Shown here piece after piece: positions 1 to 64,000 of a stretch of DNA of 64,000 bases. Made by a program: the position numbers and the translations under genes. Source of the DNA: an uncultured Paracoccaceae bacterium (GTDB lineage: Bacteria; Pseudomonadota; Alphaproteobacteria; Rhodobacterales; Rhodobacteraceae); NCBI GenBank assembly GCA_947500825.1, contig CANMTR010000001.1, positions 124,001 through 188,000 of the forward strand, read 5' to 3'. The notes under the pieces were generated by a model. It ran no database searches. It had not been told where the DNA came from and worked only from the letters and a program-made list of their open reading frames with translations. The first letter of the stretch is position 1. Each line of letters starts with the position of its first letter.

Positions 1-81
1 GGCGACGAGTACGAGGGCGACGTGGCCGCCACCGAGGGCGGCTCCGCGGAATCGTCCGGCGGGTCCGGGGAGGGGTACTGA
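1..81 (+). CDS. mrpD: Na+/H+ antiporter subunit D, C-terminal end (partial)
   Basis: Only the last 26 codons are present, open at the left edge and ending in TGA. The peptide is acidic and rich in Gly and Ser, so it looks like a hydrophilic C-terminal tail and carries no family motif by itself. The call rests on context: it ends 3 bases before mrpE, and E, F and G follow in the standard order, so the preceding gene should be the large membrane subunit D. Inference from operon order only. Confidence 0.6.
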   Translation, partial: GDEYEGDVAATEGGSAESSGGSGEGY

Positions 82-84
82 TCC

Positions 85-582
85 ATGCGCGTCCTGTCCC
101 GCATCCTGCCGCATCCGCTCCTGTCGCTGATCCTCGCCGTGGTCTGGTGCCTGCTGGTCAACTCCCTCAGCCTCGGCACGGTGGTGCTGTCGCTGATCCT
201 CGCGGTCCTCATCCCGCTCCTGACGGAGGCCTACTGGCCCGACCGGCCCGACCCGCCGCGCCTGGGCCGGCTCACGCTCTACGTCCTCCTGGTGATCTGG
301 GACATCGCTCTGGCCAACATCGCGGTGGCCTGGATCGTGCTCACCCGCCCCAACGCCAAGATGCGCTCGCGCTGGGTGGTGATCCCGCTCGACCTCAAGA
401 CGCCCGAGGCCATCGCGATCCTGGCGGGGACGATCACGCTCACCCCCGGCACCGTCTCGGCCGACCTCTCCAACGGGGGAAGCTGCCTGCTGGTCCATGC
501 CCTCGACACCGGCGACGCCGAGGACGAGGCCAAGGGGATCAAGCAGCGCTACGAACGCCGGCTGAAGGAGATCTTCGAATGA
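85..582 (+). CDS. mrpE: Mrp-type Na+/H+ antiporter subunit E
   Basis: Integral membrane subunit of the multi-subunit cation/proton antiporter that exports Na+ and helps pH and salt homeostasis. The 165-residue length is normal for MrpE. Two hydrophobic segments lie at about residues 10-47 and a third at about 63-87. The E-subunit signature LTPGTVS is at residues 119-125, followed by a charged cytoplasmic tail. The stop codon overlaps the start of mrpF (ATGA), indicating translational coupling. Confidence 0.93.
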   Translation: MRVLSRILPHPLLSLILAVVWCLLVNSLSLGTVVLSLILAVLIPLLTEAYWPDRPDPPRLGRLTLYVLLVIWDIALANIAVAWIVLTRPNAKMRSRWVVIPLDLKTPEAIAILAGTITLTPGTVSADLSNGGSCLLVHALDTGDAEDEAKGIKQRYERRLKEIFE

Positions 583-848
583 TCGACATCGCCATCAAGG
601 TCGCCTTCGTGGCGGTCAGCCTCGCCCAGGTCCTGGCCATGATCCGGCTGGTCAAGGGGCCCTCCATCGGCGACCGGATCCTGGCGCTCGACACGATGGT
701 GGTGAACGCCATCGCCCTGATCGTGCTCCTCGGGCTCTGGGGCGGCACGCAGCTCTACTTCGAGGCGGCGCTGATCTTCGCGATGCTGGGCTTCGTCTCC
801 ACCGTCGCCTATTGCCGCTTCGTGCTCAGGGGGGACATCATCGAATGA
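579..848 (+). CDS. mrpF: Mrp-type Na+/H+ antiporter subunit F
   Basis: An 89-residue membrane subunit of the Mrp antiporter with three transmembrane helices (about residues 3-22, 35-52 and 58-80). The conserved GPSIGDRILALD stretch at residues 27-38 is typical of MrpF/MnhF. The start is fixed by the ATGA overlap with mrpE, and the stop overlaps mrpG in the same way. A longer open frame begins upstream at 147, but it runs through mrpE and is not credible. Confidence 0.93.
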   Translation: MIDIAIKVAFVAVSLAQVLAMIRLVKGPSIGDRILALDTMVVNAIALIVLLGLWGGTQLYFEAALIFAMLGFVSTVAYCRFVLRGDIIE

Positions 849-1282
849 TCGAGGACCTGATCGCGATGGAGGACGCCTTCATCGGCTGGCTCACCGCCCT
901 CGAGCCGGTGAAGATCGCCGACATCGCCACCGTCGTCGCGCTCTACGCGGGCGCCTTCTTCGCCTTCGTGGGCTCGGTGGGCCTCCTGAAGCTCGACACC
1001 CCGATGAAGCGCCTCCACGCCCCCACCAAGGCGTCGACCCTGGGCGTGGGCTCGCTGCTCCTGGCCTCCATGATCCAGGCCTTCGCCCATGGCAGCGGCT
1101 CGGTCCACGAGGTGCTGATCATGGCGTTCCTGTTCGTCACCGCCCCGATCTCGGCCAACTTCATCTCCAAGGTGAACCTCCACCGCGAGGACGCGGACCC
1201 GACGCCGCCGCCCCCGGGCGACTCCGCCTGGGCCACCTTCGACACCCACCCCGCCGACGACCGCACCCCCAAGGAGGTCTAG
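845..1282 (+). CDS. mrpG: Mrp-type Na+/H+ antiporter subunit G
   Basis: A 145-residue membrane subunit, last gene of the antiporter operon. Three hydrophobic segments lie at about residues 27-48, 65-82 and 89-107. The G-subunit motif KRLHAPTKASTLG is at residues 55-67, in the loop between helices 1 and 2. The C-terminal 35 residues are a Pro- and Asp-rich cytoplasmic tail. The ATG at 845 overlaps the mrpF stop. The gene converges on ribokinase with only three bases between stop codons, and no terminator hairpin is visible there. Confidence 0.92.
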   Translation: MIEDLIAMEDAFIGWLTALEPVKIADIATVVALYAGAFFAFVGSVGLLKLDTPMKRLHAPTKASTLGVGSLLLASMIQAFAHGSGSVHEVLIMAFLFVTAPISANFISKVNLHREDADPTPPPPGDSAWATFDTHPADDRTPKEV

Positions 1283-1285
1283 CGG

Positions 1286-2203
1286 TCAGCCGAGCAGCGC
1301 CGTGATCTCGGCGCGGTGCGGCATCGACGGCGCAGCACCCGGCCGCGTCACCGACAGCGCCCCGGCCGCGTTGGCGAAGTCGAGCGCGCGGGACAGGTCC
1401 CACCCCTCCGACAGGGCCAGGGCCAGTGTCCCGTTGAAGGCGTCTCCCGCCCCCGTGGTGTCCACCACCTCGCCGGCGATGCGGCCCGCAACGTGGCGCG
1501 TCTCCGTTCCGTCGTGAAGCACCGCGCCCTCGGCCCCCAGGGTCACCACCGCCGCGCCGGCGCCGCGGGCCACCAGCGCCCGGGCGGCCTCGCCCGCGCT
1601 CTCGGGGCCGTCCACGGCGATCCCGGTCAGTTGCGCGGCCTCGATCCCGTTGGGGGTGATCACGTCGCACAGGGCCAGCATCGCGTCGTCCAGCTCCGTC
1701 GCCGGGGCGGGGTTCAGGATCGTGCGCACGCCCGATTCCCGCGCCACCGCCAGCGCCCGGTGCGCCGCCGCCAGCGGCTGTTCGAGCTGCGTGACCAGGA
1801 CACGCGCGCCCCGGATCGTCTCGCCCCAGCCCTCGACGTCCGCGGGCGAGATCGTCCCCGCCGCGCCGGGCGTGACGATGATCGCGTTATCGCCCGTCGC
1901 GTCGTCCACGAAGATGAACGCGGCCCCCGTGGGCGCGTCCGCCACGCGCGTGCCGGCGAAGGTCACGCCCGCCTCGTCCCATGTCTCGTCGGCCAGCGCG
2001 GCGAAGGTGTCGCGCCCGATCTTGGTCAGGAGCGCCACCGAGCCGCCGGCGCGCGCCGCGGCCACGGCCTGGTTCGACCCCTTGCCTCCGGCGTTGAGCG
2101 CGAAGTCGCGCCCCGCCACCGTCTCGCCCACGGCCGGCATCCGCTCGGCCCTGTAGGCCGTGTCCGCGGCGAAGATCCCCAGTACAACGATGTCCTGCGC
2201 CAT
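1286..2203 (-). CDS. rbsK: Ribokinase (PfkB family)
   Basis: Predicted ATP-dependent phosphorylation of ribose to ribose 5-phosphate in the cytoplasm. The 305-residue length fits. The sugar-binding motif GGKGSNQA is at residues 39-46, and the C-terminal PfkB signature DTTGAGDAFNG (near residue 250) contains the catalytic Asp. The downstream NAAGALSVTRPGAA segment completes the nucleotide/K+ site region seen in true ribokinases. No ribose ABC transporter gene is adjacent, so another pentose-like substrate cannot be excluded. Confidence 0.88.
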   Translation of the reverse strand: MAQDIVVLGIFAADTAYRAERMPAVGETVAGRDFALNAGGKGSNQAVAAARAGGSVALLTKIGRDTFAALADETWDEAGVTFAGTRVADAPTGAAFIFVDDATGDNAIIVTPGAAGTISPADVEGWGETIRGARVLVTQLEQPLAAAHRALAVARESGVRTILNPAPATELDDAMLALCDVITPNGIEAAQLTGIAVDGPESAGEAARALVARGAGAAVVTLGAEGAVLHDGTETRHVAGRIAGEVVDTTGAGDAFNGTLALALSEGWDLSRALDFANAAGALSVTRPGAAPSMPHRAEITALLG

Positions 2204-2371
2204 GCCGTCCCCCGATCTGCGCTTCGTTCCCCTGGCGTCCTACCCCGCCGCCCCGCGCCGCACCAGCCGCCGCCTTGCGTCATGCGCATGGCGGGGGTGC
2301 CGGCGCGGTTCTTGTGGCACGGGGGCCGCGGGGCGATCTTGGGCAGGACCCCCTCAGACAGGAGCAACGCC

Positions 2372-2506
2372 ATGCTCGGATATCTCGCCCTCTACAGCCG
2401 CCACACCCCGGTGCCTGGCCCTCGCACCGGGCGGCGCAGCCTCTTCGGCATCCTGCCCCACGAGATCGCGGCGCTGTCGCGCCGGGCGGGCGGCCGCAAC
2501 GCCTGA
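2372..2506 (+). CDS. Small hypothetical protein (44 aa)
   Basis: A short ORF preceded by an AGGAGC ribosome-binding site seven bases before the ATG and followed about 40 bases later by a strong terminator. The peptide is basic, with Arg in GRRS and SRRAGG, an N-terminal LGYLALYSRH segment and a central LFGILPHEIAALS segment. I do not recognise a family. The clean ribosome-binding site and the terminator argue that it is expressed. It lies alone between ribokinase and the molybdenum hydroxylase genes. Confidence 0.5.
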   Translation: MLGYLALYSRHTPVPGPRTGRRSLFGILPHEIAALSRRAGGRNA

Positions 2507-2545
2507 CGCCCGGGCCGTCGCGCCAGCCTCCACGCCCCATACGAA

Positions 2546-2583
2546 AAGGAGCGGCCGCACCACCGTGCGGCCGCTCCTTCTTT
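2546..2583 (+). terminator. Intrinsic terminator after the 44-aa ORF
   Basis: A perfect 15-bp stem (2546-2560 with 2565-2579) closes a 4-base loop and is followed by CTTTG. The upstream A-rich run could also serve transcripts arriving from the minus strand, so it may act in both directions. Confidence 0.85.
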
Positions 2584-2655
2584 GTCATCCCGGGATATCC
2601 GGCCCGGGGCAGGGCGCCACCCGGGGGGGACCCCCGCGCGGCACCCGCCGTCCCG

Positions 2656-4827
2656 TCACAGATGCGGGAAGATCCGGTCCGGCGTCGCCGGATAGTCGCG
2701 CACCCGAACGCCGCAGGCGTTGTAGATGGCGTTGGTCACCGCCGCACCGGCGCCCGCAAGGCCCAGCTCGCCGATCCCCTTGACCTGCATCGGGTTCGCA
2801 TGGTCGTCGCGCTCCTCGATGAACATCACGTCGAGCTGGGGCACGTCCAGGTGCACCGGCACGTGGTACTCCGCCAGGTCGTTGTTCACCACGTGGCCCG
2901 TCCGCGGGTCGTGCTCTATCGCCTCGTGAAGCGCCGTGCCGATCCCCCAGATCATGCCGCCATGAACCTGGCTCGCCGCGGTCTTCTCGTTGAGGATCCG
3001 CCCCGCCGCCATGGCCGACAGGGTGCGGCGCACCCGCACCTCACCCGTCACGGAATTGACCGCCACTTCCGCGAAATGCGCGCCGTAGCCCGCCTGCTGC
3101 ATCTCGTCGGACATGTCGCCCGGCTCGATATGGCCTTCCTCGGCGATGGGGCCCTCCATCAGCTCGGCCAGCGGCCGGCGGTTGTTGCCCCCCGTCGCCA
3201 TCCCGTCCTGCAGGCGCAGGGCGGAGGGCTCGCAGCCCAGCCGTTCGGCCAGCTTCGCCCGGATCGCCTTGGCGCCCAGGAACACCGAGGACCCGGCCGA
3301 GGCCGCGCCCCAGGAGCCGCCCGATCCCGACCCTGCCGGCAGGTCGGTATCGCCCAGATCGACGGTGACCTTCGACGGATCGAGGCCCAGCATCTCGGCG
3401 GCGATCTGGCCCAGGATGGCATAGGTGCCGGTGCCGATATCGGTCATGTCGGTCTCGACCAGCGCGGTGCCGTCGGGGTTCAGGGTCACCCGCGCCTTCG
3501 ATTCCATCAAGATGTTGGTGCGTGCGGCCGCAGCCACGCCCATCCCGACATACCACTCGCCCTCGCGGCGCTCCTTGGGGCCCTTGCGCTGGTCCCATCC
3601 GAACGAGGCGGCACCCTCCTTCAGGCACTGGGCCAGCGAGCGGGAGGAATACTGCTTGCCGCTCTCGGGATGGATCTCGGGAATGTTGCGGACGCGCAGG
3701 TCGATCGGGTCGATCCCGACCGTCTCGGCCAGTTCGTCCATGGCGTTCTCCAGCGCCAGCATGCCCACGGCCTCGCCCGGCGCGCGGACCGATCCCGCCG
3801 CCATGCGGTGGACGCGCGCCACCTCCTGCTCATAGCGGCGGTTCTCCCCGCCATAGAGGAAGTGCGTGGCCAGCGTCACCGGCTCCGAAAAGCCCTCGTC
3901 GGGCAGGTTCGACTGCCGGTTGTCATGGCCCAGACCCGTCAGGCGGCCGTCCTTGTCGGCGGCGAGGCGCACCCGTTGGCGCGTCTCGGTCCGGCGCACG
4001 ACCATCTCGAACACGTTCTGGCGCGACATGACCACGCGGACAGGGCGCTTGAGGGCCTTGGCCGCCACCGCCGCGCCGACGGCTTCGGCCGCGATCCCGA
4101 GCTTCGAGCCGAAGCCGCCGCCCACATAGGGCGCCAGGATGCGGATGTCGTCCGCGTCCATATCCAGCGAATCGGCCAGCTCGTTCTTGTTGTACTTCAG
4201 CATCTGGTAGGAGCCGTGGAGCGTCAGCTTCTCGCCGTCCCACTCGGCCAGCGAGGCGTGCGGCTCCATGGGGGCCGAGTTGTGCGGCTTGGTGGTGTAG
4301 GTCGAATCGACCGTGAACTCCGCATCCTTCATCGCCTGTTCCAGGTCGCCCTGGTCGAGCGCCACCGACTGGTCGACCTGCGAGGCCGTCTCGGGATCGA
4401 CGTCACCGTCCTCGGGCGAATAATCGACCTTGAGGCGGTTGGCGATGTGACGCGCCTGCTCGAACGTCTCGGCGGCCACGACGGCGATCGGCTGGCCCAG
4501 GTACTGGACCCGCTGCCCCAGCTGCACGGGGTTGGTGTCCATCATCCCCTGGGCCGAGTTGCGGATCATGTGGTCGGTCCACACGCCGAGGAAACCGTCC
4601 ATGTCCTTCACCGAGGACTCGTCGATGCTGTAGCCGCCCTTGGTGATCCCGGCGCGCACCATCACGCCGAAGGCCATGTTCGCGGCCTTGTACTCGGCGG
4701 CATAGGTCGCCCGGCCCGAGACCTTCAGCGGGCCCTCGGGGCGGTCCATGGGCCTGGTGATCGCGCCCTGTCCGGTCTCGTCCAGAAGGCGCGGCTGCAC
4801 CTCGTCCATCTTCAGGTGTTCGGTCAT
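2656..4827 (-). CDS. Molybdenum hydroxylase, molybdopterin-binding large subunit (PaoC/xanthine dehydrogenase family)
   Basis: Catalytic subunit, 723 residues, close to E. coli PaoC in length. It should hydroxylate an aldehyde or N-heterocycle at a molybdopterin-cytosine-dinucleotide centre. Visible family features are [11 protein letters not shown] (cofactor loop), VRAPGEAVG, the Gly/Ser-rich [15 protein letters not shown] loop and KGIGELG with the probable catalytic Glu near residue 687. The start chosen overlaps the FAD-subunit stop (ATGA); the longer open frame to 5460 is a shadow of that gene. The substrate is not decidable from sequence; the subunit layout and partner clusters fit the aldehyde oxidoreductase branch. 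Confidence 0.88.
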
Positions 4828-5795
4828 TGGGATACTCCCGTCAGGTCGCTCAGCACCGCCTTCAGCACGCGGCGGGTGAGGGGGATCTTGAAGTCGTTGG
4901 CGCCGAAGCCCTTGGCGTCGGCCAGAAGCACGTCGGCCGCCTTGTCGAACACGGCGTCCGAGGGGGTCTCGCCCACCAGCGCCTCTTCGACGTCGGCGTT
5001 CCGCCAGGGCCGCGGCCCCAGCCCGCCGAAGGCGAGCGACGCGGCGGCGATCTTGCCGCCCTGCACGTCGATCACGGCGCCCACCGACACCAGCGCGAAG
5101 GCATAGGACGCCCGGTCGCGCACCTTGCGGTAGGCCTGCTTGCCCTTGGGCGGCTCCGGCAGGTGGACGGCGGTGATCAGCTCGCCGGGCTCCAGCACCG
5201 TCTCCTTCTCGGGGGTGTCGCCGGGCAGCAGGTAGAACTCGTCGAGCGTGAGCATCCGCGTCTCGCCAGTGGGGCTCTCGATCTCCACCCGCGCATCCAG
5301 CGCGCGCATGGCCACCGCCATGTCCGAGGGGTGCGTGGCGATGCACTTGTCGGAGGTGCCCAGGATGGCGAGGATGCGGTTGAACCCCTCCATCGCCTGG
5401 CAGCCGGTGCCCGGCTCGCGCTTGTTGCAGGGCTGCGTGGTGTCGTAGAAATACGGGCACCGCGTGCGCTGCATCAGGTTGCCGCCGGTGGTCGCCTTGT
5501 TGCGAAGCTGCGCCGAGGCGCCCGCCAGCAGCGCCCGGCTCAGCACCGGGTAGTCGCGGCGCACGGTCTCGTCGGCGGCGAGGTCGGCATTGCTGACCAG
5601 CGCCCCGATCCGGAGCGAGTTCTCCTGGCGGGTGATCTCGCGCAGGTCCAGGCGGGTCACGTCGATCAGCCGGTCCGGCGTCTCGACCTCCAGCTTCATC
5701 AGGTCCAGCAGGTTGGTGCCGCCGGCGATGACGCGCCCGTCGGCGCGCAGCGCGTCTTCCCGGCTCTCGGCACGGACGTAATCGAAGGGTTTCAT
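4824..5795 (-). CDS. Molybdenum hydroxylase, FAD-binding subunit with extra 4Fe-4S site (PaoB-like)
   Basis: Middle subunit of 323 residues that passes electrons from the Fe-S subunit to its acceptor. FAD-binding motifs are [12 protein letters not shown] (residues 23-34) and ATTGGNLMQ (101-109). Between them and the C-terminal domain lie Cys 113, 123, 132 and 151, in a loop including RTRCPYFYD and [11 protein letters not shown]. This matches the additional 4Fe-4S loop of PaoB and is absent from ordinary xanthine dehydrogenase FAD subunits. The start overlaps the stop of the small subunit. Confidence 0.88.
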
Positions 5796-6322
5796 TCGGC
5801 GGCTTCCCTCTCGTTCAGGCCCTCTTCGGGGGCGGCGTCCTTGATCGCGGCGCAGATGCCCGGATAGGCCGAGCAGCGGCACAGGTTGCCGCTCATCCGC
5901 TCCTTGATCTCCGCCTCGCTGAAGTCCGGCGCGGCCTCTAGGTCGTCGGAAACGTAGGAGGGCCAGCCGTTGGAGAACTCGGCGATCATCGCCTTGGCCG
6001 ACACGATCTGGCCGGGCGTGCAATAGCCGCACTGGTAGCCGTCGTGGCGCACGAAGGCCTTCTGCAGCGGCGACAGCGCGCCGGGCTCGCCCAGGCCCTC
6101 GATGGTGGTGACCTCGTCGCCCTCGTGCATCACGGCGAGCGCCAGGCAGGAATTGATGCGCCGGCCGTTGACCAGCATCGTGCAGGCCCCGCATTGCCCG
6201 TGGTCGCAGCCCTTCTTGGATCCGGTCATGTCCAGGTGGTCGCGCAGCGCGTCGAGCAGGGTCGTCCTCGGGTCGACGTCGAGGGAACGCTCCTCGCCGT
6301 TGACGGAGAGTGTGATCTTCAT
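5792..6322 (-). CDS. Molybdenum hydroxylase, 2Fe-2S small subunit (PaoA-like)
   Basis: A 176-residue electron-transfer subunit with two 2Fe-2S centres. The plant-ferredoxin type cluster uses Cys 39, 44, 47 and 59 (CDHGQCGAC); the second uses Cys 98, 101, 148 and 150 (CGYC and CRC). First gene of the three-gene operon. The ATG at 6334 would add only MGLA; I prefer 6322, where the protein begins MKITLSVNG like its relatives. E. coli PaoA has a Tat signal, but none is present here, so the complex is probably cytoplasmic. Confidence 0.88.
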
Positions 6323-6385
6323 GGCTAGCCCCATTGCTTGCTTGTGTCTTCAAAGGAAGGCGGGTGGCCCTTGGTTCCGCCCCGA

Positions 6386-7804
6386 TCAGATGGCGAGGCC
6401 CTCGGTCGCACCGCTCTCCTCCAGCCGCCACGACGCCGCCCAGGCCCCCTCCCGCCGGCGCAGCAGCAGGTAGTTGCGCTCGGCGGTGTAGGGGCGTCGC
6501 TTTCCGGGCAGCGCGTGCAGCCGGATCGGGTGGCCCTTGAGCGGCGCCTCGCCCAGCCGCGCCAGCAGGCCCAGCCCGATCGGCAGCGCCTTGGGCGGCG
6601 GCGGATGGGTGATCCCCGAGGCGACGAGCTGGTGCATTTCGCCCGTGCGGGTCTTCATCGTGCCGCGCACGGCCAGGTGGATCTCGCCCGACACCACCGT
6701 CAGGGCGTGGCCGTCGCGGTCGTGGATCTCCATCAGCAGCGACAGGAACCGGCACCACTCGTCGCGGTGGGCATAGCTCTGCCACTGGTCGCGCAGGTCG
6801 TCCTCGTAGTTCTCCATCCGCCGCGTCAGCTTCATCGCCCGCTCCACCAGCGACAGGCGCGGGCCCATCGCCGGTACCGTGGACACGACGAATGTATGCG
6901 CCTCGGGGGTGGCCAGCGCCGCCTCCAGGTCCGTCCAGGTGGTCTCGTCCATCACGTCGCGCTTGGTGCGGGTGGTGCGCAGGTCCGGCGCCACGAAGCT
7001 CACCCCCGGCAGGTCGGCGCGCCACGACAGGTGCGGCCCCTCGCCGAAGCACGTCTCGGGCCGCTCGTCGGCGCGGCAGCCGAACTGGAACAGCAGGAAC
7101 GCCTCCCGCGCCGCGGCGAACAGCACCCGCGCCACGTCGCTGTGCTGCGCCCGCCGGCGCAACGAGCCCCAGCCGTCGCAGATGTCGTGGTCGTCCCACA
7201 TGCACAAGGACGGCGCGCGCGCCACCGCGCTGGCATAGGCCTCCTGGCCCCACTGGACCGCGTAGCGCTCGAAGAACGCGGCGTCGAGCGCGGCGCGCAG
7301 GTCCGCCGTCTGCTCGTCGGTCAGGTGCTCGGGCACGTCGTCGGGCCAGTCCCTCGTCAGCGGGTGGCACAGGGTCGCCTCGTCGGCATAGACCTGATCG
7401 CCCCCGTGCAGGATGAGCTGGATGCGCTCGTCGGCGATGCGGTCCGCCAGGTCCGCCCACAGCACGTTGCGGTCGGCGGGGGGCCGGTCCAGGTCGCCGT
7501 GCTCCTGGCCGTTGCACGACACGAAGGCGACGGTCAGGTCGCCCTCCATGTCGGTGGCCACCTCGAAGCTCTCGCCGTCGCAGGAATAGCGCGCGGTGCC
7601 CTTGGGCAGGGCGATCTCGGCCCGCCACAGGGTCGCCCCCGACCGGGTCACGAGCGCCTCGGCCTCCCAGGCGCGCGCCTCCGTCTCGATCAGGGGGGCG
7701 GGCGCGCCCTCGGGGCGCAGGCAGGTCACGGCCACCCTGACGCCGTCGGTCTCGACGGCGCGCAGGAACAGCATCGGTCCGGTTCGGGGGGAAGGCGCGT
7801 TCAT
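6386..7804 (-). CDS. PhoD-like metallophosphatase family protein
   Basis: A 472-residue protein of the PhoD/calcineurin-like phosphoesterase fold. A leading domain (about residues 1-90) precedes the metal-binding motifs [20 protein letters not shown] and, near the C-terminus, VSGEIHLA. Canonical PhoD is a Tat-exported phosphodiesterase/alkaline phosphatase, but no signal peptide is visible here, so a cytoplasmic role is likely and the substrate is unknown. It is followed after about 60 bases by the Fe-S subunit gene on the same strand, with no functional link evident. Confidence 0.8.
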
Positions 7805-7820
7805 CGCTCTTACTTATACG

Positions 7821-7854
7821 CCGGGGGCGGCGAAGCAACGCCCGCCGCCCCCGG
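7821..7854 (-). terminator. Very stable GC hairpin after the GMC gene
   Basis: A perfect 12-bp all-GC stem (7821-7832 with 7843-7854) closes a 10-base loop between the GMC oxidoreductase stop and the PhoD-like start. There is no T run, so it may be a factor-assisted terminator or an mRNA-stabilising structure rather than a classical intrinsic terminator. Confidence 0.6.
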
Positions 7855-7867
7855 GCGGATGGTCGCG

Positions 7868-9436
7868 TCAGAGACTGCCCGCCGACATCTCCCGCGCGAT
7901 GTGGTCCGCCTGCCGGATCGCCAGCGCCACGATGGTCAGGGTCGGGTTCTCCGCCGCCCCGGTGGTGAACTGCGACCCGTCCGAGACGAACAGGTTGGGC
8001 ACGTCGTGGGCGCGCCCGTTGCGGTCCACCACCCCGTCCTCGGGCCGCTCCGACATCCGGTTCGTCCCCAGGTTGTGGGTGGAGGGGTAGGGCGGCGTCG
8101 GCAGGGTCCGCGTCGCGCCCAGGCTGTCGTACATCCGCGCGCCCACGTCGTAGGCATAGTCGCGCATCGCGGCATCGTTGGCGTGGTCGGTATAGGCCAC
8201 GTCGGCGACCTTCAGGCCGAACCCGTCCTCGGTGTCCGACAGGGTGACGCGGTTGCGCTCCTGGGGCATGTCCTCGCCCACGATCCACATCCCCGCCATG
8301 TTCTCGTAGCTGTCGAGCGCCGAGGTGAACTCCCGCCCCCAGGCGCCGGGGTCGAGGAACGCGGCCATGAACGGCAGCCCCAGGCTCAGGGTCTCCAGCT
8401 CGAAGCCGCCCACGAACCCGCGCGAGGGGTCGTGGCGCGCCTCGTCCTGCATGATCCCGGCCATGGTGGTGCCGCGATACATGTGCACCGGCTTGTCGAA
8501 GATGCCGTAGACCGACCCCGTCAGGTGGCGCAGGTAGTTGCGCCCCACCTGTCCCGAGGAGTTCGCCAGCCCGTCGGGAAACATCGACGAGGCGGAGTTG
8601 AGCAGAAGCCGCGGGCTCTCGATGGAGTTGCCCGCCACCGCGACGATGCGGGCCTTCTGCATCTGCATATCGCCGTTTTGGTCAAAATACTCGACGCCGG
8701 TCACCTTGCCCGCGTCGTCGTGCAGGATGCGCGCCACGTGGGCGTTCGCGCGCACCTCCAGGTTGCCGGTGGCCTCGCCGCGCGGGATGTCGGTATAGGC
8801 CGAGGACCACTTGGCCCCCCACTTGCACCCCTGGAAGCAGAAGCCCGTCTGCTGGCAGGGCATCCGGTCGTCGGTCCATTCGGAGTTGATCGCCATCCGC
8901 CCCGTGTGGACCTCCTTGTAGCCGAGGTTCCGCGCCCCCGCCTCGAACACCTTGTAGTTGTTGCTGCCCGGCAGACCGGCGCGGCCGCCGGTGCGGGTGA
9001 CGCGCAGCTTCTCCTCCGCCTTGTCGTACCAGGGCGCCATCTCGGCCTCGTCGATGGGCCAGTCCAGCAGGTTCGCGCCGTCGAGCGCGCCGTAGGTCGT
9101 GCGCGCCTTCCATTCGTGGGGCTGGAAGCGCAGCGAGGCACCCGCCCAGTGGGTCGAGGTGCCGCCAACCGCCTTCACGATCCACGCGGGCAGGCCCGAG
9201 AAGTCGTGCGCCACGCGCCAGTCGCCGCTCGTGGTGCGCGGGTCGGTCCAGGCCAGTTGCCCGAAGCTCTCCCACTCGTCGTTGACGTAGTCCTCGGGCA
9301 GGTAGCGTCCCCCGGCCTCCAGCGCCACGACGCTCACGCCCTTCTGGGCAAGCTCGTTGGCCAGGACGCCGCCGCCCGCGCCGGTGCCGATGATGACGAC
9401 GACGCTGTCGTCGGAATGTTCGAAAGGTGCAGCCAT
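7868..9436 (-). CDS. GMC family oxidoreductase, gluconate/glucose dehydrogenase-type FAD subunit
   Basis: A 522-residue flavoprotein predicted to oxidise a sugar or alcohol. The FAD-binding GTGAGGG motif is at residues 17-23, with the second GMC motif around residues 90-100 ([10 protein letters not shown]). The catalytic His lies in [10 protein letters not shown] and the C-terminal signature is [16 protein letters not shown]. Cys 194, 200 and 204 resemble the cysteine group that binds a 3Fe-4S cluster in bacterial FAD-glucose dehydrogenases. There is no signal peptide; export would be in complex with the Tat-signal small subunit encoded just upstream (12-base gap). Confidence 0.87.
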
Positions 9437-9449
9437 GTCTCGTCCTCCC

Positions 9450-9977
9450 TCAGCCGATCCAGGCGATGTCGTCGAATCCGCGGTCGATGTAGCCGCCCTT
9501 GGAATAGGACTCGCCCTCGTATCCGAAGATCGGCCAGACTTCCTTCTGGTTGTAGAGGCCGGTCACCAGCCCGCCGCGCACCGTCTGGAAGAACGCCTCA
9601 TCCTCCATCGAGCGCAGCACCGCCACGCGGTCGCTCTCCCAGCCGATGCGCGCATAGTCGTCGCCGGTCTGCTCCCGCGCCCGGGTGTTGAGCGCCTCGA
9701 TCCCGGCCTCGGCCATCTCGGCCTTGTCCTGGGTGTCGTAGTCCTTGACCGCGACGACGTAGTTCTCGTCGGGGATGCGGTCGTGGGGGTAGATGTCGCG
9801 CGCCATCTGCACCAGCGTGGCGAAGCTCTCGGGCTTGAGCGCCCGCATCTCGGTCGCCCAGTCGGCGCGCGCGCCGGTCACGTATCCCGATCCCACGACG
9901 AACGCGCCCATGGCGCTCGCCCCCGACAGAAGCTGGCGCCGGGTCAGCCCCCTCAGCGCCCCTCGTTCCTTTGCCAA
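9450..9977 (-). CDS. Gluconate 2-dehydrogenase subunit 3 family, Tat-exported small subunit
   Basis: A 175-residue partner of the GMC subunit. A twin-arginine signal lies at residues 13-40 (LTRRQLLSG followed by a hydrophobic stretch ending GARA), so the heterodimer is probably exported folded to the periplasm. The mature part is the helical subunit-3 domain. I chose the TTG start at 9977 because an AGGGAGGA ribosome-binding site precedes it by seven bases; the open frame extends to a GTG at 10034 with no such site and through a hairpin. No cytochrome c subunit gene is adjacent. Confidence 0.82.
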   Translation of the reverse strand: MAKERGALRGLTRRQLLSGASAMGAFVVGSGYVTGARADWATEMRALKPESFATLVQMARDIYPHDRIPDENYVVAVKDYDTQDKAEMAEAGIEALNTRAREQTGDDYARIGWESDRVAVLRSMEDEAFFQTVRGGLVTGLYNQKEVWPIFGYEGESYSKGGYIDRGFDDIAWIG

Positions 9978-10000
9978 GACGGTATCCTCCCTTTGGCGTG

Positions 10001-10026
10001 CCGGCCCCGCCTCCCCGCGGGGCCGG
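10001..10026 (-). terminator. GC hairpin after the glyoxalase-family gene
   Basis: A 10-bp perfect stem (10001-10010 with 10017-10026) and 6-base loop lie directly downstream of the minus-strand glyoxalase-family stop and upstream of the TTG-started dehydrogenase subunit. It has no U tract, so termination strength is uncertain. Confidence 0.5.
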
Positions 10027-10030
10027 CGGC

Positions 10031-10426
10031 TCACGTGAACCGGCCCGACCGTTCCAGAACCTCGATCTGGTAGCCGTCGGGGTCGGCGATGAAGAAGAAG
10101 CGGCCCACCAGCTCTCCGGCGGGGGCGAACTCGACGATCTTGCGCGGTTCCATCCCGGCCTCGGTCAGGCGCGCGTGCTCGCCGTCGAGGTCGGCCACCG
10201 ACACCGCCAGATGCCCGTATCCGTCGCCCAGGTCGTAGGGCTCCGAGCGGCCCTTGTTGACCGTCAGCTCCAGCTCGAACGGGGCTTCGGCGTTCGACAG
10301 GTAGACCAGGGTGAAATCGTCGAAATCCAGCCTCTCCGCGATCTCCAGCCCGAAGGCGGTGCGGTAGAAATGCACCGACCGTTCCTCGTCCAGCACGCGG
10401 ATCATGCTGTGGATCATCTTCGCCAT
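10031..10426 (-). CDS. VOC family protein, lactoylglutathione lyase (glyoxalase I)-like
   Basis: A 131-residue single-repeat vicinal-oxygen-chelate protein, the size of bacterial GloA, which isomerises methylglyoxal-glutathione adducts. Likely metal ligands are His6, Glu in FELELT, His in GHLAVSV and Glu in YQIEVLE. GloA proteins usually keep the longer N-RVKDL-RS pattern; here it is MIRVLDEERSVHFY, which matches well. A role in methylglyoxal detoxification is the best inference. It stands alone in its transcription unit. Confidence 0.78.
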   Translation of the reverse strand: MAKMIHSMIRVLDEERSVHFYRTAFGLEIAERLDFDDFTLVYLSNAEAPFELELTVNKGRSEPYDLGDGYGHLAVSVADLDGEHARLTEAGMEPRKIVEFAPAGELVGRFFFIADPDGYQIEVLERSGRFT

Positions 10427-10495
10427 GTCGTCTCCCGTGTCGTATCCGTCGGGAGAGAATGGCGGATTATGCGCGCCCTTGGTGGTAGCGGGTTA

Positions 10496-10786
10496 CTACG
10501 CGGCCACCGAAACCCTGCGACCTTGGTCGCAGGTCTCGATGAAGATCAGGCACGAGGCCCGCAGGATCGAGGTGAAGTTCACCGGCCCCTCCCGGCCCTC
10601 GTCCACCTCCGAGTGGAGCGTGGCGATCAGGTCGGGCAGGGGGCGCCCCTCGGCCTCGGCCATCCGCTCCAGCACGTCCCAAAAGGCGTTCTCCAGCCGG
10701 ATGCTGGTGGAGAACCCGTCGATCCTCAGGCTGCGGGTGGTCAGGGCGAATCGCTCGGGGTCCTGGCTGGAATAGATGCTGCACAT
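10496..10786 (-). CDS. Ribbon-helix-helix domain protein
   Basis: A 96-residue protein of the short alphaproteobacterial ribbon-helix-helix type. The RSLRIDGFSTSIRLENAFWDVLERMAE segment (written here only in outline: basic strand, then two helices) fits a MetJ/Arc fold, and the rest is a small C-terminal helix. It is probably DNA-binding; target unknown. The ATG at 10786 has AAGGAGGA eight bases upstream, so the longer frame to 10933 is rejected. It is divergent from the molbindin gene, sharing a 158-base spacer. Confidence 0.75.
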   Translation of the reverse strand: MCSIYSSQDPERFALTTRSLRIDGFSTSIRLENAFWDVLERMAEAEGRPLPDLIATLHSEVDEGREGPVNFTSILRASCLIFIETCDQGRRVSVAA

Positions 10787-10830
10787 CGGCTGGGTCCTCC
10801 TTGCCGCCGGGTCCGCCGGCCGCGCGCAAC

Positions 10831-10860
10831 ATAATAGGACGCCCCCGGCCCGCGGCGCAA
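10831..10860 (-). promoter_or_regulatory. Putative sigma-70 promoter for the ribbon-helix-helix gene
   Basis: On the minus strand, TTGCGC (10860-10855) and TATTAT (10836-10831) are separated by 18 bases. The -10 matches five of six consensus bases. The start codon lies about 38 bases beyond the expected transcription start. Sequence match only. Confidence 0.4.
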
Positions 10861-10944
10861 ATATTCGTGTGCGGCACCGCGGCCCGATCGAAACCAGCCG
10901 CGCCCCCGCCGGTTGGGCGGGGTAGTCGAACAAGGGAGACGACG

Positions 10945-11154
10945 ATGAAACTCAGCGCGCGCAACACCCTCAAGGGCACCGTGGTGGGCCTGCAGAAGGG
11001 CTCGGTCAACGCCACCGTCCGTATCGACGTGGGCGGCGGGACGATCATCACCTCCATGATCACCAACGACGCGGTCGAGGATCTCGGTCTGGCCGAGGGG
11101 AGCGAGGCCTATGCCGTGATCAAGGCCTCCCACGTCATGGTCGCGGCCGACTAG
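10945..11154 (+). CDS. Molbindin, TOBE/Mop-domain molybdopterin/molybdate-binding protein
   Basis: A 69-residue protein that is a single Mop (TOBE) domain. The MKLSARNTLKGTVV start, VNATVRIDVGGG centre and EGSEAYAVIKASHVMVA end are typical. Family members bind molybdate or tungstate as oligomers and serve in storage or homeostasis. GGGAG precedes the ATG at 10945. It fits the window's molybdenum hydroxylase (2656-6322) and cofactor genes (moaB, fdhD, mobAB, moeA), though it is not in an operon with any of them. Confidence 0.88.
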   Translation: MKLSARNTLKGTVVGLQKGSVNATVRIDVGGGTIITSMITNDAVEDLGLAEGSEAYAVIKASHVMVAAD

Positions 11155-11184
11155 GCCCCCGTCCGGCCAGGCCCCCGTCCGGCT
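11153..11184. repeat. Tandem 16-base repeat between convergent stop codons
   Basis: Two copies of AGGCCCCCGTCCGGCY (11153-11168 and 11169-11184) abut, followed by a decayed third copy. The first copy touches the molbindin TAG stop, and the CTAG at the end of the second supplies the stop of the convergent RND gene. Confidence 0.7.
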
Positions 11185-14100
11185 AGGCACCCGTTCTGCG
11201 GGCCTTCGCCGCGGCCGCCGCCAGACCCGCCGCCAGACCCGCCAGCGGCACCAGCCCCGCCACGAAGAGGCCGAGCGCCGCCGCGGGCCCGGCCGCGCCG
11301 GTCCCCGGCACGTTGCCGCCCAGCGCCACCGCCCCGAACGTCGCCGCGAACAGCGCCGCCGCCCCCCCCGCGAAGGTCAGGGCGGCGGTCCTGACCGGCC
11401 CCGACCGTGCGTCGAGCGTCCGCCGCATGGCCCCCAGCGCGCGGTCCACGTCCGTCTGGATCGCCAGCAGCGCGGGGATGACCAGCAGCACCAGCCCCAT
11501 CCCGAAGCCCAGGCCATAGACCAGCGTGATCACCGTGGGCTTGAGGAACTGCGCCTGGCTCGAGGTCTCGTAGAGGAGTGGCGCCAGCCCCAGCACGGTC
11601 GTCAGCGTCGTCAGCAGCACGGGGCGCAGCCGGTCGCAGGCCGCGTCCACGATGGCGGGGCCCAGGCCGCGCCGCGCGGCGTATTCGTCGACGGTGGAGA
11701 CGAGGACGATGGAATCGTTGATGATGATCCCCGTCATCCCGATCAGCCCCACCACCGAGAACAGCGACATGGGCACCTCCCAGATGTAGTGGCCCCAGAC
11801 CGCGCCGATCAGCCCGAACGGGATCACCGCCATCACCACCACGGGCCGCCGCCAGCTCGCGAAGATCCACGCCAGCGTCAGGTAGATCCCCACCAGGCAC
11901 AGCAGGAACCCGATCAGCGCGTCGTTGAGGAACGCGTCCTCCTGCTCGCTGAGGCCCGACAGCTCGGTCGTCACCCCGAAGCGCCCCTCCAGCCGGGGCA
12001 GGATGTCGCCCGACAGGATCTCCATGATCTCGTTGGCCCGCTCCGCGTCGCCGTCGTCCAGGTCGCCGGTCACGTCCACCTGGCGCAGGCCGTTCTCCCG
12101 CCGGATGGTGGAGAAGCCCTCGCGCACGGTCACGTCCACCAGCGCGCCCAGCTCCACCCAGGTGCCCGCCTCCGTGGGCAGGATCACCCGGTCGAGGAAG
12201 TCGGCCGTCATCTCCGCCTCGGGCAGCTCCACCCGGATCTCGGCCGAGCGCGTCCCGTCCGGGTAGGTCGCCGCCTCGATCCCCGACAGCCGGTCGCGCA
12301 GGGTCCGCCCGATCCCGTCGATGGTGAAGCCCAGCGCCTCGCCCCGGGGCGTCAGCTCCAGCACGAATTCCTGCTTGTCGTAGGCCAGGCTGTCCTCCAG
12401 CGCCGAGACCTCGCCGAAGGCCCCGAGCTCGGATTTCAGTGCCTCGGCGGCCTCCTTCAGCACCGGCGTCTCCGCCCCGCTGATCCGCACGTCGATGGCG
12501 TCGCCCCCCGGCCCCCCGCGCCAGCCGCGGAACGACAGCTCCTGAAGCCGGGGGTGGCGCGGCACCGCCTCCTGCAGCGCGGCCACGAACTCGAACGAGG
12601 AATAGGGCCGCAGGTCGGCGTCGATCAGCTCGATGGAAATGGCGCCCAGCAGGTCCTCGTCGGTGTTCTCCACCCCCGACAGGCCGCGCCCCGCGTTGCC
12701 GCCGATCTCGGCCAGGGCATAGTCCACGGGGTTCGCGCCGTGCTCCTCGGCGAACTCCGCGCCCAGCTCCGCCACCGCGTCCTGGATCAGCCTCAGCTGC
12801 TCGCGCGTGTCCTCGCGGCTGGCTTCGGCCCGCATCGCGAAGTTGCCGCTGACCGAGCCCTGCTCGGGCGAGTCGAAGAAGCGCCACTGCACCGCGCCCG
12901 ACACGAACAGGATCACCACCCCCGTCAGCAGGAGCGTGGCCCCGGCCAGCACCGGGTAGCGCGCCAGCATCACCAGCCGCATCAGCGGGCGGAACGCGCG
13001 CTCGCGCACCTGGCCGAAGCCGCGGTTCACCAGCCGCGAGGGCAGGTCGTACCAGTGGTCCCGGCCCGTATGCGCCAGCGCGTGCGAGAGGTGGTTGGGC
13101 AGGATCAGGAAGCACTCCGCGAGGCTCGCCAGCAGCACCACGATCACCGTGAACGGGATGTCCGAGATCAGGGTGCCGAACACGCCCCCGATGGCCGTCA
13201 GCCCGAAAAACGCGATCACCGTCGTCACGGTGGAGGAGAAGACGGGCGCGAACATGCGCCCCGCCGCCCGCTCGGCGGCCGTCACCGGGTCCTCCCCCAG
13301 CCTGCGGGCGCGGAAGTCGGCGTGCTCGCCCACCACGATGGCGTCGTCCACCACGATGCCCAGCGTGATGATCAGCGCGAACAGCGAGATCATGTTGAAC
13401 GTGATCCCGGCCACGTACATGAACGCGATCGCCGCCGTCATCGCCACCGGGATGCCCGCCGCCACCCAGAACGCGATCCGCGCGTTCAGGAACAGAAACA
13501 GCAGCCCCACCACCAGCGCGAGGCCCATGGCCCCGTTCTCAAGCAGGATCTGCAACCGCCCCGAGATGTATTCGGCCCGCCCCCGGATCAGGTCGATCTC
13601 CACGCCCCGGGGCAGGGACGGGCGCATCCGCGCCGCGACCTCCTCCACCTGCGCCTGGATCTCCAGCGCGTCTCCGGCGGCCGAGCGCTGGACCATGATC
13701 GACACGGCCGGGTTCTCGCCCACGTAGTAGGCCCGCGCCCGGTCCGGCCCCTCCACCCGCACGCGCGCCACGTCGCCCACCGTCAGGGGCGCGCCGTCCG
13801 CGCCCGGGCGCAGCACCACGTCGGCGATCTGGTCGGCCGCGCGGGTCTCGGTGCCGGCCCGCACCCGGGCGGTGCCGCCCACGTCGCCCGCGGGGGAGGC
13901 GTCCACCTCCGCGCCCACGGCCGCCGCGATCTCCTCCATGGTCAGCCCGTATTGCAGCAACGACAGGGACGGCACCTCGATCACCGTCTCCGTCGCCGCC
14001 ACGCCCTGGATCGACGTGCGGGTGACGCCCGCGCGGAACAGCTCCTGCACGAAGGTGTCGGCGATCCGGCCGAGCTGTCCCGGCCCCACCGGGCCGGTGA

Positions 14101-14542
14101 TCACCACGTCCGTCACCCGGTCGCGCCAGCCGCCGCGCCCGATCTCGGGGTCCTCGGCCGCCTCGGGCAGGTCGCTGGCCCCGTCGATGGCCGTCTCCAC
14201 GTCGTCGGCGGCGCGGCCCATGTCCCAGCCGGGCTCGAACTCGATCTCGATGGAGGCGCGTCCCTCCGTGGCGCGCGACTCGGTCTCCACCACGCCGTCC
14301 ACGGCCAGCAGCGCGGGCTCCAGCACGCCCACGATGGCGTTGTCCACGGCCTCCGCGCCCGCGCCCTCCCAGATCACCGACACGTCGATCTCGTCCGAGA
14401 CCACGTCGGGAAAGAACTGCGCCCGCATGCGGGGCAGGGCGGCCAGACCCAGCACCAGCAGGGTCATCAGCAGCAGGTTCGCCGCCGTGCGGTGGCGCGT
14501 GAAGTAGGACAGAAGCCCGCCCACAGGGCCCGGGCCCCTCAT
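11183..14542 (-). CDS. RND efflux transporter, inner-membrane permease subunit
   Basis: A 1119-residue proton-driven exporter of the AcrB/MexB (HAE1) class working with the adaptor encoded immediately upstream. After the first transmembrane helix come the two large periplasmic loops and the TM4 proton-relay motif GIVVDDAIVVGEH. The typical RND core ends near residue 1030. A further 90 residues follow, holding two more hydrophobic stretches (about 1053-1075 and 1087-1112) and a basic end, which is longer than AcrB. Substrate unknown. The start overlaps the adaptor stop (ATGA). No outer-membrane channel gene is adjacent. Confidence 0.92.
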   Translation of the reverse strand: MRGPGPVGGLLSYFTRHRTAANLLLMTLLVLGLAALPRMRAQFFPDVVSDEIDVSVIWEGAGAEAVDNAIVGVLEPALLAVDGVVETESRATEGRASIEIEFEPGWDMGRAADDVETAIDGASDLPEAAEDPEIGRGGWRDRVTDVVITGPVGPGQLGRIADTFVQELFRAGVTRTSIQGVAATETVIEVPSLSLLQYGLTMEEIAAAVGAEVDASPAGDVGGTARVRAGTETRAADQIADVVLRPGADGAPLTVGDVARVRVEGPDRARAYYVGENPAVSIMVQRSAAGDALEIQAQVEEVAARMRPSLPRGVEIDLIRGRAEYISGRLQILLENGAMGLALVVGLLFLFLNARIAFWVAAGIPVAMTAAIAFMYVAGITFNMISLFALIITLGIVVDDAIVVGEHADFRARRLGEDPVTAAERAAGRMFAPVFSSTVTTVIAFFGLTAIGGVFGTLISDIPFTVIVVLLASLAECFLILPNHLSHALAHTGRDHWYDLPSRLVNRGFGQVRERAFRPLMRLVMLARYPVLAGATLLLTGVVILFVSGAVQWRFFDSPEQGSVSGNFAMRAEASREDTREQLRLIQDAVAELGAEFAEEHGANPVDYALAEIGGNAGRGLSGVENTDEDLLGAISIELIDADLRPYSSFEFVAALQEAVPRHPRLQELSFRGWRGGPGGDAIDVRISGAETPVLKEAAEALKSELGAFGEVSALEDSLAYDKQEFVLELTPRGEALGFTIDGIGRTLRDRLSGIEAATYPDGTRSAEIRVELPEAEMTADFLDRVILPTEAGTWVELGALVDVTVREGFSTIRRENGLRQVDVTGDLDDGDAERANEIMEILSGDILPRLEGRFGVTTELSGLSEQEDAFLNDALIGFLLCLVGIYLTLAWIFASWRRPVVVMAVIPFGLIGAVWGHYIWEVPMSLFSVVGLIGMTGIIINDSIVLVSTVDEYAARRGLGPAIVDAACDRLRPVLLTTLTTVLGLAPLLYETSSQAQFLKPTVITLVYGLGFGMGLVLLVIPALLAIQTDVDRALGAMRRTLDARSGPVRTAALTFAGGAAALFAATFGAVALGGNVPGTGAAGPAAALGLFVAGLVPLAGLAAGLAAAAAKARRTGA

Positions 14543-16023
14543 CCGTCCCGCCGCCGCTCGATCCGCTCGACGATGCGCGCGGGCACCTGCGGGCGCTGCA
14601 GCGCCGACAGGACGCGCGCGCGGGCGGCGCTGCCCATGCTCTCGTCGGCCTCCACGGTGGCGACGAGCGCCGCGCGCCGCTCCGGGCTCAGCTCCATCAG
14701 CTCACCGACGGTCTCGGGCCCCTCGTCCGTCCCCGTGGCGTCGGCGGGGTCGGGCCCGGTCTCCAGCGGCCTGATCCGGATCCCCGGGCCCAGGGTCGGG
14801 GTGCGCTCGGCCACCACGGTGGCGCCCGCGAGATCGGGCGCGCGCACGATCACCTCGTCGCCCTGGGTCCGCAACCGCTCCACCTGCGCCAGCTCCAGCC
14901 GGTCCTCAGCCCCCACGACCAGCACGCTGCCGTCGCGCCCCACCGCGCCCGCGGGCAGGCGCGCCACGCCCTCGAGCGGCGGCTCCTCGATCCGCACGCG
15001 GGCGAAGTCGCCGGGGCGGAAGCCGCGCGGCGCCTCGATCCGCGCGAACAGGCGCCGCCCGCTCTCGCCCTCGGCCACCGACGGCGCCTCGCGGGTGATG
15101 GTCGCGGGGGAGGACAGGGTGAAGCCGCCCACCTCCATGTAGACGGTCGCCATCTCGGCGGTGAGCGCGCCGGTCTCGTCCAGCAACCGCAGGTAGTCGG
15201 TGGTCGAGACGCGGAACGCCACTTCCAGCCGTTCGGGGTCGATCAGCACGGCGAGCTGCTCGTTCTGGGACACCAGCCCGCCTTGCGTGGCCGACAGCTC
15301 CGAGATCGTGCCGGCGAACTCCGCCGCAATGCGGGTGTCGTCGCGGTTGCGCCGGGCGTCCTCCACCGCGATGCGCCGGCGATCCAGCGCCGTCTCGGCC
15401 AGGGCAATGCGCCGGATGGCGTCGGCCTCCGCCTGCCGCGCGGCCAGCACCTGGCTGCGCGCCGAGGCGGCGGCCAGCTCCGCCTCCTCAACCGCCGCGG
15501 CGGTGGCCACCCCCCGCCCCTCCAGGTCGCGCTGGCGCCCCAGCGCCCCCTCGCGCAGCTCGGCCTGCTCGCGCGCCGCGGCCAGGTCGTCGGTGGCGAT
15601 GTCCGCGGCACGGCGCGCGTCCTCGACCTCGGCGCGCGCGTCGGCCAGGTCGGCCTGCGCCAGGCTCAGCTCCGTCTCGGCGTCCACGGGGTCGATGGCG
15701 AACAGAAGCTGGCCGCGCGTCACGCGGCCCCCTTCCTCCACGCCCGGCCCGATATCGAGCACCCGCCCCTCCGCGGTGGAGCGTACCTGCAGCTCGCGGC
15801 GCGCGCGCACCTCTCCGAACGTCTCCAGGACCGGGGTGATCGTGCCGGGCGTCACCTCCACCACCGTGGCGGCGAAGACCTGCTCCTCGGCGGGCCGCTC
15901 GCCGGGCGCGCGCGCCGCCCGCTCGCGCAGCGCGTCGCGCAAGGACAGGCCCGCGAAGGCCAGAAGGCCCAGGGTCAGCGCGGTGAGGACGAGCCCCGTG
16001 AGGGCGCGGGTTAAAAAACGCAT
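14539..16023 (-). CDS. RND efflux periplasmic adaptor subunit (membrane fusion protein)
   Basis: A 494-residue protein linking the RND permease to an outer-membrane channel. An N-terminal anchor (residues 9-27) is followed by the barrel-sandwich half (VRSTAEGRVLDI), an Ala/Glu/Arg-rich helical hairpin (about 117-240), the second lipoyl half and the beta-barrel. The last ~70 residues form an acidic linker and a helical segment containing MELSPERRAALVATVEAD, not usual in AcrA-type adaptors. I chose ATG 16023 (MRFLTRALTG) because it places the anchor at the N-terminus; the ribosome-binding site is weak and a start at 16104 remains possible. Confidence 0.88.
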   Translation of the reverse strand: MRFLTRALTGLVLTALTLGLLAFAGLSLRDALRERAARAPGERPAEEQVFAATVVEVTPGTITPVLETFGEVRARRELQVRSTAEGRVLDIGPGVEEGGRVTRGQLLFAIDPVDAETELSLAQADLADARAEVEDARRAADIATDDLAAAREQAELREGALGRQRDLEGRGVATAAAVEEAELAAASARSQVLAARQAEADAIRRIALAETALDRRRIAVEDARRNRDDTRIAAEFAGTISELSATQGGLVSQNEQLAVLIDPERLEVAFRVSTTDYLRLLDETGALTAEMATVYMEVGGFTLSSPATITREAPSVAEGESGRRLFARIEAPRGFRPGDFARVRIEEPPLEGVARLPAGAVGRDGSVLVVGAEDRLELAQVERLRTQGDEVIVRAPDLAGATVVAERTPTLGPGIRIRPLETGPDPADATGTDEGPETVGELMELSPERRAALVATVEADESMGSAARARVLSALQRPQVPARIVERIERRRDG

Positions 16024-16172
16024 GGGTCCGATCGGTTCGCTTGGCCCCGAGACTACAGTCCGGCGGCCGCCTCGGGAAGCGCGCCGCACGCGACTGTTAC
16101 GCACAAAGGCGCGCGCCTCCGTCGCATTTTTTCCGTCAGCGGGGCGCTATCCCCGCGGCCGGGGCGCGCGGA

Positions 16173-16715
16173 TCACTTGCGCCGGCGATGCTCGTCGAGC
16201 CGCGGCAGGATCTCCACGAAGTTGCAGGGCCTGTGGCGATAGTCGAGCTGCAGCCCCAGGATCTCGTCCCAGGCGTCCCGGCACGCGCCGGTGGAGCCGG
16301 GCAGGGCAAAGAGATACGTGCCGTTCGCCACGCCTCCCGTCGCCCGGCTCTGCACCGCCGAGGTGCCGATCTTGGCCATGGAGACATGGGTGAACACGAT
16401 CCCGAAGGCGTCGATCTCCTTCTCGTAGACGTCCCGGTGCGCCTCCACGGTCACGTCGCGCCCCGTCAGCCCGGTGCCGCCGGTGGAGATCACCACGTCC
16501 ACCTCTCCGTCGGCGCACCAGTCCGACAGTTTCGCGGCGATCGTTTCGCGATCGTCGCGCAGGATCGCGCGGTCGGCCAGCACGTGCCCCGCCGCCTCCA
16601 GCCGGTCCACCAGCAGGTCGCCCGAGCGGTCGTCCTCCGCCCCGCGCGTGTCGCTCACCGTCAGGATCGCGATGCGGCAGGGGACGAAGTCCCGGGCCTG
16701 GTCGATCCCGCTCAC
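16173..16715 (-). CDS. moaB: Molybdenum cofactor biosynthesis protein MoaB
   Basis: A 180-residue protein of the MogA/MoaB molybdopterin-binding fold, involved in adenylylating molybdopterin before molybdenum insertion. The motifs LTVSDTRG (residues 18-25) and STGGTGLTGRDVT (about 77-89) form the molybdopterin site, and LFALPGSTGACRDAWDEIL is the conserved C-terminal segment. It lies 4 bases downstream of yghU on the same strand, so the two are probably cotranscribed. Confidence 0.93.
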   Translation of the reverse strand: MSGIDQARDFVPCRIAILTVSDTRGAEDDRSGDLLVDRLEAAGHVLADRAILRDDRETIAAKLSDWCADGEVDVVISTGGTGLTGRDVTVEAHRDVYEKEIDAFGIVFTHVSMAKIGTSAVQSRATGGVANGTYLFALPGSTGACRDAWDEILGLQLDYRHRPCNFVEILPRLDEHRRRK

Positions 16716-16719
16716 GACC

Positions 16720-17583
16720 TCACCCGACCTTGTCCTGTGTCTTCGTCTCGAAATCCTGCGCCGAATGGCGCTCGCGCAGCTGCGTCTCGGGTTCTCCGGA
16801 CATGCTGTTGACCATGCGGCCGCGCCGCACCGGCTCGCGCGCGTCGATCTCCTCGGCCCAGCGGATCACGTGTTCGTACTCGTGCGCCGACAGGAACGTC
16901 GCCGCGTCGCCGTAGGCGCGCCCCAGCACCAGGTTGCCGTACCACGGGAAGGTCGCGATGTCGGCGATGGTGTAGCTCTCGCCCGCCAGGAAGGCGCTCT
17001 CCGCCAGCCGCCGGTCGAGCACGTCGAGCTGGCGCTTGGTCTCCATGGCGTAGCGGTCGATAGGGTATTCCATGGGCTCCGGCGCATAGGCGTAGAAATG
17101 GCCGAAGCCCCCGCCCAGGAACGGCGCCGACCCTTGCAGCCACATCAGCCACGACAGCATCTCCGCGCGCCGCTCCGGCACGCCCAGGAAATCGCCGAAC
17201 CTCTCCGCCAGGTGCATCAGGATCGCGCCCGATTCGAACACCCGCACCGGCTTGGGCCCCGACCGGTCCATCAGCGCCGGGATCTTCGAGTTGGGGTTCA
17301 CCTCCACGAAGCCCGAGCCGAACTGGTCCCCTTCGGAGATGTCGATGAGCCAGGCGTCGTATTCCGCGCCCGAATGGCCCGCCGCCAGCAGCTCCTCGAA
17401 CAGGATCGTCACCTTCTGCCCGTTGGGCGTGGCCAGCGAGTAGAGCTGGAACGGGTGCTCGCCCACGGGCAGCTCCCGGTCCTCCGTGGCGCCGGCCACG
17501 GGGCGGTTCAGGCTGGCCCACTTGCCGCCCGATTCGCGCTCCCAGGTCCAGACCTTGGGGGGCTTGTATCCGGTCTCGCTCAT
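16720..17583 (-). CDS. yghU: Glutathione S-transferase-like disulfide-bond oxidoreductase YghU
   Basis: A 287-residue protein, nearly the length of E. coli YghU (288). It has an extended N-terminus, a thioredoxin-fold domain with NPNSKIPALMD and the glutathione-contact ESGAI segment, then an all-helical domain. YghU proteins bind two glutathiones and reduce small disulfides or peroxides. ATG 17583 (MSETGYKPPKVW) was chosen over an upstream start at 17640 because it aligns with the family. moaB follows four bases after the stop. Confidence 0.9.
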   Translation of the reverse strand: MSETGYKPPKVWTWERESGGKWASLNRPVAGATEDRELPVGEHPFQLYSLATPNGQKVTILFEELLAAGHSGAEYDAWLIDISEGDQFGSGFVEVNPNSKIPALMDRSGPKPVRVFESGAILMHLAERFGDFLGVPERRAEMLSWLMWLQGSAPFLGGGFGHFYAYAPEPMEYPIDRYAMETKRQLDVLDRRLAESAFLAGESYTIADIATFPWYGNLVLGRAYGDAATFLSAHEYEHVIRWAEEIDAREPVRRGRMVNSMSGEPETQLRERHSAQDFETKTQDKVG

Positions 17584-17644
17584 GTCGTGCCTCTCGCGGG
17601 TTGGAGCGCGACAGGGTAATCCGCCCCCGCGCCCTGCCAAGGGC

Positions 17645-18235
17645 TCACAGGTCGAACCACACCGGCGCGGGGCCGAGGTTGCGCCACTCCGTCGGCCCCA
17701 GCGTTCCGCCCGCGCCCCAGCAATCGTGCACGTGCCCGAAGACGCACAGGCGCGGGGCGAGGCGCAGCATCGCCGCCTTCACCGCGACCGACCCGATATG
17801 GCCCAGCTTCGCGTGGTTGTCCCCGAGCCCCGCGGGCGGCGAATGGGACACCAGGATGTCGGCCGTCCCGATCCCGTCCAGAAGCGCGCCCGCCGTATCC
17901 TCCGACAGGTCCCACGACCCCCAGGGCTGCGGCGGCAGGGGCGGGATGCCGCCACCGATCCCCGCGACGGTCACGCCGCCCCGCACCACCGCCTGCCCGT
18001 GGAGCACGGTGGCCGAGGTGGCGGCGCGCAGGGCCTCCAGCGTCTCGTTGTTTCCCGGCACCATCACCGTCCTGGCCGCGACCGGCTCCAGCCGCGCGGC
18101 GAGGCCCGCGAGCCCCTCGTGGGCGTCGGCGAGATCGCCCGCGACGATCACCAGGTCCGCCGCCCCCGCGGCGGAGATCAGGGCGTCGGCGGCGGCCCCG
18201 TCCAGGTGCAGGTCCGACGCGGCCAGCACCCTCAT
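17645..18235 (-). CDS. Metallophosphoesterase family protein
   Basis: A 196-residue calcineurin-like phosphoesterase. The two-metal site is visible as SDLHLD (Asp8, His10), AGDLAD, GNNE, SHSPP and GHVHD. Such compact single-domain proteins act as phosphodiesterases or protein/nucleotide phosphatases; the substrate cannot be named. The start codon overlaps the stop of the uracil-DNA glycosylase gene, so the two are translated together. Confidence 0.85.
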   Translation of the reverse strand: MRVLAASDLHLDGAAADALISAAGAADLVIVAGDLADAHEGLAGLAARLEPVAARTVMVPGNNETLEALRAATSATVLHGQAVVRGGVTVAGIGGGIPPLPPQPWGSWDLSEDTAGALLDGIGTADILVSHSPPAGLGDNHAKLGHIGSVAVKAAMLRLAPRLCVFGHVHDCWGAGGTLGPTEWRNLGPAPVWFDL

Positions 18236-18999
18236 CCCAGCCGCGCCCCGATCTGCAGCAGGTCCGCCCAGGCCTCGCGCTTGGCGGCGGGGTTCCTCAG
18301 CAGGTAGGCGGGGTGGGTCATGGGCATGGCCGGCCGCCCCAGCGCCTCGCCCCAGGTGCCGCGCAGCCGCGTGATCCCGCGCCGCCCGAGCAGCGCCTGG
18401 GCCGAGATGTTGCCCATCACCACCAGGATCTCCGGGTCGGCCAGCGCCACGTGGCGCTCAAGGAACGGCACCATCATGGCGATCTCCTCGGCCGTGGGCT
18501 CGCGGTTCTGGGGCGGCCGCCAGGGCAGGACGTTCGTGATGTAGAGGCCCCCCTCGCTCCGCGACAGGCCCAGCGCGGCGAACATCCGGTCGAGGAGCTT
18601 GCCCGCCCGGCCCACGAAGGGGCGCCCCTCCCGGTCCTCGTCGCGTCCCGGCGCCTCGCCCACGACCATCACCCGCGCGCCCGGCGCGCCGTCGCAGAAC
18701 ACCATGTTGCGCGCGCCCCGCTTCAGCTCGCACCCCTCGAAGGCCGCCATGGCCGCGCGCAGGCCATCGAGGTCCTGCGCCGCATGGGCCGCGTGGCCCG
18801 CATCGGCCGCCGGGTCCGCCTCCGCCCGGGGGGCGGGCGCCGCCGCGGGGGCGGGCTCGGGCCGCGCGCGCGCCTGCGCCTCGGCGGCGGCCAGGGCGAA
18901 GCGGTCCACGGGGTGCTCCTCGAGCGCCTCGTCGGCTCCCATCTCCACCTGCCAGTCGAGGGCGGCCAGCGCCGCGTGGTATTCGTCCGCATCGAGCAT
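18232..18999 (-). CDS. Uracil-DNA glycosylase, family 4-like
   Basis: A 255-residue DNA repair enzyme that removes uracil from DNA. An Ala/Pro-rich linker (about residues 40-75) precedes the catalytic fold, with [12 protein letters not shown] and PFVGRAG as the uracil-recognition loop and HPAYLLRNP as the C-terminal active-site motif. Classical family 4 enzymes bind a 4Fe-4S cluster with four cysteines; here only Cys at EGCELKR and VFCDG are present, and the usual NVxxCRPP cysteine is Trp (NVLPWRPP). So it is probably a cluster-free variant. Divergent from pyrB. Confidence 0.83.
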
Positions 19000-19147
19000 G
19001 ACCCCCAGACTAGCCTCCGGCCCGCCGCGCCTCCACCTCCTTCTTCGCGTCTCCGAAGATGGCCCTCGCCCGGCGGGGCGTCCCCGCGCCCGCCTTGCCC
19101 GGCGCGCGGCCCTCGCCTATGCCGGGCGCGACAGGGAAGGCGCGCGC

Positions 19148-20089
19148 ATGACATTCCGACAAAGGCACCTCCTGGGGATCGAGCCCCTCTCGCCCTCCGA
19201 GATCACCTGCGTGCTCGATCTCGCGGAGAGCTACGTGGACCTCAACCGCGCGGTCGAGAAGCACGGCGACGCGCTGGCGGGCCTCACCCAGGTCAACATG
19301 TTCTTCGAGGCCTCGACCCGCACCCAGGCCAGCTTCGAGATCGCGGGCCAGCGGCTCGGGGCGGACGTGATGAACATGGCGATGCAGGCCTCGTCGATAA
19401 AGAAGGGCGAGACGCTGATCGACACGGCGCTCACGCTCAACGCCATGCACCCCGACCTCCTGGTGGTGCGCCACCCCCATTCCGGCGCGGTGGACCTCCT
19501 GGCGCAGAAGGTGACCGCCTCCGTGCTCAACGCCGGCGACGGGCGTCACGAGCACCCCACCCAGGCCCTCCTCGACGCGCTGACGATCCGCCGGGCCAAG
19601 GGCCGCCTCCACCGGCTGACGGTGGCGATCTGCGGCGACATCGCCCATTCGCGCGTGGCGCGCTCCAACATCTGGCTCCTGGGCAAGATGGAGAGCCGCA
19701 TCCGCCTCGTCGGCCCCCCCACCCTCATTCCCGCCGGCGCCGCCGACTGGGGGGTGGAGGTCTGCCACGACATGGCGGCCGGTCTCGCGGACGCCGACGT
19801 GGTGATGATGCTGCGCCTCCAGCGCGAGCGGATGGACGGCGGCTTCATCCCGTCGGAGCGCGAATACTACCACCGCTACGGCCTCGACGCCGAAAAGCTC
19901 GGCCATGCCAAGGACGACGCCATCGTCATGCATCCCGGGCCGATGAACCGGGGCGTGGAGATCGACGGCACCATCGCCGACGACATCAACCGCTCCGTGA
20001 TCCAGGAGCAGGTCGAGATGGGCGTGGCCGTGCGCATGGCCGCCATGGACCTGCTCGCCCGCAACCTGCGCGCCGCCCGCGCCGCCTGA
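19148..20089 (+). CDS. pyrB: Aspartate carbamoyltransferase catalytic chain
   Basis: A 313-residue enzyme condensing carbamoyl phosphate with aspartate, the first committed step of pyrimidine synthesis. The carbamoyl-phosphate loop [10 protein letters not shown] has STRT at residues 56-59; [15 protein letters not shown] and [10 protein letters not shown] are the other active-site segments. No pyrI regulatory chain is present; as in other bacteria with a pyrX partner, a PyrB-PyrX complex is expected. The ATG at 19148 follows an AGGGAAGG sequence. The gene is first in a pyrB, membrane protein, pyrX order. Confidence 0.95.
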
Positions 20090-20143
20090 GGGCGGGCCCC
20101 CCCGGCCCGCGCCCCCGCGCCGGGCCACGACAGGAGACAGCCC

Positions 20144-20692
20144 ATGCCGGACGCCGATATCCCCACCGGAACCGACCCCCGCAACGCCGAGACGATCCAC
20201 GTCTTCTCGGTCGATCTCGCCCTGCCGCAGGCGCGCGCCCTGGCGGAGGACGAGGCGGCGCTCTCCGCCGCCCTGGGCGGCATCGCGGTGGACGTCTCCC
20301 GCGCCGAGGCGATCGACCCCCGCGGCCTCGCGGAATACGGGCTCTCGGGCTACCTCACCGACGGCGAGGGGGCCTCCGCCGACGCGGTCCTGCCCGACGA
20401 GCCGCGCCTCGACGCCGCGACCGGCCCCGTCCTCGTCCTGCGCCCCCGCGCGGTGCGCGCCGCGCCCGACCCCGAGCCGCCCCTGACCCTGCTCGGCCGC
20501 TACCCGATGGAGGCCGCCCGCCCCGCCGGCGCGCCGATCCGCGCCGCCTCGGCCGAGGGCAGCGCGGCGGGCACGCCCCCGTCCCCGGAGGAGAGGACGC
20601 GCAGCGAGCGCCGCGCCAGCGGCCTGGTGGCCATGGCGGCACTCGCGGTGGCCCTCCTGGTCGCCTTCATCGTCTGGGCCATCGCCGCCTGA
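20144..20692 (+). CDS. Hypothetical protein with C-terminal membrane anchor, between pyrB and pyrX
   Basis: A 182-residue protein of no family I can name. Residues 1-120 are acidic and probably cytoplasmic, with a regular run around TIHVFSVDLALPQARAL and a PVLVLRPRAV strand. A Pro/Ala/Glu linker follows, and residues 159-181 form one strongly hydrophobic helix, so it looks tail-anchored. AGGAGA lies eight bases before the ATG. Its place between two pyrimidine genes suggests cotranscription and possibly membrane attachment of that complex, which is inference only. Confidence 0.7.
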   Translation: MPDADIPTGTDPRNAETIHVFSVDLALPQARALAEDEAALSAALGGIAVDVSRAEAIDPRGLAEYGLSGYLTDGEGASADAVLPDEPRLDAATGPVLVLRPRAVRAAPDPEPPLTLLGRYPMEAARPAGAPIRAASAEGSAAGTPPSPEERTRSERRASGLVAMAALAVALLVAFIVWAIAA

Positions 20693-20730
20693 GCGTTGCG
20701 CCGCCCCCCCGGGCCGCGTATCCGTCCCCC

Positions 20731-21990
20731 ATGGACCTGACCTTCCGAGACGCCCGCCTGATCGACCCCGAGACCGCCACCGAGCGGCGCGGCGACCTCC
20801 ATGTCCGCGCGGGCCGCATCGTCTCCGACCCGCCCGACGGCGCCGAGGTGATCGACTGCGCGGGCAAGTGCCTCGCGCCCGGCATCGTCGATCTCGGCGT
20901 CAAGGTCTCCGAGCCCGGCGAGCGCCACAAGGAGAGCTTCCGCTCCGCGGGCCGGGCGGCGGCGCGCGGCGGCGTCACCACCATCGTCACCCGCCCCGAT
21001 ACCGACCCGGCCATCGACACGCCCGAGGTGCTGGAGTTCGTCGCCCGCCGCGCCCAGGCCGACGCCGGCGTCAACGTCGTGCCCATGGCCGCGCTGACCA
21101 AGGGCCGCGCGGGGGCCGAGATGGTCGAGATCGGCCTCCTGATGGACGCGGGCGCCGCCGCCTTCACCGATTGCGACCGGGTCGTGGCCGACACCCGCGT
21201 CCTGTCGCGCGCGCTCACCTACGCCCGCGGGCTGGGCGCCCTCGTCGTGGGCCACGTGCAGGAGCCGGGGCTGAGCCGCGGCGCGGCGGCGACGAGCGGA
21301 AAGTTCGCCTCCCTCTACGGCCTGCCCTCCGTCAGCCCCATGGCCGAGCGCATGGGGCTCGACCGCGACATCTCGCTCCTGGAGATGACGGGCGCGCGCT
21401 ACCACGCCGACCAGATCACCTCCGCCCGTGCCCTGCCGCCGCTGGAGCGCGCCAAGGCCAACGGCCTCGACATCACCGCGGGCGTGGGCATCCACCACCT
21501 GACCCTGAACGAGATGGACGTGTCGGGCTACCGCACCTTCTTCAAGCTCAAGCCTCCCCTGCGCTCCGAGGAGGACCGCCTCGCGGTGGTCGAGGCCGTC
21601 GCCACCGGCCTGATCGACGTGATATCCTCCATGCACACCCCCCAGGACGAGGAATCCAAGCGCCTGCCCTTCGAGGAGGCCGCCTCCGGCGCCGTGGGGC
21701 TGGAGACGCTCCTTCCCGCCGCCCTGCGCCTCGTCCATGCCGGCCACATGGACTTAGCCACTCTCTGGCGCGCCCTGTCGCTCAACCCCGCGAAGCGTCT
21801 CGGCCTCGACGCAGGCACCCTCGTGCCCGGCGCGCCCGCCGACCTCGTCCTCTTCGACCCCCACGCCCCCTTCCTCCTCGACCGCTTCACGCTTGCGTCC
21901 AAGTCCAAGAACACCCCCTTCGACGGCGCCCGCATGGAGGGGCGCGTCAAGGGCACCTGGGTCGGGGGACGGCGGGTCTACCCGGCGTAA
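20731..21990 (+). CDS. pyrX: Dihydroorotase-like protein lacking metal ligands (PyrX type)
   Basis: A 419-residue amidohydrolase-fold protein related to dihydroorotase. The ligand motif D-x-H-V-H-x-R-E-P-G reads DLGVKVSEPG (residues 54-63), so both metal-binding His are replaced by Gly56 and Lys58. The catalytic motif TDHAPH reads SMHTPQ, losing the Asp. The remaining fold motifs (ARGGVTTIV, GLETLLPAALRL, SLNPAKRLGL) are intact. This matches the non-catalytic PyrX/PyrC' chains that assemble with PyrB in Pseudomonas; an active dihydroorotase must be encoded elsewhere. Confidence 0.88.
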   Translation: MDLTFRDARLIDPETATERRGDLHVRAGRIVSDPPDGAEVIDCAGKCLAPGIVDLGVKVSEPGERHKESFRSAGRAAARGGVTTIVTRPDTDPAIDTPEVLEFVARRAQADAGVNVVPMAALTKGRAGAEMVEIGLLMDAGAAAFTDCDRVVADTRVLSRALTYARGLGALVVGHVQEPGLSRGAAATSGKFASLYGLPSVSPMAERMGLDRDISLLEMTGARYHADQITSARALPPLERAKANGLDITAGVGIHHLTLNEMDVSGYRTFFKLKPPLRSEEDRLAVVEAVATGLIDVISSMHTPQDEESKRLPFEEAASGAVGLETLLPAALRLVHAGHMDLATLWRALSLNPAKRLGLDAGTLVPGAPADLVLFDPHAPFLLDRFTLASKSKNTPFDGARMEGRVKGTWVGGRRVYPA

Positions 21991-22017
21991 GGCGACGCCC
22001 GCGGGCCCAGACGCAGG

Positions 22018-22042
22018 GGAACCGTGAAGCTCACGGGCGGTT
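22018..22042 (+). promoter_or_regulatory. Putative EcfG-type (general stress) promoter for the YihY-family gene
   Basis: GGAAC (22018-22022), 16 bases, then GGTT (22039-22042), close to the EcfG consensus GGAAC-N16/17-CGTT and fully matching its -10 GTT core. It lies 37 bases before the ATG. One mismatch makes it weaker than the three exact sites in this window. Confidence 0.45.
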
Positions 22043-22075
22043 CACTCCTTCGTCAACATCCTTAACGAGTGAACC
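22039..22075. promoter_or_regulatory. Inverted repeat just upstream of the YihY-family start
   Basis: GGTTCACTC (22039-22047) and GAGTGAACC (22067-22075) are perfect 9-base inverted repeats separated by 19 bases, ending three bases before the ATG. It could be an operator or an RNA hairpin covering the ribosome-binding region, where no clear Shine-Dalgarno sequence is visible. Confidence 0.5.
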
Positions 22076-22078
22076 CCG

Positions 22079-23032
22079 ATGGCCTCCACAGCAGCACGCG
22101 GCCGTCAGGCCCGAAATCCGAGCGAAATCCCCGCGAAAGGATGGCGCGACATCGCCTTCCGGGTCAAGGACGAGCTGACGCGCGACCACGTCTCGGTCGT
22201 GTCGGCCGGCGTCGCCTTCTTCGGGCTCCTGGCCCTGTTCCCGGCGATCGGCGCGCTGATCTCGATCACGGGCCTCTTCCTCGACCCGGGCGCGATCGAG
22301 TCGCAGCTCGAGAGCATCGCCTCGGTCCTGCCCCAGGACGCCGCCTCGATCCTGCAGGAGCAGGCGCAATCCGTGGCCTCCAATTCCGAGACGGGGCTGG
22401 GCCTCACCGCCCTCATCGGGGTCGTCCTGTCGCTCTACGGCGCCTCCAAGGGCATGAGCACCCTCATGGAGGGGATGAACATCGCCTATGACGAGGAAGA
22501 GGAGAGGGGGATCGTGAAGGGATACGCCGTCTCGTTCGCGCTGACCCTGGTCCTGATCCTGGGGCTGCTCATCGCGCTCGGCACCACGGTGGTCGTGCCC
22601 GCGCTGCTGGGGTCCCTGGGCCTGCCCGACATCGTGGTGACGCTGGTCGAATGGGGGCGCTGGCCGCTCCTCGCGCTCTTCACCGTCCTCGGTCTCTCGG
22701 TCCTCTACCGCTTCGGCCCCTCGCGGGAGGACCCCGAATGGCGCTGGGTGACGTGGGGGTCGGTGGTGGCGACGATCCTGTGGGTCGCGGGGTCGGTCGG
22801 GTTCTCGATCTACGTGCGCAACTTCGGCAGCTACGGCGAGTCCTACGGCGCGCTGGGCGGCGTCATCATCCTGCTCACTTGGCTCTGGCTGTCGGCCTAC
22901 ATCGTCCTGCTGGGGGCCGAGATCAATTCCGAGATGGAGCACCAGACGGAGCACGACACGACCACCGGGCGCGAGCGGCCGCAGGGCGAGCGCGGGGCCG
23001 TCAAGGCGGACGACACCGGAAAGTCCCCGTGA
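22079..23032 (+). CDS. YihY/virulence factor BrkB family inner-membrane protein
   Basis: A 317-residue polytopic membrane protein (formerly misnamed ribonuclease BN). After a short basic N-terminus come about six hydrophobic segments, with the family's FRVKDELTRDHVSVVSAGVAFF region near residue 27 and the conserved LLTWLWLSAYIVLLGAEIN helix near the end (segments shortened here). The hydrophilic C-terminal 35 residues are charged. Function is unresolved; a transport role is generally supposed. It is convergent with the M48 lipoprotein, and both have EcfG-like promoters. Confidence 0.85.
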   Translation: MASTAARGRQARNPSEIPAKGWRDIAFRVKDELTRDHVSVVSAGVAFFGLLALFPAIGALISITGLFLDPGAIESQLESIASVLPQDAASILQEQAQSVASNSETGLGLTALIGVVLSLYGASKGMSTLMEGMNIAYDEEEERGIVKGYAVSFALTLVLILGLLIALGTTVVVPALLGSLGLPDIVVTLVEWGRWPLLALFTVLGLSVLYRFGPSREDPEWRWVTWGSVVATILWVAGSVGFSIYVRNFGSYGESYGALGGVIILLTWLWLSAYIVLLGAEINSEMEHQTEHDTTTGRERPQGERGAVKADDTGKSP

Positions 23033-23083
23033 CCCGCTCCCGGTGATCGGGCGGCAAGGGCCGGGGCGGAAGCCGCGCCCCGC

Positions 23084-23827
23084 TCACATCGTCGCCAGGA
23101 TGCCCTCGATCTCCCTGATCCGGCTTTGCGGCGTGGGGTGGGTGGCCAGGAAGGCGGGCGCCCGGCCCTGGGAGGCCGCCTGCATCCGCTCCCACAGGGT
23201 CACCGCCTGGCGCGCGTCGTACCCCGCATCGGCCATCCGCCGCAGGCCCAGCTCGTCGGCCTCCAGTTCCTGCTCTCGCGAGAAGGGCAGCATCAGGCCC
23301 ACCTCCACCCCCAGCCCCATGGCCGCCGCGATCTCGTCGGCGAACTCGATGTCCCCGAGGTTGAGGAAGAACGCCACGATCCTCAGCCCCGCGTTCCGCG
23401 CGACCTCGGCGCTCATCCGCTCCTGGGCATGCTCGGCCGACAGGTGCCCGATCTCGTGGCCGACGATGGCGGCGAGCCGGTCGTCGGTATCGGCCACCTC
23501 GAACATCCCCTCGTAGACGCCGATCTTGCCCCCGGGCAGGGCGAAGGCGTTGGCCCGCTCGTCGGCGAAGACGCGCACCTCCCATTCCCCCGACGGCGCG
23601 CCCCCCGTCTCCAGCAGGCGCCGCGCCACCCGTTCCAGCGTCGCCTGCCGGGCGGCGTCGCGGCTGGTGGGCGTGCGCGCGGTGATCTGGTCCCACGCCT
23701 CCTGGCCCATCTCGGCGGCCTGCGCGTCCGAGACGAGGTTGGGCATCCGGTCGCAGCCCGCGAGCGCCACGGGGGCCGCGAGCGAGAGCGACAGGAACCT
23801 TCGGCGGCCGAGGCAGGTGGTACACAT
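23084..23827 (-). CDS. M48 family zinc metalloprotease lipoprotein
   Basis: A 247-residue periplasmic protease. The N-terminus RRRFLSLSLAAPVALAGC has a twin-Arg-like signal and a lipobox with Cys25, so it is lipid-anchored. The zinc site is HEIGH at residues 124-128, with the third ligand in EQELEADELG. Relatives (BepA/LoiP-like) act in envelope quality control. ATG 23827 was chosen because it places the signal peptide at the N-terminus; the frame continues upstream but only through GC-rich spacer. An exact EcfG-type promoter lies just upstream. Confidence 0.87.
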   Translation of the reverse strand: MCTTCLGRRRFLSLSLAAPVALAGCDRMPNLVSDAQAAEMGQEAWDQITARTPTSRDAARQATLERVARRLLETGGAPSGEWEVRVFADERANAFALPGGKIGVYEGMFEVADTDDRLAAIVGHEIGHLSAEHAQERMSAEVARNAGLRIVAFFLNLGDIEFADEIAAAMGLGVEVGLMLPFSREQELEADELGLRRMADAGYDARQAVTLWERMQAASQGRAPAFLATHPTPQSRIREIEGILATM

Positions 23828-23857
23828 GGGGGCACGGGTCTCCTTCGCTTGGCCCCG

Positions 23858-23882
23858 AACGCCGCCGCGCCCGCGCCGTTCC
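23858..23882 (-). promoter_or_regulatory. EcfG-type (general stress) promoter for the M48 lipoprotein
   Basis: On the minus strand GGAAC (23882-23878), exactly 16 bases, then CGTT (23861-23858), an exact match to the alphaproteobacterial EcfG consensus. The CGTT ends 30 bases before the ATG at 23827, the right distance for a promoter. Confidence 0.6.
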
Positions 23883-23900
23883 CCGAGTGTCCCCTCCCGT

Positions 23901-23916
23901 CCGGACACGTGTCCGG
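23901..23916. promoter_or_regulatory. Perfect 16-base palindrome CCGGACACGTGTCCGG
   Basis: An uninterrupted dyad in the spacer between sua5 and the M48 gene, about 20 bases upstream of the EcfG-like -35 element. Its symmetry and position suit a regulator binding site; a terminator role for sua5 is less likely because there is no loop or T run. Confidence 0.45.
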
Positions 23917-23979
23917 CGCCCGTCCGGCGCGGGCGCGGCGCAGGCCCCACATTCGCGGGGCGTTCGCCCGGCGCGGGCC

Positions 23980-24942
23980 CTACGCCCGCGGGGCGGCCGC
24001 CCGGCGCAGGCGGTCGTTGATCGCCCGGCCCAGCCCCGTCTCTGGAACGGGGGCGACGGCGATCCGCTCGGCGCCCGCCGCGTCCAGTTCCTGCAGGCAG
24101 TGGAACAGCCGCGCCGCCGCCTCCACCAGGTCGCCCGTGGGCGACAGGGACAGCAGGTCGCCCGTGGGCGACAGCTCCGCCGGGCCGGGGCCGAAGCCGA
24201 GGAAGGTCTCGCCCGCCTCCGGGCTCGCCGCGTTCAGCCGCACCCGCCCGCGCGGCGCGTAATGGGAGGCGAGCTGCCCCGGCGCGCTGGGCGTAACCCC
24301 TTGATCGGGCGGCAGAAGGCCGGCTCCCAGCACCGCTTCCGCGTCCTCGGCCGACACCCCTCCCGGGCGCAGGAGCCGGGTGCCGTCCGGGCCGGGTGCC
24401 AGGATCGTGCTCTCCACCCCGACCAGGGCCGGGCCGCCGTCCAGCACCGCCTCGATCCGCCCGTCGAGGCCCGCCAGCACGTGCTCGGCCCGCGTCGGGC
24501 TGATCCGCCCCGAGGGGTTCGCCGACGGCGCCGCCACCGGCCGCCCCACGCGGGCCAGCAGGTCGCGGGCGATCCCCGCTCCCGGCACCCGCACCGCCAG
24601 CGTCACCAGTCCCGCGCTCACCAGCGGCGCGATCCCCGCCCCCTCCCTGAGCGGCAGGACGAGGGTCAGCGGCCCCGGCCAGAACCGCTCCGCGAGGGCC
24701 CGTGCGGCCGCGTCGATCGCCACCAGCTCACCGGCCTCGGCGAGCGAGGAGACGTGCACGATCAAGGGGTTGAAACGAGGGCGCCCCTTCGCCTCGAAGA
24801 TCCGCGCCACCGCGCGGTCGTCCCGCGCATCCGCGCCCAGGCCATAGACCGTCTCGGTCGGGAACGCGACGAGGGCGCCCGCCCGCAGGAGCTCGGCGGC
24901 GCGATCCAGTCCGGCCTCGTCGGGGGTCAGGCGCTCGGTCAT
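23980..24942 (-). CDS. sua5: L-threonylcarbamoyladenylate synthase (Sua5 type)
   Basis: A 320-residue enzyme making threonylcarbamoyl-AMP from threonine, bicarbonate and ATP for the t6A37 modification of tRNAs. The YrdC domain has PTETVYGLG (residues 28-36) and the KGRPRFNPL nucleotide/threonine motif (52-60). A linker with SHYAPRG leads to the C-terminal Sua5 domain, so this is the long, two-domain form rather than TsaC. An in-frame 9-residue duplication (SPTGDL repeated) sits in that domain. The gene is divergent from the acyl-CoA dehydrogenase gene. Confidence 0.92.
   Translation of the reverse strand: MTERLTPDEAGLDRAAELLRAGALVAFPTETVYGLGADARDDRAVARIFEAKGRPRFNPLIVHVSSLAEAGELVAIDAAARALAERFWPGPLTLVLPLREGAGIAPLVSAGLVTLAVRVPGAGIARDLLARVGRPVAAPSANPSGRISPTRAEHVLAGLDGRIEAVLDGGPALVGVESTILAPGPDGTRLLRPGGVSAEDAEAVLGAGLLPPDQGVTPSAPGQLASHYAPRGRVRLNAASPEAGETFLGFGPGPAELSPTGDLLSLSPTGDLVEAAARLFHCLQELDAAGAERIAVAPVPETGLGRAINDRLRRAAAPRA
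24127..24174. repeat. In-frame tandem duplication inside sua5
   Basis: Two identical 21-base copies (24127-24147 and 24154-24174) occur at a 27-base period, giving SPTGDLLSL followed by SPTGDLVEA in the protein. The period is a multiple of three, so the reading frame is kept. Confidence 0.8.
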
Positions 24943-25071
24943 CGCCCGTGGGCCTAGGCCCTCCCGCGCGCTTTGGCCAGTGGCGGCGAACGCCGCGTCG
25001 GGCTTGCCCCGCGGATGCGGCGGGTCCATCGTCGCCGCCACCGGAAGATGCATCGGGATCGGGGGAACATC

Positions 25072-26778
25072 ATGCCGTATCGCGCACCGCTGAAGGAGTT
25101 CCGCTTCCTCTTCGACCACGTGGTCGGGCTGGAGCAGGTCACCGCGACCGAGGCCTTCGCCGAGGCCACGCCAGACCTCGTCGACCAGATCCTGACCGAG
25201 GCGGGGCGCCTGTGCGAGGACGTGCTCGCTCCCCTCCAGCGCCCCGGAGACGAGCACCCCGCGATCCTCGAGAACGGCGTCGTGCGCACGCCGCCCGGCT
25301 TCGAGGCGGGCTACCGCGCCATCGCCGAGGGCGGCTGGGTCGGTATCTCCGCCGACCCCGAGCACGGCGGCATGGGCCTGCCGGTGACGCTCTCTATGGC
25401 CGTCAACGACATGATGTCCTCGGCCTGCCTGTCGCTGCAGCTCTGCCCGCTCCTGAGCCAGGGCCAGATCGAGGCGCTCGAACATCACGCCCCGGACGAG
25501 ATCAAGGCGCTCTACCTGCCCAGGCTCACAAGCGGCGAATGGTCGGGGACGATGAACCTGACCGAGCCGCAGGCGGGCTCCGACGTGGGCGCGCTGACCA
25601 GCAGGGCGGTGCCGAACGGCGACGGCACCTACGCCGTCACGGGGCAGAAGATCTACATCACCTGGGGCGACGCGGACTTCCTCGACAACGTGTGCCACCT
25701 GGTGCTGGCGCGACTGCCAGACGCGCCGGAGGGCACGCGGGGGATCAGCCTGTTCCTCGTGCCCAAGATCCTGCCTGAGGAGGACGGATCGCTGGGCGCG
25801 CGCAACGGGGTGCGCACCGTCAGCCTGGAGCACAAGCTGGGCATCCACGGATCGCCCACCTGCGTGATGGAGTACGACGGCGCCACGGGCTGGCTGATCG
25901 GCGAGGAGAACGCCGGCATGGCCGCCATGTTCACCATGATGAACAGCGCCCGGCTGGGCGTGGGCGTGCAGGGCGTGGGCGTGGCCGAGGGCGCCTACCA
26001 GCATGCTCTGGCCTATGCGCTCGACCGCCGTCAGGGCCGGGCGGGCGGCACCGGCACCATCGCCGAGCATGCCGACGTGCGGCGGATGCTGACGGGAATG
26101 AAGGCCGACATCTTCGCCGCAAGAGCGATCGCGATGATGAACGCCGTGGCCATCGACATGTCCGGCGCCACGGGCGAGGCGGAGTGGGAGGCGCGCGCCG
26201 CACTCCTGACGCCGATCTCCAAGGCGTTCGGCGCCGATCTGGGCGTCGCCGTCGCGCAGGAGGGCATTCAGGTCCATGGGGGCATGGGCTTCGTCGAGGA
26301 GACGGGCGCGGCGCAATACGCGCGCGACGCGCGCATCACCACGATCTACGAGGGCACGAACGGCATCCAGGCCATGGATCTCGTGGCGCGAAAGATGAAG
26401 GACGGGGGCCGCGCGGCGCGGGCCCTGATCGACGAGGTCGCGGCCGGTGCCGAGGCGGCACCCGACGAGTTGCGCGCGCTGGCGGACGAGGTCGCGACGG
26501 CCGCGGCCGCCCTGCGCGACGCGACCGAATGGCTCGTCGCGCGGGAGGACCTGCAGGACAGGTTCGCGGGCGCGGTGCCCTACCTGCGGGCCTTCGCGCG
26601 GGTGCTGGGGGCGGGCGCGCATCTGAAGGCCGCGGTGGCCGGGGGTGATGCCCGGCGAGCCCTGGCGGAGGTCTACATCCACCGGCTGCTGCCGGAGCAT
26701 GCGGGCCTCCTGGCCCAGGCGCGGGCGGGGGCGGAGGGCCTCTATGCCCTGTCGCTCGACGATCTGAGCGCGGCCTGA
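25072..26778 (+). CDS. Acyl-CoA dehydrogenase with C-terminal extension domain (DmdC-like)
   Basis: A 568-residue flavoenzyme, longer than ordinary 380-residue acyl-CoA dehydrogenases because it carries the C-terminal acetyl-CoA dehydrogenase-like domain found in DmdC and FadE-type relatives. FAD/substrate motifs are MNLTEPQAGSDVG and KIYITWGDAD; the catalytic Glu is in RITTIYEGTNGIQ. DmdC acts on 3-methylmercaptopropionyl-CoA in marine DMSP breakdown, but other acyl-CoA substrates are possible and no other dmd gene is nearby. GGGGGAA precedes the ATG at 25072. Confidence 0.88.
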   Translation: MPYRAPLKEFRFLFDHVVGLEQVTATEAFAEATPDLVDQILTEAGRLCEDVLAPLQRPGDEHPAILENGVVRTPPGFEAGYRAIAEGGWVGISADPEHGGMGLPVTLSMAVNDMMSSACLSLQLCPLLSQGQIEALEHHAPDEIKALYLPRLTSGEWSGTMNLTEPQAGSDVGALTSRAVPNGDGTYAVTGQKIYITWGDADFLDNVCHLVLARLPDAPEGTRGISLFLVPKILPEEDGSLGARNGVRTVSLEHKLGIHGSPTCVMEYDGATGWLIGEENAGMAAMFTMMNSARLGVGVQGVGVAEGAYQHALAYALDRRQGRAGGTGTIAEHADVRRMLTGMKADIFAARAIAMMNAVAIDMSGATGEAEWEARAALLTPISKAFGADLGVAVAQEGIQVHGGMGFVEETGAAQYARDARITTIYEGTNGIQAMDLVARKMKDGGRAARALIDEVAAGAEAAPDELRALADEVATAAAALRDATEWLVAREDLQDRFAGAVPYLRAFARVLGAGAHLKAAVAGGDARRALAEVYIHRLLPEHAGLLAQARAGAEGLYALSLDDLSAA

Positions 26779-26825
26779 GCGGCACCGCCTTTGACGGGGC
26801 GGGACGGGGCGGCTAGGGAAACGGG

Positions 26826-27857
26826 ATGCAGACCGATCAGGACGCCAGGATCACCCAACCGCTGACGGAGGCGCCCGCGTTCGGTGTCCCCCTCCGCGTC
26901 GCCGAGGGCATCGAGTGGCTGCGCCTGCCGCTGCCAATGGCGCTCGACCACGTGAACTGCTGGATCCTCGAGGAGCCGGGGGGCGTCACCGTCGTCGATA
27001 CCGGCTTCGATACGGATCGCACGCGCGAGATGTGGGAGCAGGCGCTGAACGGGCGTCGGGTGCAGCGGGTGGTGGTGACGCACCATCATCCCGACCATGT
27101 CGGGCTCGCCGGCTGGTTCCAGTCCGCGCACGGTGCCGAGCTCTTGACCTCGCGCACGGCGTGGCTGACGGCGCGGATGCTGCAGCTCGACGAGCAGGAC
27201 CGCCCCACGCCGGAGATGCTGGCCTTCTGGCGGGCCGCCGGAATGGACCCGGAGATCTTCGCCGAGCGGGAGGGGCAGCGGCCCTTCAACTTCGCCGACG
27301 TGGTCGCGCCGATGCCCCTGGGCTTCACCCGGCTGACCAACGAGGAGATGGTCGAGCTGGGCGGGCGCTGGTGGCACGTGCACATGGGCGACGGTCATGC
27401 CCCCGAGCACGTGACCCTGTGGGAGGAGGGAGGCGATATCGTGCTGGGAGGCGACCAGTTCCTGCCCGCGATCTCTCCCAACCTGGGTGTCCACGCCAGC
27501 GAGCCGGAGGCCGACCCGGTGGGCGACTGGCTGATGGCCTGCGAGCGGCTGCGGGGGCTGGCGACCCCCGACAAGCTGGTCCTGCCGGGGCACAAGATGC
27601 CCTATCGCGGCCTGCCCCTGCGCCTGGGCCAACTGATCGAGAACCACGAGGGCGCGCTCGACCGGCTGGAGCGGTACCTGTCGGAGCCGCGATCGGCCGG
27701 CGCCTGTTTCCAGCCGCTGTTCGGGCGCCGGATCGGGGCGGGGGAGTACGGGCTGGCCCTGGCCGAGGCCCTGGCCCATTGCCTGCACCTCATGCATACC
27801 GGCCGCGCCCGCCGCGAGGTGGACGAGGCCGGCGTCTGGCTCTTCCGGGCGCCCTGA
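26826..27857 (+). CDS. MBL-fold metallo-hydrolase
   Basis: A 343-residue metallo-beta-lactamase fold protein. The zinc motif HHHPDH is at residues 86-91, followed by GDGHAPEH, GGDQFLP and LPGHKMPYRG for the remaining ligands. It belongs to the glyoxalase II-like or thioesterase-like part of the superfamily; the substrate is not determinable. It follows the acyl-CoA dehydrogenase by 47 bases on the same strand, so a thioester hydrolase role in the same pathway is plausible. Confidence 0.82.
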   Translation: MQTDQDARITQPLTEAPAFGVPLRVAEGIEWLRLPLPMALDHVNCWILEEPGGVTVVDTGFDTDRTREMWEQALNGRRVQRVVVTHHHPDHVGLAGWFQSAHGAELLTSRTAWLTARMLQLDEQDRPTPEMLAFWRAAGMDPEIFAEREGQRPFNFADVVAPMPLGFTRLTNEEMVELGGRWWHVHMGDGHAPEHVTLWEEGGDIVLGGDQFLPAISPNLGVHASEPEADPVGDWLMACERLRGLATPDKLVLPGHKMPYRGLPLRLGQLIENHEGALDRLERYLSEPRSAGACFQPLFGRRIGAGEYGLALAEALAHCLHLMHTGRARREVDEAGVWLFRAP

Positions 27858-27944
27858 GCGGGATTGTCCCGGGCGATGGGCCGGTGACAGGCCCCGCGCG
27901 ATCGTCTATCAGGCGCGCGGAACACCAGCTTTCGGAGCGCAGAC

Positions 27945-28079
27945 ATGGCCAAGCACACCCACGGCTCGATGGACATCACCACGCATGAAAAGACCTTCGC
28001 CGGGTTCGTGACCTGGGTGACGCGCACGATCGTGGCGATCATCGTCGCGCTGATCCTGCTGGCGCTCGTCAACGGCTGA
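27945..28079 (+). CDS. ctaH: aa3-type cytochrome c oxidase subunit IV
   Basis: A 44-residue, one-helix protein. The sequence MAKHTHGSMDITTHEKTFAG followed by a single hydrophobic segment (about residues 25-43) matches the small subunit IV of alphaproteobacterial aa3 oxidases, which packs against subunits I and III. GGAGCG lies before the ATG. As in other Rhodobacterales, the gene is separate from the main oxidase operon. A small lipoprotein gene begins eight bases later. Confidence 0.88.
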   Translation: MAKHTHGSMDITTHEKTFAGFVTWVTRTIVAIIVALILLALVNG

Positions 28080-28086
28080 AAAGCCC

Positions 28087-28701
28087 GTGATCCTGCGCCT
28101 CGCGGCCCTTTCGCTGTGCCTGGCGGCGCTCGTCGCCTGCGCCCCGCCGAACCCTCCCAATGCCAGCCGGGACGCGGTGGGGCGCAGCGCCTTCTCCACC
28201 GGGGCGGAGCCGTCGATCACGCTGATCACGGTGCGCGACGTGCGCTCGGACGGGGGCGCGCACACGGCCCTGCTGATCGACGGGGCCGAGCGCGTCCTGT
28301 GGGACCCGGCGGGCTCGTTCGTCCATCCGGACGTTCCTGAGGTCGACGACGTGCTCTACGGGATCACCCCGCTGATCGACACCGTCTACACCGATTACCA
28401 CGTCCGGCCCGAATACTACATGATCCGCCAGAAGGTCGCGGTCGATGCGGCGACGGCCCGTAGCCTCTCGGCTCTGGCGCGCTCCAGCGGCCGGGCGGCG
28501 CAGGCGACCTGCGCGATCACCACCAGCCGCATCCTGCGCGAAGCCGGGGTCGACGTTCGGCGCACGTTCTTTCCCAAGGCCCTGATGGCCTCGTTCGCGG
28601 ACCTGCCGGGGGTGGAGACGCGCCGCATCGACATGTCCAACGTGGACACGAACCACAACGTGATCTTCGGGAAGGGGGGCGTTCCGGCCCCGCGCGGCTA
28701 G
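28087..28701 (+). CDS. Putative lipoprotein, possible permuted NlpC/P60-like fold
   Basis: A 204-residue protein beginning at GTG, with a signal peptide and lipobox LVAC (Cys18). I do not recognise a named family. The pattern GAHTALLIDGAERVLWDPAG (His59), an aromatic middle YTDYHVRPEYYMI, then TCAITTSRIL (Cys142) has the His-before-Cys order of permuted papain-like NlpC/P60 (LRAT-like) proteins. A cysteine peptidase or amidase role is therefore possible but unproven. It follows ctaH closely and converges on ugd. Confidence 0.65.
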   Translation: MILRLAALSLCLAALVACAPPNPPNASRDAVGRSAFSTGAEPSITLITVRDVRSDGGAHTALLIDGAERVLWDPAGSFVHPDVPEVDDVLYGITPLIDTVYTDYHVRPEYYMIRQKVAVDAATARSLSALARSSGRAAQATCAITTSRILREAGVDVRRTFFPKALMASFADLPGVETRRIDMSNVDTNHNVIFGKGGVPAPRG

Positions 28702-28715
28702 GGCGCGGCCGGAAC
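28681..28715. terminator. Bidirectional hairpin between the lipoprotein gene and ugd
   Basis: Arms GTTCCGGCC (28681-28689) and GGCCGGAAC (28707-28715) are perfectly complementary, with an inner GCGC pair that extends the stem past a two-base bulge. It overlaps the end of the lipoprotein coding region and lies just past the convergent ugd stop. Confidence 0.5.
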
Positions 28716-28725
28716 GCGTCCGGGC

Positions 28726-30051
28726 TCAGCCCGTCTGGGTGTAGGGCGCCCGGCCGACGCCGGCATAGGCGGTGAAGCCTGCCGTCTCGGCGTCGGAGGC
28801 GGTGTAGACGTTGCGCAGGTCGGCCATGCGGGGCGTGCGCATGCCCCCCGCGATCTGGCGCAGGTCGAGGGCGCGGAACTCGTTCCACTCGGTCAGGACC
28901 ACGACGAGGTCCGCGTCGCGCGCCGCCTCGTAGGGGTCGCTCGCCCACGACACGCCGGGCAGCAGCGCCTCGCCTTCGCGGCGGCCCTGCGGGTCGCAGA
29001 CGCGCACCTCGGCGCCGCCGCCCACGAGGGCGGGCACGATCGTCAGGGCCGGGGCCTCGCGCATGTCGTCGGTGTTGGGCTTGAAGGTGACGCCCAGGAC
29101 CGCCACGCGCTTCTCGTTGAAGCTGCCGCCGCACAGGTCCCTGAGCTTGGTGACCATGCGGCGCTTGGCCTCCTCGTTCACCTCGATCACCATCTCGGTG
29201 ATCCGCATGGGCGCGGCGAAGTCCTGCCCTATCCGGGCGAGCGCGCGGGTGTCCTTGGGAAAGCACGAGCCGCCGTAGCCGGGGCCGGCATGGAGGAACT
29301 TGTTGCCGATCCGCCCGTCGAGGCCCATGCCGCGGCTGACCTGCTTCACGTCGGCGCCGACCTTCTCGCAAAGCGCGGCGATCTCGTTGATGAAGGTGAT
29401 CTTGGTCGCGAGGAAGGCGTTCGCCGCGTACTTGATCATCTCGGCCGATTCGAGGTCGGTGATGACGATCGGGAACTCCCGCAGGAACAGCGGGCGGTAG
29501 ATGTCGGACATGACCTGCCCGCCCCGGTCGGTCTGAACGCCCACGACGACCCTGTCGGGGCGCATGAAATCGTCGATCGCGGCACCCTCGCGCAGGAACT
29601 CGGGGTTCGAGGCGACATCGAAATCGAGGTCGGGGTTCGCGGCCGCGACCGTCTCGGCCACCTTGCGGTTGGTGCCCACGGGGACGGTTGACTTGGTCAC
29701 GATGACGACACCATCGTCGGCGCCCTTCGCGACCGCCTCGGCGGCGGCCATGACGTAGGTCAGGTCGGCGTGGCCGTCGCCGTGACGGCTGGGCGTGCCG
29801 ACCGCGATGAACACCGCTTGGGCGCCCTTCAGGGCCTTGGCGAGGTCCGTGGTGAAGGACAGGCGCCCCGCCTCCACGTTGCGGGCCATGAGGACGTCGA
29901 GGCCGGGCTCGTAGATCGGCACCTCGCCCTTCTCGAGCCGGGCGATCTTGTCGGCGTTGGTGTCGACGCAGGTCACGTCGTGTCCGAAATCCGAAAAGCA
30001 TACGCCCGAGACGAGGCCGACATAGCCCGTGCCGATCATCGCGATTTTCAT
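28726..30051 (-). CDS. ugd: UDP-glucose 6-dehydrogenase
   Basis: A 441-residue enzyme oxidising UDP-glucose to UDP-glucuronate in two NAD+-dependent steps, for polysaccharide and envelope glycan synthesis. The Rossmann motif GTGYVGLVSG is at residues 7-16; the catalytic Cys lies in GPGYGGSCFPKD (near residue 260), and the UDP-binding domain contains LGVTFKPNTDDMREAP. It is monocistronic with its own sigma-70-type promoter and a hairpin in the short leader. Confidence 0.95.
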   Translation of the reverse strand: MKIAMIGTGYVGLVSGVCFSDFGHDVTCVDTNADKIARLEKGEVPIYEPGLDVLMARNVEAGRLSFTTDLAKALKGAQAVFIAVGTPSRHGDGHADLTYVMAAAEAVAKGADDGVVIVTKSTVPVGTNRKVAETVAAANPDLDFDVASNPEFLREGAAIDDFMRPDRVVVGVQTDRGGQVMSDIYRPLFLREFPIVITDLESAEMIKYAANAFLATKITFINEIAALCEKVGADVKQVSRGMGLDGRIGNKFLHAGPGYGGSCFPKDTRALARIGQDFAAPMRITEMVIEVNEEAKRRMVTKLRDLCGGSFNEKRVAVLGVTFKPNTDDMREAPALTIVPALVGGGAEVRVCDPQGRREGEALLPGVSWASDPYEAARDADLVVVLTEWNEFRALDLRQIAGGMRTPRMADLRNVYTASDAETAGFTAYAGVGRAPYTQTG

Positions 30052-30083
30052 GGATGGACCTTCCGCCGCTGAACTTTCGGCGG

Positions 30084-30112
30084 CTTAAAGGCCCAGATGG
30101 GGGGTCTGTCAA
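30084..30112 (-). promoter_or_regulatory. Sigma-70 type promoter for ugd
   Basis: On the minus strand a perfect TTGACA (30112-30107), a 17-base spacer and TTTAAG (30089-30084). The start codon is about 30 bases beyond. A 6-bp hairpin (30063-30068 with 30078-30083) would form at the very 5' end of the transcript. Confidence 0.7.
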
Positions 30113-30189
30113 TCGGGCGGAGCGGAATCCGCGCGCCAGTGGAGGATCGCGACGGAACAGCAGCATTGTTGCGACGGTGGGGCGTCAAC

Positions 30190-30203
30190 GGGCGCCGGCG
30201 CCC
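30190..30203. terminator. 14-base GC palindrome after azlD
   Basis: GGGCGCCGGCGCCC is a perfect palindrome ten bases past the azlD stop and upstream of the ugd promoter. A role in ending azlCD transcripts is possible; there is no T run. Confidence 0.35.
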
Positions 30204-30212
30204 GGACGGAGT

Positions 30213-30542
30213 TCAGCCCGTCAGCCACAGCATGAGATAGAGGGTCGCCGCCCCGCCCGCCAGGGCCGCCAGGACCGAGCGCAGGGTCACGGCGAGGGCG
30301 AGGGCCACCACGGCGGCCGCCGCGCGGGCAGGGTCGGGAGCGCCGCCCGTCGCTTCCGGATAGACGACGAGGGGCGCAACGATGGCGGGAAAGACGGCGA
30401 CCGGCGTGAACTTCAGGAGGCGCCGCGCCCAGCCGGGCAGGGGACGGTCGCCCATGAGGCCCAGGAACGAGAACCGCAGCAGGAACGTGCCCGCCGCGAG
30501 GGCGAGGATGATCCCCCAGATCGTGGCCCCGGACAGGGTCAT
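30213..30542 (-). CDS. azlD: AzlD family branched-chain amino acid export subunit
   Basis: A 109-residue inner-membrane protein with three to four hydrophobic helices, the small partner of AzlC. The family's N-terminal region (WGIILALAAGTFLLRFSFL) and FTPVAVFPAIVAPL helix are present. AzlCD pairs export branched-chain amino acids. The ATG overlaps the azlC stop (ATGA). The longer frame extending to 32735 crosses azlC and mobA and is artefactual. Confidence 0.88.
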   Translation of the reverse strand: MTLSGATIWGIILALAAGTFLLRFSFLGLMGDRPLPGWARRLLKFTPVAVFPAIVAPLVVYPEATGGAPDPARAAAAVVALALAVTLRSVLAALAGGAATLYLMLWLTG

Positions 30543-31246
30543 GCGCGCCGCTCCAGCCAGATTTCGGTCGCCGCGCCCACCGCGAGCGCGCACAGGGCGG
30601 CGATCATCAGCCCGATCCCCGGCGGCAGGCCGCGCAGGAGGAGCGCCACGAGAGCCGAGACCAGCGCAGCGGCCACGTGGGGCAGGCTGCGCAGGAGCGG
30701 CCCCAGCATGGCGATGAAGGTGATCGGCAGGGCGAAGTCGAGCGCCCAGGCATCGGGAACCGTGGCACCGAGGGTCGCGCCCACCCAGGTGGCGGTGTAC
30801 CACAGGGGGGCTATCGGCGCCGCGACGCCCATGAAGAACGCGACGCGCTCGCGCACCGACATGTCGGGGCGGGCCTCGAACCGGGCGGCCGAGCAGGCAT
30901 AGCACTGGTCGACGTTGAGATAGGCCACCAGCGCGCGCTGCCACAGGGGCGCCGCCCCCAGATAGGGAACCAGCGCGGCCGAATACATGGCCATGCGCAG
31001 GTTCACCATCAGCGCGGCCGCGAGGATCAGGATCACCGGCGCGTTCTCGGTCATGAGCTGGACGGCCGTGAACTGCGCCGCCCCCGCGATGACCAGCACC
31101 GTGAAGGCCATGACCTGGGCGATGTCGAGCCCGGCCTCGGTGCCGACCACGCCGAACAGCGCCCCGAAGGGCGCTATGACGAAGACGAAGGGCAGGCCCT
31201 GGGTGACGCCCGCCAAGAAGTGTGATTTCGCGGTGGAGGCCGGCAT
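30539..31246 (-). CDS. azlC: AzlC family branched-chain amino acid export permease
   Basis: A 235-residue polytopic membrane protein. Recognisable segments are GLPFVFVIAPFGALFG, VIAGAAQFTAVQLM, NLRMAMYSAALVPYL and YLNVDQCYACS, all typical of AzlC. It should act with AzlD to export branched-chain amino acids or analogues. It is divergent from fdhD with only 58 bases between start codons, so the two share a compact promoter region. Confidence 0.9.
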   Translation of the reverse strand: MPASTAKSHFLAGVTQGLPFVFVIAPFGALFGVVGTEAGLDIAQVMAFTVLVIAGAAQFTAVQLMTENAPVILILAAALMVNLRMAMYSAALVPYLGAAPLWQRALVAYLNVDQCYACSAARFEARPDMSVRERVAFFMGVAAPIAPLWYTATWVGATLGATVPDAWALDFALPITFIAMLGPLLRSLPHVAAALVSALVALLLRGLPPGIGLMIAALCALAVGAATEIWLERRA

Positions 31247-31304
31247 GTCTGCGCCCTAGTGTCTCTTGCGACGCCTGCCTGCCCCAGCCCGTTGGGATCC
31301 GCAA

Positions 31305-32177
31305 ATGCAATCTGGAGAAACCGGTTACCTGATCGCGCCGGACCCGTCGCTGCCGCGGCTGACCCGCCGTGTCACGGGGACGGACCACGAGGGACGCCCG
31401 AGCGAGATCGCGGTGGTCGAGGAGCGGCCGCTGACGATCTACCTCAACGGCCAGGAGATCGTCACCGCGATGACGATCGGGGATTACCCCGACTACCTGG
31501 CGCTGGGATTCCTGCGAAACCAGGGGATGCTGCGCGAGGGCGAGACGGTCACCGGCGTCGATCACGACGAGGAGCTGGGCGTCGTCGTGGTGCGCACCGA
31601 CACGCCCACCGACCACGAGGAGAAGCTGAAGCGCAAGACCCGGACGAGCGGTTGCGCCGTGGGCACCGTCTTCGGCGACATGATGGAGGGGCTCGAGGGG
31701 CTGACCCTGCCGGCCGCCGAGGTGCGCACGAGCTGGCTCTATGCCCTGTCGGAGCGGATCAACACCACGCCCTCGCTCTACCTCGAGGCGGGGGCGATCC
31801 ATGGCACCGTGCTGTGCCGCGCCGACCGTCCGCTCGTCTACATGGAGGATGTCGGGCGCCACAACGCGGTGGACAAGGTGGCGGGATGGATGCTGCGCGA
31901 GCGGGCGGAGGCGGCCGACAAGATCCTCTATACCACCGGGCGGCTGACCTCGGAGATGGTCATCAAGTGCGCCCATATGGGCATCCCCGTCCTCGCCTCG
32001 CGCTCGGGCTTCACCGCCTGGGGGGTGGAGATCGCCGAGCAGGTGGGGCTGACGCTGATCGGGCGCCTGCGCGGACGCCGGTTCGTCTGCCTGTCCGGGG
32101 AGGATCGGCTGGTGCGCGACGCCGATCCGCGCGGGGCGGGCGCCGACCGGCCCCGCAGGAGCGGAACCGATGGATAG
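31305..32177 (+). CDS. fdhD: Formate dehydrogenase accessory sulfurtransferase FdhD
   Basis: A 290-residue protein that transfers sulfur from a cysteine desulfurase to the molybdenum cofactor of formate dehydrogenase. The active cysteine is in TSGCAVGTVFGD; E. coli has a CxxC here, whereas only the first Cys is kept, as in many alphaproteobacteria. MEDVGRHNAVDKV and LTSEMVIKCAHMG are cofactor-binding motifs. I prefer ATG 31305 over the TTG at 31266, though neither has a strong ribosome-binding site. It heads the fdhD-mobA-mobB-moeA cluster. Confidence 0.92.
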   Translation: MQSGETGYLIAPDPSLPRLTRRVTGTDHEGRPSEIAVVEERPLTIYLNGQEIVTAMTIGDYPDYLALGFLRNQGMLREGETVTGVDHDEELGVVVVRTDTPTDHEEKLKRKTRTSGCAVGTVFGDMMEGLEGLTLPAAEVRTSWLYALSERINTTPSLYLEAGAIHGTVLCRADRPLVYMEDVGRHNAVDKVAGWMLRERAEAADKILYTTGRLTSEMVIKCAHMGIPVLASRSGFTAWGVEIAEQVGLTLIGRLRGRRFVCLSGEDRLVRDADPRGAGADRPRRSGTDG

Positions 32178-32222
32178 GGAAGAATTTTTCATCATGGTTC
32201 TGCGCCCCGCGGGGCCCGCGCG

Positions 32223-32834
32223 ATGATCGCCCCGGTGGGCGTGATCCTCGCGGGCGGTCGGGCCACCCGCATGGGCGGGGGCGACAAGGGGCTGCTGGAA
32301 CTGGGCGGCCGCAGAATCCTCGACCGGGTGATCGAGCGCATCTCGCCGCAGGTGGAGGATCTCGCGCTCAACGCCAACGGCGACCCAGGCCGCTTCGCCG
32401 ATCTCGGCCTGCCGGTGCTGGCCGACGCGCGCGACGACTATCCCGGTCCGCTGGCGGGGGTTCTGGCGGGCATGGACTGGGCGGCGGAGCGGGGCGCGCA
32501 TCACGTGGTGACGGTCGCCGCCGACACGCCGTTCTTTCCCGCCGACCTGGTGCCGCAGCTCCTCCTGGCGGCGGAGGCGCAGCGGCGGCCCGTGGCCCTT
32601 GCGGCGACGCCGGACGGGGGCGGCGGCGTGGTCCGGCACCCCACCTTCGGCCTCTGGCCCGTCGCGCTCCGCGACGACCTGCGCGCGGCGCTCGATGCCG
32701 GGGTGCGCAAGGTCGTGGCCTGGACGGACAGGCACGGCACCGCGCTCGCCGCCTTCCCGGTGGACCGGGGGGACCCGTTCTTCAACGTGAACACGCCCGA
32801 CGACCTGTCCCGCGCGGAGGGGATGCTGGGGTGA
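32223..32834 (+). CDS. mobA: Molybdenum cofactor guanylyltransferase MobA
   Basis: A 203-residue enzyme joining GMP to molybdenum-molybdopterin to give bis-MGD-type cofactors. The nucleotide-binding motif LAGGRATRMGGGDKGLLEL is at residues 9-27, and the middle contains VTVAADTPFFPADLV. The cofactor it makes serves formate dehydrogenase-type enzymes rather than the PaoABC-type enzyme in this window, which uses the CMP form. Its stop overlaps the mobB start. Confidence 0.95.
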   Translation: MIAPVGVILAGGRATRMGGGDKGLLELGGRRILDRVIERISPQVEDLALNANGDPGRFADLGLPVLADARDDYPGPLAGVLAGMDWAAERGAHHVVTVAADTPFFPADLVPQLLLAAEAQRRPVALAATPDGGGGVVRHPTFGLWPVALRDDLRAALDAGVRKVVAWTDRHGTALAAFPVDRGDPFFNVNTPDDLSRAEGMLG

Positions 32835-33325
32835 GGTGCTACGGCGTCACCGGCTGGAAGAACGCGGGCAAGACGGGGCTGATGGTGCGCCTCGTCGCGG
32901 AGTTCCGCGCGCGGGGCCTGTCGGTCTCGACCCTCAAGCACGCCCATCACAGCTTCGACGTGGATCACGAGGGCAAGGACAGCCGCCGCCACCGCGAGGC
33001 CGGGGCGGGCCAGGTCCTGCTGTCCTCGGGGCGGCGCTGGGCGCTGATGACCGAGCTCGACGGCGCGCCGGAGCCGGGGCTCGACGACCTGCTCGCGATG
33101 ATGCGGCCGGCCGACCTGGTCCTGGTCGAGGGATGGAAGCGCGACCGCCACCCGAAGGTGGAAGCCTGGCGGGCCGAGACGGGACGGCCCCTCATCGCGC
33201 CGGACGACCCCACGATCCGCGCCGTGGCGGCAAAGGGCGACCCTCGCCTGTCGGACCGCCCCGTTCTCGATCTGGACGACACCGCCGCCATCGCCGACTT
33301 CATCGCCGCCGAGGTGGGACTGTGA
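32831..33325 (+). CDS. mobB: Molybdopterin-guanine dinucleotide biosynthesis protein MobB
   Basis: A 164-residue GTP-binding accessory protein for MobA. The P-loop is GVTGWKNAGKT (Lys14, Thr15), then LKHAHHSFDVDHEGKDSRRH and LVEGWKRD are the conserved MobB segments. The start is a GTG overlapping the mobA stop (GTGA); the end overlaps the next gene in the same way, so the three genes are translationally coupled. Confidence 0.94.
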   Translation: MRCYGVTGWKNAGKTGLMVRLVAEFRARGLSVSTLKHAHHSFDVDHEGKDSRRHREAGAGQVLLSSGRRWALMTELDGAPEPGLDDLLAMMRPADLVLVEGWKRDRHPKVEAWRAETGRPLIAPDDPTIRAVAAKGDPRLSDRPVLDLDDTAAIADFIAAEVGL

Positions 33326-35433
33326 GCGGGTTCGACACGATCCTCGTCGTGGACTGGTCGGCGGCCAAGGGCGTGCGGCGGGCCGAGAAGGACGCGATCT
33401 GGATCGGCGTGGCGCGGGACGGCTCGACGGAGGAGGCGCGGCATTTCCCGACGCGTCTCGCCGCCGAGGCCTGGATCTCGGAGACGATCAGATCGGAGAT
33501 CGCCGCGGGGCGGCGCGTGCTTGCCACGTTCGACTTCCCCTTCGGTTACCCGGAAGGGTTCGCGCGGATAGCCTGTGGCCGCGACGATCCGCTGGCGTTG
33601 TGGGACTGGCTGGCGGACCGGATCGAAGACGACGGGCAGGGGCGCAACAACCGCTTCGACGTGGCTTCGGACCTCAATCGCCTGTTTCCGGGCGCGGGGC
33701 CGTTCTGGGGCAAGCCGTCGCGGGAGGTCTATCCCGAGATCCCCTACGAGGGCTCGGCCCGGCACGGCCACGGCATGAGGGAGAAGCGGGCCTGCGACGC
33801 GGCGGCGCGGACCTCTTCGAGTGTCTGGCAGCTCTTCTTCAATCCGACGGTGGGCAGTCAGGCCCTCATGGGCTTGCCGATGCTGTCCCGGCTCCGCCGG
33901 ATCGAGGGGGTCGCCCCTTGGCCGTTTCGGCCCTGGCAGGACGCGCCGGCCGTCCTGGCCGAGATCTGGCCTGGGCTGATCGACGCCACGGTGCGTGAAG
34001 TAGAGGGTATTCGCGACGCGGCGCAGGTGACCTGCCTTGCGCGGGCCCTCTCGGCCCTGCCCGAGACGGAGCTGGACGCCATGATGGAGGTCGATGCGCC
34101 CGAGGAGGGATGGATCCTCGGCACCGGCCACGCGGCGCGCCTGACCGACCTCGCCCGCGACGGACTCCTTTCGCCCGCGCCCCTGTCGCCCCCGCCCCTG
34201 TCGAACGATTGCTTCGCGCTGCCGGCGGGCGTGGACTGGACCCCGGTGGACGCCGCCCTGGCAGGGCTGAAGGAGCGGTTGCGCCCGGTGACGGGACCGG
34301 AGAGCGTGGCGACGGAGGCGGCCGACGGGCGCGTGCTGGCAGGCCCCGTCGCGGCCCGGCGGGCGAACCCGCCGGGGGCCAACGCCGCGGTGGACGGCTA
34401 CGGCTTCGCCCATGCGGCGACCGCGGAGGGACCCCAGAGCCTGCCTCTGGCGCCGGGCCGGGCGGCGGCCGGAGCGCCCCACGAGGGAGCGGTGCCGCAG
34501 GGCCACGCGATCCGCATCCTGACCGGCGCGCTTTTGCCCGAAGGCGTCGACACGGTGGTGCTGGAGGAGGACACGACCGCGGACGAGCGTGCCGTCGCCT
34601 TCCACGGGCCGGTGAAGCGCGGCGCGAATACCCGCCGCGCGGGCGAGGACGTGGGCGCGGGCGACACGCTTCTGCCCGGGGGGCACGTGCTGCGCCCCGT
34701 GGACCTGGCGCTCCTGTCGGCGACGGGGGTGGCCGAGGTCTGCGTGCGGCGGCGCCTGCGGGTGGGCGTGCTGTCCACGGGCGACGAGATCGTCGAGGCC
34801 GGCGCGGAAGACGATGCCGCCCGGACCTACGACGCGAACCGGCCGATGCTGCTGGCGATGGTGCGGCGCTGGGGCCACGCGGCTCTGGACCTGGGCCGCG
34901 CGCCGGACGACCGCGACCTGCTGCGCCGCGCGCTCGACGGCGCGGGGGCGGACGTGATCCTGACCTCCGGCGGCGCCTCGGCGGGGGACGAGGACCATGT
35001 CTCCGCGCTCCTGCGCGAGGAGGGGGCACTCACCGCGTGGCGGATCGCGTTGAAGCCGGGGCGGCCGCTGGCGCTGGGCGTGCGCGCGGGCGTCCCGGTC
35101 TTCGGGCTGCCGGGAAACCCGGTGGCGAGCTTCGTCTGCGCCGCGATCTTCGCCCGCCCCGCGCTCGCCGCACTGGCCGGCGCGCTCTGGCCCGAGCCGG
35201 TGGCGATGACGCTCGGGGCGGCCTTCGAGAAGCGCAAGAAGCCCGGGCGGCGCGAATACCTGCGCGCCCGGATCGGCCCGGAGGGGGTGGAGACATTCGC
35301 CTCCGAAGGGTCGGGGCGGATCTCGGGCCTGAGCTGGGCCGAGGGGCTGGTGGAACTGCCGGACGGCCCCGAGGTCGTGCGCCGGGGCGATCCGGTCCGG
35401 TTCCTGCCCTATTGGGGCATGGGGCTCGCCTGA
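33322..35433 (+). CDS. moeA: Fusion: RNase H-like (DUF429-type) domain + molybdopterin molybdenumtransferase MoeA
   Basis: A 703-residue two-part protein starting at GTG (GTGA overlap with mobB). Residues ~297-703 are a full-length MoeA, which inserts molybdate into adenylylated molybdopterin: NPPGANAAVDGYGFAH, GVLSTGDEIVEAG, TSGGASAGDEDH, ALKPGRPLALG and LPGNPVASFV. Residues 1-~290 are an added domain with ILVVDWSAAKG (Asp on strand 1), ATFDFPFGYP, EVYPEIPYEG and a late Asp in RDAAQVTCLARAL, resembling the RNase H fold of DUF429-type proteins. The role of this N-terminal part is unknown. The frame is continuous across the junction, so it is not a sequencing artefact visible here. Confidence 0.9.
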   Translation: MSGFDTILVVDWSAAKGVRRAEKDAIWIGVARDGSTEEARHFPTRLAAEAWISETIRSEIAAGRRVLATFDFPFGYPEGFARIACGRDDPLALWDWLADRIEDDGQGRNNRFDVASDLNRLFPGAGPFWGKPSREVYPEIPYEGSARHGHGMREKRACDAAARTSSSVWQLFFNPTVGSQALMGLPMLSRLRRIEGVAPWPFRPWQDAPAVLAEIWPGLIDATVREVEGIRDAAQVTCLARALSALPETELDAMMEVDAPEEGWILGTGHAARLTDLARDGLLSPAPLSPPPLSNDCFALPAGVDWTPVDAALAGLKERLRPVTGPESVATEAADGRVLAGPVAARRANPPGANAAVDGYGFAHAATAEGPQSLPLAPGRAAAGAPHEGAVPQGHAIRILTGALLPEGVDTVVLEEDTTADERAVAFHGPVKRGANTRRAGEDVGAGDTLLPGGHVLRPVDLALLSATGVAEVCVRRRLRVGVLSTGDEIVEAGAEDDAARTYDANRPMLLAMVRRWGHAALDLGRAPDDRDLLRRALDGAGADVILTSGGASAGDEDHVSALLREEGALTAWRIALKPGRPLALGVRAGVPVFGLPGNPVASFVCAAIFARPALAALAGALWPEPVAMTLGAAFEKRKKPGRREYLRARIGPEGVETFASEGSGRISGLSWAEGLVELPDGPEVVRRGDPVRFLPYWGMGLA

Positions 35434-35437
35434 GCGC

Positions 35438-36256
35438 CTAGGCGCCCAGGGCCGATATCGCCTCGGACAAAAGGTCGAGCCGGGTGCCGAGCCAGTCCCG
35501 CGCGGCGTTCACCGCGCCGACGAGACCGGCGAGAGGCCCCTCGAGCGCAGGCAGGCGCTCGGCGATCCAGGGCGCCGCCACATAGGCCGCCGCCACGACG
35601 ATCGCGATCGCGAGCACCCAGACGAAGCCGGACAGGAAGCCGCCGGCGGCGGGGGCCGTCCCCCCGTCGCCCTCCCGGTCGGGGGCGCGGCGCGCGGGGC
35701 CGGCCAGGGTCGAGTTGATCTCGTCCACGTCGGGCAAGAGGTCCCCCGACTGTTCGGACCGCCGCCGGGCGCCCTCGCCGGCGGGGGTGCCGCGCACGGG
35801 CGCGCTCAGACGGTCGGCGGGCGCGGCGCGCGGCTCCTCCTCCCTGTCGGGGCGGGTGAGGGGGGCGACGCCGCGGGCGCCTTCGGCGTCTTCGCGGGGG
35901 GACGGCTCCGGCTCCGGCGCGGTCGCGGGCGCTGCCTCGGCGGTGTCGCCGCCGCCGCCGCGGCGCTTGGCGACCTCGCGCGCGGCCTCCTCGCGCAGGA
36001 TGCGGAGCGTGTCCTCGTCGGGACGGGGGCGGGCGGGTCCGTCGCCCCCCCCGGTCTCGCGGGGTGCCTCGTCGCTTTCGTCGGGCGTGTCCGGAGGCGT
36101 CTCGGCCCCGGCGGCCCCGGCGGCCTCGGCTTCGCGGGGGGGGCTCTCGCTCCAGACATGGCTGCAGGCGGAGCACTGCACGTCGCGCCCGCTGGCGGGG
36201 ACGAGATCCGCGTCGATCTCGTAGATCGCGCCGCATTTCGGGCAGGTAATGCGCAT
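35438..36256 (-). CDS. Zinc-ribbon (MJ0042-type) membrane protein
   Basis: A 272-residue protein. The N-terminus MRITCPKCG with Cys 5, 8, 28 and 31 (CxxC pairs) is the short zinc ribbon found in many alphaproteobacterial inner-membrane proteins. A long Glu/Pro/Arg-rich disordered region (about 35-200) leads to one transmembrane helix (about 208-230) and an amphipathic C-terminal tail. Function is unknown. ATG 36256 puts the ribbon at the N-terminus as in relatives. It converges on moeA with a 4-base gap and diverges from the acyltransferase gene. Confidence 0.78.
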   Translation of the reverse strand: MRITCPKCGAIYEIDADLVPASGRDVQCSACSHVWSESPPREAEAAGAAGAETPPDTPDESDEAPRETGGGDGPARPRPDEDTLRILREEAAREVAKRRGGGGDTAEAAPATAPEPEPSPREDAEGARGVAPLTRPDREEEPRAAPADRLSAPVRGTPAGEGARRRSEQSGDLLPDVDEINSTLAGPARRAPDREGDGGTAPAAGGFLSGFVWVLAIAIVVAAAYVAAPWIAERLPALEGPLAGLVGAVNAARDWLGTRLDLLSEAISALGA

Positions 36257-36411
36257 GGACGCTGGCTTTGGCCGTTCCGGGGTCTGCCATCTGTTAGCAA
36301 CCGCATCTCCCGTGTCAAAGCGTTTGTCGCCCCGGCGCTGGCGTTGCGCGTCTCCCCGCGGTAGGTCCCGATCGTATCCGCCCGCCGGATTCACGCCCGG
36401 GAGGTCGTTTC

Positions 36412-37137
36412 GTGCAGTATCTTCGCGCCCTGTTCTTCACCGTTCAGATGTATGTCGTGATGGCGGTGATGGGCCTGTGGTGGGCGCCCATCGCGATCCT
36501 GCGGCCCGACGGGGCACACCGGGCGATCCGATCCTACTGCCGCTACGTCGTGTGGTCCGCGAGGTGGATGATCGGCCTGAGCTCGGAGGTGCGCGGCGAG
36601 GTCCCGCAAGGCGAGGTGATGGTCGCGGCCAAGCACCAGAGCTTTCTCGACATCATCCTGCTGTGCTCGGTCCTGCCGGCGCCGAAGTTCATCATGAAGC
36701 AGGAACTGAGGCGCGCCCCCGTGCTGGGCTGGTTCGCCATGCGGATCGGCTGCGTGCCGGTGGACCGCGGCAAGAAGGGGCAGGCGATCGCCAGGATGCT
36801 GGCCGACGTGCAGAAGGGGCGCGCCCGGCCCGGGCAGCTCATCATCTATCCCCAGGGGACCCGCGTGGCCCCGGGGGTGAAGCTGCCCTACAAGACCGGG
36901 ACGGCCATACTCTACCGCCAACTCGGCCAGACCTGCGTGCCCGTGGCAGTGAATGTGGGCTTGTTCTGGCCGCGGGCCGGGGTAAGGAAACGCCCGGGCC
37001 ACGCGATCATCGAGTTCATGGAGCCGATCCCGCCGGGGCTGGAGAAGGACGCCTTCGTCTCGCGGTTGGCGGAGAGTGTGGAGACGCGGTCGAACGCGCT
37101 GATGCGCGAGGCCGGCTGGGAAAAGGGGACGACATGA
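36412..37137 (+). CDS. 1-acyl-sn-glycerol-3-phosphate acyltransferase (PlsC family)
   Basis: A 241-residue membrane-associated acyltransferase of phospholipid synthesis. An N-terminal hydrophobic segment (residues 8-30) is followed by the catalytic HX4D motif KHQSFLD (His75, Asp80), then FPVDRG-like VPVDRGKKG and the YPQGTR motif for substrate binding. The GTG start at 36412 is preceded by GGGAGG. The stop overlaps the next gene (ATGA). OlsA-type ornithine-lipid acyltransferases share these motifs and cannot be excluded. Confidence 0.88.
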   Translation: MQYLRALFFTVQMYVVMAVMGLWWAPIAILRPDGAHRAIRSYCRYVVWSARWMIGLSSEVRGEVPQGEVMVAAKHQSFLDIILLCSVLPAPKFIMKQELRRAPVLGWFAMRIGCVPVDRGKKGQAIARMLADVQKGRARPGQLIIYPQGTRVAPGVKLPYKTGTAILYRQLGQTCVPVAVNVGLFWPRAGVRKRPGHAIIEFMEPIPPGLEKDAFVSRLAESVETRSNALMREAGWEKGTT

Positions 37138-37691
37138 GCCGGATCGAGACTGTCGGAGCGCTCGAAGCGCTTTACGGGCATGCCGCGGGAGCGGCCGTCG
37201 ACAAGGTGACGCCGCGGCTGACGGACGCCTACGCGGACTGGATCGCGCGGTCGCGGTTCTGCCTGCTGGCGACTGCCGGGCCCGAAGGGGTCGACGTGTC
37301 GCCGCGCGGCGAGGACGGCTCCGTCGTGCGGATCGAATCGCCCGACCGCCTGCTCCTGCCGGACTGGCCGGGCAACAACCGGATTGATTCGCTGCGCAAC
37401 GTCGTGCGCGACGGGCGCGCGTCGCTGCTGTTCATGGTCCCGGGATCGGACTACGTGGTGCGCGTCAACGGTCGGGCCCATGTCGAGACGGACGCCGATC
37501 TGCTGGCGAGCTTCGCGCGCAAGGTCACGCCGCGCAGCGTGATCGTGCTGGAGATCGACGAGGTCTATTTCCAGTGCGCAAAGGCGCTTCTGCGCTCGGG
37601 GCTGTGGCACCGCGACGACGCCGAGGGCCTGCCCACGGCCGGCGAGATGGTGGCGGCCGCCGCGAAGCACCCGGTGCCCGCCGACGGCTGA
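37134..37691 (+). CDS. Pyridoxamine 5'-phosphate oxidase-fold flavin-binding protein
   Basis: A 185-residue protein of the split-barrel FMN-binding family. RFCLLATAGPEGVDVSPRG, LLLPDWPGNNRIDSLRNVV and VRVNGRAHVETD are the strand and phosphate-binding segments seen in the MSMEG_1061-like subgroup. These are not the vitamin B6 oxidase; they reduce or bind unknown substrates. It is coupled to the acyltransferase gene by an ATGA overlap, with no evident functional link. It converges on the DUF2267 gene. Confidence 0.82.
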   Translation: MSRIETVGALEALYGHAAGAAVDKVTPRLTDAYADWIARSRFCLLATAGPEGVDVSPRGEDGSVVRIESPDRLLLPDWPGNNRIDSLRNVVRDGRASLLFMVPGSDYVVRVNGRAHVETDADLLASFARKVTPRSVIVLEIDEVYFQCAKALLRSGLWHRDDAEGLPTAGEMVAAAAKHPVPADG

Positions 37692-37696
37692 CCCGC

Positions 37697-38128
37697 TCAT
37701 CCCTTGTCGAACAGGTCCGTGGCAACGTCGTCGGGCATGGCGGCGCGCACCTTGTCCATGATGCCCGAGCCGCAGTTGCCCTTCAGCAGGCCGAAAACAG
37801 CCTCGGCCGTCGCCCGCACCTCGGGGTCGCGGTCGTCGGTCAGCCGGTGCGACAGATCCTCGAGGTACTGCTCGGTGCTGCGCGTGGTCCGCGGAACGTC
37901 CGCCGGGCGCCAGGTCTCGTAGTAGATCCCGCGCACCAGGTGCGGCAACTGCGCGCCCAGCGCGGCGCATTCGTCCACCGGCAGGCGGTCGCGCAGGGTG
38001 TGCAGGCCCGAGCGCAGGGCGTGGTAGGCGTGCTGCCGGTCCACGTCCAGGCGCTCTGCCAGGACGTTCAGCCAATGGTTGGTCTCGTTCACCGTCTCGT
38101 CGATGAACGACAATCCGAGATCGGACAT
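37697..38128 (-). CDS. DUF2267 domain protein
   Basis: A 143-residue, mostly helical protein that is a single DUF2267 domain: the WLNVLAERLDVDRQHAYHAL start and the LRDRLPVDECAALGAQLPHLVRGIYYE centre are characteristic. Biochemical function is unknown; members often occur among stress-induced genes in alphaproteobacteria. GGAGGGAG precedes the ATG. It lies 72 bases past carB on the same strand, with a GC hairpin between. Confidence 0.85.
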   Translation of the reverse strand: MSDLGLSFIDETVNETNHWLNVLAERLDVDRQHAYHALRSGLHTLRDRLPVDECAALGAQLPHLVRGIYYETWRPADVPRTTRSTEQYLEDLSHRLTDDRDPEVRATAEAVFGLLKGNCGSGIMDKVRAAMPDDVATDLFDKG

Positions 38129-38170
38129 GGTCTCCCTCCGTCATGCAATGGTCGCGCAGGCAAACGGTGA

Positions 38171-38185
38171 CCGGGGCGGCCCCGG
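38171..38185 (-). terminator. GC hairpin after carB
   Basis: A 7-bp perfect stem, CCGGGGC and GCCCCGG around a single central base, lies 15 bases past the carB stop. The tiny loop would open to a slightly larger one. There is no T run, so strength is uncertain. Confidence 0.4.
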
Positions 38186-38199
38186 TTCCGCCGCCCGCA

Positions 38200-41100
38200 T
38201 CAGCCCTGCAGCGAGCGGACCTCGATCTCGCCCCTCCGGCGCGCCTCCATGGCTTGGGCGGCGGCGTGGGCGCCGGCGAGGGTGGTGAAGTAGGGGATGC
38301 GGTCCGACAGGGCGACGGCGCGCATGGAGCGGCTGTCCTCGACCGCCTGGGAGCCCTCGGTGGTGTTCATCACCAGGTCGATGCCGCCGTCCTTCATGAT
38401 GTCGACGATGGTGCGCCCGCCCTCGTAGACCTTGTTGACCTTCTCGCTCTCGATCCCGTGCGCGCCGAGGAAGTCGTGGGTTCCTTGCGTGGCGCGGATC
38501 GACAGGCCGAGCCCGGTCAGGATGCGGGCGACCTCGGCGAGCTGGTCGGTCTTGTCGGCCTCCTTGATCGACAGGAACACCGACCCGGTCGCGGGAAGGT
38601 CCACGCCGGCGCCCATCTGCGCCTTGAGGAAGGCGGTGGCGAAGTCCCGGTCCCAGCCCATGACCTCGCCGGTGGAGCGCATTTCCGGCCCGAGAAGCGT
38701 ATCGACGCCCGGAAAGCGCGCGAAGGGCAGGACCGATTCCTTGACCGAGAACCACGGCATGTGCGGATCAGCCAGCGTCATCGGGTCGGCGATGGGCACC
38801 GTCTCGCCCGGCCCGGTCCCTTCGGGATAGGGTGCGCGCATGGGAAAGGCCGAGAGCGGCTCGCCCGCCATCAGCCGCGCGGCGATCGAGGCGATGGCCG
38901 AATCGGTGGCCTTGGCCACGAAGGGCACGGTGCGCGAGGCCCGCGGGTTCACCTCGAGGACGTAGATCTCGCCGTCCTTGACTGCGAACTGCACGTTCAT
39001 CAGGCCCACGACGCCCAGTTCGATGGCCATGGCCGCGGTTTGCCGCTCCATCTCCTCCACGAGGTCGCGCGGCAGGGTGTAGGGGGGCAGCGAGCACGCG
39101 CTGTCGCCCGAATGGACGCCCGCCTCCTCGATATGCTGCATGACGCCGGCCACGTGGACGTCGCGGCCGTCGCTCAGGGCGTCCACGTCGACCTCCACCG
39201 CGCCGGCGAGGTAGCTGTCGAGCAGGACGGGGGTGCGGCCGGACACGTCCACCGCGTCGCGGATGTAGCGCTTCAGGTGATCCTCGTCGCGCACGATCTC
39301 CATGGCGCGGCCGCCCAGCACGTAGGAGGGGCGGATCACCAGCGGGAAGCCCACGTCGCGGGCCATGGCGATGGCCTCGTCATCGGACCGCGCGAGGCCA
39401 TTCTTGGGCTGCTTGAGGCCGAGCTTGTTGAGCAACGCCTGGAACCGCTCCCGGTCCTCGGCGAGGTCGATGGCATCCGGCGTGGTCCCGAGGATCGGGA
39501 TGCCCGCCGCCTCGAGGTCGCGGGCGAGCTTCAGGGGCGTCTGCCCCCCGAACTGCACGATCACGCCCTTGAGCGTGCCGTTCTCCTGCTCCACCCGCAG
39601 GATCTCCATCACGTGCTCCAGCGTCAGCGGCTCGAAGTAGAGCCTGTCCGACGTGTCGTAGTCGGTGGAGACGGTCTCGGGATTGCAGTTGACCATGATG
39701 GTCTCGTAGCCCGCCCCCGACAGCGCGTAGCAGGCGTGGCAGCAGCAGTAGTCGAACTCGATCCCCTGGCCGATCCGGTTCGGGCCGCCGCCCAGGATCA
39801 CCACTTTCTCGCGGGCGGAGGGGCGCGCCTCGTCCTCGACCTCGCCCATCATGGGCTCTTCGTAGGTCGAGTACATGTAGGGGGTCTGGGCCTCGAACTC
39901 GGCGGCGCAGGTGTCGATCCGCTTGAAGACGGCGGTGATGCCCAGCCGCTGGCGCGTGCGCCGCACCTCGGCCTCGTCGCGGCCCGCGAGCGTGGCGAGG
40001 CGGGCATCGGTGAAGCCCATCATCTTCAGCTCGCGCAGGTCGTACTCGTCCTCGGGTAGGCCGCCCTGGCGGACCTGCTCCTCGGCGTCCACGATCTCGC
40101 CGATGCGGGCGATGAACCACGGGTCGTACTTCGTCACCGCCTGCACGTCGTCGAGCGTGAGCCCGAGGCGCAGGGCCTGGGCCACGTGGCGCAGCCGGTC
40201 GGGCGTCTGGCGCGCCAGCGCCCTGGTGATCGCCGCGCGCGCCTCCGGGTCGGCCGCGCCGGCGCCGGGCGCGAGCCCCGGAATGGCGATCTCGTCGAAG
40301 CCCGACAGCCCCGTCTCCAGCGACGAGAGGGCCTTCTGCACCGATTCGTGGAAGGTGCGACCGATCGCCATGACCTCGCCCACGGACTTCATGGCGGTGG
40401 TCAGGTCGTTCTGCGCGCCGGGGAACTTCTCGAAGGCGAAGCGCGGGATCTTGGTGACGACGTAGTCGATGGAGGGTTCGAACGAGGCCGGCGTCACGCC
40501 GGTGATGTCGTTGTCGAGCTCGTCGAGCGTGTAGCCCACCGCGAGCTTCGCGGCGATCTTGGCGATGGGAAAGCCCGTGGCCTTGGAAGCCAGCGCCGAG
40601 GACCGCGAGACGCGCGGGTTCATCTCGATCACCACCATGCGGCCGGTCTCGGGGTCCACGGCCCATTGCACGTTGGAGCCGCCGGTCTCCACCCCGATCT
40701 CGCGCAGGACCGCGATGGAGGCGGCGCGCATGCGCTGGTATTCCTTGTCCGTGAGCGTCAGCGCGGGTGCGACGGTGATCGAATCGCCCGTATGCACGCC
40801 CATCGGGTCCACGTTCTCGATGGCGCAGACGATGATGGCGTTGTCCGCGCGGTCGCGGACCACCTCCATCTCGAACTCCTTCCAGCCCAGGAGGCTCTCG
40901 TCCACCAGGACCTGCGCGACCGGGGAGGCCTCCATCCCGGTGCGGACGTAATGCTCGTAATCGGCGCGGTTGTAGGCGACGCCGCCGCCCGTGCCGCCCA
41001 GGGTATAGGCGGGGCGGATGATGGCGGGCAGGCCGATATCCTCGAGCGCGTCGAGCGCCTTGGAGACGCCGGCCTTGATGTCGTAGCCGCCCGCGACCTT

Positions 41101-41556
41101 GGGCGCCGAGACGATGGTGGCGCGGGGGTTCTCCAGCCCGATGCGCGTCATCGCCTCGCGGAACAGGCCGCGATCCTCGGCCATCTCGATGGCGTCGCGG
41201 TTGGCGCCGATGAGCTCGACCCCGTGCTCGGCCAGCACGCCCATCTCCTCGAGCTTGAGGGCGGTGTTCAGGCCCGTCTGCCCGCCCATGGTGGGCAGGA
41301 GCGCGTCGGGCTTTTCCTTGGCGACGATCTTGGCGACCACCTCGGGCGTGATCGGCTCGATATAGGTGGCGTCGGCCAGGCCCGGGTCGGTCATGATCGT
41401 GGCGGGGTTGGAGTTGACCAGGATCACCCGGTAGCCCTCCTCCCTGAGCGCCTTGCACGCCTGGGCGCCGGAATAGTCGAACTCGCAGGCCTGTCCGATG
41501 ATGATGGGGCCGGCGCCGATGATCATGATGGAATGGATGTCGGTGCGTTTCGGCAT
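38200..41556 (-). CDS. carB: Carbamoyl-phosphate synthase large subunit
   Basis: An 1118-residue enzyme making carbamoyl phosphate from bicarbonate, ATP and ammonia supplied by CarA, for arginine and pyrimidine synthesis. It contains the duplicated ATP-grasp halves: the first opens with [18 protein letters not shown] and the second with [18 protein letters not shown]. Each has an ATP-grasp signature such as [12 protein letters not shown] and [12 protein letters not shown]. The C-terminal methylglyoxal synthase-like regulatory domain ends in VRSLQG. carA is not in the window. A sigma-70 promoter and GC hairpin lie just upstream. Confidence 0.96.
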
Positions 41557-41586
41557 GCGCTCGTCCCCCGGGGCAAATCGCCCGGG

Positions 41587-41614
41587 GTTATACGCCGCGC
41601 GCCACGCGCTGCAA
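41587..41614 (-). promoter_or_regulatory. Putative sigma-70 promoter for carB
   Basis: On the minus strand TTGCAG (41614-41609), 16 bases, TATAAC (41592-41587). The expected transcript starts at a 7-bp GC hairpin (41566-41572 with 41581-41587), which would form in the ~25-base leader immediately before the carB start. The hairpin could modulate translation. Confidence 0.5.
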
Positions 41615-41639
41615 GGGCCGGTCCGGCGAAAGGGCCGTC

Positions 41640-42899
41640 TCAGATATGGAGGTAGTCGCGCGTGATCGGCACGGCGTCGTTGCGGCGCGAGATCTGCGCC
41701 TGGAACACGACCTGGTTTCCGTGGACGAAGGCCATCTCGGAGGCGACGAGGTAGTAGCGCCACATCCGGCAGAATCGCTCGTCGTAGAGCGCGCGGGCGG
41801 TGTCGATCCCCGCCTCGAACCGATCTGCCCAGGCGCGCAGGGTCTTGGCGTAGTGCAGCCGCCAGACCTCCAGATCGTCGAGGACCAGCCCCTGGCGCTC
41901 GATGGCCGCCGACATCTCGCTCAGGGCGGGAATGTAGCCGCCCGGAAAGATGTACTTGTCGATGAACTGCGAGGTGATGCCGGGCGGGTTCGACCGCCCG
42001 ATCGTGTGGATCAGCGCGACGCCCTCCTCCGTCAGCATCTCGCGGCACTTGCCGAAATACGTGTCGTACTGGGGCTGGCCCACATGCTCGAACATGCCCA
42101 CCGACACGATCCGGTCGAAGGTCTCGCCGATGTCGCGGTAATCCTCGATCCGGATGTCGATCCGGTCGGCCAGGCCGGCCTCCTCCGCGCGCCGCGTGGC
42201 GATCCGGTGCTGCTCTTGCGACAAGGTCACGCCGACCACCTCGGCGCCGAAATCCCGCGCCAGCGTCAGCGCCATGCCGCCCCAGCCGCAGCCGATGTCG
42301 AGAACGCGCATGCCGGGCTCGATCAGGAGCTTGCGCGCGATGTGGCGCTTCTTGTTTTCCTGGGCCGTCTCAAGGTCGTCGTCCTCGCGGGCGAAATAGG
42401 CGCACGAATACTGGCGGTCTGCATCGAGGAAGATGTCGTAGAGCTCGGCCGAAAGGTCGTAGTGGTGCGCCACGTTCTTGCGGGCCGATATGACGTTGTT
42501 GATCTGGGTGAGGGGGCGCATCCGCCGCCCGACCGCGACCTGCAGGTCCTGCAGCCAGTGGCGGTGACCGTTTCGCATGTTGCGAAGCACCAGCCCCAGA
42601 AAGCCGCGCAGGTCGTCGCCCTCGACCGTCAACCGGCCGTCCATGTAGCCTTCGCCTACGCCCAGGTCCGGGTTGCGCGCGATCCTCTTGAGGATCTCGG
42701 AGTCGTGGATGCGCGCGCCGATCTCGGGCGCGCCGGAGCCTGCGCGCACCACCCGGCCCGAGGGCAGGGTCAGCACCAGCGTGCCGTCCTCCGCGAAGAT
42801 CGCCCGGACGAGACGCTCCACCAGATCCTCCCACATCGACCGCTGGCCCGTGGCGTGCGCGCGGCCGCTCTCGTCGTCGAATGAAATCTTTTCCAGCAT
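41640..42899 (-). CDS. cfa: Cyclopropane-fatty-acyl-phospholipid synthase
   Basis: A 419-residue SAM-dependent methyltransferase that converts unsaturated acyl chains of membrane lipids to cyclopropane forms. After an N-terminal lipid-binding domain (about residues 25-130), [19 protein letters not shown] begins the catalytic part; the SAM motif DIGCGWGG is at 201-208, and [20 protein letters not shown] is the bicarbonate-site region. ATG 42899 has CAGGAG seven bases upstream, so it is preferred over starts at 42953 and 42836. Divergent from aspS. Confidence 0.93.
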
Positions 42900-43008
42900 G
42901 GCTCGACTCCTGCTCCTTCGTGCGACCTTCCGCGCTCCGCTATCCGGCGTCATTATCCCACGTTAAGACTGAAACTTTCCCGTCCGTCGTCAAGCGGGGG
43001 GCCCGCGC

Positions 43009-43037
43009 TTGACTTCCCGGGGCGGCGCATGTGTATC
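43009..43037 (+). promoter_or_regulatory. Putative sigma-70 promoter for aspS
   Basis: TTGACT (43009-43014), a 17-base spacer and TGTATC (43032-43037). The aspS ATG is 30 bases beyond, with a GGGAG ribosome-binding site between. Confidence 0.55.
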
Positions 43038-43067
43038 GCGCGGGCAACCGAGGACAGGGAGCGTTCC

Positions 43068-44843
43068 ATGCACGCCTACCGCAGCCATACCTGCGCCGAG
43101 CTCGACCGCGACACCGTCGGCGAGACCGTGCGCCTTTCGGGCTGGGTCCATCGCGTGCGCGACCACGGGGGTGTCCTGTTCATCGACCTGCGCGACCATT
43201 TCGGCATCACCCAGGTGATCTGCGACTCAGACTCGGACGCCTTCGCGCAGATGGAGAAGGTCCGCTCGGAATGGTGCATCCGCATCGACGGTGAGGTGAA
43301 GGCGCGCGACGAGCATCTGATCAACCCGCGCCTGCCCACCGGCGAGATCGAGGTCTATGTCCGCGACATCGAGGTGCTGGGCCGTGCGGGCGAGTTGCCC
43401 CTGCCGGTTTTCGGCGAGCCCGATTACCCCGAGGAGACGCGCCTGCGCCACCGCTACCTCGACCTGCGGCGCGAGACGCTCCATGCCAACATGGTGCTGC
43501 GCTCGGACGTGGTGCGCGATTTGCGCGAGCGGATGTGGGGGCAGGGCTTCAACGAATACCAGACGCCGATCCTGACCGCCTCCAGCCCCGAGGGCGCGCG
43601 CGACTTCCTGGTGCCCTCGCGGCTGCACCCGGGCAAGTTCTATGCGCTGCCGCAGGCGCCGCAGCAGTTCAAGCAGCTGATCATGGTCTCGGGCTTCGAC
43701 AAGTACTTCCAGATAGCGCCCTGCTTCCGCGACGAGGACCCCCGCGCCGACCGCTCGCCCACCGACTTCTACCAGCTCGACATGGAGATGTCCTTCGTCG
43801 ACCAAGACGACGTCTTCGCCGCGATCGAGCCCGTGGTGCGGGGCTGCTTCGAGCGCTTCGGCGGCGGACGTGCCGTGGACCAGGCCTTCCCGCGCATTTC
43901 CTACGCGGACGCCGCGCTGAAATACGGCACCGACAAGCCCGACCTGCGCAACCCCATCGAGATGCAGGTGGTGTCCGAGCATTTCGCCGGCTCCGGCTTC
44001 AAGATCTTCGCCGACCTCCTGGAGCAGGAGGGCACGCAAGTGCGCGCCATTCCCGCGCCCACGGGCGGGTCCCGCAAGTTCTGCGACCGGATGAACAAGT
44101 TCGCGCAAGGCGAGGGCCTGCCGGGGATGGGCTACATCTTCTGGCGGGACGGCGACGACGGGGTGGAGGCCGCGGGCCCGCTCGCGAAGAACATCGGCCC
44201 CGAGCGCACGGAGGCGATCCGCCGGCAGCTTTCGCTGGGCAAGGGCGACGCGGCCTTCTTCCTCGGCGGCAAGCCGGCCGATTTCGAGGGTGTGGCGGGG
44301 CGTGCCCGCACCGTGATCGGCGACGAGCTGGGCCTGACCGAGACCGACCGCTTCGCCTTCGCCTGGATCGTCGATTTCCCGATGTACGAGGCCGACGACG
44401 AGGGCCGCGTGGACTTCTCCCACAACCCGTTCTCGATGCCCCAGGGCGGTGCGGAGGCGCTCGACGGCGATCCGCTGGAGGTGAAGGGCTGGCAGTACGA
44501 CCTGGCCTGCAACGGCTACGAGCTGGTCTCCGGCGCGATCCGCAACCACCGCCCCGAGATCATGTTCAAGGCGTTCGAGCTGGCGGGCTACGACGAGGCC
44601 GAGGTGCGCGCGCGCTTCGGCGGCATGGTCAACGCGTTCCAGTACGGCGCACCGCCCCACGGGGGCTGCGCGGCGGGGATTGACCGGATGGTGATGCTGC
44701 TGGCGGACGAACAGAACATCCGCGAGGTCATCATGTTCCCGATGAACCAGCAGGCGCAGGACCTGATGATGGGCGCGCCGTCGGAGCCGACGGGAGAACA
44801 GCTGCGCGAGCTGGGCCTGCGCGTCCTGCCGCGCGAGAGTTGA
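43068..44843 (+). CDS. aspS: Aspartate-tRNA ligase
   Basis: A 591-residue class II synthetase that charges tRNA(Asp), and perhaps also tRNA(Asn) for amidation. The anticodon-binding OB fold ([21 protein letters not shown], shortened) occupies residues ~17-110. Class II motif 2 appears as [19 protein letters not shown], the bacterial GAD insertion follows, and motif 3 is in [19 protein letters not shown] 43068 (MHAYRSHTC) fits the family start; the upstream ATG at 43029 overlaps the promoter. Confidence 0.96.
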
Positions 44844-44849
44844 GCGGGC

Positions 44850-44866
44850 GGCGGGCTTAGCCCGCC
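44850..44866. terminator. Hairpin between convergent aspS and response-regulator genes
   Basis: GGCGGGC-TTA-GCCCGCC forms a perfect 7-bp stem with a 3-base loop, seven bases after the aspS stop and overlapping the last codons of the convergent gene. It could serve both strands; no T run follows. Confidence 0.4.
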
Positions 44867-45576
44867 ATCCGCACCCCGTTCAGCCTGTCGCGGACCAGGG
44901 CCGAGACGGCGGAGGTGTCGGGTACGGTCGTGCTGGCCGCGAGGGCCGCGTCGCCCCGCCGCACCGCCGTCAGCATCTCCGTGTCCGACATCGCGAGCGC
45001 CACGCCGCGGGCGAAGTTCAGGGCATAGGCGACGGTGGCGCGGTCGCGTTCCCGGTCCAGCAGGTCGGCGATCAGGGTCAGGTCGTCGCGCAGTGCACCG
45101 TCATCCGGCCGCACGCTCTCGTCCGAGACGAGGCGCGGCCCGGCCGGATGCCATTCCTTGGGAAGATGCGCCAGGATCGCGGCGTGGAAGGCGCCGACCG
45201 ACCCGTAGGGCTTGGCGACGAAGGCGTCGGCGCCGGCGGCAATCGCCTCTCCCGCCAGGTCCTGGTCGCCAGAGGTCGCCAGGATCGCGGGCACCCGGTT
45301 CGACGCGGCCGCGAGTCGGCGAATCAGGCTCAGGCCGCACCCGTCCGGCAGCCCCACATCGACGATCGCCACCGAGGGGCGGACCAGCGACAGGTGCCGC
45401 TCGGCCGCGCGGAGCGAATCGGCCCGCCGCACCCGGGCGCCGCCGCGCAGACACATCAGGCGCATGGTCTCGCCCGCGTGGCGGCTGTCCTCCACCACCA
45501 GGATCATCTGCCCCAGCAGCGGCCTGTCCGCCGTCGGCCGGCGGCCCTGCAGGAAGTCTGTCGGGATGTCGCTCAT
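44857..45576 (-). CDS. Response regulator receiver protein with unknown C-terminal domain
   Basis: A 239-residue protein. A 23-residue leader precedes a REC domain (about 24-140) with acidic pocket Glu29/Asp30, phospho-acceptor Asp73 in IVDVGLPDG, Ser/Thr in ATSGD and Lys122 in VAKPYG. The ~95 residues after it are helical, contain no DNA-binding or enzymatic motif I recognise, and include DRERDRATVAYALNFARGVA. No histidine kinase is adjacent, so it is an orphan. The ATG at 45576 lies beside a hairpin-capable sequence and downstream of a CtrA-like box. Confidence 0.82.
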   Translation of the reverse strand: MSDIPTDFLQGRRPTADRPLLGQMILVVEDSRHAGETMRLMCLRGGARVRRADSLRAAERHLSLVRPSVAIVDVGLPDGCGLSLIRRLAAASNRVPAILATSGDQDLAGEAIAAGADAFVAKPYGSVGAFHAAILAHLPKEWHPAGPRLVSDESVRPDDGALRDDLTLIADLLDRERDRATVAYALNFARGVALAMSDTEMLTAVRRGDAALAASTTVPDTSAVSALVRDRLNGVRMAG

Positions 45577-45581
45577 CTGTT

Positions 45582-45615
45582 GCCCCCAATGGCTGACCCG
45601 CGGCACCTTGGGGGC
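45582..45615 (-). promoter_or_regulatory. Inverted repeat overlapping the response-regulator ribosome-binding site
   Basis: GCCCCCAA (45582-45589) and TTGGGGGC (45608-45615) are perfect 8-base inverted repeats 18 bases apart. In the mRNA the distal arm is the G-rich Shine-Dalgarno-like sequence six bases before the ATG, so folding would hide it. A protein operator is the alternative. Confidence 0.5.
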
Positions 45616-45622
45616 ATCATGG

Positions 45623-45637
45623 CTAACGATCCGTTAA
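45623..45637 (-). promoter_or_regulatory. CtrA-like binding site (TTAA-N7-TTAG)
   Basis: On the minus strand TTAACGGATCGTTAG matches the CtrA consensus TTAA-N7-TTAA at seven of eight positions, about 50 bases upstream of the response-regulator start. The embedded TAACG-ATC-CGTTA dyad is also symmetric. Sequence match only. Confidence 0.4.
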
Positions 45638-45704
45638 GGTGGGCGCGCTTGCGGCGATCCGGGGCGCGTTATAGGACCGGCGCCACCCCAGGGGAGAGCT
45701 GCAG

Positions 45705-46109
45705 ATGATCGGACGCCTCAACCACGTGGCCATCGCCGTGCCGGACCTCGAGGCGGCGGCCGCACAGTATCGCGGCACGCTCGGCGCCGAGGTCGGCCCC
45801 CCGCAGGAGGAGCCGGATCACGGCGTCACCGTCGTCTTCATCACCCTGCCCAACACCAAGATCGAACTTCTGCACCCGCTGGGGGAAGGCTCTCCCATCG
45901 CGGGGTTCCTCGACAAGAACCCCTCGGGCGGGATTCACCACATGTGCTACGAGGTCGAGGACATCCGGGCCGCCCGCGACCGCCTGAAGGGAGAGGGCGC
46001 GCGCGTCCTGGGCGACGGCGAGCCGAAGACGGGCGCCCACGGCAAGCCCGTCCTGTTCCTGCACCCCAAGGACTTCAACGGCTGCCTCATCGAGCTGGAG
46101 GAGGTCTGA
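45705..46109 (+). CDS. mce: Methylmalonyl-CoA epimerase
   Basis: A 134-residue VOC-fold enzyme interconverting (R)- and (S)-methylmalonyl-CoA in propionyl-CoA breakdown. Metal ligands are visible in LNHVAIAVPDLE (His), GIHHMCYEVED (His) and the C-terminal CLIELEEV (Glu), with IELLHPLG in the middle. GGGGAGAG precedes the ATG. The DUF1467 gene begins one base after its stop, an order common in Rhodobacterales. Confidence 0.92.
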   Translation: MIGRLNHVAIAVPDLEAAAAQYRGTLGAEVGPPQEEPDHGVTVVFITLPNTKIELLHPLGEGSPIAGFLDKNPSGGIHHMCYEVEDIRAARDRLKGEGARVLGDGEPKTGAHGKPVLFLHPKDFNGCLIELEEV

Positions 46110-46110
46110 G

Positions 46111-46413
46111 ATGGGTATCACCTCGGCGATCGTGCTCTACGCGGTGACCTGGTTCATGGTGTCCTTCGTCATCCTGCCGATCGGCCTGTCCACCCAAGGG
46201 GACGAGGGGGAGGTCGTGCCGGGCACCCACGAATCCAGCCCGGCGCGCTACCCGTTCAAGCGCAAGCTGCTCCAGACGACGATCTGGGGCACCCTCGTAT
46301 GGGCGATCCTGACCGGCGTCATCCTGTCCGGCGCGGTCGGGGTGCGCGATCTCGACTGGTTCGACCGGATGTCGCCTCGGGAAGTGCCGGCAGCCGATGG
46401 AACAGGTGGGTGA
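46111..46413 (+). CDS. DUF1467 family membrane protein
   Basis: A 100-residue inner-membrane protein with two helices (about residues 5-26 and 56-77) around a loop containing GTHESSPARYPFKRKLL, the signature of DUF1467. Function unknown; in alphaproteobacteria it regularly follows methylmalonyl-CoA epimerase, as here. Its last 95 bases overlap the 3' end of the convergent EI24-family gene on the other strand. Confidence 0.83.
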   Translation: MGITSAIVLYAVTWFMVSFVILPIGLSTQGDEGEVVPGTHESSPARYPFKRKLLQTTIWGTLVWAILTGVILSGAVGVRDLDWFDRMSPREVPAADGTGG

Positions 46414-47071
46414 AGGCCGCCGCGCCCAGGAGCGGAACGGCCAGGTTCACGATCGGCACGGTCAGGGGCAGCGCCATGACGCAGCCCGCCGCCCAGATCC
46501 GCAGCCGGTGGCGCCGGCGCAGGCGCGCCGCGCCCTCGGGCCCCAGTCGGCGCATGGCGATGAGCTGGACGTATTCGCGCCCCAGGAGGAAACCGTTCAC
46601 GGCGTAGAAGATGATCGGCGCGAAGGGCGGTAGCAGCAGGTAGGCCGCGAAGGCGGCGATGTTGACCGCGATCAGCACGCCCAGGAATCCAAGCCCGTCG
46701 CGAAGGCCCTCGGCCATCGACAAGCGCGGCGCGGGCGTGAGGTGAGGATAGTGCCGCGCCTCGACCGCGTCGGTCACGTCGTCGAGGAAGAACGAGGTGA
46801 AGACCGAGGCCACCGGCACCATCAGGAACACCGACAATACTAGGACGCCCAGGACCGACGCGCCCGAGGCGATGTCGTCGATCCAGCCCACCTGGCCGAC
46901 GAAGGGCAGCGCCACCGTATCGGGCAGGAGCCAGTTCACCCCCCAGACGAAGAGCGCGGCGAAACCCGCGAACAGGACCACGGTCAGACCGATTCCCGTC
47001 CAGAGCACCCGCTGGAACCGCGGGTCGGCGAATTGCGCGACGGCGCGCGCCACGTCCGACAGGAACGTCAT
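46319..47071 (-). CDS. EI24/CysZ-like membrane protein
   Basis: A 250-residue polytopic membrane protein. Hydrophobic segments lie at about residues 24-50, 68-92 and 130-165, then a pair near 195-220. FTSFFLDDVTDAVEARHYP and NGFLLGREYVQLIAMRRLG are family hallmarks of EI24-domain proteins, some of which (CysZ) import sulfate; transport specificity is not known here. The ~25 C-terminal residues after FHRL are Arg-rich and fall in the overlap with the convergent DUF1467 gene. The start overlaps the nitroreductase stop. Confidence 0.82.
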   Translation of the reverse strand: MTFLSDVARAVAQFADPRFQRVLWTGIGLTVVLFAGFAALFVWGVNWLLPDTVALPFVGQVGWIDDIASGASVLGVLVLSVFLMVPVASVFTSFFLDDVTDAVEARHYPHLTPAPRLSMAEGLRDGLGFLGVLIAVNIAAFAAYLLLPPFAPIIFYAVNGFLLGREYVQLIAMRRLGPEGAARLRRRHRLRIWAAGCVMALPLTVPIVNLAVPLLGAAAFTHLFHRLPALPEATSGRTSRDRAPRPRRTG

Positions 47072-47646
47072 TGCGTGACCCAGAGCACCTTTCGGTCCAT
47101 GTCGGGGCGCGGCCGTTCGGGGGGCGTCGCGCCCTCGGTGCCGATATGGATCAGGCCGGCGATCTCCTCCTGGGGGTCGAGGCCCAGCCCGTCGCGGCGG
47201 AACGTCTCGTCGCGGCTCGCCCAGCCCGTCAGCCAGTTCGCGCCCCAGCCCGCGGCCAGCGCCGCGTTCAGGAGCTGGGTGCAGACCGCGCCAGCGGACA
47301 GGAGCTGCTCGGTGCGGGGGATCTTGTCGCTCTCCACGGGGCTGAAGACCACGGCGACGGCGAGCCCCGCATCCGCGTATTGTAGGCGCTGCTTGTCGAT
47401 TTCCTCGGGCGGGCGCCCCTGGGCCGCGCCGCAGGACCCCACCCGGTCGGCGAGGCGGCGCAGCGCGGCGCGCTCCAGCACGATCAGGCGCCAAGGCTCG
47501 AGTTTGCCGTGATCGGGGCTGCGCAGGGCCGAGCGCAGGATCGGCTCCAGCGCGTCACGGTCCGGCACCGGGTCGGACAGGGTCTTCGCGGGGCGCGACC
47601 GCCGGCTCAGGAGGAAGTCGAGGACGTCTGCGCGGGGCTGGGCCAT
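47068..47646 (-). CDS. Nitroreductase family protein
   Basis: A 192-residue FMN-dependent oxidoreductase of the small YdjA-like group. LLSRRSRPAKTLSDPVPDRD and RSALRSPDHGKLEPWRLIVL form the FMN-phosphate and dimer regions, and AALAAGWGANWLTGW is the conserved central helix. Physiological substrate unknown. It is the first gene of a two-gene unit with the EI24-type gene. Confidence 0.88.
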   Translation of the reverse strand: MAQPRADVLDFLLSRRSRPAKTLSDPVPDRDALEPILRSALRSPDHGKLEPWRLIVLERAALRRLADRVGSCGAAQGRPPEEIDKQRLQYADAGLAVAVVFSPVESDKIPRTEQLLSAGAVCTQLLNAALAAGWGANWLTGWASRDETFRRDGLGLDPQEEIAGLIHIGTEGATPPERPRPDMDRKVLWVTQ

Positions 47647-47716
47647 GGGGATCTCCTTCGCCGCTCATGTCGGCCTCCCGGGCCGGTCCGTCAAGCGACG
47701 GGCGCGGCCCGGTCGT

Positions 47717-47956
47717 TCAGCCCCTTTGCGCACGGCGGGTATAGGCGCCCTCCGGCAGGTCCAGCGCCGCGGCGAGGTCGCGCAGCTGCCCCGGCGACAG
47801 CGTCACCGTCACGCTGCGGTCGGAGCGCGGATCGGCCTGGGTCGCGGTCACGCATTCCTCGAAGGCGTGGATCGTCACGTCCCCCTGACGGTGGCCCTCG
47901 GCCTCGTCGATGAGGGTGATGATCGTGGCGTCGAACTCGTGCTCGATGGTGAACAT
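47717..47956 (-). CDS. Conserved small hypothetical protein (79 aa)
   Basis: An acidic 79-residue protein with no motif I can name. It begins MFTIEHEFDATIITLIDEAE and contains a likely beta-hairpin (RSVTVTLSPGQLRDLAAAL) followed by a helix. There are no membrane segments, signal or cysteine pairs beyond one Cys. It is divergent from the M48 lipoprotein gene and transcribed away from it. Confidence 0.6.
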   Translation of the reverse strand: MFTIEHEFDATIITLIDEAEGHRQGDVTIHAFEECVTATQADPRSDRSVTVTLSPGQLRDLAAALDLPEGAYTRRAQRG

Positions 47957-48084
47957 GCGGCTAACTCCGGAAGGGGGCGGAGCGGAGCCTAGGACGAAAC
48001 GCGCGCCTCGCCATGCTCTGGCGCGGCGGCGGGCTGGCGGCTACACTCGGCCCCCAGAGCCTTCCGAACCACGGACCCGTGCCC

Positions 48085-48792
48085 ATGCGGATCGCCCTTG
48101 CCGGCCTCCTCCTCCTCGCCCTGTCGGGCTGCGTCACCCCGGTCGTCGTCGCCACGCCACCCGACCGCCCGGCCACGCGGGAGGCGCCGAACCGGCCCGC
48201 GCCCTCGCGCGCGGCCCGCAACTTCGTCCAGGTAGTGGACCGCGTGATGCCGGTCGCGCGCGCCGCCTGCCGCGAGCGGACGCGGAACGTGCGCTGCGAC
48301 TATGCCGTGGTGGTCGACGATCGGCCCGGCATACCCGCCAACGCTTTCCAGACCCTGGCCCCCGACGGCCGGCCGGTGGTGGGGTTCACCCTGCCGCTGA
48401 TCCTGGAGGCCCGCAACACCGACGAGCTGGCCTTCATCCTCAGCCACGAGGCCGCCCACCACATCGCGGGCCACATCTCGCGGGGGCGGACCTCGGCGCG
48501 CAGCACGGCGACGCTGGCGGGCGCCCTCGTGGCGATGGGCGGCGGGGATGCGTCCGCGGTCCAGCAGGCGCAGGACTTCGGCGCCTTCTACGGCGCGCGG
48601 CGCTACGCAAAGGGGTTCGAGCTGGAGGCCGATGCGCTGGGGGCCTTGCTCGCGCAGCGGGCGGGCTACGACCCGCTGGTGGGCATCATGTTCTTCCAGA
48701 ACTCGCCCGACCCGGGCAACCGCTTCCTGGGGACGCACCCGCCCAACGCCGACCGGATCGCCACCGTGCGCCGGGTCGTGGCGGGGCGCTGA
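48085..48792 (+). CDS. M48 family zinc metalloprotease lipoprotein (second)
   Basis: A 235-residue lipid-anchored periplasmic protease. The signal MRIALAGLLLLALSGC has a lipobox Cys at 16. The zinc motif HEAAHH is in FILSHEAAHHIAGH (near residue 130), with the third ligand in FELEADALGALLA. It differs in sequence from the M48 protein at 23084-23827, so the two are paralogues. ATG 48085 is chosen for the signal peptide; the ribosome-binding site is weak and an upstream GTG-rich frame reaches 48013. Confidence 0.82.
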   Translation: MRIALAGLLLLALSGCVTPVVVATPPDRPATREAPNRPAPSRAARNFVQVVDRVMPVARAACRERTRNVRCDYAVVVDDRPGIPANAFQTLAPDGRPVVGFTLPLILEARNTDELAFILSHEAAHHIAGHISRGRTSARSTATLAGALVAMGGGDASAVQQAQDFGAFYGARRYAKGFELEADALGALLAQRAGYDPLVGIMFFQNSPDPGNRFLGTHPPNADRIATVRRVVAGR

Positions 48793-48942
48793 CACCGACC
48801 GCGCCCCGGGGCCTGCCGGGCGGCTGGCGCGATGCGGGCCACGGGCGGGCCGTAGGGCCTTCCGCCCGGCTGTGGGCCCCGCGCCCGTGGGCCCTCCCGG
48901 CGCGGATGGACATGCCGCGCAGGGGGCACTAGCGGAGGCGGC

Positions 48943-49866
48943 ATGATCGACGTCGTCCTCCAGGTCCTGCCGTTCTTCGCGCTGATCGGCATCGGCGCGG
49001 GGGCGGGCGCGTCGGGGATGTTCGACGCGGGCGCGGGCCGGGTGCTGACGCGGTTCGTGTTCTACTTCGCCCTGTCGGCGCTCCTGTTCCGGTTCGCGTC
49101 TGGCCTCGACCTGGGCGCGCTCTTCGACTGGCGGGTCCTCGGGGCCTATGCCTCGGCGAGCCTTGCTGTCTACGCGCTGGCCTTCGCGGTGGCGACGCGC
49201 CGGGGCGTCAGCCTGTCGGAGCGGGCGGTCGAGGCGCAGTGCGCGGTGGTGGGCAACGTGGGGTTCCTGGGCCTGCCGATGCTGACCATGCTGCTGGGTG
49301 AGGGGGCGGCGCTTCCCATCCTGCAGGTGCTGACCGTCGACCTGCTCCTGTTCGCGGCGCTGATCGTGACCCTGTTCTCCATCGACCGGGAGGGGCGGAT
49401 CGGTCCGGGCACGCTCTTGCGCGTGGGGCAGGCGCTGGTCCGCAACCCGATGCTGGTGGCGATCTTCGCGGGCTTCGCCTGGGCGGCGACCGGGATGGCC
49501 CTTCCCGCCCCGGTCTCGGACCTGATGACGCTCCTGGGCGACGCGGCGACGCCCGGGGCGCTGTTCGCCATCGGCGTGTCGCTCATGCAGAAGAACGCCG
49601 AGCGGCTGAGCGTGGCCACCTGGCTGTCCACGTGCAAGCTGGTGCTGCACCCGCTGGCGGTGGCGCTGGCGGCGCTCGTCCTGTTCCCCGTCCCCGACGG
49701 CGCCGCGCGGGTGGTGATCGCCACCGCGGCGCTGCCCGTGGCGGGCAACGTGTTCATCCTGGCGCAATCCTACGGGGTGGCGCCGCAGCGGGTCTCGACG
49801 GCGATCCTGATATCGACCATCGTCTCCATCGCGACCCTGACGCTCACTCTCGCGTTGACCACCTGA
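48943..49866 (+). CDS. AEC family transporter (auxin efflux carrier-like)
   Basis: A 307-residue permease with about ten helices, two five-helix repeats. Typical AEC features are the N-terminal PFFALIGIGAGAGASGMF, VGNVGFLGLPMLTMLLGEGA, and the C-terminal LPVAGNVFILAQSYGV with the crossover Asn/Pro region. Bacterial AEC proteins export or import small carboxylates such as malate; specificity unknown. GGAGGCGG precedes the ATG. Confidence 0.87.
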   Translation: MIDVVLQVLPFFALIGIGAGAGASGMFDAGAGRVLTRFVFYFALSALLFRFASGLDLGALFDWRVLGAYASASLAVYALAFAVATRRGVSLSERAVEAQCAVVGNVGFLGLPMLTMLLGEGAALPILQVLTVDLLLFAALIVTLFSIDREGRIGPGTLLRVGQALVRNPMLVAIFAGFAWAATGMALPAPVSDLMTLLGDAATPGALFAIGVSLMQKNAERLSVATWLSTCKLVLHPLAVALAALVLFPVPDGAARVVIATAALPVAGNVFILAQSYGVAPQRVSTAILISTIVSIATLTLTLALTT

Positions 49867-49920
49867 TCCGCGCCGGGTTCGAGTGGCGCGGACGCACCGA
49901 AATAGGACTGGGAGGACCAA

Positions 49921-50751
49921 ATGGAGACGAAAAGCGAGAACGCCTGCTTCGGAGGCACGCAAGGGGTCTATACCCACGCGTCGAAGGCCGTGAACTGCGA
50001 CATGACCTTCGCCGTGTTCGTGCCGAAGGAGGCGCGCGACGGCCCCGTGCCGGTGCTGTGGTTCCTGTCGGGGCTGACCTGCACCCACGAGAACGCGATG
50101 ACCAAGTCCATGGCCCAGGCCTTCGCGGCCGAGGAGGGGATCGCGCTCGTCTTTCCCGACACCTCGCCCCGGGGCGAGGGCGTGGCCGACGACGAGGCCT
50201 TCGACATGGGCCAGGGCGCGGGCTTCTACGTGAATGCGACCGAGGCACCTTGGTCCGACCATTTCCGCATGTGGGACTACGTCACCGAGGAGCTGCCCGC
50301 CCTGGTGGGTGAGCACTTCGCCGTCGATCTCGGCCGGCAGGCCATTACCGGACATTCCATGGGCGGACACGGTGCGCTCACGGTGGCGATGAACCTGCCC
50401 GACCGGTTCCGCTCCGTCTCGGCCTTCTCGCCCATGTGCAACACCATGGACAGCGACTGGGGCACGCCGCAGTTCGAGAAGTATCTCGGGTCCGACAGAT
50501 CCGCCTGGGAGGCGCACGACGCCAGCCACCTGATGCGGACGAAAGGTTTCGACGGGCCCGTCCTCGTCGATATCGGCACGTCCGACCAGTTCTGGGACAA
50601 GCTCAAGCCCGGTGCCCTTGCCGCCGCCATCGTCGAGGGCAAGCGCCCCGCGACCCTGCGCTTCCAGCCGGGATACGACCACAGCTACTTCTTCGTCGCC
50701 TCGTTCATCGAGGACCACGTGCGGATGCATGGCGAGGCGCTTTACGGGTGA
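49921..50751 (+). CDS. fghA: S-formylglutathione hydrolase
   Basis: A 276-residue esterase that completes glutathione-dependent formaldehyde oxidation by hydrolysing S-formylglutathione to formate. The nucleophile Ser is in ITGHSMGGHGAL, the oxyanion region in FLSGLTCTHEN and the catalytic His in GYDHSYFFV. A GGGAGGA ribosome-binding site lies before the ATG. The formaldehyde dehydrogenase gene is not adjacent. It is coupled to the next gene by a GTGA overlap. Confidence 0.94.
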   Translation: METKSENACFGGTQGVYTHASKAVNCDMTFAVFVPKEARDGPVPVLWFLSGLTCTHENAMTKSMAQAFAAEEGIALVFPDTSPRGEGVADDEAFDMGQGAGFYVNATEAPWSDHFRMWDYVTEELPALVGEHFAVDLGRQAITGHSMGGHGALTVAMNLPDRFRSVSAFSPMCNTMDSDWGTPQFEKYLGSDRSAWEAHDASHLMRTKGFDGPVLVDIGTSDQFWDKLKPGALAAAIVEGKRPATLRFQPGYDHSYFFVASFIEDHVRMHGEALYG

Positions 50752-51185
50752 TCTACGTGGATGCCGATGCCTGCCCGGTGAAGGCCGAGGTGGAGGCCGT
50801 GGCGACGCGGCACGGAACCTCCGTCGCCATGGTCTCCAACGGGGGGCTCAGGCCCTCGGCCAACCCGTTGGTGGAGATGGTCTATGTCGACCAGGGGGCG
50901 GACGAGGCCGACAAGTGGATCGCCGACCGTTGCGGGGCGGGCGACGTGGTGGTGACGGGCGACATCCCGCTCGCCGCCCGCGCGGTGGAGGCGGGCGCGG
51001 CCGTCCTGAAGCCCGACGGCAGCGAATTGTCGGCCAGAAACGTGTCCGAGGCCCTTGCGGCGCGCGACCTGATGACCGATCTCCGCGCCGCGGACCCGTT
51101 CCGGCAGGGCGGCGGCAGGGCCTTCTCCCGCGCGGACAGGTCCCGCTTTCGCGACGCGCTGGAACGGGCGCTCAGACGAGGCTGA
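50748..51185 (+). CDS. YaiI/YqxD family protein (DUF188)
   Basis: A 145-residue protein of the UPF0178 family, opening IYVDADACPVKAEVE and containing VVTGDIPLAARAVEAGA and GGGRAFSRADRSRF. The conserved Asp residues suggest a PIN-like nuclease fold; the function is not established. The start is GTG overlapping the fghA stop. Confidence 0.88.
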   Translation: MIYVDADACPVKAEVEAVATRHGTSVAMVSNGGLRPSANPLVEMVYVDQGADEADKWIADRCGAGDVVVTGDIPLAARAVEAGAAVLKPDGSELSARNVSEALAARDLMTDLRAADPFRQGGGRAFSRADRSRFRDALERALRRG

Positions 51186-51197
51186 TCGGAGGACAGG

Positions 51198-51845
51198 ATG
51201 ACGCCGGACGCCGTGGTCTTCGACATCGGGAACGTTCTGCTGACCTGGGACCCGGAAGGGTATTACGACCGGGCCATCGGGCGGATCGCGCGCACGCGCC
51301 TCTTTCGGGAGGTGCCGCTCCACGAGATGAACGCGGCGATCGACGCCGGTGCGCCGTGGCACCGGACCGTCGAGGACATGGCCCAGTCCCACCTGCGCTG
51401 GCGCCGCGACATCCTCGCCTGGCGGGACCACTGGGACGAGATGGCGGGCCCGCTGATCGAGGGCAGCGTCGCGCTCCAGCGGGCGCTGCGCCGTCGCGAC
51501 GTGCCCGTCTTCGCGCTCACCAATTTCGGCCGCGAGACGTTCGAGTACGCGCGCAGGCTCCACCCGGCCCTGACCGAGTTCGACGGGGCGGTGGTGTCGG
51601 GGCAGGTGGGCGCGCTCAAGCCCGATCCGGCGATCTTCAAGGTGCTGGAGGATCGCTCCGGCATCGCGCCGGGCAAGCTCCTCCTGATCGACGATCGGCG
51701 CGAGAACGTCGAGGCGGCCGAGGCGCGCGGCTGGCAGACCCACCTCTTCGAGGGGCCCGAAGGGCTGGAGCGCCGCCTCGTCGAGGAGGGCCTCCTGCGA
51801 GAGGAGGATCCGGGCGCCGCCGATGCCGCGGGCGATACGGCGTAA
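51198..51845 (+). CDS. HAD-superfamily hydrolase (YihX-like phosphatase)
   Basis: A 215-residue phosphatase. Motif I is VFDIGNVLL, in which the second Asp of DxD is Gly, a form seen in the YihX/epoxide-hydrolase-like HAD-IA branch; motif II is ALTNFG, motif III the Lys in ALKPDPAIF, and motif IV IDDRRENVEAA. YihX hydrolyses alpha-glucose 1-phosphate, but the substrate here is not certain. GGAGGACAGG precedes the ATG. Confidence 0.82.
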   Translation: MTPDAVVFDIGNVLLTWDPEGYYDRAIGRIARTRLFREVPLHEMNAAIDAGAPWHRTVEDMAQSHLRWRRDILAWRDHWDEMAGPLIEGSVALQRALRRRDVPVFALTNFGRETFEYARRLHPALTEFDGAVVSGQVGALKPDPAIFKVLEDRSGIAPGKLLLIDDRRENVEAAEARGWQTHLFEGPEGLERRLVEEGLLREEDPGAADAAGDTA

Positions 51846-51887
51846 GCCGACCCCGCGGGTGCGCGAACTGCATGATCGTCGCAGGCT

Positions 51888-51912
51888 GGAACGACCCCGA
51901 CCGACCTTCGTT
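51888..51912 (+). promoter_or_regulatory. EcfG-type (general stress) promoter for the SDR-SDR-GH13 operon
   Basis: GGAAC (51888-51892), exactly 16 bases, CGTT (51909-51912), an exact match to the alphaproteobacterial general stress consensus. The ATG of the first dehydrogenase gene lies 33 bases downstream. Confidence 0.65.
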
Positions 51913-51945
51913 GCCCGGGCGACGGAACACGAAGGAAAGTCGATC

Positions 51946-52740
51946 ATGGACCTGAAGATCAAGGGAAAGAACGTCCTCGTCACGGGCGGCAGCGGCGGGA
52001 TCGCGGCTGCGGCGGCGAAGATCCTGCACGAGGAGGGGGCGAACCTGACCCTGACGGACATGGACGCCGACGGCGTTGCCGCCTCTGCCGCGAACGTGGG
52101 TTCCGACGTGGACAGCACCGCCGCCGACCTCACCGATACGGCCGATATCGACCGGCTGGCGAAGATGATGGAGGAGAAGGGCGGCTGCGACATCCTCGTC
52201 CACGCCGCGGGCGTGACGGGCGAGAAGGGCGACCCGCTCGACATGACCGACGACGAGTACCACCGGGTGTGGGAGACGAACTTCATGTCCGCCGTGCGCA
52301 TGGCCAAGCGCATGATCCCCCAGATGGTGGAGAAGGGCTGGGGCCGGATGGTCTGCGTCACCTCCGAGAACGCGGTCCAGCCCTACTGGGACGAGGCGGT
52401 CTACAACACGTCGAAGGCAGCCCTCCTGAACTGGATCAAGGGCGCGAGCTTCGTCTACGGGCCCAAGGGCGTGCTGATGAACACCGTGGCGCCCGCCTTC
52501 GTTGAAAGCCCGATGACCGACGGCATGATGGACATGCGCGCCGACAGCATGGGCGTCTCCAAGGAGGAGGCGATCGAGAGCTTCCTCGAGGAGGAGCGCC
52601 CCTACCTGACGCTGAAGCGGCGCGGCCAGCCCGAGGAGGTCGCCTCGGTGATCGCGCTTCTGGTCTCCGACCGGGCGACGTTCACCAACGGCTCGGCCTA
52701 CCGCGTGGACGGCGGCGCCGTCGCGGCGATGAACACCTGA
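51946..52740 (+). CDS. Short-chain dehydrogenase/reductase
   Basis: A 264-residue NAD(P)-dependent oxidoreductase. The cofactor motif TGGSGGIA is at residues 15-22, with the final Gly of TGxxxGIG replaced by Ala. The catalytic tetrad is present: Ser in VCVTSENAV and YNTSK for Tyr and Lys. Substrate unknown. AAGGAAA precedes the ATG. It is first in a unit with a second SDR and a GH13 enzyme, behind an exact EcfG-type promoter. Confidence 0.85.
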   Translation: MDLKIKGKNVLVTGGSGGIAAAAAKILHEEGANLTLTDMDADGVAASAANVGSDVDSTAADLTDTADIDRLAKMMEEKGGCDILVHAAGVTGEKGDPLDMTDDEYHRVWETNFMSAVRMAKRMIPQMVEKGWGRMVCVTSENAVQPYWDEAVYNTSKAALLNWIKGASFVYGPKGVLMNTVAPAFVESPMTDGMMDMRADSMGVSKEEAIESFLEEERPYLTLKRRGQPEEVASVIALLVSDRATFTNGSAYRVDGGAVAAMNT

Positions 52741-52793
52741 CCTGACGACGGGCGGCCCGTCGCGGCCGCCCCTGCGACCCAAGAGGATTTACC

Positions 52794-53645
52794 ATGACCG
52801 AGAACGCAACCGACCGCGTGCAAGAGCGGATGCCCGCCCACGAGCACAAGATGGACCCCGCGCCCGACTATACCCCCCGCTTTCCGGGCGTTGGCAAGTT
52901 GAAGGACCGCGTCGCCCTGATCACCGGCGGCGACAGCGGCATCGGCCGCGCCGTCTCCGTCCTCTTCGCGCGGGAGGGGGCGAAGGTCGCCATCGCCTAT
53001 CTCGACGAGGACACGGACGCCGAGGAGACGAAGCGCTTGGTCGAGGCGGAGGGGAGCGAGGCGCTCCTGATCCCCGGCGACCTGGGCGCCAAGGAGAACG
53101 CCACCGCCGCCGTGGAGAAGACGGTGGAACGGTTCGGCCAGCTCGACATCCTCGTGAACAACGCCGCCCAGCAGTGGATCGACGCGCCCATCGAGGATCA
53201 GCTCGACGAGGAGCAGCTTCGCCGGATCATGGATTCGAACGTGATGAGCTACGTCTTCACCACGCAGGCGGCGCTGAAGCACATGGAGAGCGGTGCGACG
53301 ATCGTGAACACCACGAGCGTCAACGCCTTCAAGGGCAACGACATGCTGGTGGGCTATTCCACCACCCGCGGTGCGAGCCTCGCGTTCAGCCGCTCCATGG
53401 CGTCGAACCTGGTTGACCGGGGCATCCGCGTGAACGCCGTCGCCCCCGGGCCGGTCTGGACGCCCTTCATCGAGGGCTCGATGCCGCCCGAGATGGTGAA
53501 GGATTTCGGCGAGGGCTCCCCCATGAGCCGGGCCGGCCAGCCGTGGGAGATCGCGACCTGCTACCTGTTCCTGGCCAGCTCGGACGGGTCGTTCTTCACC
53601 GGCCAGACCCTGCACCCGAACGGGGGCATGATCGTTGGCGCTTGA
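52794..53645 (+). CDS. Short-chain dehydrogenase/reductase, YghA/general-stress type, catalytic Lys replaced by Arg
   Basis: A 283-residue SDR with the ~40-residue N-terminal extension (MPAHEHKMDPAPDYTP) typical of the YghA/GsiB-neighbour stress group. Cofactor motif TGGDSGIG and NNAA are intact. The catalytic YxxxK motif reads YSTTR (VGYSTTRGASLAF), so the Lys that orients the cofactor is Arg. It may have altered or no redox activity. AGAGGA precedes the ATG. Relatives are induced by salt, starvation or oxidative stress. Confidence 0.87.
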   Translation: MTENATDRVQERMPAHEHKMDPAPDYTPRFPGVGKLKDRVALITGGDSGIGRAVSVLFAREGAKVAIAYLDEDTDAEETKRLVEAEGSEALLIPGDLGAKENATAAVEKTVERFGQLDILVNNAAQQWIDAPIEDQLDEEQLRRIMDSNVMSYVFTTQAALKHMESGATIVNTTSVNAFKGNDMLVGYSTTRGASLAFSRSMASNLVDRGIRVNAVAPGPVWTPFIEGSMPPEMVKDFGEGSPMSRAGQPWEIATCYLFLASSDGSFFTGQTLHPNGGMIVGA

Positions 53646-55233
53646 GGGCGCTTGGCCCGAGGCTCCCGTCGTCTATGCCGTCTATCCCCGGTCGTTCAAC
53701 GACACGACCGGGTCCGGCGTGGGCGACCTCAACGGCATCACCGAGCGGCTCGACCACATCGCGTCCCTGAACGTGGACGCGATCTGGGTCTGCCCGTTCT
53801 ACGTCTCGCCCTTGGCCGACGGGGGCTACGACGTGGCCGACCACCGCGCCGTGGCCGAGCGCCACGGCACGATCGAGGATTTCGACCGCCTGGTGGAGGC
53901 CGCTCACGCGCGCGGCCTGCGGGTGATCGTCGATCAGGTGTTCAACCACACCAGCATCGACCACCCGTGGTTCCAGGCCTCCATCGAGGGCGACGCGGAG
54001 AAGGCCGAATGCTATGTCTGGCGCGACCCGAAGCCCGACGGAACCCCGCCCAACAACTGGATCAGCCAGTTCGGGCCCCCCGCCTGGACGTGGAACCATC
54101 GCCGTCAGCAATATTACCACCACCAGTTCCTGTCCGCTCAGCCGAACCTGAACCTGCGCCACCCGCTGGTGCAGCGCATGTACCGCGAGACGATCGAGTT
54201 CTGGCAGGAGCGGGGCGTCGACGGGTTCCGCCTCGACGTGGTGACGGCCTACCTGTTCGACCCCGAGATGCCGGACAACCCTCCCGCGCGGCCGGTCGTG
54301 CTGTCCAAGGTCACCGGCCCCAATCACAATCCATACTCCTACCAGGACCATGTCCACGACCTGCTGCCGGGCGACGGTGCGGACTACACGAACCGAATTC
54401 GTAAATGGGCGGGCGACGACGCCTGGATCGTAGGTGAGAGCAACACCGGCAACAACTCGGTCGATATATCCAAGAGCTTCACCGAGGAGGGACGGCTCGA
54501 CGCGTGCTACACCACCGACCCGATGAACGTGGCACGCGACCCCGTGGCGCTCGCGGACATGCTCAAGGCGCTCGACGGGCGCTGGTGCGCGCCGTGGTGG
54601 TTCTCCTCCCACGATCAGCCGCGCCACCTCTCGGCGCTGGGCGACGGAACCGACGCGTGCGCGCGGTTCTTTGCCACACTGCTCGCGGTCCTGCCGGGCG
54701 CCGCGATCCTGTGGCAGGGAGAGGAGCTGGGCCTGCCCCAACCCGACCTGTCGAAGGCGGAAACGACAGACCCGCTCGACCTGCTATACTGGCCCGACGG
54801 GCCGGGGCGGGAGGGTGCCCGCGTTCCCATGCCATGGGCGGCGGAGGCGAAGAATTACGGCTTCTCCGACGGCACCCCGTGGCTTCCCATGCGGTGGGAG
54901 GCGGACCGGGCCGTCGACGCGCAGGATGCCCACGCGGAGAGCGTCCTGAACTACTATCGCCGCGCCATGGCGTTCCGCCGCGACACGCGCATCGCCGCAC
55001 CGGACAAGGTGCAGGTGGACGCGTCTCCTACGGTGCTTGCCTTGCGGATCGCGAAGGGCGAGCACGCCTGGCTCGCCGTCTTCAACTTCTCTGAAGACGA
55101 ATCCCTTCCCGTCCCGACCCGGCAGGGAACGCCGCCCGCGCTCGAGACGGGATGGGACGGGCGGCGCCTGCTCCCCTGGGGCGCGGCCGTCTGGGACGGC
55201 GTCGCGGAGGAGGGCGAGACGATCTGCGGCTGA
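53635..55233 (+). CDS. GH13 family alpha-glucosidase-type glycoside hydrolase
   Basis: A 532-residue enzyme acting on alpha-glucosidic bonds. The (beta/alpha)8 domain begins VVYAVYPRSFNDTTGSGVG; the nucleophile Asp is in GFRLDVV, the acid/base Glu in WIVGESNTG and the transition-state Asp in SSHDQPRHL. A short C-terminal beta domain ends the protein. The only start giving this N-terminus is TTG 53635, 11 bases inside the previous gene and preceded by GGGGG, so translation is coupled. It may make or degrade an osmoprotective glucoside, by inference from its stress-type neighbours. Confidence 0.88.
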   Translation: MALEGAWPEAPVVYAVYPRSFNDTTGSGVGDLNGITERLDHIASLNVDAIWVCPFYVSPLADGGYDVADHRAVAERHGTIEDFDRLVEAAHARGLRVIVDQVFNHTSIDHPWFQASIEGDAEKAECYVWRDPKPDGTPPNNWISQFGPPAWTWNHRRQQYYHHQFLSAQPNLNLRHPLVQRMYRETIEFWQERGVDGFRLDVVTAYLFDPEMPDNPPARPVVLSKVTGPNHNPYSYQDHVHDLLPGDGADYTNRIRKWAGDDAWIVGESNTGNNSVDISKSFTEEGRLDACYTTDPMNVARDPVALADMLKALDGRWCAPWWFSSHDQPRHLSALGDGTDACARFFATLLAVLPGAAILWQGEELGLPQPDLSKAETTDPLDLLYWPDGPGREGARVPMPWAAEAKNYGFSDGTPWLPMRWEADRAVDAQDAHAESVLNYYRRAMAFRRDTRIAAPDKVQVDASPTVLALRIAKGEHAWLAVFNFSEDESLPVPTRQGTPPALETGWDGRRLLPWGAAVWDGVAEEGETICG

Positions 55234-55256
55234 AGGGGGGGCAGGGCCCCCTCGCC

Positions 55257-56231
55257 TCAGTCCAGAAGGCCGCCAAGGATCAGCCCCAGGAGAACGCCGA
55301 TCCCCACCGCGCCGCCGAAGGCGATGTAGCGCGCCCGGTCGCCGTTTATCGTGACGGCGCTGTCGCTGGCCCGCGACCCGAAGGAGCCGCGCGCGCCGGC
55401 TTCGCGGGGGGCGGGGCCCATCAGGTTGTCGGGGCGGCCTCCGGGCTCGTCGGTCTCGGACTTCTGCATCTCGGCCCCGTCTTTCGACAGCTTCCGGTCG
55501 AGCCAGTCCGGCGCCACGAAATTGCCGAAGACGAGCTTGAGGACCGAGCTGCCCACAAAGATCTCGCGCGCGTCGGTGTCGAGGGCCTTCATCACCGCGC
55601 GGGCCGCCACCTCGGGCTGGAAGATCGGCGGCGCGGGCTGGGGCTTCTTGCCCAGCCGGTTCAGCGCCCAGTCGAATTGCGGCGTGTTGAGGGCGGGCAG
55701 CTGCACCAGCGACAGGGTCACGGGACGCCCCTCGCGCAGAAGCTCCGACCGCAGCGCGGCGGTAAAGCCGTTGATCCCGTGCTTGGCCGCGCAATAGGCC
55801 GCCTGGAACGGGACGGGGCGATAGCCCAGCCCGCTGCCGACATTGACGATATTGCCGCGGGGCATGTGCCGCAGCGCCAGGCGGGTGCCGTTCACCTGGC
55901 CCAGCAGCGTCGTGCGCACGATGCGGTCGAACTCCTCCGCGCTCACCTTCTCGAACGGCGAGAAGCTCGTCTGCATGGCCGAGTTGATCCAGACGGATGG
56001 CGTGCCGATGCGCTCCACCAGGGCGTCCACGGCCCCCTCCAGCGCGGCGGCGTCGCCCACGTCGGCCGCTTCGGTGGCGAGCGCGCCCCCGAACCTGCTC
56101 TCCATCTGCGACAGGCGGTCCGCGCCGCGCGCGACCGCGCCGACGCGGTAGCCGCGCGCGATCAGTGCCTCGACCACGGCGTGGCCTACGCCGGCGCTGG
56201 CGCCGAGGACGATAGCGGATTTCTGGGACAT
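55257..56231 (-). CDS. Short-chain dehydrogenase/reductase with C-terminal membrane anchor
   Basis: A 324-residue SDR. The cofactor motif GASAGVG is at residues 10-16; the NAG-like motif reads INSAM, the catalytic Ser lies in VNVGSGLGY and Tyr/Lys in YCAAKHG. After the ~250-residue catalytic core a linker leads to one hydrophobic helix (about 302-322), which would tether it to the membrane. GCAGGAG precedes the ATG. It converges on the GH13 gene and has its own exact EcfG-type promoter. Confidence 0.85.
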   Translation of the reverse strand: MSQKSAIVLGASAGVGHAVVEALIARGYRVGAVARGADRLSQMESRFGGALATEAADVGDAAALEGAVDALVERIGTPSVWINSAMQTSFSPFEKVSAEEFDRIVRTTLLGQVNGTRLALRHMPRGNIVNVGSGLGYRPVPFQAAYCAAKHGINGFTAALRSELLREGRPVTLSLVQLPALNTPQFDWALNRLGKKPQPAPPIFQPEVAARAVMKALDTDAREIFVGSSVLKLVFGNFVAPDWLDRKLSKDGAEMQKSETDEPGGRPDNLMGPAPREAGARGSFGSRASDSAVTINGDRARYIAFGGAVGIGVLLGLILGGLLD

Positions 56232-56261
56232 CGGGGCATCTCCTGCGTGACGTTTCCGCCC

Positions 56262-56286
56262 AACGGCAGGGGGACGGCCGCGTTCC
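56262..56286 (-). promoter_or_regulatory. EcfG-type (general stress) promoter for the membrane-anchored SDR
   Basis: On the minus strand GGAAC (56286-56282), exactly 16 bases, CGTT (56265-56262). The start codon at 56231 is 30 bases beyond. It lies immediately after the stop of the upstream glutathione S-transferase gene. Confidence 0.65.
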
Positions 56287-56290
56287 CGCG

Positions 56291-56881
56291 TCAGGCGCGC
56301 GCGGCGGCCCGGCGGAACGCGTCGCGCCCGCGCACCCGTGTCACGTACTCGACGAACCCCGGGTCGAGGTCGTCGAAGCCCGCGACCTTCGCCCAGCCGC
56401 CGCAATGGACGGCGACGATGTCGGGCACGGTCAGATCGTCGCCCATCAGGTAGGGACCGGCCATCCGTTCCGTCAGCCGCGCGGTGCTGCGGCGGAACTC
56501 CCATTTCAGGCTGTCCTTCACCTGCGGGACGCGCCGCTCCTCGGGCAGGACGAAGCTGTGGCGCGCCGCCGTCCAGAGGACGGCGTCCAGCTCGTCGAGC
56601 GCCATCTGGGTCAGCGCATCCTGCCGCGCGCGCTCCAGCGTGCCGGCGGGGTGGGTGAAGCGCCCCTCCCGGTCGGCGAGGTAGGTCAGGATCGCGGTCG
56701 AGTCGGTGACCGCCGTGCCGTCCACGTCGAGTGCCGGCACCTTGCCCGATGCCGAACGCCCCGCCAGATCCGCCGCGTGGGGCGGGCAGGGATTGTGGAC
56801 GAAGTCGATCCCCAGCTCCTCGAGGAGCCACAGGGGGCGGAAGGCGCGGGTATGCGAGGTGCCGTAGAGCGTGAGTGTCAT
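56291..56881 (-). CDS. Glutathione S-transferase family protein
   Basis: A 196-residue protein with the thioredoxin-like N-domain (TLYGTSHTRAFRPLWLLEEL, in outline) and GKVPALDVDG plus DSTAILTYLA for glutathione contact, then an all-helical domain ending RDAFRRAAARA. Substrate unknown. The ATG overlaps the holA stop (ATGA), so it is the distal gene of the leuS-lptE-holA unit. Confidence 0.87.
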   Translation of the reverse strand: MTLTLYGTSHTRAFRPLWLLEELGIDFVHNPCPPHAADLAGRSASGKVPALDVDGTAVTDSTAILTYLADREGRFTHPAGTLERARQDALTQMALDELDAVLWTAARHSFVLPEERRVPQVKDSLKWEFRRSTARLTERMAGPYLMGDDLTVPDIVAVHCGGWAKVAGFDDLDPGFVEYVTRVRGRDAFRRAAARA

Positions 56882-57900
56882 CGTCGTCCCATCATCGAGA
56901 GGCGGACCAGAGTGCGTTCCATCAGGGCCATCTGGGGGCCACGGGCGGCCGAGCGCAGGGTAAGGTCGGTGTCCACAAGGATCGCCAGCGCCTCTTCCAG
57001 CCGGTGCAGGCCCAGGCGCTGGGACTGGCGCGTCAGCGCGTCCCGGCGCGGCCCGTAGACCGGCGGCTTGAGGCGCGCGACGCCCGCGCTCGCTCCGCCC
57101 GGGTCCGAGGCCGCCTGGTGGAGCAGGCGAAAGTGGCGCATCGCGGCGATGGAGAGCTGCACGGGCTGCGCGCCCTGGGCCTCCAGCCGCGACAGGATCG
57201 GCGCGATGCGATCCGTGCGCCCTTCGGCTGCGGCATGGAGAACGTCGTCGGGGTCTGCCTCCGTGGAGCCGGGCGCGCAGGCGGCGATGTCGGCGGTCGT
57301 GGTCGGTCCCCGCTCGCCGCGCATGTAGAGCCCGACCTTGGCTAGGAGCTGGCGGAAGTCGCCCGGGCCCATCTCGGCGGCCAGTCCGGTCAGCATGGCC
57401 TGGGCGTCGCGGTCGGGGCCGGGCAGGCCCGCCTCGGCGATCCAGCCCTCGATCTCGGCGCGGTCGGGCGGATCGTCGTAGACGGCGATGCAGGCGGCGC
57501 GGGCGTGCCCCTCGAATCCCTTGCGAAGGGCCGAGCCGGCTTTCAGCGATCCGGCGGCCGCGACGATATGGGCGTCGCCCGGGCGCCAGTCCCCGAGCGC
57601 GGCGAGGATCGGTCCCGCGACCTGGTTCGTGGCCTCGTCCACCAGCGCCACGCGGGGCCCCGGAAAGAAGCCCTGCGCCTTCACCGCGTCGTCCACGAGC
57701 GCGGGCTCGCGCCGCAGGTCGGCGCCGCGGATGCGGGTGATCCGCATCTCCTCCTCGGCGCCGGCGCCGGCGAGGTTGGCGACAAGCTCCTGGCGCTTGA
57801 GCGCCACGCGCATCGCGTCCTCGCCGTAGATCAGGGTGCCGGGCCGGTCCGCGGAGGGCTTGGCGATCCAGTCGCGGGCGTCGCGGGCGTTGAGCTTCAC
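56878..57900 (-). CDS. holA: DNA polymerase III subunit delta
   Basis: A 340-residue clamp-loader subunit that opens the sliding clamp during replication. LIYGEDAMRVALKRQELV and RGADLRREPALVDDAVKAQGFF mark the AAA+-like N-domain, and the helical C-terminal collar domain follows. I chose the GTG at 57900 (MKLNARDAR), since GAGGAG lies eight bases upstream and it gives a GTGA overlap with lptE; the GTG at 57909 sits on the ribosome-binding site itself. Confidence 0.92.
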   Translation of the reverse strand: MKLNARDARDWIAKPSADRPGTLIYGEDAMRVALKRQELVANLAGAGAEEEMRITRIRGADLRREPALVDDAVKAQGFFPGPRVALVDEATNQVAGPILAALGDWRPGDAHIVAAAGSLKAGSALRKGFEGHARAACIAVYDDPPDRAEIEGWIAEAGLPGPDRDAQAMLTGLAAEMGPGDFRQLLAKVGLYMRGERGPTTTADIAACAPGSTEADPDDVLHAAAEGRTDRIAPILSRLEAQGAQPVQLSIAAMRHFRLLHQAASDPGGASAGVARLKPPVYGPRRDALTRQSQRLGLHRLEEALAILVDTDLTLRSAARGPQMALMERTLVRLSMMGRR

Positions 57901-58412
57901 CGCCGCCACTCCTCCGCCGTGGCGAGGAGCTCGGCGACGAGCTGGTCGCCCAGGATCACCATCAGCCGCTCGATCGCGTCCTCCCGGGCCGCGCGGACCG
58001 TGACGGCGTTGCCCGCGATGGTCGTCCGGTTCTGGTCGAAGACCGGGTCCGGATAGGTGGTGAAGCTGGTCAGCGTTCCCGAGGCCAACTGCGTCCCCGT
58101 CCTCGTATCCGTCAGCGAATAGGTCAACCGGCCAACCAGCTGGGTGAGCGTGATCACACCGCGGGGGGTGAATCCCACGTCGTCCTCCCGGACGGAGATC
58201 TGCGGCGAGAGGCGGTAGCGTCCGCCCTGGCCCCGGCCCAGCCGCGTCTCCAGGTGCCGCACGAAGGCGTATCCCGCCTCGTCGACGGGGGCATCGACGG
58301 CGATCTGCCCCGACAGACCCTCGGCCGCGCCGCCCGGGCCGTAGACAGGGGCGAAGCCGCAGGCGGGCAGGCCGGCGAGCGCCGCGAGGACGGAGCGCCT
58401 AGACCACGACAT
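57897..58412 (-). CDS. lptE: LPS assembly lipoprotein LptE
   Basis: A 171-residue outer-membrane lipoprotein that plugs LptD for lipopolysaccharide export. A short signal ([15 protein letters not shown]) gives the lipid-modified Cys18; the mature part has [22 protein letters not shown] and [17 protein letters not shown], as in alphaproteobacterial LptE. It begins 14 bases inside the end of leuS and is followed by holA, a conserved order. Confidence 0.9.
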
Positions 58413-60948
58413 TGACGATCTTGCCCGGCACCACGATCACCTTCTTCGGCTCTCCACCCTCCAGGGCCTTCCGGACCGCGTCGGTGGCCAGCGCCATCGC
58501 CTCCACGTCGGCCTTGTCGGCGTCGCGGGCGATCCTGATCTCGGCGCGGCGCTTGCCGTTGACCTGGATCGGCATCGTCACCTCCTCCTCGACCAGCATC
58601 GCCGGGTCGGCGACGGGCCAGGGAGCGGTGGCGCACAGCCCCTCGCCGCCGAGGATCTGCCAGATCTCCTCCGAAAGGTGCGGGGTCATCGGGGCCATGA
58701 GCTGCGCCATGGTCCGCGCGGCCTCCACCTTGGCGGCGCGGCCCGCCTTCGACTTCGACAGCGCCCCCGCGAAGGCGTAGAGCCGCGCGACGGCGGTGTT
58801 GAAGCCGAAGCTCTCGATCCCGACGGTCACGTCGTGGATGGCGCGGTGCATCTCGCGCAGCAGGTCCTCGTCGCCCTTGCCGGTCTCGCCCGCGTCGCGG
58901 GCCCCTTCGGCGATGCGGAACACCCGCGCCAAGTGGCGCGCGGCGGCCTCGGCGCCCGCGTCGGTCCATTCCACGTCGCGCTCGGGCGGGCTGTCGGACA
59001 GCACGAACCAGCGCGCGGTGTCGGCGCCGAAGCGGTCGATGATCTCCACCGGGTCGACCACGTTGCGCTTGGACTTCGACATCTTGGCGGAGGGGACGAC
59101 CTCGACCGGCGTGCCGTCGGCGAGGTGCCCGTCGGTCACGTCCTTGGGGAAGTGATAGACGACGCGGCCGGTCTTGTCGTGGGTGCGGTAGATCTCGTGC
59201 GTGACCATGCCTTGCGTGAAGAGCGCGTCGAAGGGCTCGCGCGCGGCCTCGGGCAGGTGGCCGGCCTCGTTCATCGCGCGGGCGAAAAACCGGGAGTAGA
59301 GCAGGTGCAGGATCGCGTGCTCGACGCCGCCGATATACTGGTCGACGTTCATCCAGTAGGCGGCCTCGCCCGCGTCCGTGGGCCTCTCGGCCCCGGGCGA
59401 GGTGAAGCGCGCGTAATACCACGACGAGTCCACGAACGTGTCCATCGTGTCGGTCTCGCGCTTGGCGGCCGCACCGCAGGCGGGGCAGGGCGCGTCGCGC
59501 CATGTCGGGTGCCGGTCGAGCGGGTTGCCGGGCGTGTCGAAATCGATGTCGCGGGGCAGCTCGACGGGCAGGTTCTCCTTGCGCTCGGGCACCACGCCGC
59601 AGGTCTCGCAATGGACCACCGGGATCGGACAGCCCCAGTAGCGCTGGCGGCTCAGGCCCCAGTCGCGCAGGCGGAACTTGGTGACGCCGCGGCCAACGCC
59701 GTTCTCTTCGCAGAACGAGATCGCCGTCTCGATCGCCTCCGCGCCGGTCTGCGCGCTCTCTCCCGCGAAGCCGCGCACGTATTCCACCCGGTCGGTCCTG
59801 GGCGGTACATAGGCCGGGCCGCCTTCTTCGGGCGCCCGGTGCTCGCCCCCGGCGGGGACGAAGACGGAAGCCACGGGAAGGTCGTATTTGCGCGCGAAGT
59901 CCAGGTCGCGGGGGTCGTGGGCCGGGCAGCCGAAGATCGCGCCCGTCCCGTAGTCCATCAGGATAAAGTTCGCTACGTAGACGGGCAGGCGCCACTCGGT
60001 GTCGAAAGGGTGGCGCACGGTCAGGCCGGTGTCGAAGCCGCGCTTCTCGGCCGTCTCCAGGTCCTCCTCGGCGGTGCCGGTGCGGCGCGCCTCGGCGTTG
60101 AACGCGGCGAGGTCGGGGTCGTCCTGCTCCAGGGCCTTCGCCAGCGGATGGTCTGGCGAGACACCGACGAAGCTCGCCCCCATCAGCGTGTCGGGCCGGG
60201 TGGTGAAGACCTCGATCCGGTCGTGGCCCTCGGGGCCGCCCTCGAGCCCGAAGGCGAATTGCAGCCCGCGCGAGCGCCCGATCCAGTTGCGCTGCATCGA
60301 CTTGACCTTCTCGGGCCAGTTGTCGAGGCCGTCGAGCGCCTCGAGCAGCTCGTCGGAATAGTCCGAGATGCGGAAGAACCACTGGGTAAGCTCGCGCCGT
60401 TCCACCAGAGCGCCGGAGCGCCAGCCGCGGCCGTCCTCGACCTGCTCGTTGGCCAGGACGGTCATGTCCACCGGGTCCCAGTTGACCACGGCGTTCTTGC
60501 GGTAGGCCAGGCCCTTCTCCAGGAAGTCGACGAACATCGCCTGCTGCTTGCCGTAGTAGGACGGGTCGCAGGTGGCGAACTCGCGGCTCCAGTCCAGCGT
60601 CAGGCCGAGGCGGGCGAATTGCGCCTTCATGTTGGCGATGTTGTCCCGGGTCCAGTCCTCGGGATGGACGCGACGCTCCATCGCGGCGTTCTCGGCGGGC
60701 AGGCCGAAGGCGTCCCAGCCCATCGGGTGCAGGACAGCGTGGCCCGTGGCGATCTTGTGGCGGGCCACGACGTCACCCATGGCGTAGTTGCGGACATGGC
60801 CGATATGGAGGTTTCCGCTCGGGTAGGGGAACATCTCCAGCACGTAGTATTTCGGCCGGTCGGGGTCGGCCCGCGCGGTGAAGCAGCCGGCCTCGCGCCA
60901 TGCCTGCTGCCATTTCGGTTCGATCGCACGCGCGTCGTAGCGGGCCAT
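58399..60948 (-). CDS. leuS: Leucine-tRNA ligase
   Basis: An 849-residue class I synthetase. The HIGH motif is in [15 protein letters not shown] (residues 48-51), the editing domain is inserted after it, and KMSKSKRN is the second signature. A zinc-binding Cys set ([12 protein letters not shown] and CETCGVVPE) is visible. The ATG at 60948 gives [14 protein letters not shown], typical for alphaproteobacteria; the longer frame to 61116 is spacer. lptE and holA follow. Confidence 0.96.
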
Positions 60949-61093
60949 GGGACCTCGTCCTTGGGCTTCGGAAACTGGGTGACGTGATAGGTCGGCCACC
61001 GCGCGGGGTCCAGCGGGAACGCCCGCCGGGGGCGACGCGATCGCGCCCTGCATCCGTCGGGCAGATGTCGGACATCCGCCATGCAGATGGGTG

Positions 61094-61561
61094 TCAGAGC
61101 GCCCCGTCCGAGACACGCAACTGTCGGGCGCGCGTCAGGATGGCGTCCTCCACCGCGCGGGCGGTGGCGGGCGTCACCGGACCCGACCGGGTCGACAGCG
61201 CCACGTTGAGGGAGCGGGCATCGAGCGCGGGGTCCTGGACGTAGACGGTGGCGCGGTAGGCCGGCCCGCCGCCCGGCGGCTGGCCGTAGCCGTAGGCCAG
61301 GACGCCCGAGAACGGGTCCGCCGTCTCGAGGGGCAGGAAGGACAGCACGTCCTGCGCCGCCGTCCAGATGTAGCGGTTCACCTCGATCGTGCGATTCGGG
61401 TCGTCGCGATCGCCGAACAGGTCCCAGATCGTCTCGCGGTCCGCCGAGCCGCGGTCGGCGACGGGGCTCTGCGCGAGGTTGGCCTCGCGGTTCGAGCAGC
61501 CCTGCACCAGCGCCATCGCGGCGATGAGCCCCGTGGTCGCGAATATCCTGACTGGCCGCAT
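61094..61561 (-). CDS. DUF3576 domain lipoprotein
   Basis: A 155-residue lipoprotein. The signal [22 protein letters not shown] places the modified Cys at 22. The body contains [33 protein letters not shown] and [18 protein letters not shown], all DUF3576 features (quoted in short parts). Function unknown. In alphaproteobacteria it sits immediately upstream of leuS, as here; a 145-base spacer separates them. Confidence 0.87.
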
Positions 61562-61831
61562 GTCCTGCCCCCGTTTGACGCGGATCTCCTCGTCCGTCAC
61601 TAGCCGAGGCCCGGCCCTGCGGCAAGGAACCAGTTCGCGGCCGCCGGAGGGCGGCATGTGTGTCAGAACATTGCGGTTTCGTGATGTTTTTTAACACAGC
61701 GACCGGTGGACGCCCGAAAGGCACGTTCTAACTGATCGTGTCATCTGGGCACGCGGAGACGCAGCGCCCGAACGACCGCCGACCCGCCCGGGCCGGGGGT
61801 GTCGAAAAACGAAAGACAGAAGGGTTTTCCA

Positions 61832-62101
61832 ATGAACCGTATCGCCACCATCGCCGCCGCCGCCACGCTCGTCGCCGCTCCCGCCTTCGCCGCCCAGCAC
61901 GAAGGCGGCGGCATGGACGAGCAGATGACCATGCTCCAGCAGCGCCTCCAGGAAGCCCTGGCGGAGTGCAACGTCGAGCTCGACGAAGAGCAGATGATGA
62001 ACCTGACCATGGCGCAGGTCTCGGGCATCGTCCTGACCTCGGGCTCCTCGGACGGCAGCAACGAGTGCGAGGAAGTCTCGGCGATCGCCAACGACTCCTG
62101 A
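61832..62101 (+). CDS. Small secreted acidic protein of unknown function
   Basis: An 89-residue protein with a clear Sec signal peptide (residues 1-20, ending APAFA). The mature ~69 residues are Met-, Glu- and Gln-rich and contain two cysteines (AECNVEL and NECEEV), which could form one periplasmic disulfide. I do not recognise a family. AAGGG lies before the ATG. It is monocistronic with an intrinsic terminator. The 270-base spacer upstream contains an AT-rich patch around 61670-61700 but no convincing promoter. Confidence 0.7.
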   Translation: MNRIATIAAAATLVAAPAFAAQHEGGGMDEQMTMLQQRLQEALAECNVELDEEQMMNLTMAQVSGIVLTSGSSDGSNECEEVSAIANDS

Positions 62102-62125
62102 TCTCGCCGCATTTACGGCAATGGG

Positions 62126-62153
62126 ATGGCCGCCCCCCGGGGCGGCCATTTTT
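62126..62153 (+). terminator. Intrinsic terminator after the small secreted protein gene
   Basis: An 11-base inverted repeat, ATGGCCGCCCC with GGGGCGGCCAT (62126-62136 and 62139-62149), is followed by a TTTTT run. The central bases would open into a small loop. Confidence 0.85.
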
Positions 62154-62318
62154 CGTTAAGGGCCTCCTCCGAAACTGTGACATGGCTGCACCAATCGCGG
62201 GCGGCCGTCCCCTCGCGATCCCCGGTTCGCTTGATGCAAATCGGCAAAAAGCGCACTCCGATCACGTACCCATGAGGCGGCACTCCTCTTGGGGCCGGAA
62301 CAGATCATGAGGGATAAC

Positions 62319-63416
62319 ATGCAAAAGCTGCTTCTTGCGTCCACGGCTCTGGTCGCGTCGACCTCCTTCGCCATGGCCGACGTGAACATCTCGGGTTTCG
62401 CCGAAATGGGTATCTTCGGCGGCGAGAACGCCGACGGGTCGGAAATCGACACCCAGTTCCACAGCGACATCGACGTCTTCTTCGACATGGCGGGCGAGAC
62501 GGATTCGGGCATCACCTTCGGTGCGGCGATCGACCTCGACTCCGTAGGCAGCGGTGCGTTTGATCCCGCCCGTGGCGGCGACGACACCTCGATCTTCGTC
62601 TCCGGCGCGCTCGGCACGCTGACCATGGGCGACACCGACGGCGCCTACGACTTCGCCCTCTCCGAGGCGCTGATCGGCGGCTCGCTGCAGGACGACAACG
62701 AGCACATCGGCTATAACGGCAACTCCGGCCTCGACGGCCTGTATGCCTACGGCGACGGCGACGAGGGCCAGGTCGCGCGCTACGACTACGCCTTCGGCGA
62801 CTTCTCCATCGCCCTGTCGGCCGAGATCGACGACGACTCGGACGACGATTCGCTCGTGGAAATCGACAACGTCGAGTTCGACCTCGATCAGATTTCCGCC
62901 GCGCTGGGCGAAGAGGCCCGCGACATCTCCAACGACACCGTCCTCGGGATCGGCTTCCGCTACGCCGGCGAGTTCGGCAGCACCTCCTTCGGCGTCGGCG
63001 TCGGCTACCAGCAGGCAGGCGACTTCACTGCGGTCTCCGTGGAAACGGACGACGAGGGCAACGTCACCGACATCGAGTACGACGACGACACGGCCCGTGC
63101 CTACGGCCTCAGCCTCGACGCCTCGATGGACAACGGCATCCAGGCGATCATCAACTACTCCGAGTTCGACAACTTCCCCGGCGACCGTGACAAGCACTAC
63201 GGCATCGCCCTGGGCTACGAGTTCGGCGCGCTGCTGGTCGCCGCCAACTACGGCCAGAACGAGTTTGACGACCGCGACAGCGACAAGGGCTACGCGCTGG
63301 TCGCCAACTACGACCTGGGCGGCGGCGCCGAGCTGCAGGGTTCCTACGCCGTCAACGAGCAGGGCGACGGCGAAGACTACGACCGCTTCTCCTTCGGGAT
63401 CGCGATGTCGTTCTGA
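62319..63416 (+). CDS. Outer-membrane porin (Rhodobacter-type, acidic)
   Basis: A 365-residue trimeric general porin. The signal peptide MQKLLLASTALVASTSFAMA precedes the mature start DVNISGFAEMG. Strongly Asp/Glu-rich loops alternate with amphipathic beta-strands, and the C-terminus ends in Phe (FGIAMSF), as required for outer-membrane insertion. ATG 62319 is preceded by GAGGGA; the ATG at 62307 would add MRDN. It is followed by a UUCG-loop terminator. Confidence 0.93.
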   Translation: MQKLLLASTALVASTSFAMADVNISGFAEMGIFGGENADGSEIDTQFHSDIDVFFDMAGETDSGITFGAAIDLDSVGSGAFDPARGGDDTSIFVSGALGTLTMGDTDGAYDFALSEALIGGSLQDDNEHIGYNGNSGLDGLYAYGDGDEGQVARYDYAFGDFSIALSAEIDDDSDDDSLVEIDNVEFDLDQISAALGEEARDISNDTVLGIGFRYAGEFGSTSFGVGVGYQQAGDFTAVSVETDDEGNVTDIEYDDDTARAYGLSLDASMDNGIQAIINYSEFDNFPGDRDKHYGIALGYEFGALLVAANYGQNEFDDRDSDKGYALVANYDLGGGAELQGSYAVNEQGDGEDYDRFSFGIAMSF

Positions 63417-63457
63417 TCCGACCCGGATCGAGGTTATTCCGATCCGATCCGGATCGA
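63415..63457. repeat. Two copies of a 17-base dyad after the porin
   Basis: GATCCGAYCCGGATCGA occurs at 63415-63431 (overlapping the porin stop) and 63441-63457, with 16 of 17 bases identical. Each copy contains GATCCG-N3-CGGATC, a 6-bp inverted repeat. Confidence 0.75.
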
Positions 63458-63468
63458 TGCGAGATTGG

Positions 63469-63499
63469 GGGCGGTCCTTCGGGGCCGCCCTTTTCTTTT
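63469..63499 (+). terminator. Intrinsic terminator after the porin, UUCG tetraloop
   Basis: A 9-bp stem (63469-63477 with 63482-63490, including one G-U pair) closes the very stable UUCG loop, followed by TTTTCTTTT. It is a textbook terminator. Confidence 0.9.
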
Positions 63500-63507
63500 G
63501 TCCGGGA

Positions 63508-63570
63508 CCGCGCGATCTTTCTTTTTACGCGCTCCCGCGCACTCTTTTGTTTTACGCGCCACCGCGCGAT
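63508..63570. repeat. 27-base direct repeats before the yggS start
   Basis: Units begin at 63508 and 63535 (21 of 27 bases identical), with a partial third at 63562. Each starts CCGCGC and contains a T-rich run followed by TTTTACGCGC. They fill the spacer between the porin terminator and the yggS start, where a promoter would be expected. Confidence 0.7.
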
Positions 63571-63579
63571 GGATGGGCC

Positions 63580-64000
63580 ATGGCACTGACGGACATCACG
63601 GAACGGATCGCCGCGGCGGAGCGGGACGCGGGGCGCGCGCAGGGCACGACCGAGCTGGTCGCCGTGTCCAAGAAGCAGCCCGACGCGCGCGTCGAGGCGG
63701 TCCTGGAGGAAGGGCACCGGACCTTCGGCGAGAATCGCGTGCAGGAGGCCGCGGGCAAGTGGCCCGCCTTCCGCGAGCGGTTCGGGGAGGTGCGCCTGCA
63801 CCTGATCGGGCCCCTGCAGACCAACAAGGCGCGCCAGGCGATGGAGCTGTTCGACGCGATCGAGGTCCTCGACCGGCCGAAGCTCGCCCGCGCCATCGCG
63901 CGGCTCGCGCAGGAGATCGGCGCCTGCCCCGACCTCTACGTGCAGGTGAACACCGGCGAGGAGGAACAGAAATCGGGGCTCATGCCCGGCGACACGGACG
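63580..64000 (+). CDS. YggS family pyridoxal-phosphate homeostasis protein (partial, 5' end)
   Basis: 140 codons are present and the gene continues off the right edge. The protein begins MALTDITERIAAAERDAG. The PLP-binding Lys is in LVAVSKKQP; FGENRVQEAAGKW, LHLIGPLQTNKARQAM and YVQVNTGEEEQKSG are the conserved YggS (PROSC) motifs; LHLIG is usually WHFIG. The protein binds PLP without known enzymatic activity and balances vitamin B6 and amino acid pools. Confidence 0.92.
   Translation, partial: MALTDITERIAAAERDAGRAQGTTELVAVSKKQPDARVEAVLEEGHRTFGENRVQEAAGKWPAFRERFGEVRLHLIGPLQTNKARQAMELFDAIEVLDRPKLARAIARLAQEIGACPDLYVQVNTGEEEQKSGLMPGDTD

Follow-up and report, generated by a model that had tools for sequence, protein, structure and literature searches.

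Predicted EcfG-type stress promoters flank a convergent cluster of three short-chain dehydrogenase genes and a GH13 gene in a bacterium related to Palleronia

General stress regulons of the PhyR–NepR–EcfG type have been described in several Alphaproteobacteria, including Sphingomonas melonis, Sphingopyxis granuli and Bradyrhizobium diazoefficiens. The host of the DNA analysed here, a bacterium related to Palleronia, has the same three regulators, the same GGAAC-N16-CGTT promoters and stress genes behind them; EcfG-type control itself is well known. The available sections of the Sphingopyxis granuli study name GGAAC-N16-CGTT as the EcfG promoter form and place the motif before nepR2 (PMC7083833), just as it stands before nepR in our host. 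According to the accessible parts of the respective papers, the Sphingomonas melonis list contains PRC-barrel, catalase, 'Glycosidases' and CO-dehydrogenase-like (CoxLMS) genes (PMC6599016), and trehalose synthesis is under EcfG control in Bradyrhizobium diazoefficiens (PMC8092242). The set SDR1-SDR2-GH13 described below is not named for the Sphingomonas melonis or Sphingopyxis granuli regulons in those sections, and neither 'short-chain' nor 'glucosidase' appears anywhere in the main text of PMC6599016 or PMC7083833. Among titles and the beginnings of abstracts, we found no report of the four-gene set or of a general stress response in Palleronia.

Within the window, by which we mean the whole 64,000-nucleotide stretch that was analysed, exact GGAAC-N16-CGTT matches lie before SDR1 at 51888..51912 (+) and before SDR3 at 56262..56286 (−), as a sequence-only reading of this DNA had reported. 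Both are in intergenic DNA and pair a GGAAC −35 box with a CGTT −10 box at the expected spacing of 16-17. The distance to the start codon, given earlier as about 30 bases, is 33 bases from the −10 box to SDR1 (ATG 51946) and 30 bases to SDR3 (ATG 56231). Both sites are real, but that reading had overlooked a third exact match at 23858..23882 (−), 30 bases from the start of an M48 peptidase gene (23084-23827), which is very probably an EcfG promoter as well. Two one-mismatch sites, each weak on its own, were also located: GGAAC-N16-GGTT at 22018..22042 (+), 36 bases from the start of a BrkB-family gene (22079-23032), and GGAAC-N17-CCTT at 6353..6378 (−), 30 bases upstream of the operon (6322-2656) for a three-subunit molybdenum hydroxylase. 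Shuffled windows held a mean of 0.23 exact matches, and three were reached in 1 of 100 shuffles. The earlier argument that chance is unlikely holds for the sites; it does not extend to their bounding one block, which is not special in itself because the genome has about 35 promoter-like matches.

The regulators are encoded together. One locus of the host genome carries PhyR (PF22029, PF22233 and Response_reg; best solved match 9by5), NepR (PF18557) and an EcfG-type ECF sigma factor (best solved match 5uxx), so that all three proteins on which the sequence-only reading had made its proposal depend are present.

A whole-genome scan, also proposed by that reading, finds the motif enriched before genes. 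Using the reversed pattern as control and gene starts from a home-made gene caller, 35 of the 51 motif matches are intergenic and no more than 150 bases from a same-strand start, compared with 5 of the 34 control matches (Fisher P 7e-7). Intergenic position alone gives 41/51 against 11/34 (Fisher P 1e-5). Most of the promoter-like matches (22/35) are 26-40 bases from the start, and the genes that follow include CsbD, DUF892, DJ-1/PfpI, OsmC, Cu/Zn SOD, ExoD, an aldo/keto reductase and the M48 peptidase. Some precede genes unlikely to serve in stress, such as an NADH dehydrogenase subunit and MarR. Across genomes, the ratio of motif to reversed pattern is greater where NepR is present (P 3e-7). 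Raw counts depend strongly on composition: in the median NepR-positive genome the motif is the rarer of the two (log2 −0.31), and G006 has 54 motif matches against 169 of the reversed pattern.

The SDR1 site is also conserved across the family. Of the 17 SDR1 loci, which are related to each other and include that of the window, 9 are preceded by an exact motif and 14 by one with at most one mismatch, against 0.03 and 0.57 in shuffles; at the other three (L034, L271, L284) the nearest 100 bases hold no site. For the similarly related SDR3 loci (window included), 2 of 8 have an exact motif, 4 have one within one mismatch and the remaining 4 have none. Outside Alphaproteobacteria, the motif precedes 0 of 13 SDR1 orthologues. 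Of the 198 family genomes, 89 are NepR-positive, and so are all carriers of SDR1 (13), SDR2 (21) and SDR3 (10) counted at chosen E-value cut-offs; this comparison ignores phylogeny.

We interpret the SDR1 and SDR3 sites as predicted promoters for EcfG (ECF15), the sigma factor of the general stress response, a reading that we consider very likely. The raw excess of 51 over 34 is modest, and a good share of the matches in the genome may indeed be accidental. For the two sites flanking the cluster, such an explanation is scarcely credible: they stand at promoter distance, and the position of matches genome-wide, together with conservation at SDR1 loci, contradicts it. Alternatively, another ECF sigma factor could use these sites, as GGAAC-like −35 boxes are common to several ECF groups. 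We think this improbable, given that the same −35/−10 pair precedes nepR and that no SDR carrier lacking NepR was found. The regulatory half of the stress-regulated block suggested by the sequence-only reading is well supported, through the presence of phyR, nepR and ecfG and the enrichment of the motif before genes. By analogy with the known system, stress would lead to phosphorylation of PhyR, which would then bind NepR and, by this partner switch, free EcfG. RNA polymerase carrying EcfG would start at the + site to read SDR1-SDR2-GH13, presumably as one transcript, and at the − site to read SDR3.

As had been read from the sequence, the enclosed genes are three SDRs and a GH13 enzyme; Pfam assigns three of the products to the SDRs and finds an alpha-amylase catalytic domain in the fourth. 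SDR1-SDR2-GH13 (+) and SDR3 (−) converge on a 23-base gap, in which a simple scan found no terminator. SDR1 (51946..52740, +; 264 aa) is a classical short-chain dehydrogenase (PF13561/PF00106) with a YNTSK motif and has relatives in Kushneria, Pseudomonas and Bacteroidota at 43-55% identity. In the 8 of 13 loci outside Alphaproteobacteria whose surroundings were read, SDR1 neighbours show no common theme; GlgA lies near a Pseudomonas copy and alpha/beta-hydrolase-like genes near some others. SDR2 (52794..53645, +; 283 aa) is closest to NCBIfam PRK06701, and its alignment to these SDRs and to the solved relative 3i3o/3ijr covers nearly the whole length. It differs from them in scoring below the family cut-off (361.4 bits against 413) and in the catalytic YxxxK, which reads YSTTR, with Arg in place of the Lys of the Tyr-x-x-x-Lys that marks classical catalytic SDRs. 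The SDR2 forms of Palleronia rufa and P. abyssalis carry YxxxK. SDR3 (55257..56231, −; 324 aa) passes the cut-off of the PRK07109 subfamily (333.2 bits against 264). Its hydrophobic C-terminal stretch (residues 305-323, mean Kyte-Doolittle 2.2) fits a predicted membrane anchor, in keeping with the membrane-anchored SDR proposed earlier for the opposite strand.

The GH13 gene (53635..55233, +; 532 aa from an uncertain TTG start) overlaps the end of SDR2. Judging from its domain and catalytic acidic residues, its product is a predicted alpha-glucosidase relative. The best solved relatives, with about 500 residues aligned, are 3wy1 (the best), the alpha-glucosidase of Halomonas sp. H11 according to the available text of PMC8928221, and 6aav, the alpha-glucosyltransferase XgtA. 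All three catalytic acidic residues of these enzymes are kept. After the nucleophile, however, both have D-x-[VI]-N where the window protein has D-x-[VI]-T, and a further residue is V in the window protein, T in 3wy1 and A in 6aav. This last residue is V or A in 10 of 10 cluster GH13 members read and T in 20 of 22 other relatives (S in one), counts that leave out L206, L208, L211 and L215, which gave no residue reading. The protein belongs to a separate clade among alpha-glucosidase relatives. Identification as TreS (236.6 bits; NCBIfam cut-off 678) or as the phosphotrehalase TreC (303.2 bits; cut-off 799) was rejected. A Val/Thr rule separates isomaltase from maltase in the accessible part of PMC6981392; we make no claim of 1,6-specificity from it, because the host's own GH13 paralogue (L291) likewise carries V.

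We favour reading the four as carbohydrate or carbonyl enzymes of the stress response that tend to travel together. The sequence-only reading went further, having the GH13 enzyme and the three dehydrogenases act jointly, perhaps on an osmolyte, and this is only hinted at. The four genes regroup in other genera in rearranged orders, and trehalose or glycogen genes adjoin SDR1 or SDR2 in 5 of the 15 other genera read, but SDR3 is missing at the same site in three of five near relatives (L032, L033, L035), and neither the window nor any of the five has a trehalose or glycogen gene next to the cluster. The host's own treY, which scores above its cut-off, sits elsewhere in a treZ-treY-glgX-like run (L295), whose treZ and glgX were named from reading the sequence; glgX has a one-mismatch motif site, whereas the 150 bases searched for treZ, the first gene, contain no match even with one mismatch allowed. 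We tentatively propose that the enzymes have a joint role near trehalose, glycogen or another glucoside, and rate this somewhat below an even bet. The chances seem evenly balanced that the genes share control by EcfG yet were recruited separately into stress islands for unrelated jobs, such as aldehyde clearance, membrane-linked reduction and alpha-glucoside cleavage; this competes with the joint pathway and leaves the promoters untouched. The absences of SDR3 favour separate recruitment, as do the occurrence of SDR1, SDR2 and SDR3 apart in other surroundings and the general stress neighbours (CsbD, DUF892, nepR-ecfG) at several loci. Counter to this, SDR2 adjoins GH13 in the window, in all five near relatives and in G006, G035, G058 and G065. 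Since these two stay adjacent, they, at least, likely share a step. More speculatively, and in our view unlikely, the cluster might be an undescribed Rhodobacteraceae stress-solute module, in which a divergent GH13 transglucosylase would move glucose from glycogen- or trehalose-derived sugars to a small acceptor made or recycled by the SDRs, the altered YxxxR site of SDR2 serving a changed or non-redox role.

The analysis singles out three SDRs whose sampled carriers are all NepR-positive, together with the separate GH13 clade linked to one of these SDRs, as candidates for a stress solute pathway. A further prediction is that a Palleronia-like relative of Rhodobacter sphaeroides has a broad EcfG regulon. 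As given in the available sections of PMC5830050, that species has the same arrangement at RSP_1274, where a nepR-like gene and ecfG lie opposite phyR, yet its PhyR is reported to be without a major role in general stress, whereas the predicted regulon of our host looks broad.

We favour as the best reading of the four-gene cluster that two predicted EcfG promoters of an alphaproteobacterial general stress regulon drive a small set of enzymes. The sequence-only reading had claimed two exact GGAAC-N16-CGTT sites, and both are present: one at 51888-51912 (+), ending 33 bases before the SDR1 start codon, and one at 56262-56286 (-), ending 30 bases before that of SDR3. The gene content placed between them is likewise borne out, with SDR1 (51946-52740), SDR2 (52794-53645) and GH13 (53635-55233) on the forward strand and SDR3 (55257-56231) on the reverse; a GH13 start at TTG 53635 would make SDR2 and GH13 overlap by 11 bases. 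SDR3 is a PRK07109 protein, and a hydrophobic C-terminus agrees with its claimed membrane anchor. The closest named relatives of SDR1 are 70-85% identical and come from Palleronia species and an uncultured Rhodobacteraceae bacterium.

A third exact site, missing from the earlier list, lies at 23858-23882 (-), 30 bases before an M48 peptidase gene. Shuffling the window 100 times gave a mean of 0.23 matches, and only one shuffle held three. One-mismatch sites precede a three-subunit molybdenum hydroxylase operon (site 6353-6378, -; operon 2656-6322) and a BrkB-family gene (22018-22042, +). A similar hydroxylase operon adjoins SDR2 in one other genome (G177, L303), and BrkB-family relatives occur near SDR clusters at L034, with an exact site, and L274, with a one-mismatch site. 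In S. melonis, the EcfG-dependent genes on record include CoxLMS (PMC6599016).

Across the source assembly (3.93 Mb, 247 contigs; the window is G000:C1:124001-188000), we classified all 51 motif matches and all 34 matches to the reversed pattern, its control, using a gene caller based on codon usage, with the window as its training set. The proposed enrichment upstream of genes was found: 41/51 motif matches were intergenic versus 11/34 for the control (Fisher P = 1e-5), and 35/51 versus 5/34 were both intergenic and at most 150 bases from a same-strand start (Fisher P = 7e-7). Of these 35 promoter-like matches, 22 lie 26-40 bases from the start. Pfam was applied to 30 of the proteins behind them, plus SDR1, SDR3 and NepR (L015 and L254 were left out). 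Matches were obtained for 25 of the 30, including CsbD, DUF892, DJ-1/PfpI, OsmC, Cu/Zn superoxide dismutase, ExoD, CHAD, aldo/keto reductase, another SDR and GSDH. There are probably false positives among the 35, because they include doubtful regulon members, for example a MarR regulator and a subunit of NADH dehydrogenase.

Judged by gene content, the general stress response is present in the source genome: phyR, nepR and an ECF sigma gene, which the earlier reading had proposed seeking, share one locus. The genome's one NepR match is at G000:C4:68957-69058. PhyR is encoded on one strand, with nepR, the sigma gene and a membrane protein gene on the other. Pfam identifies NepR, the PhyR sigma-like and receiver domains, and sigma regions 2 and 4. 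The best solved match of the sigma factor is 5uxx, named an RNA polymerase sigma factor, and that of PhyR is 9by5; 3n0r and 4qic also rank among its top matches. The membrane protein, incomplete because the DNA read at this locus ends within it, may be a sensor; its match to Cache is weak, at 23 of 45 bits. An exact motif stands immediately upstream of nepR (L018). The phyR/nepR gap is near-palindromic (L031 1679-1709), and in it the exact nepR-directed site overlaps a phyR-facing GGAAC-N16-GGTT site; two opposed sites overlapping in this way suggest overlapping divergent promoters.

The SDR genes of the cluster co-occur with NepR. In a family sample of 198 genomes from 197 genera, NepR occurs in 89 (87 above the curated cut-off). 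All carriers of SDR1 (13/198, E<=1e-60), SDR2 (21/198, E<=1e-70) and SDR3 (10/198, E<=1e-60) are NepR-positive, with hypergeometric P values, which ignore phylogeny, of 2e-5, 1e-8 and 3e-4, respectively. GH13 homologues (E<=1e-100) are found in 130/198 genomes, NepR-negative ones included; matches with E below 1e-140 are confined to six genomes, all NepR-positive. The median log2 ratio of motif to reversed-pattern matches is -0.31 in NepR-positive genomes versus -0.99 in others (P = 3e-7) and peaks at 0.88 in 16 carriers of SDR1 or SDR3, a ratio that depends strongly on composition; the median NepR-positive genome still has fewer motif than reversed-pattern matches.

The predicted SDR1 promoter recurs before orthologues. 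Within 100 bases of SDR1, 9 of 17 family loci (the window and 16 others) have an exact site and 14 have one with at most one mismatch (0.03 and 0.57 expected from shuffles of the same DNA); L034, L271 and L284 have none within that distance. For SDR3 the counts are 2/8 and 4/8 (shuffles 0.00 and 0.11). These matches are not independent events because the loci share kinship. The motif precedes 0/13 SDR1 orthologues of Pseudomonas, Kushneria and Bacteroidota.

SDR1-SDR2-GH13 occur together in the window and five near relatives, with a convergent SDR3 after GH13 in L034 and L106 and not in L032, L033 or L035. We read neighbourhoods in 15 other genera, leaving out carrier genomes G018, G022, G051, G119, G159 and G183. 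SDR1 and SDR3 converge on SDR2 and GH13 in G058; G035 has SDR3-SDR2-GH13 with SDR1 a few kb off; SDR1 adjoins SDR2-GH13 in G006. One nepR-ecfG pair is close to SDR2-GH13 in G065; G047 has two nepR loci, and SDR1 and SDR3 lie near one of them. Trehalose or glycogen genes adjoin SDR1 or SDR2 in 5/15 genera: G107 (TreZ, TreY, GlgX), G088 (TreY, TreZ), G149 (TreY, TreZ as called slightly below cut-off, GlgP, GlgB, GlgC, GlgA, GlgX), G006 (TreY, GlgX) and G150 (OtsA, OtsB-like, TreZ), the SDR2 homologue being only 47-52% identical in G088, G149 and G150. None were seen in the other 10 genera, the window cluster or its five near relatives, where protein starts were read with no family scan. Elsewhere the source genome carries treY, along with two OtsA-like genes that score under the OtsA cut-off. 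This genome has another trehalose-SDR neighbourhood (L296, G000:C64), in which an OtsA-like gene and a probable OtsB come first, then one gene resembling an alcohol dehydrogenase and a pair of SDR-like genes, names other than OtsA coming from sequence reading.

The best solved relatives of GH13 are 3wy1 (Halomonas sp. H11 alpha-glucosidase), 6aav (XgtA) and 7voh (QsGH13) (PMC8928221). In a tree of 30 sequences, 10 cluster GH13s separate from 20 others with support of 100/100, L191 of the cluster set forming a long branch. After the nucleophile, cluster GH13s read D-x-[VI]-T (10/10) versus D-x-[VI]-N in the others (22/22 of readable ones). The Halomonas enzyme was reportedly used for making alpha-glucosylglycerol (Ojima et al., 2012, by title), which has no bearing on its natural role. 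In the window SDR2, the catalytic Tyr-x-x-x-Lys is replaced by Tyr-x-x-x-Arg (YSTTR). Among nine copies of at least 65% identity (window and L166-L173), eight have Arg and one, in G066, Lys; the Arg form of G154 (L172) also lacks the catalytic Tyr. The SDR2 of P. rufa and P. abyssalis keeps Lys. A joint metabolic role of the cluster enzymes is a reasonable hypothesis rather than a finding.

The regulatory reading is ordinary in kind; sugar-solute genes under EcfG control are already known (PMC8092242, PMC6599016). Within the literature searched, the novelty seems to lie in the set of genes, in how it keeps company with NepR across the sample, and in the unusual GH13 and SDR2.
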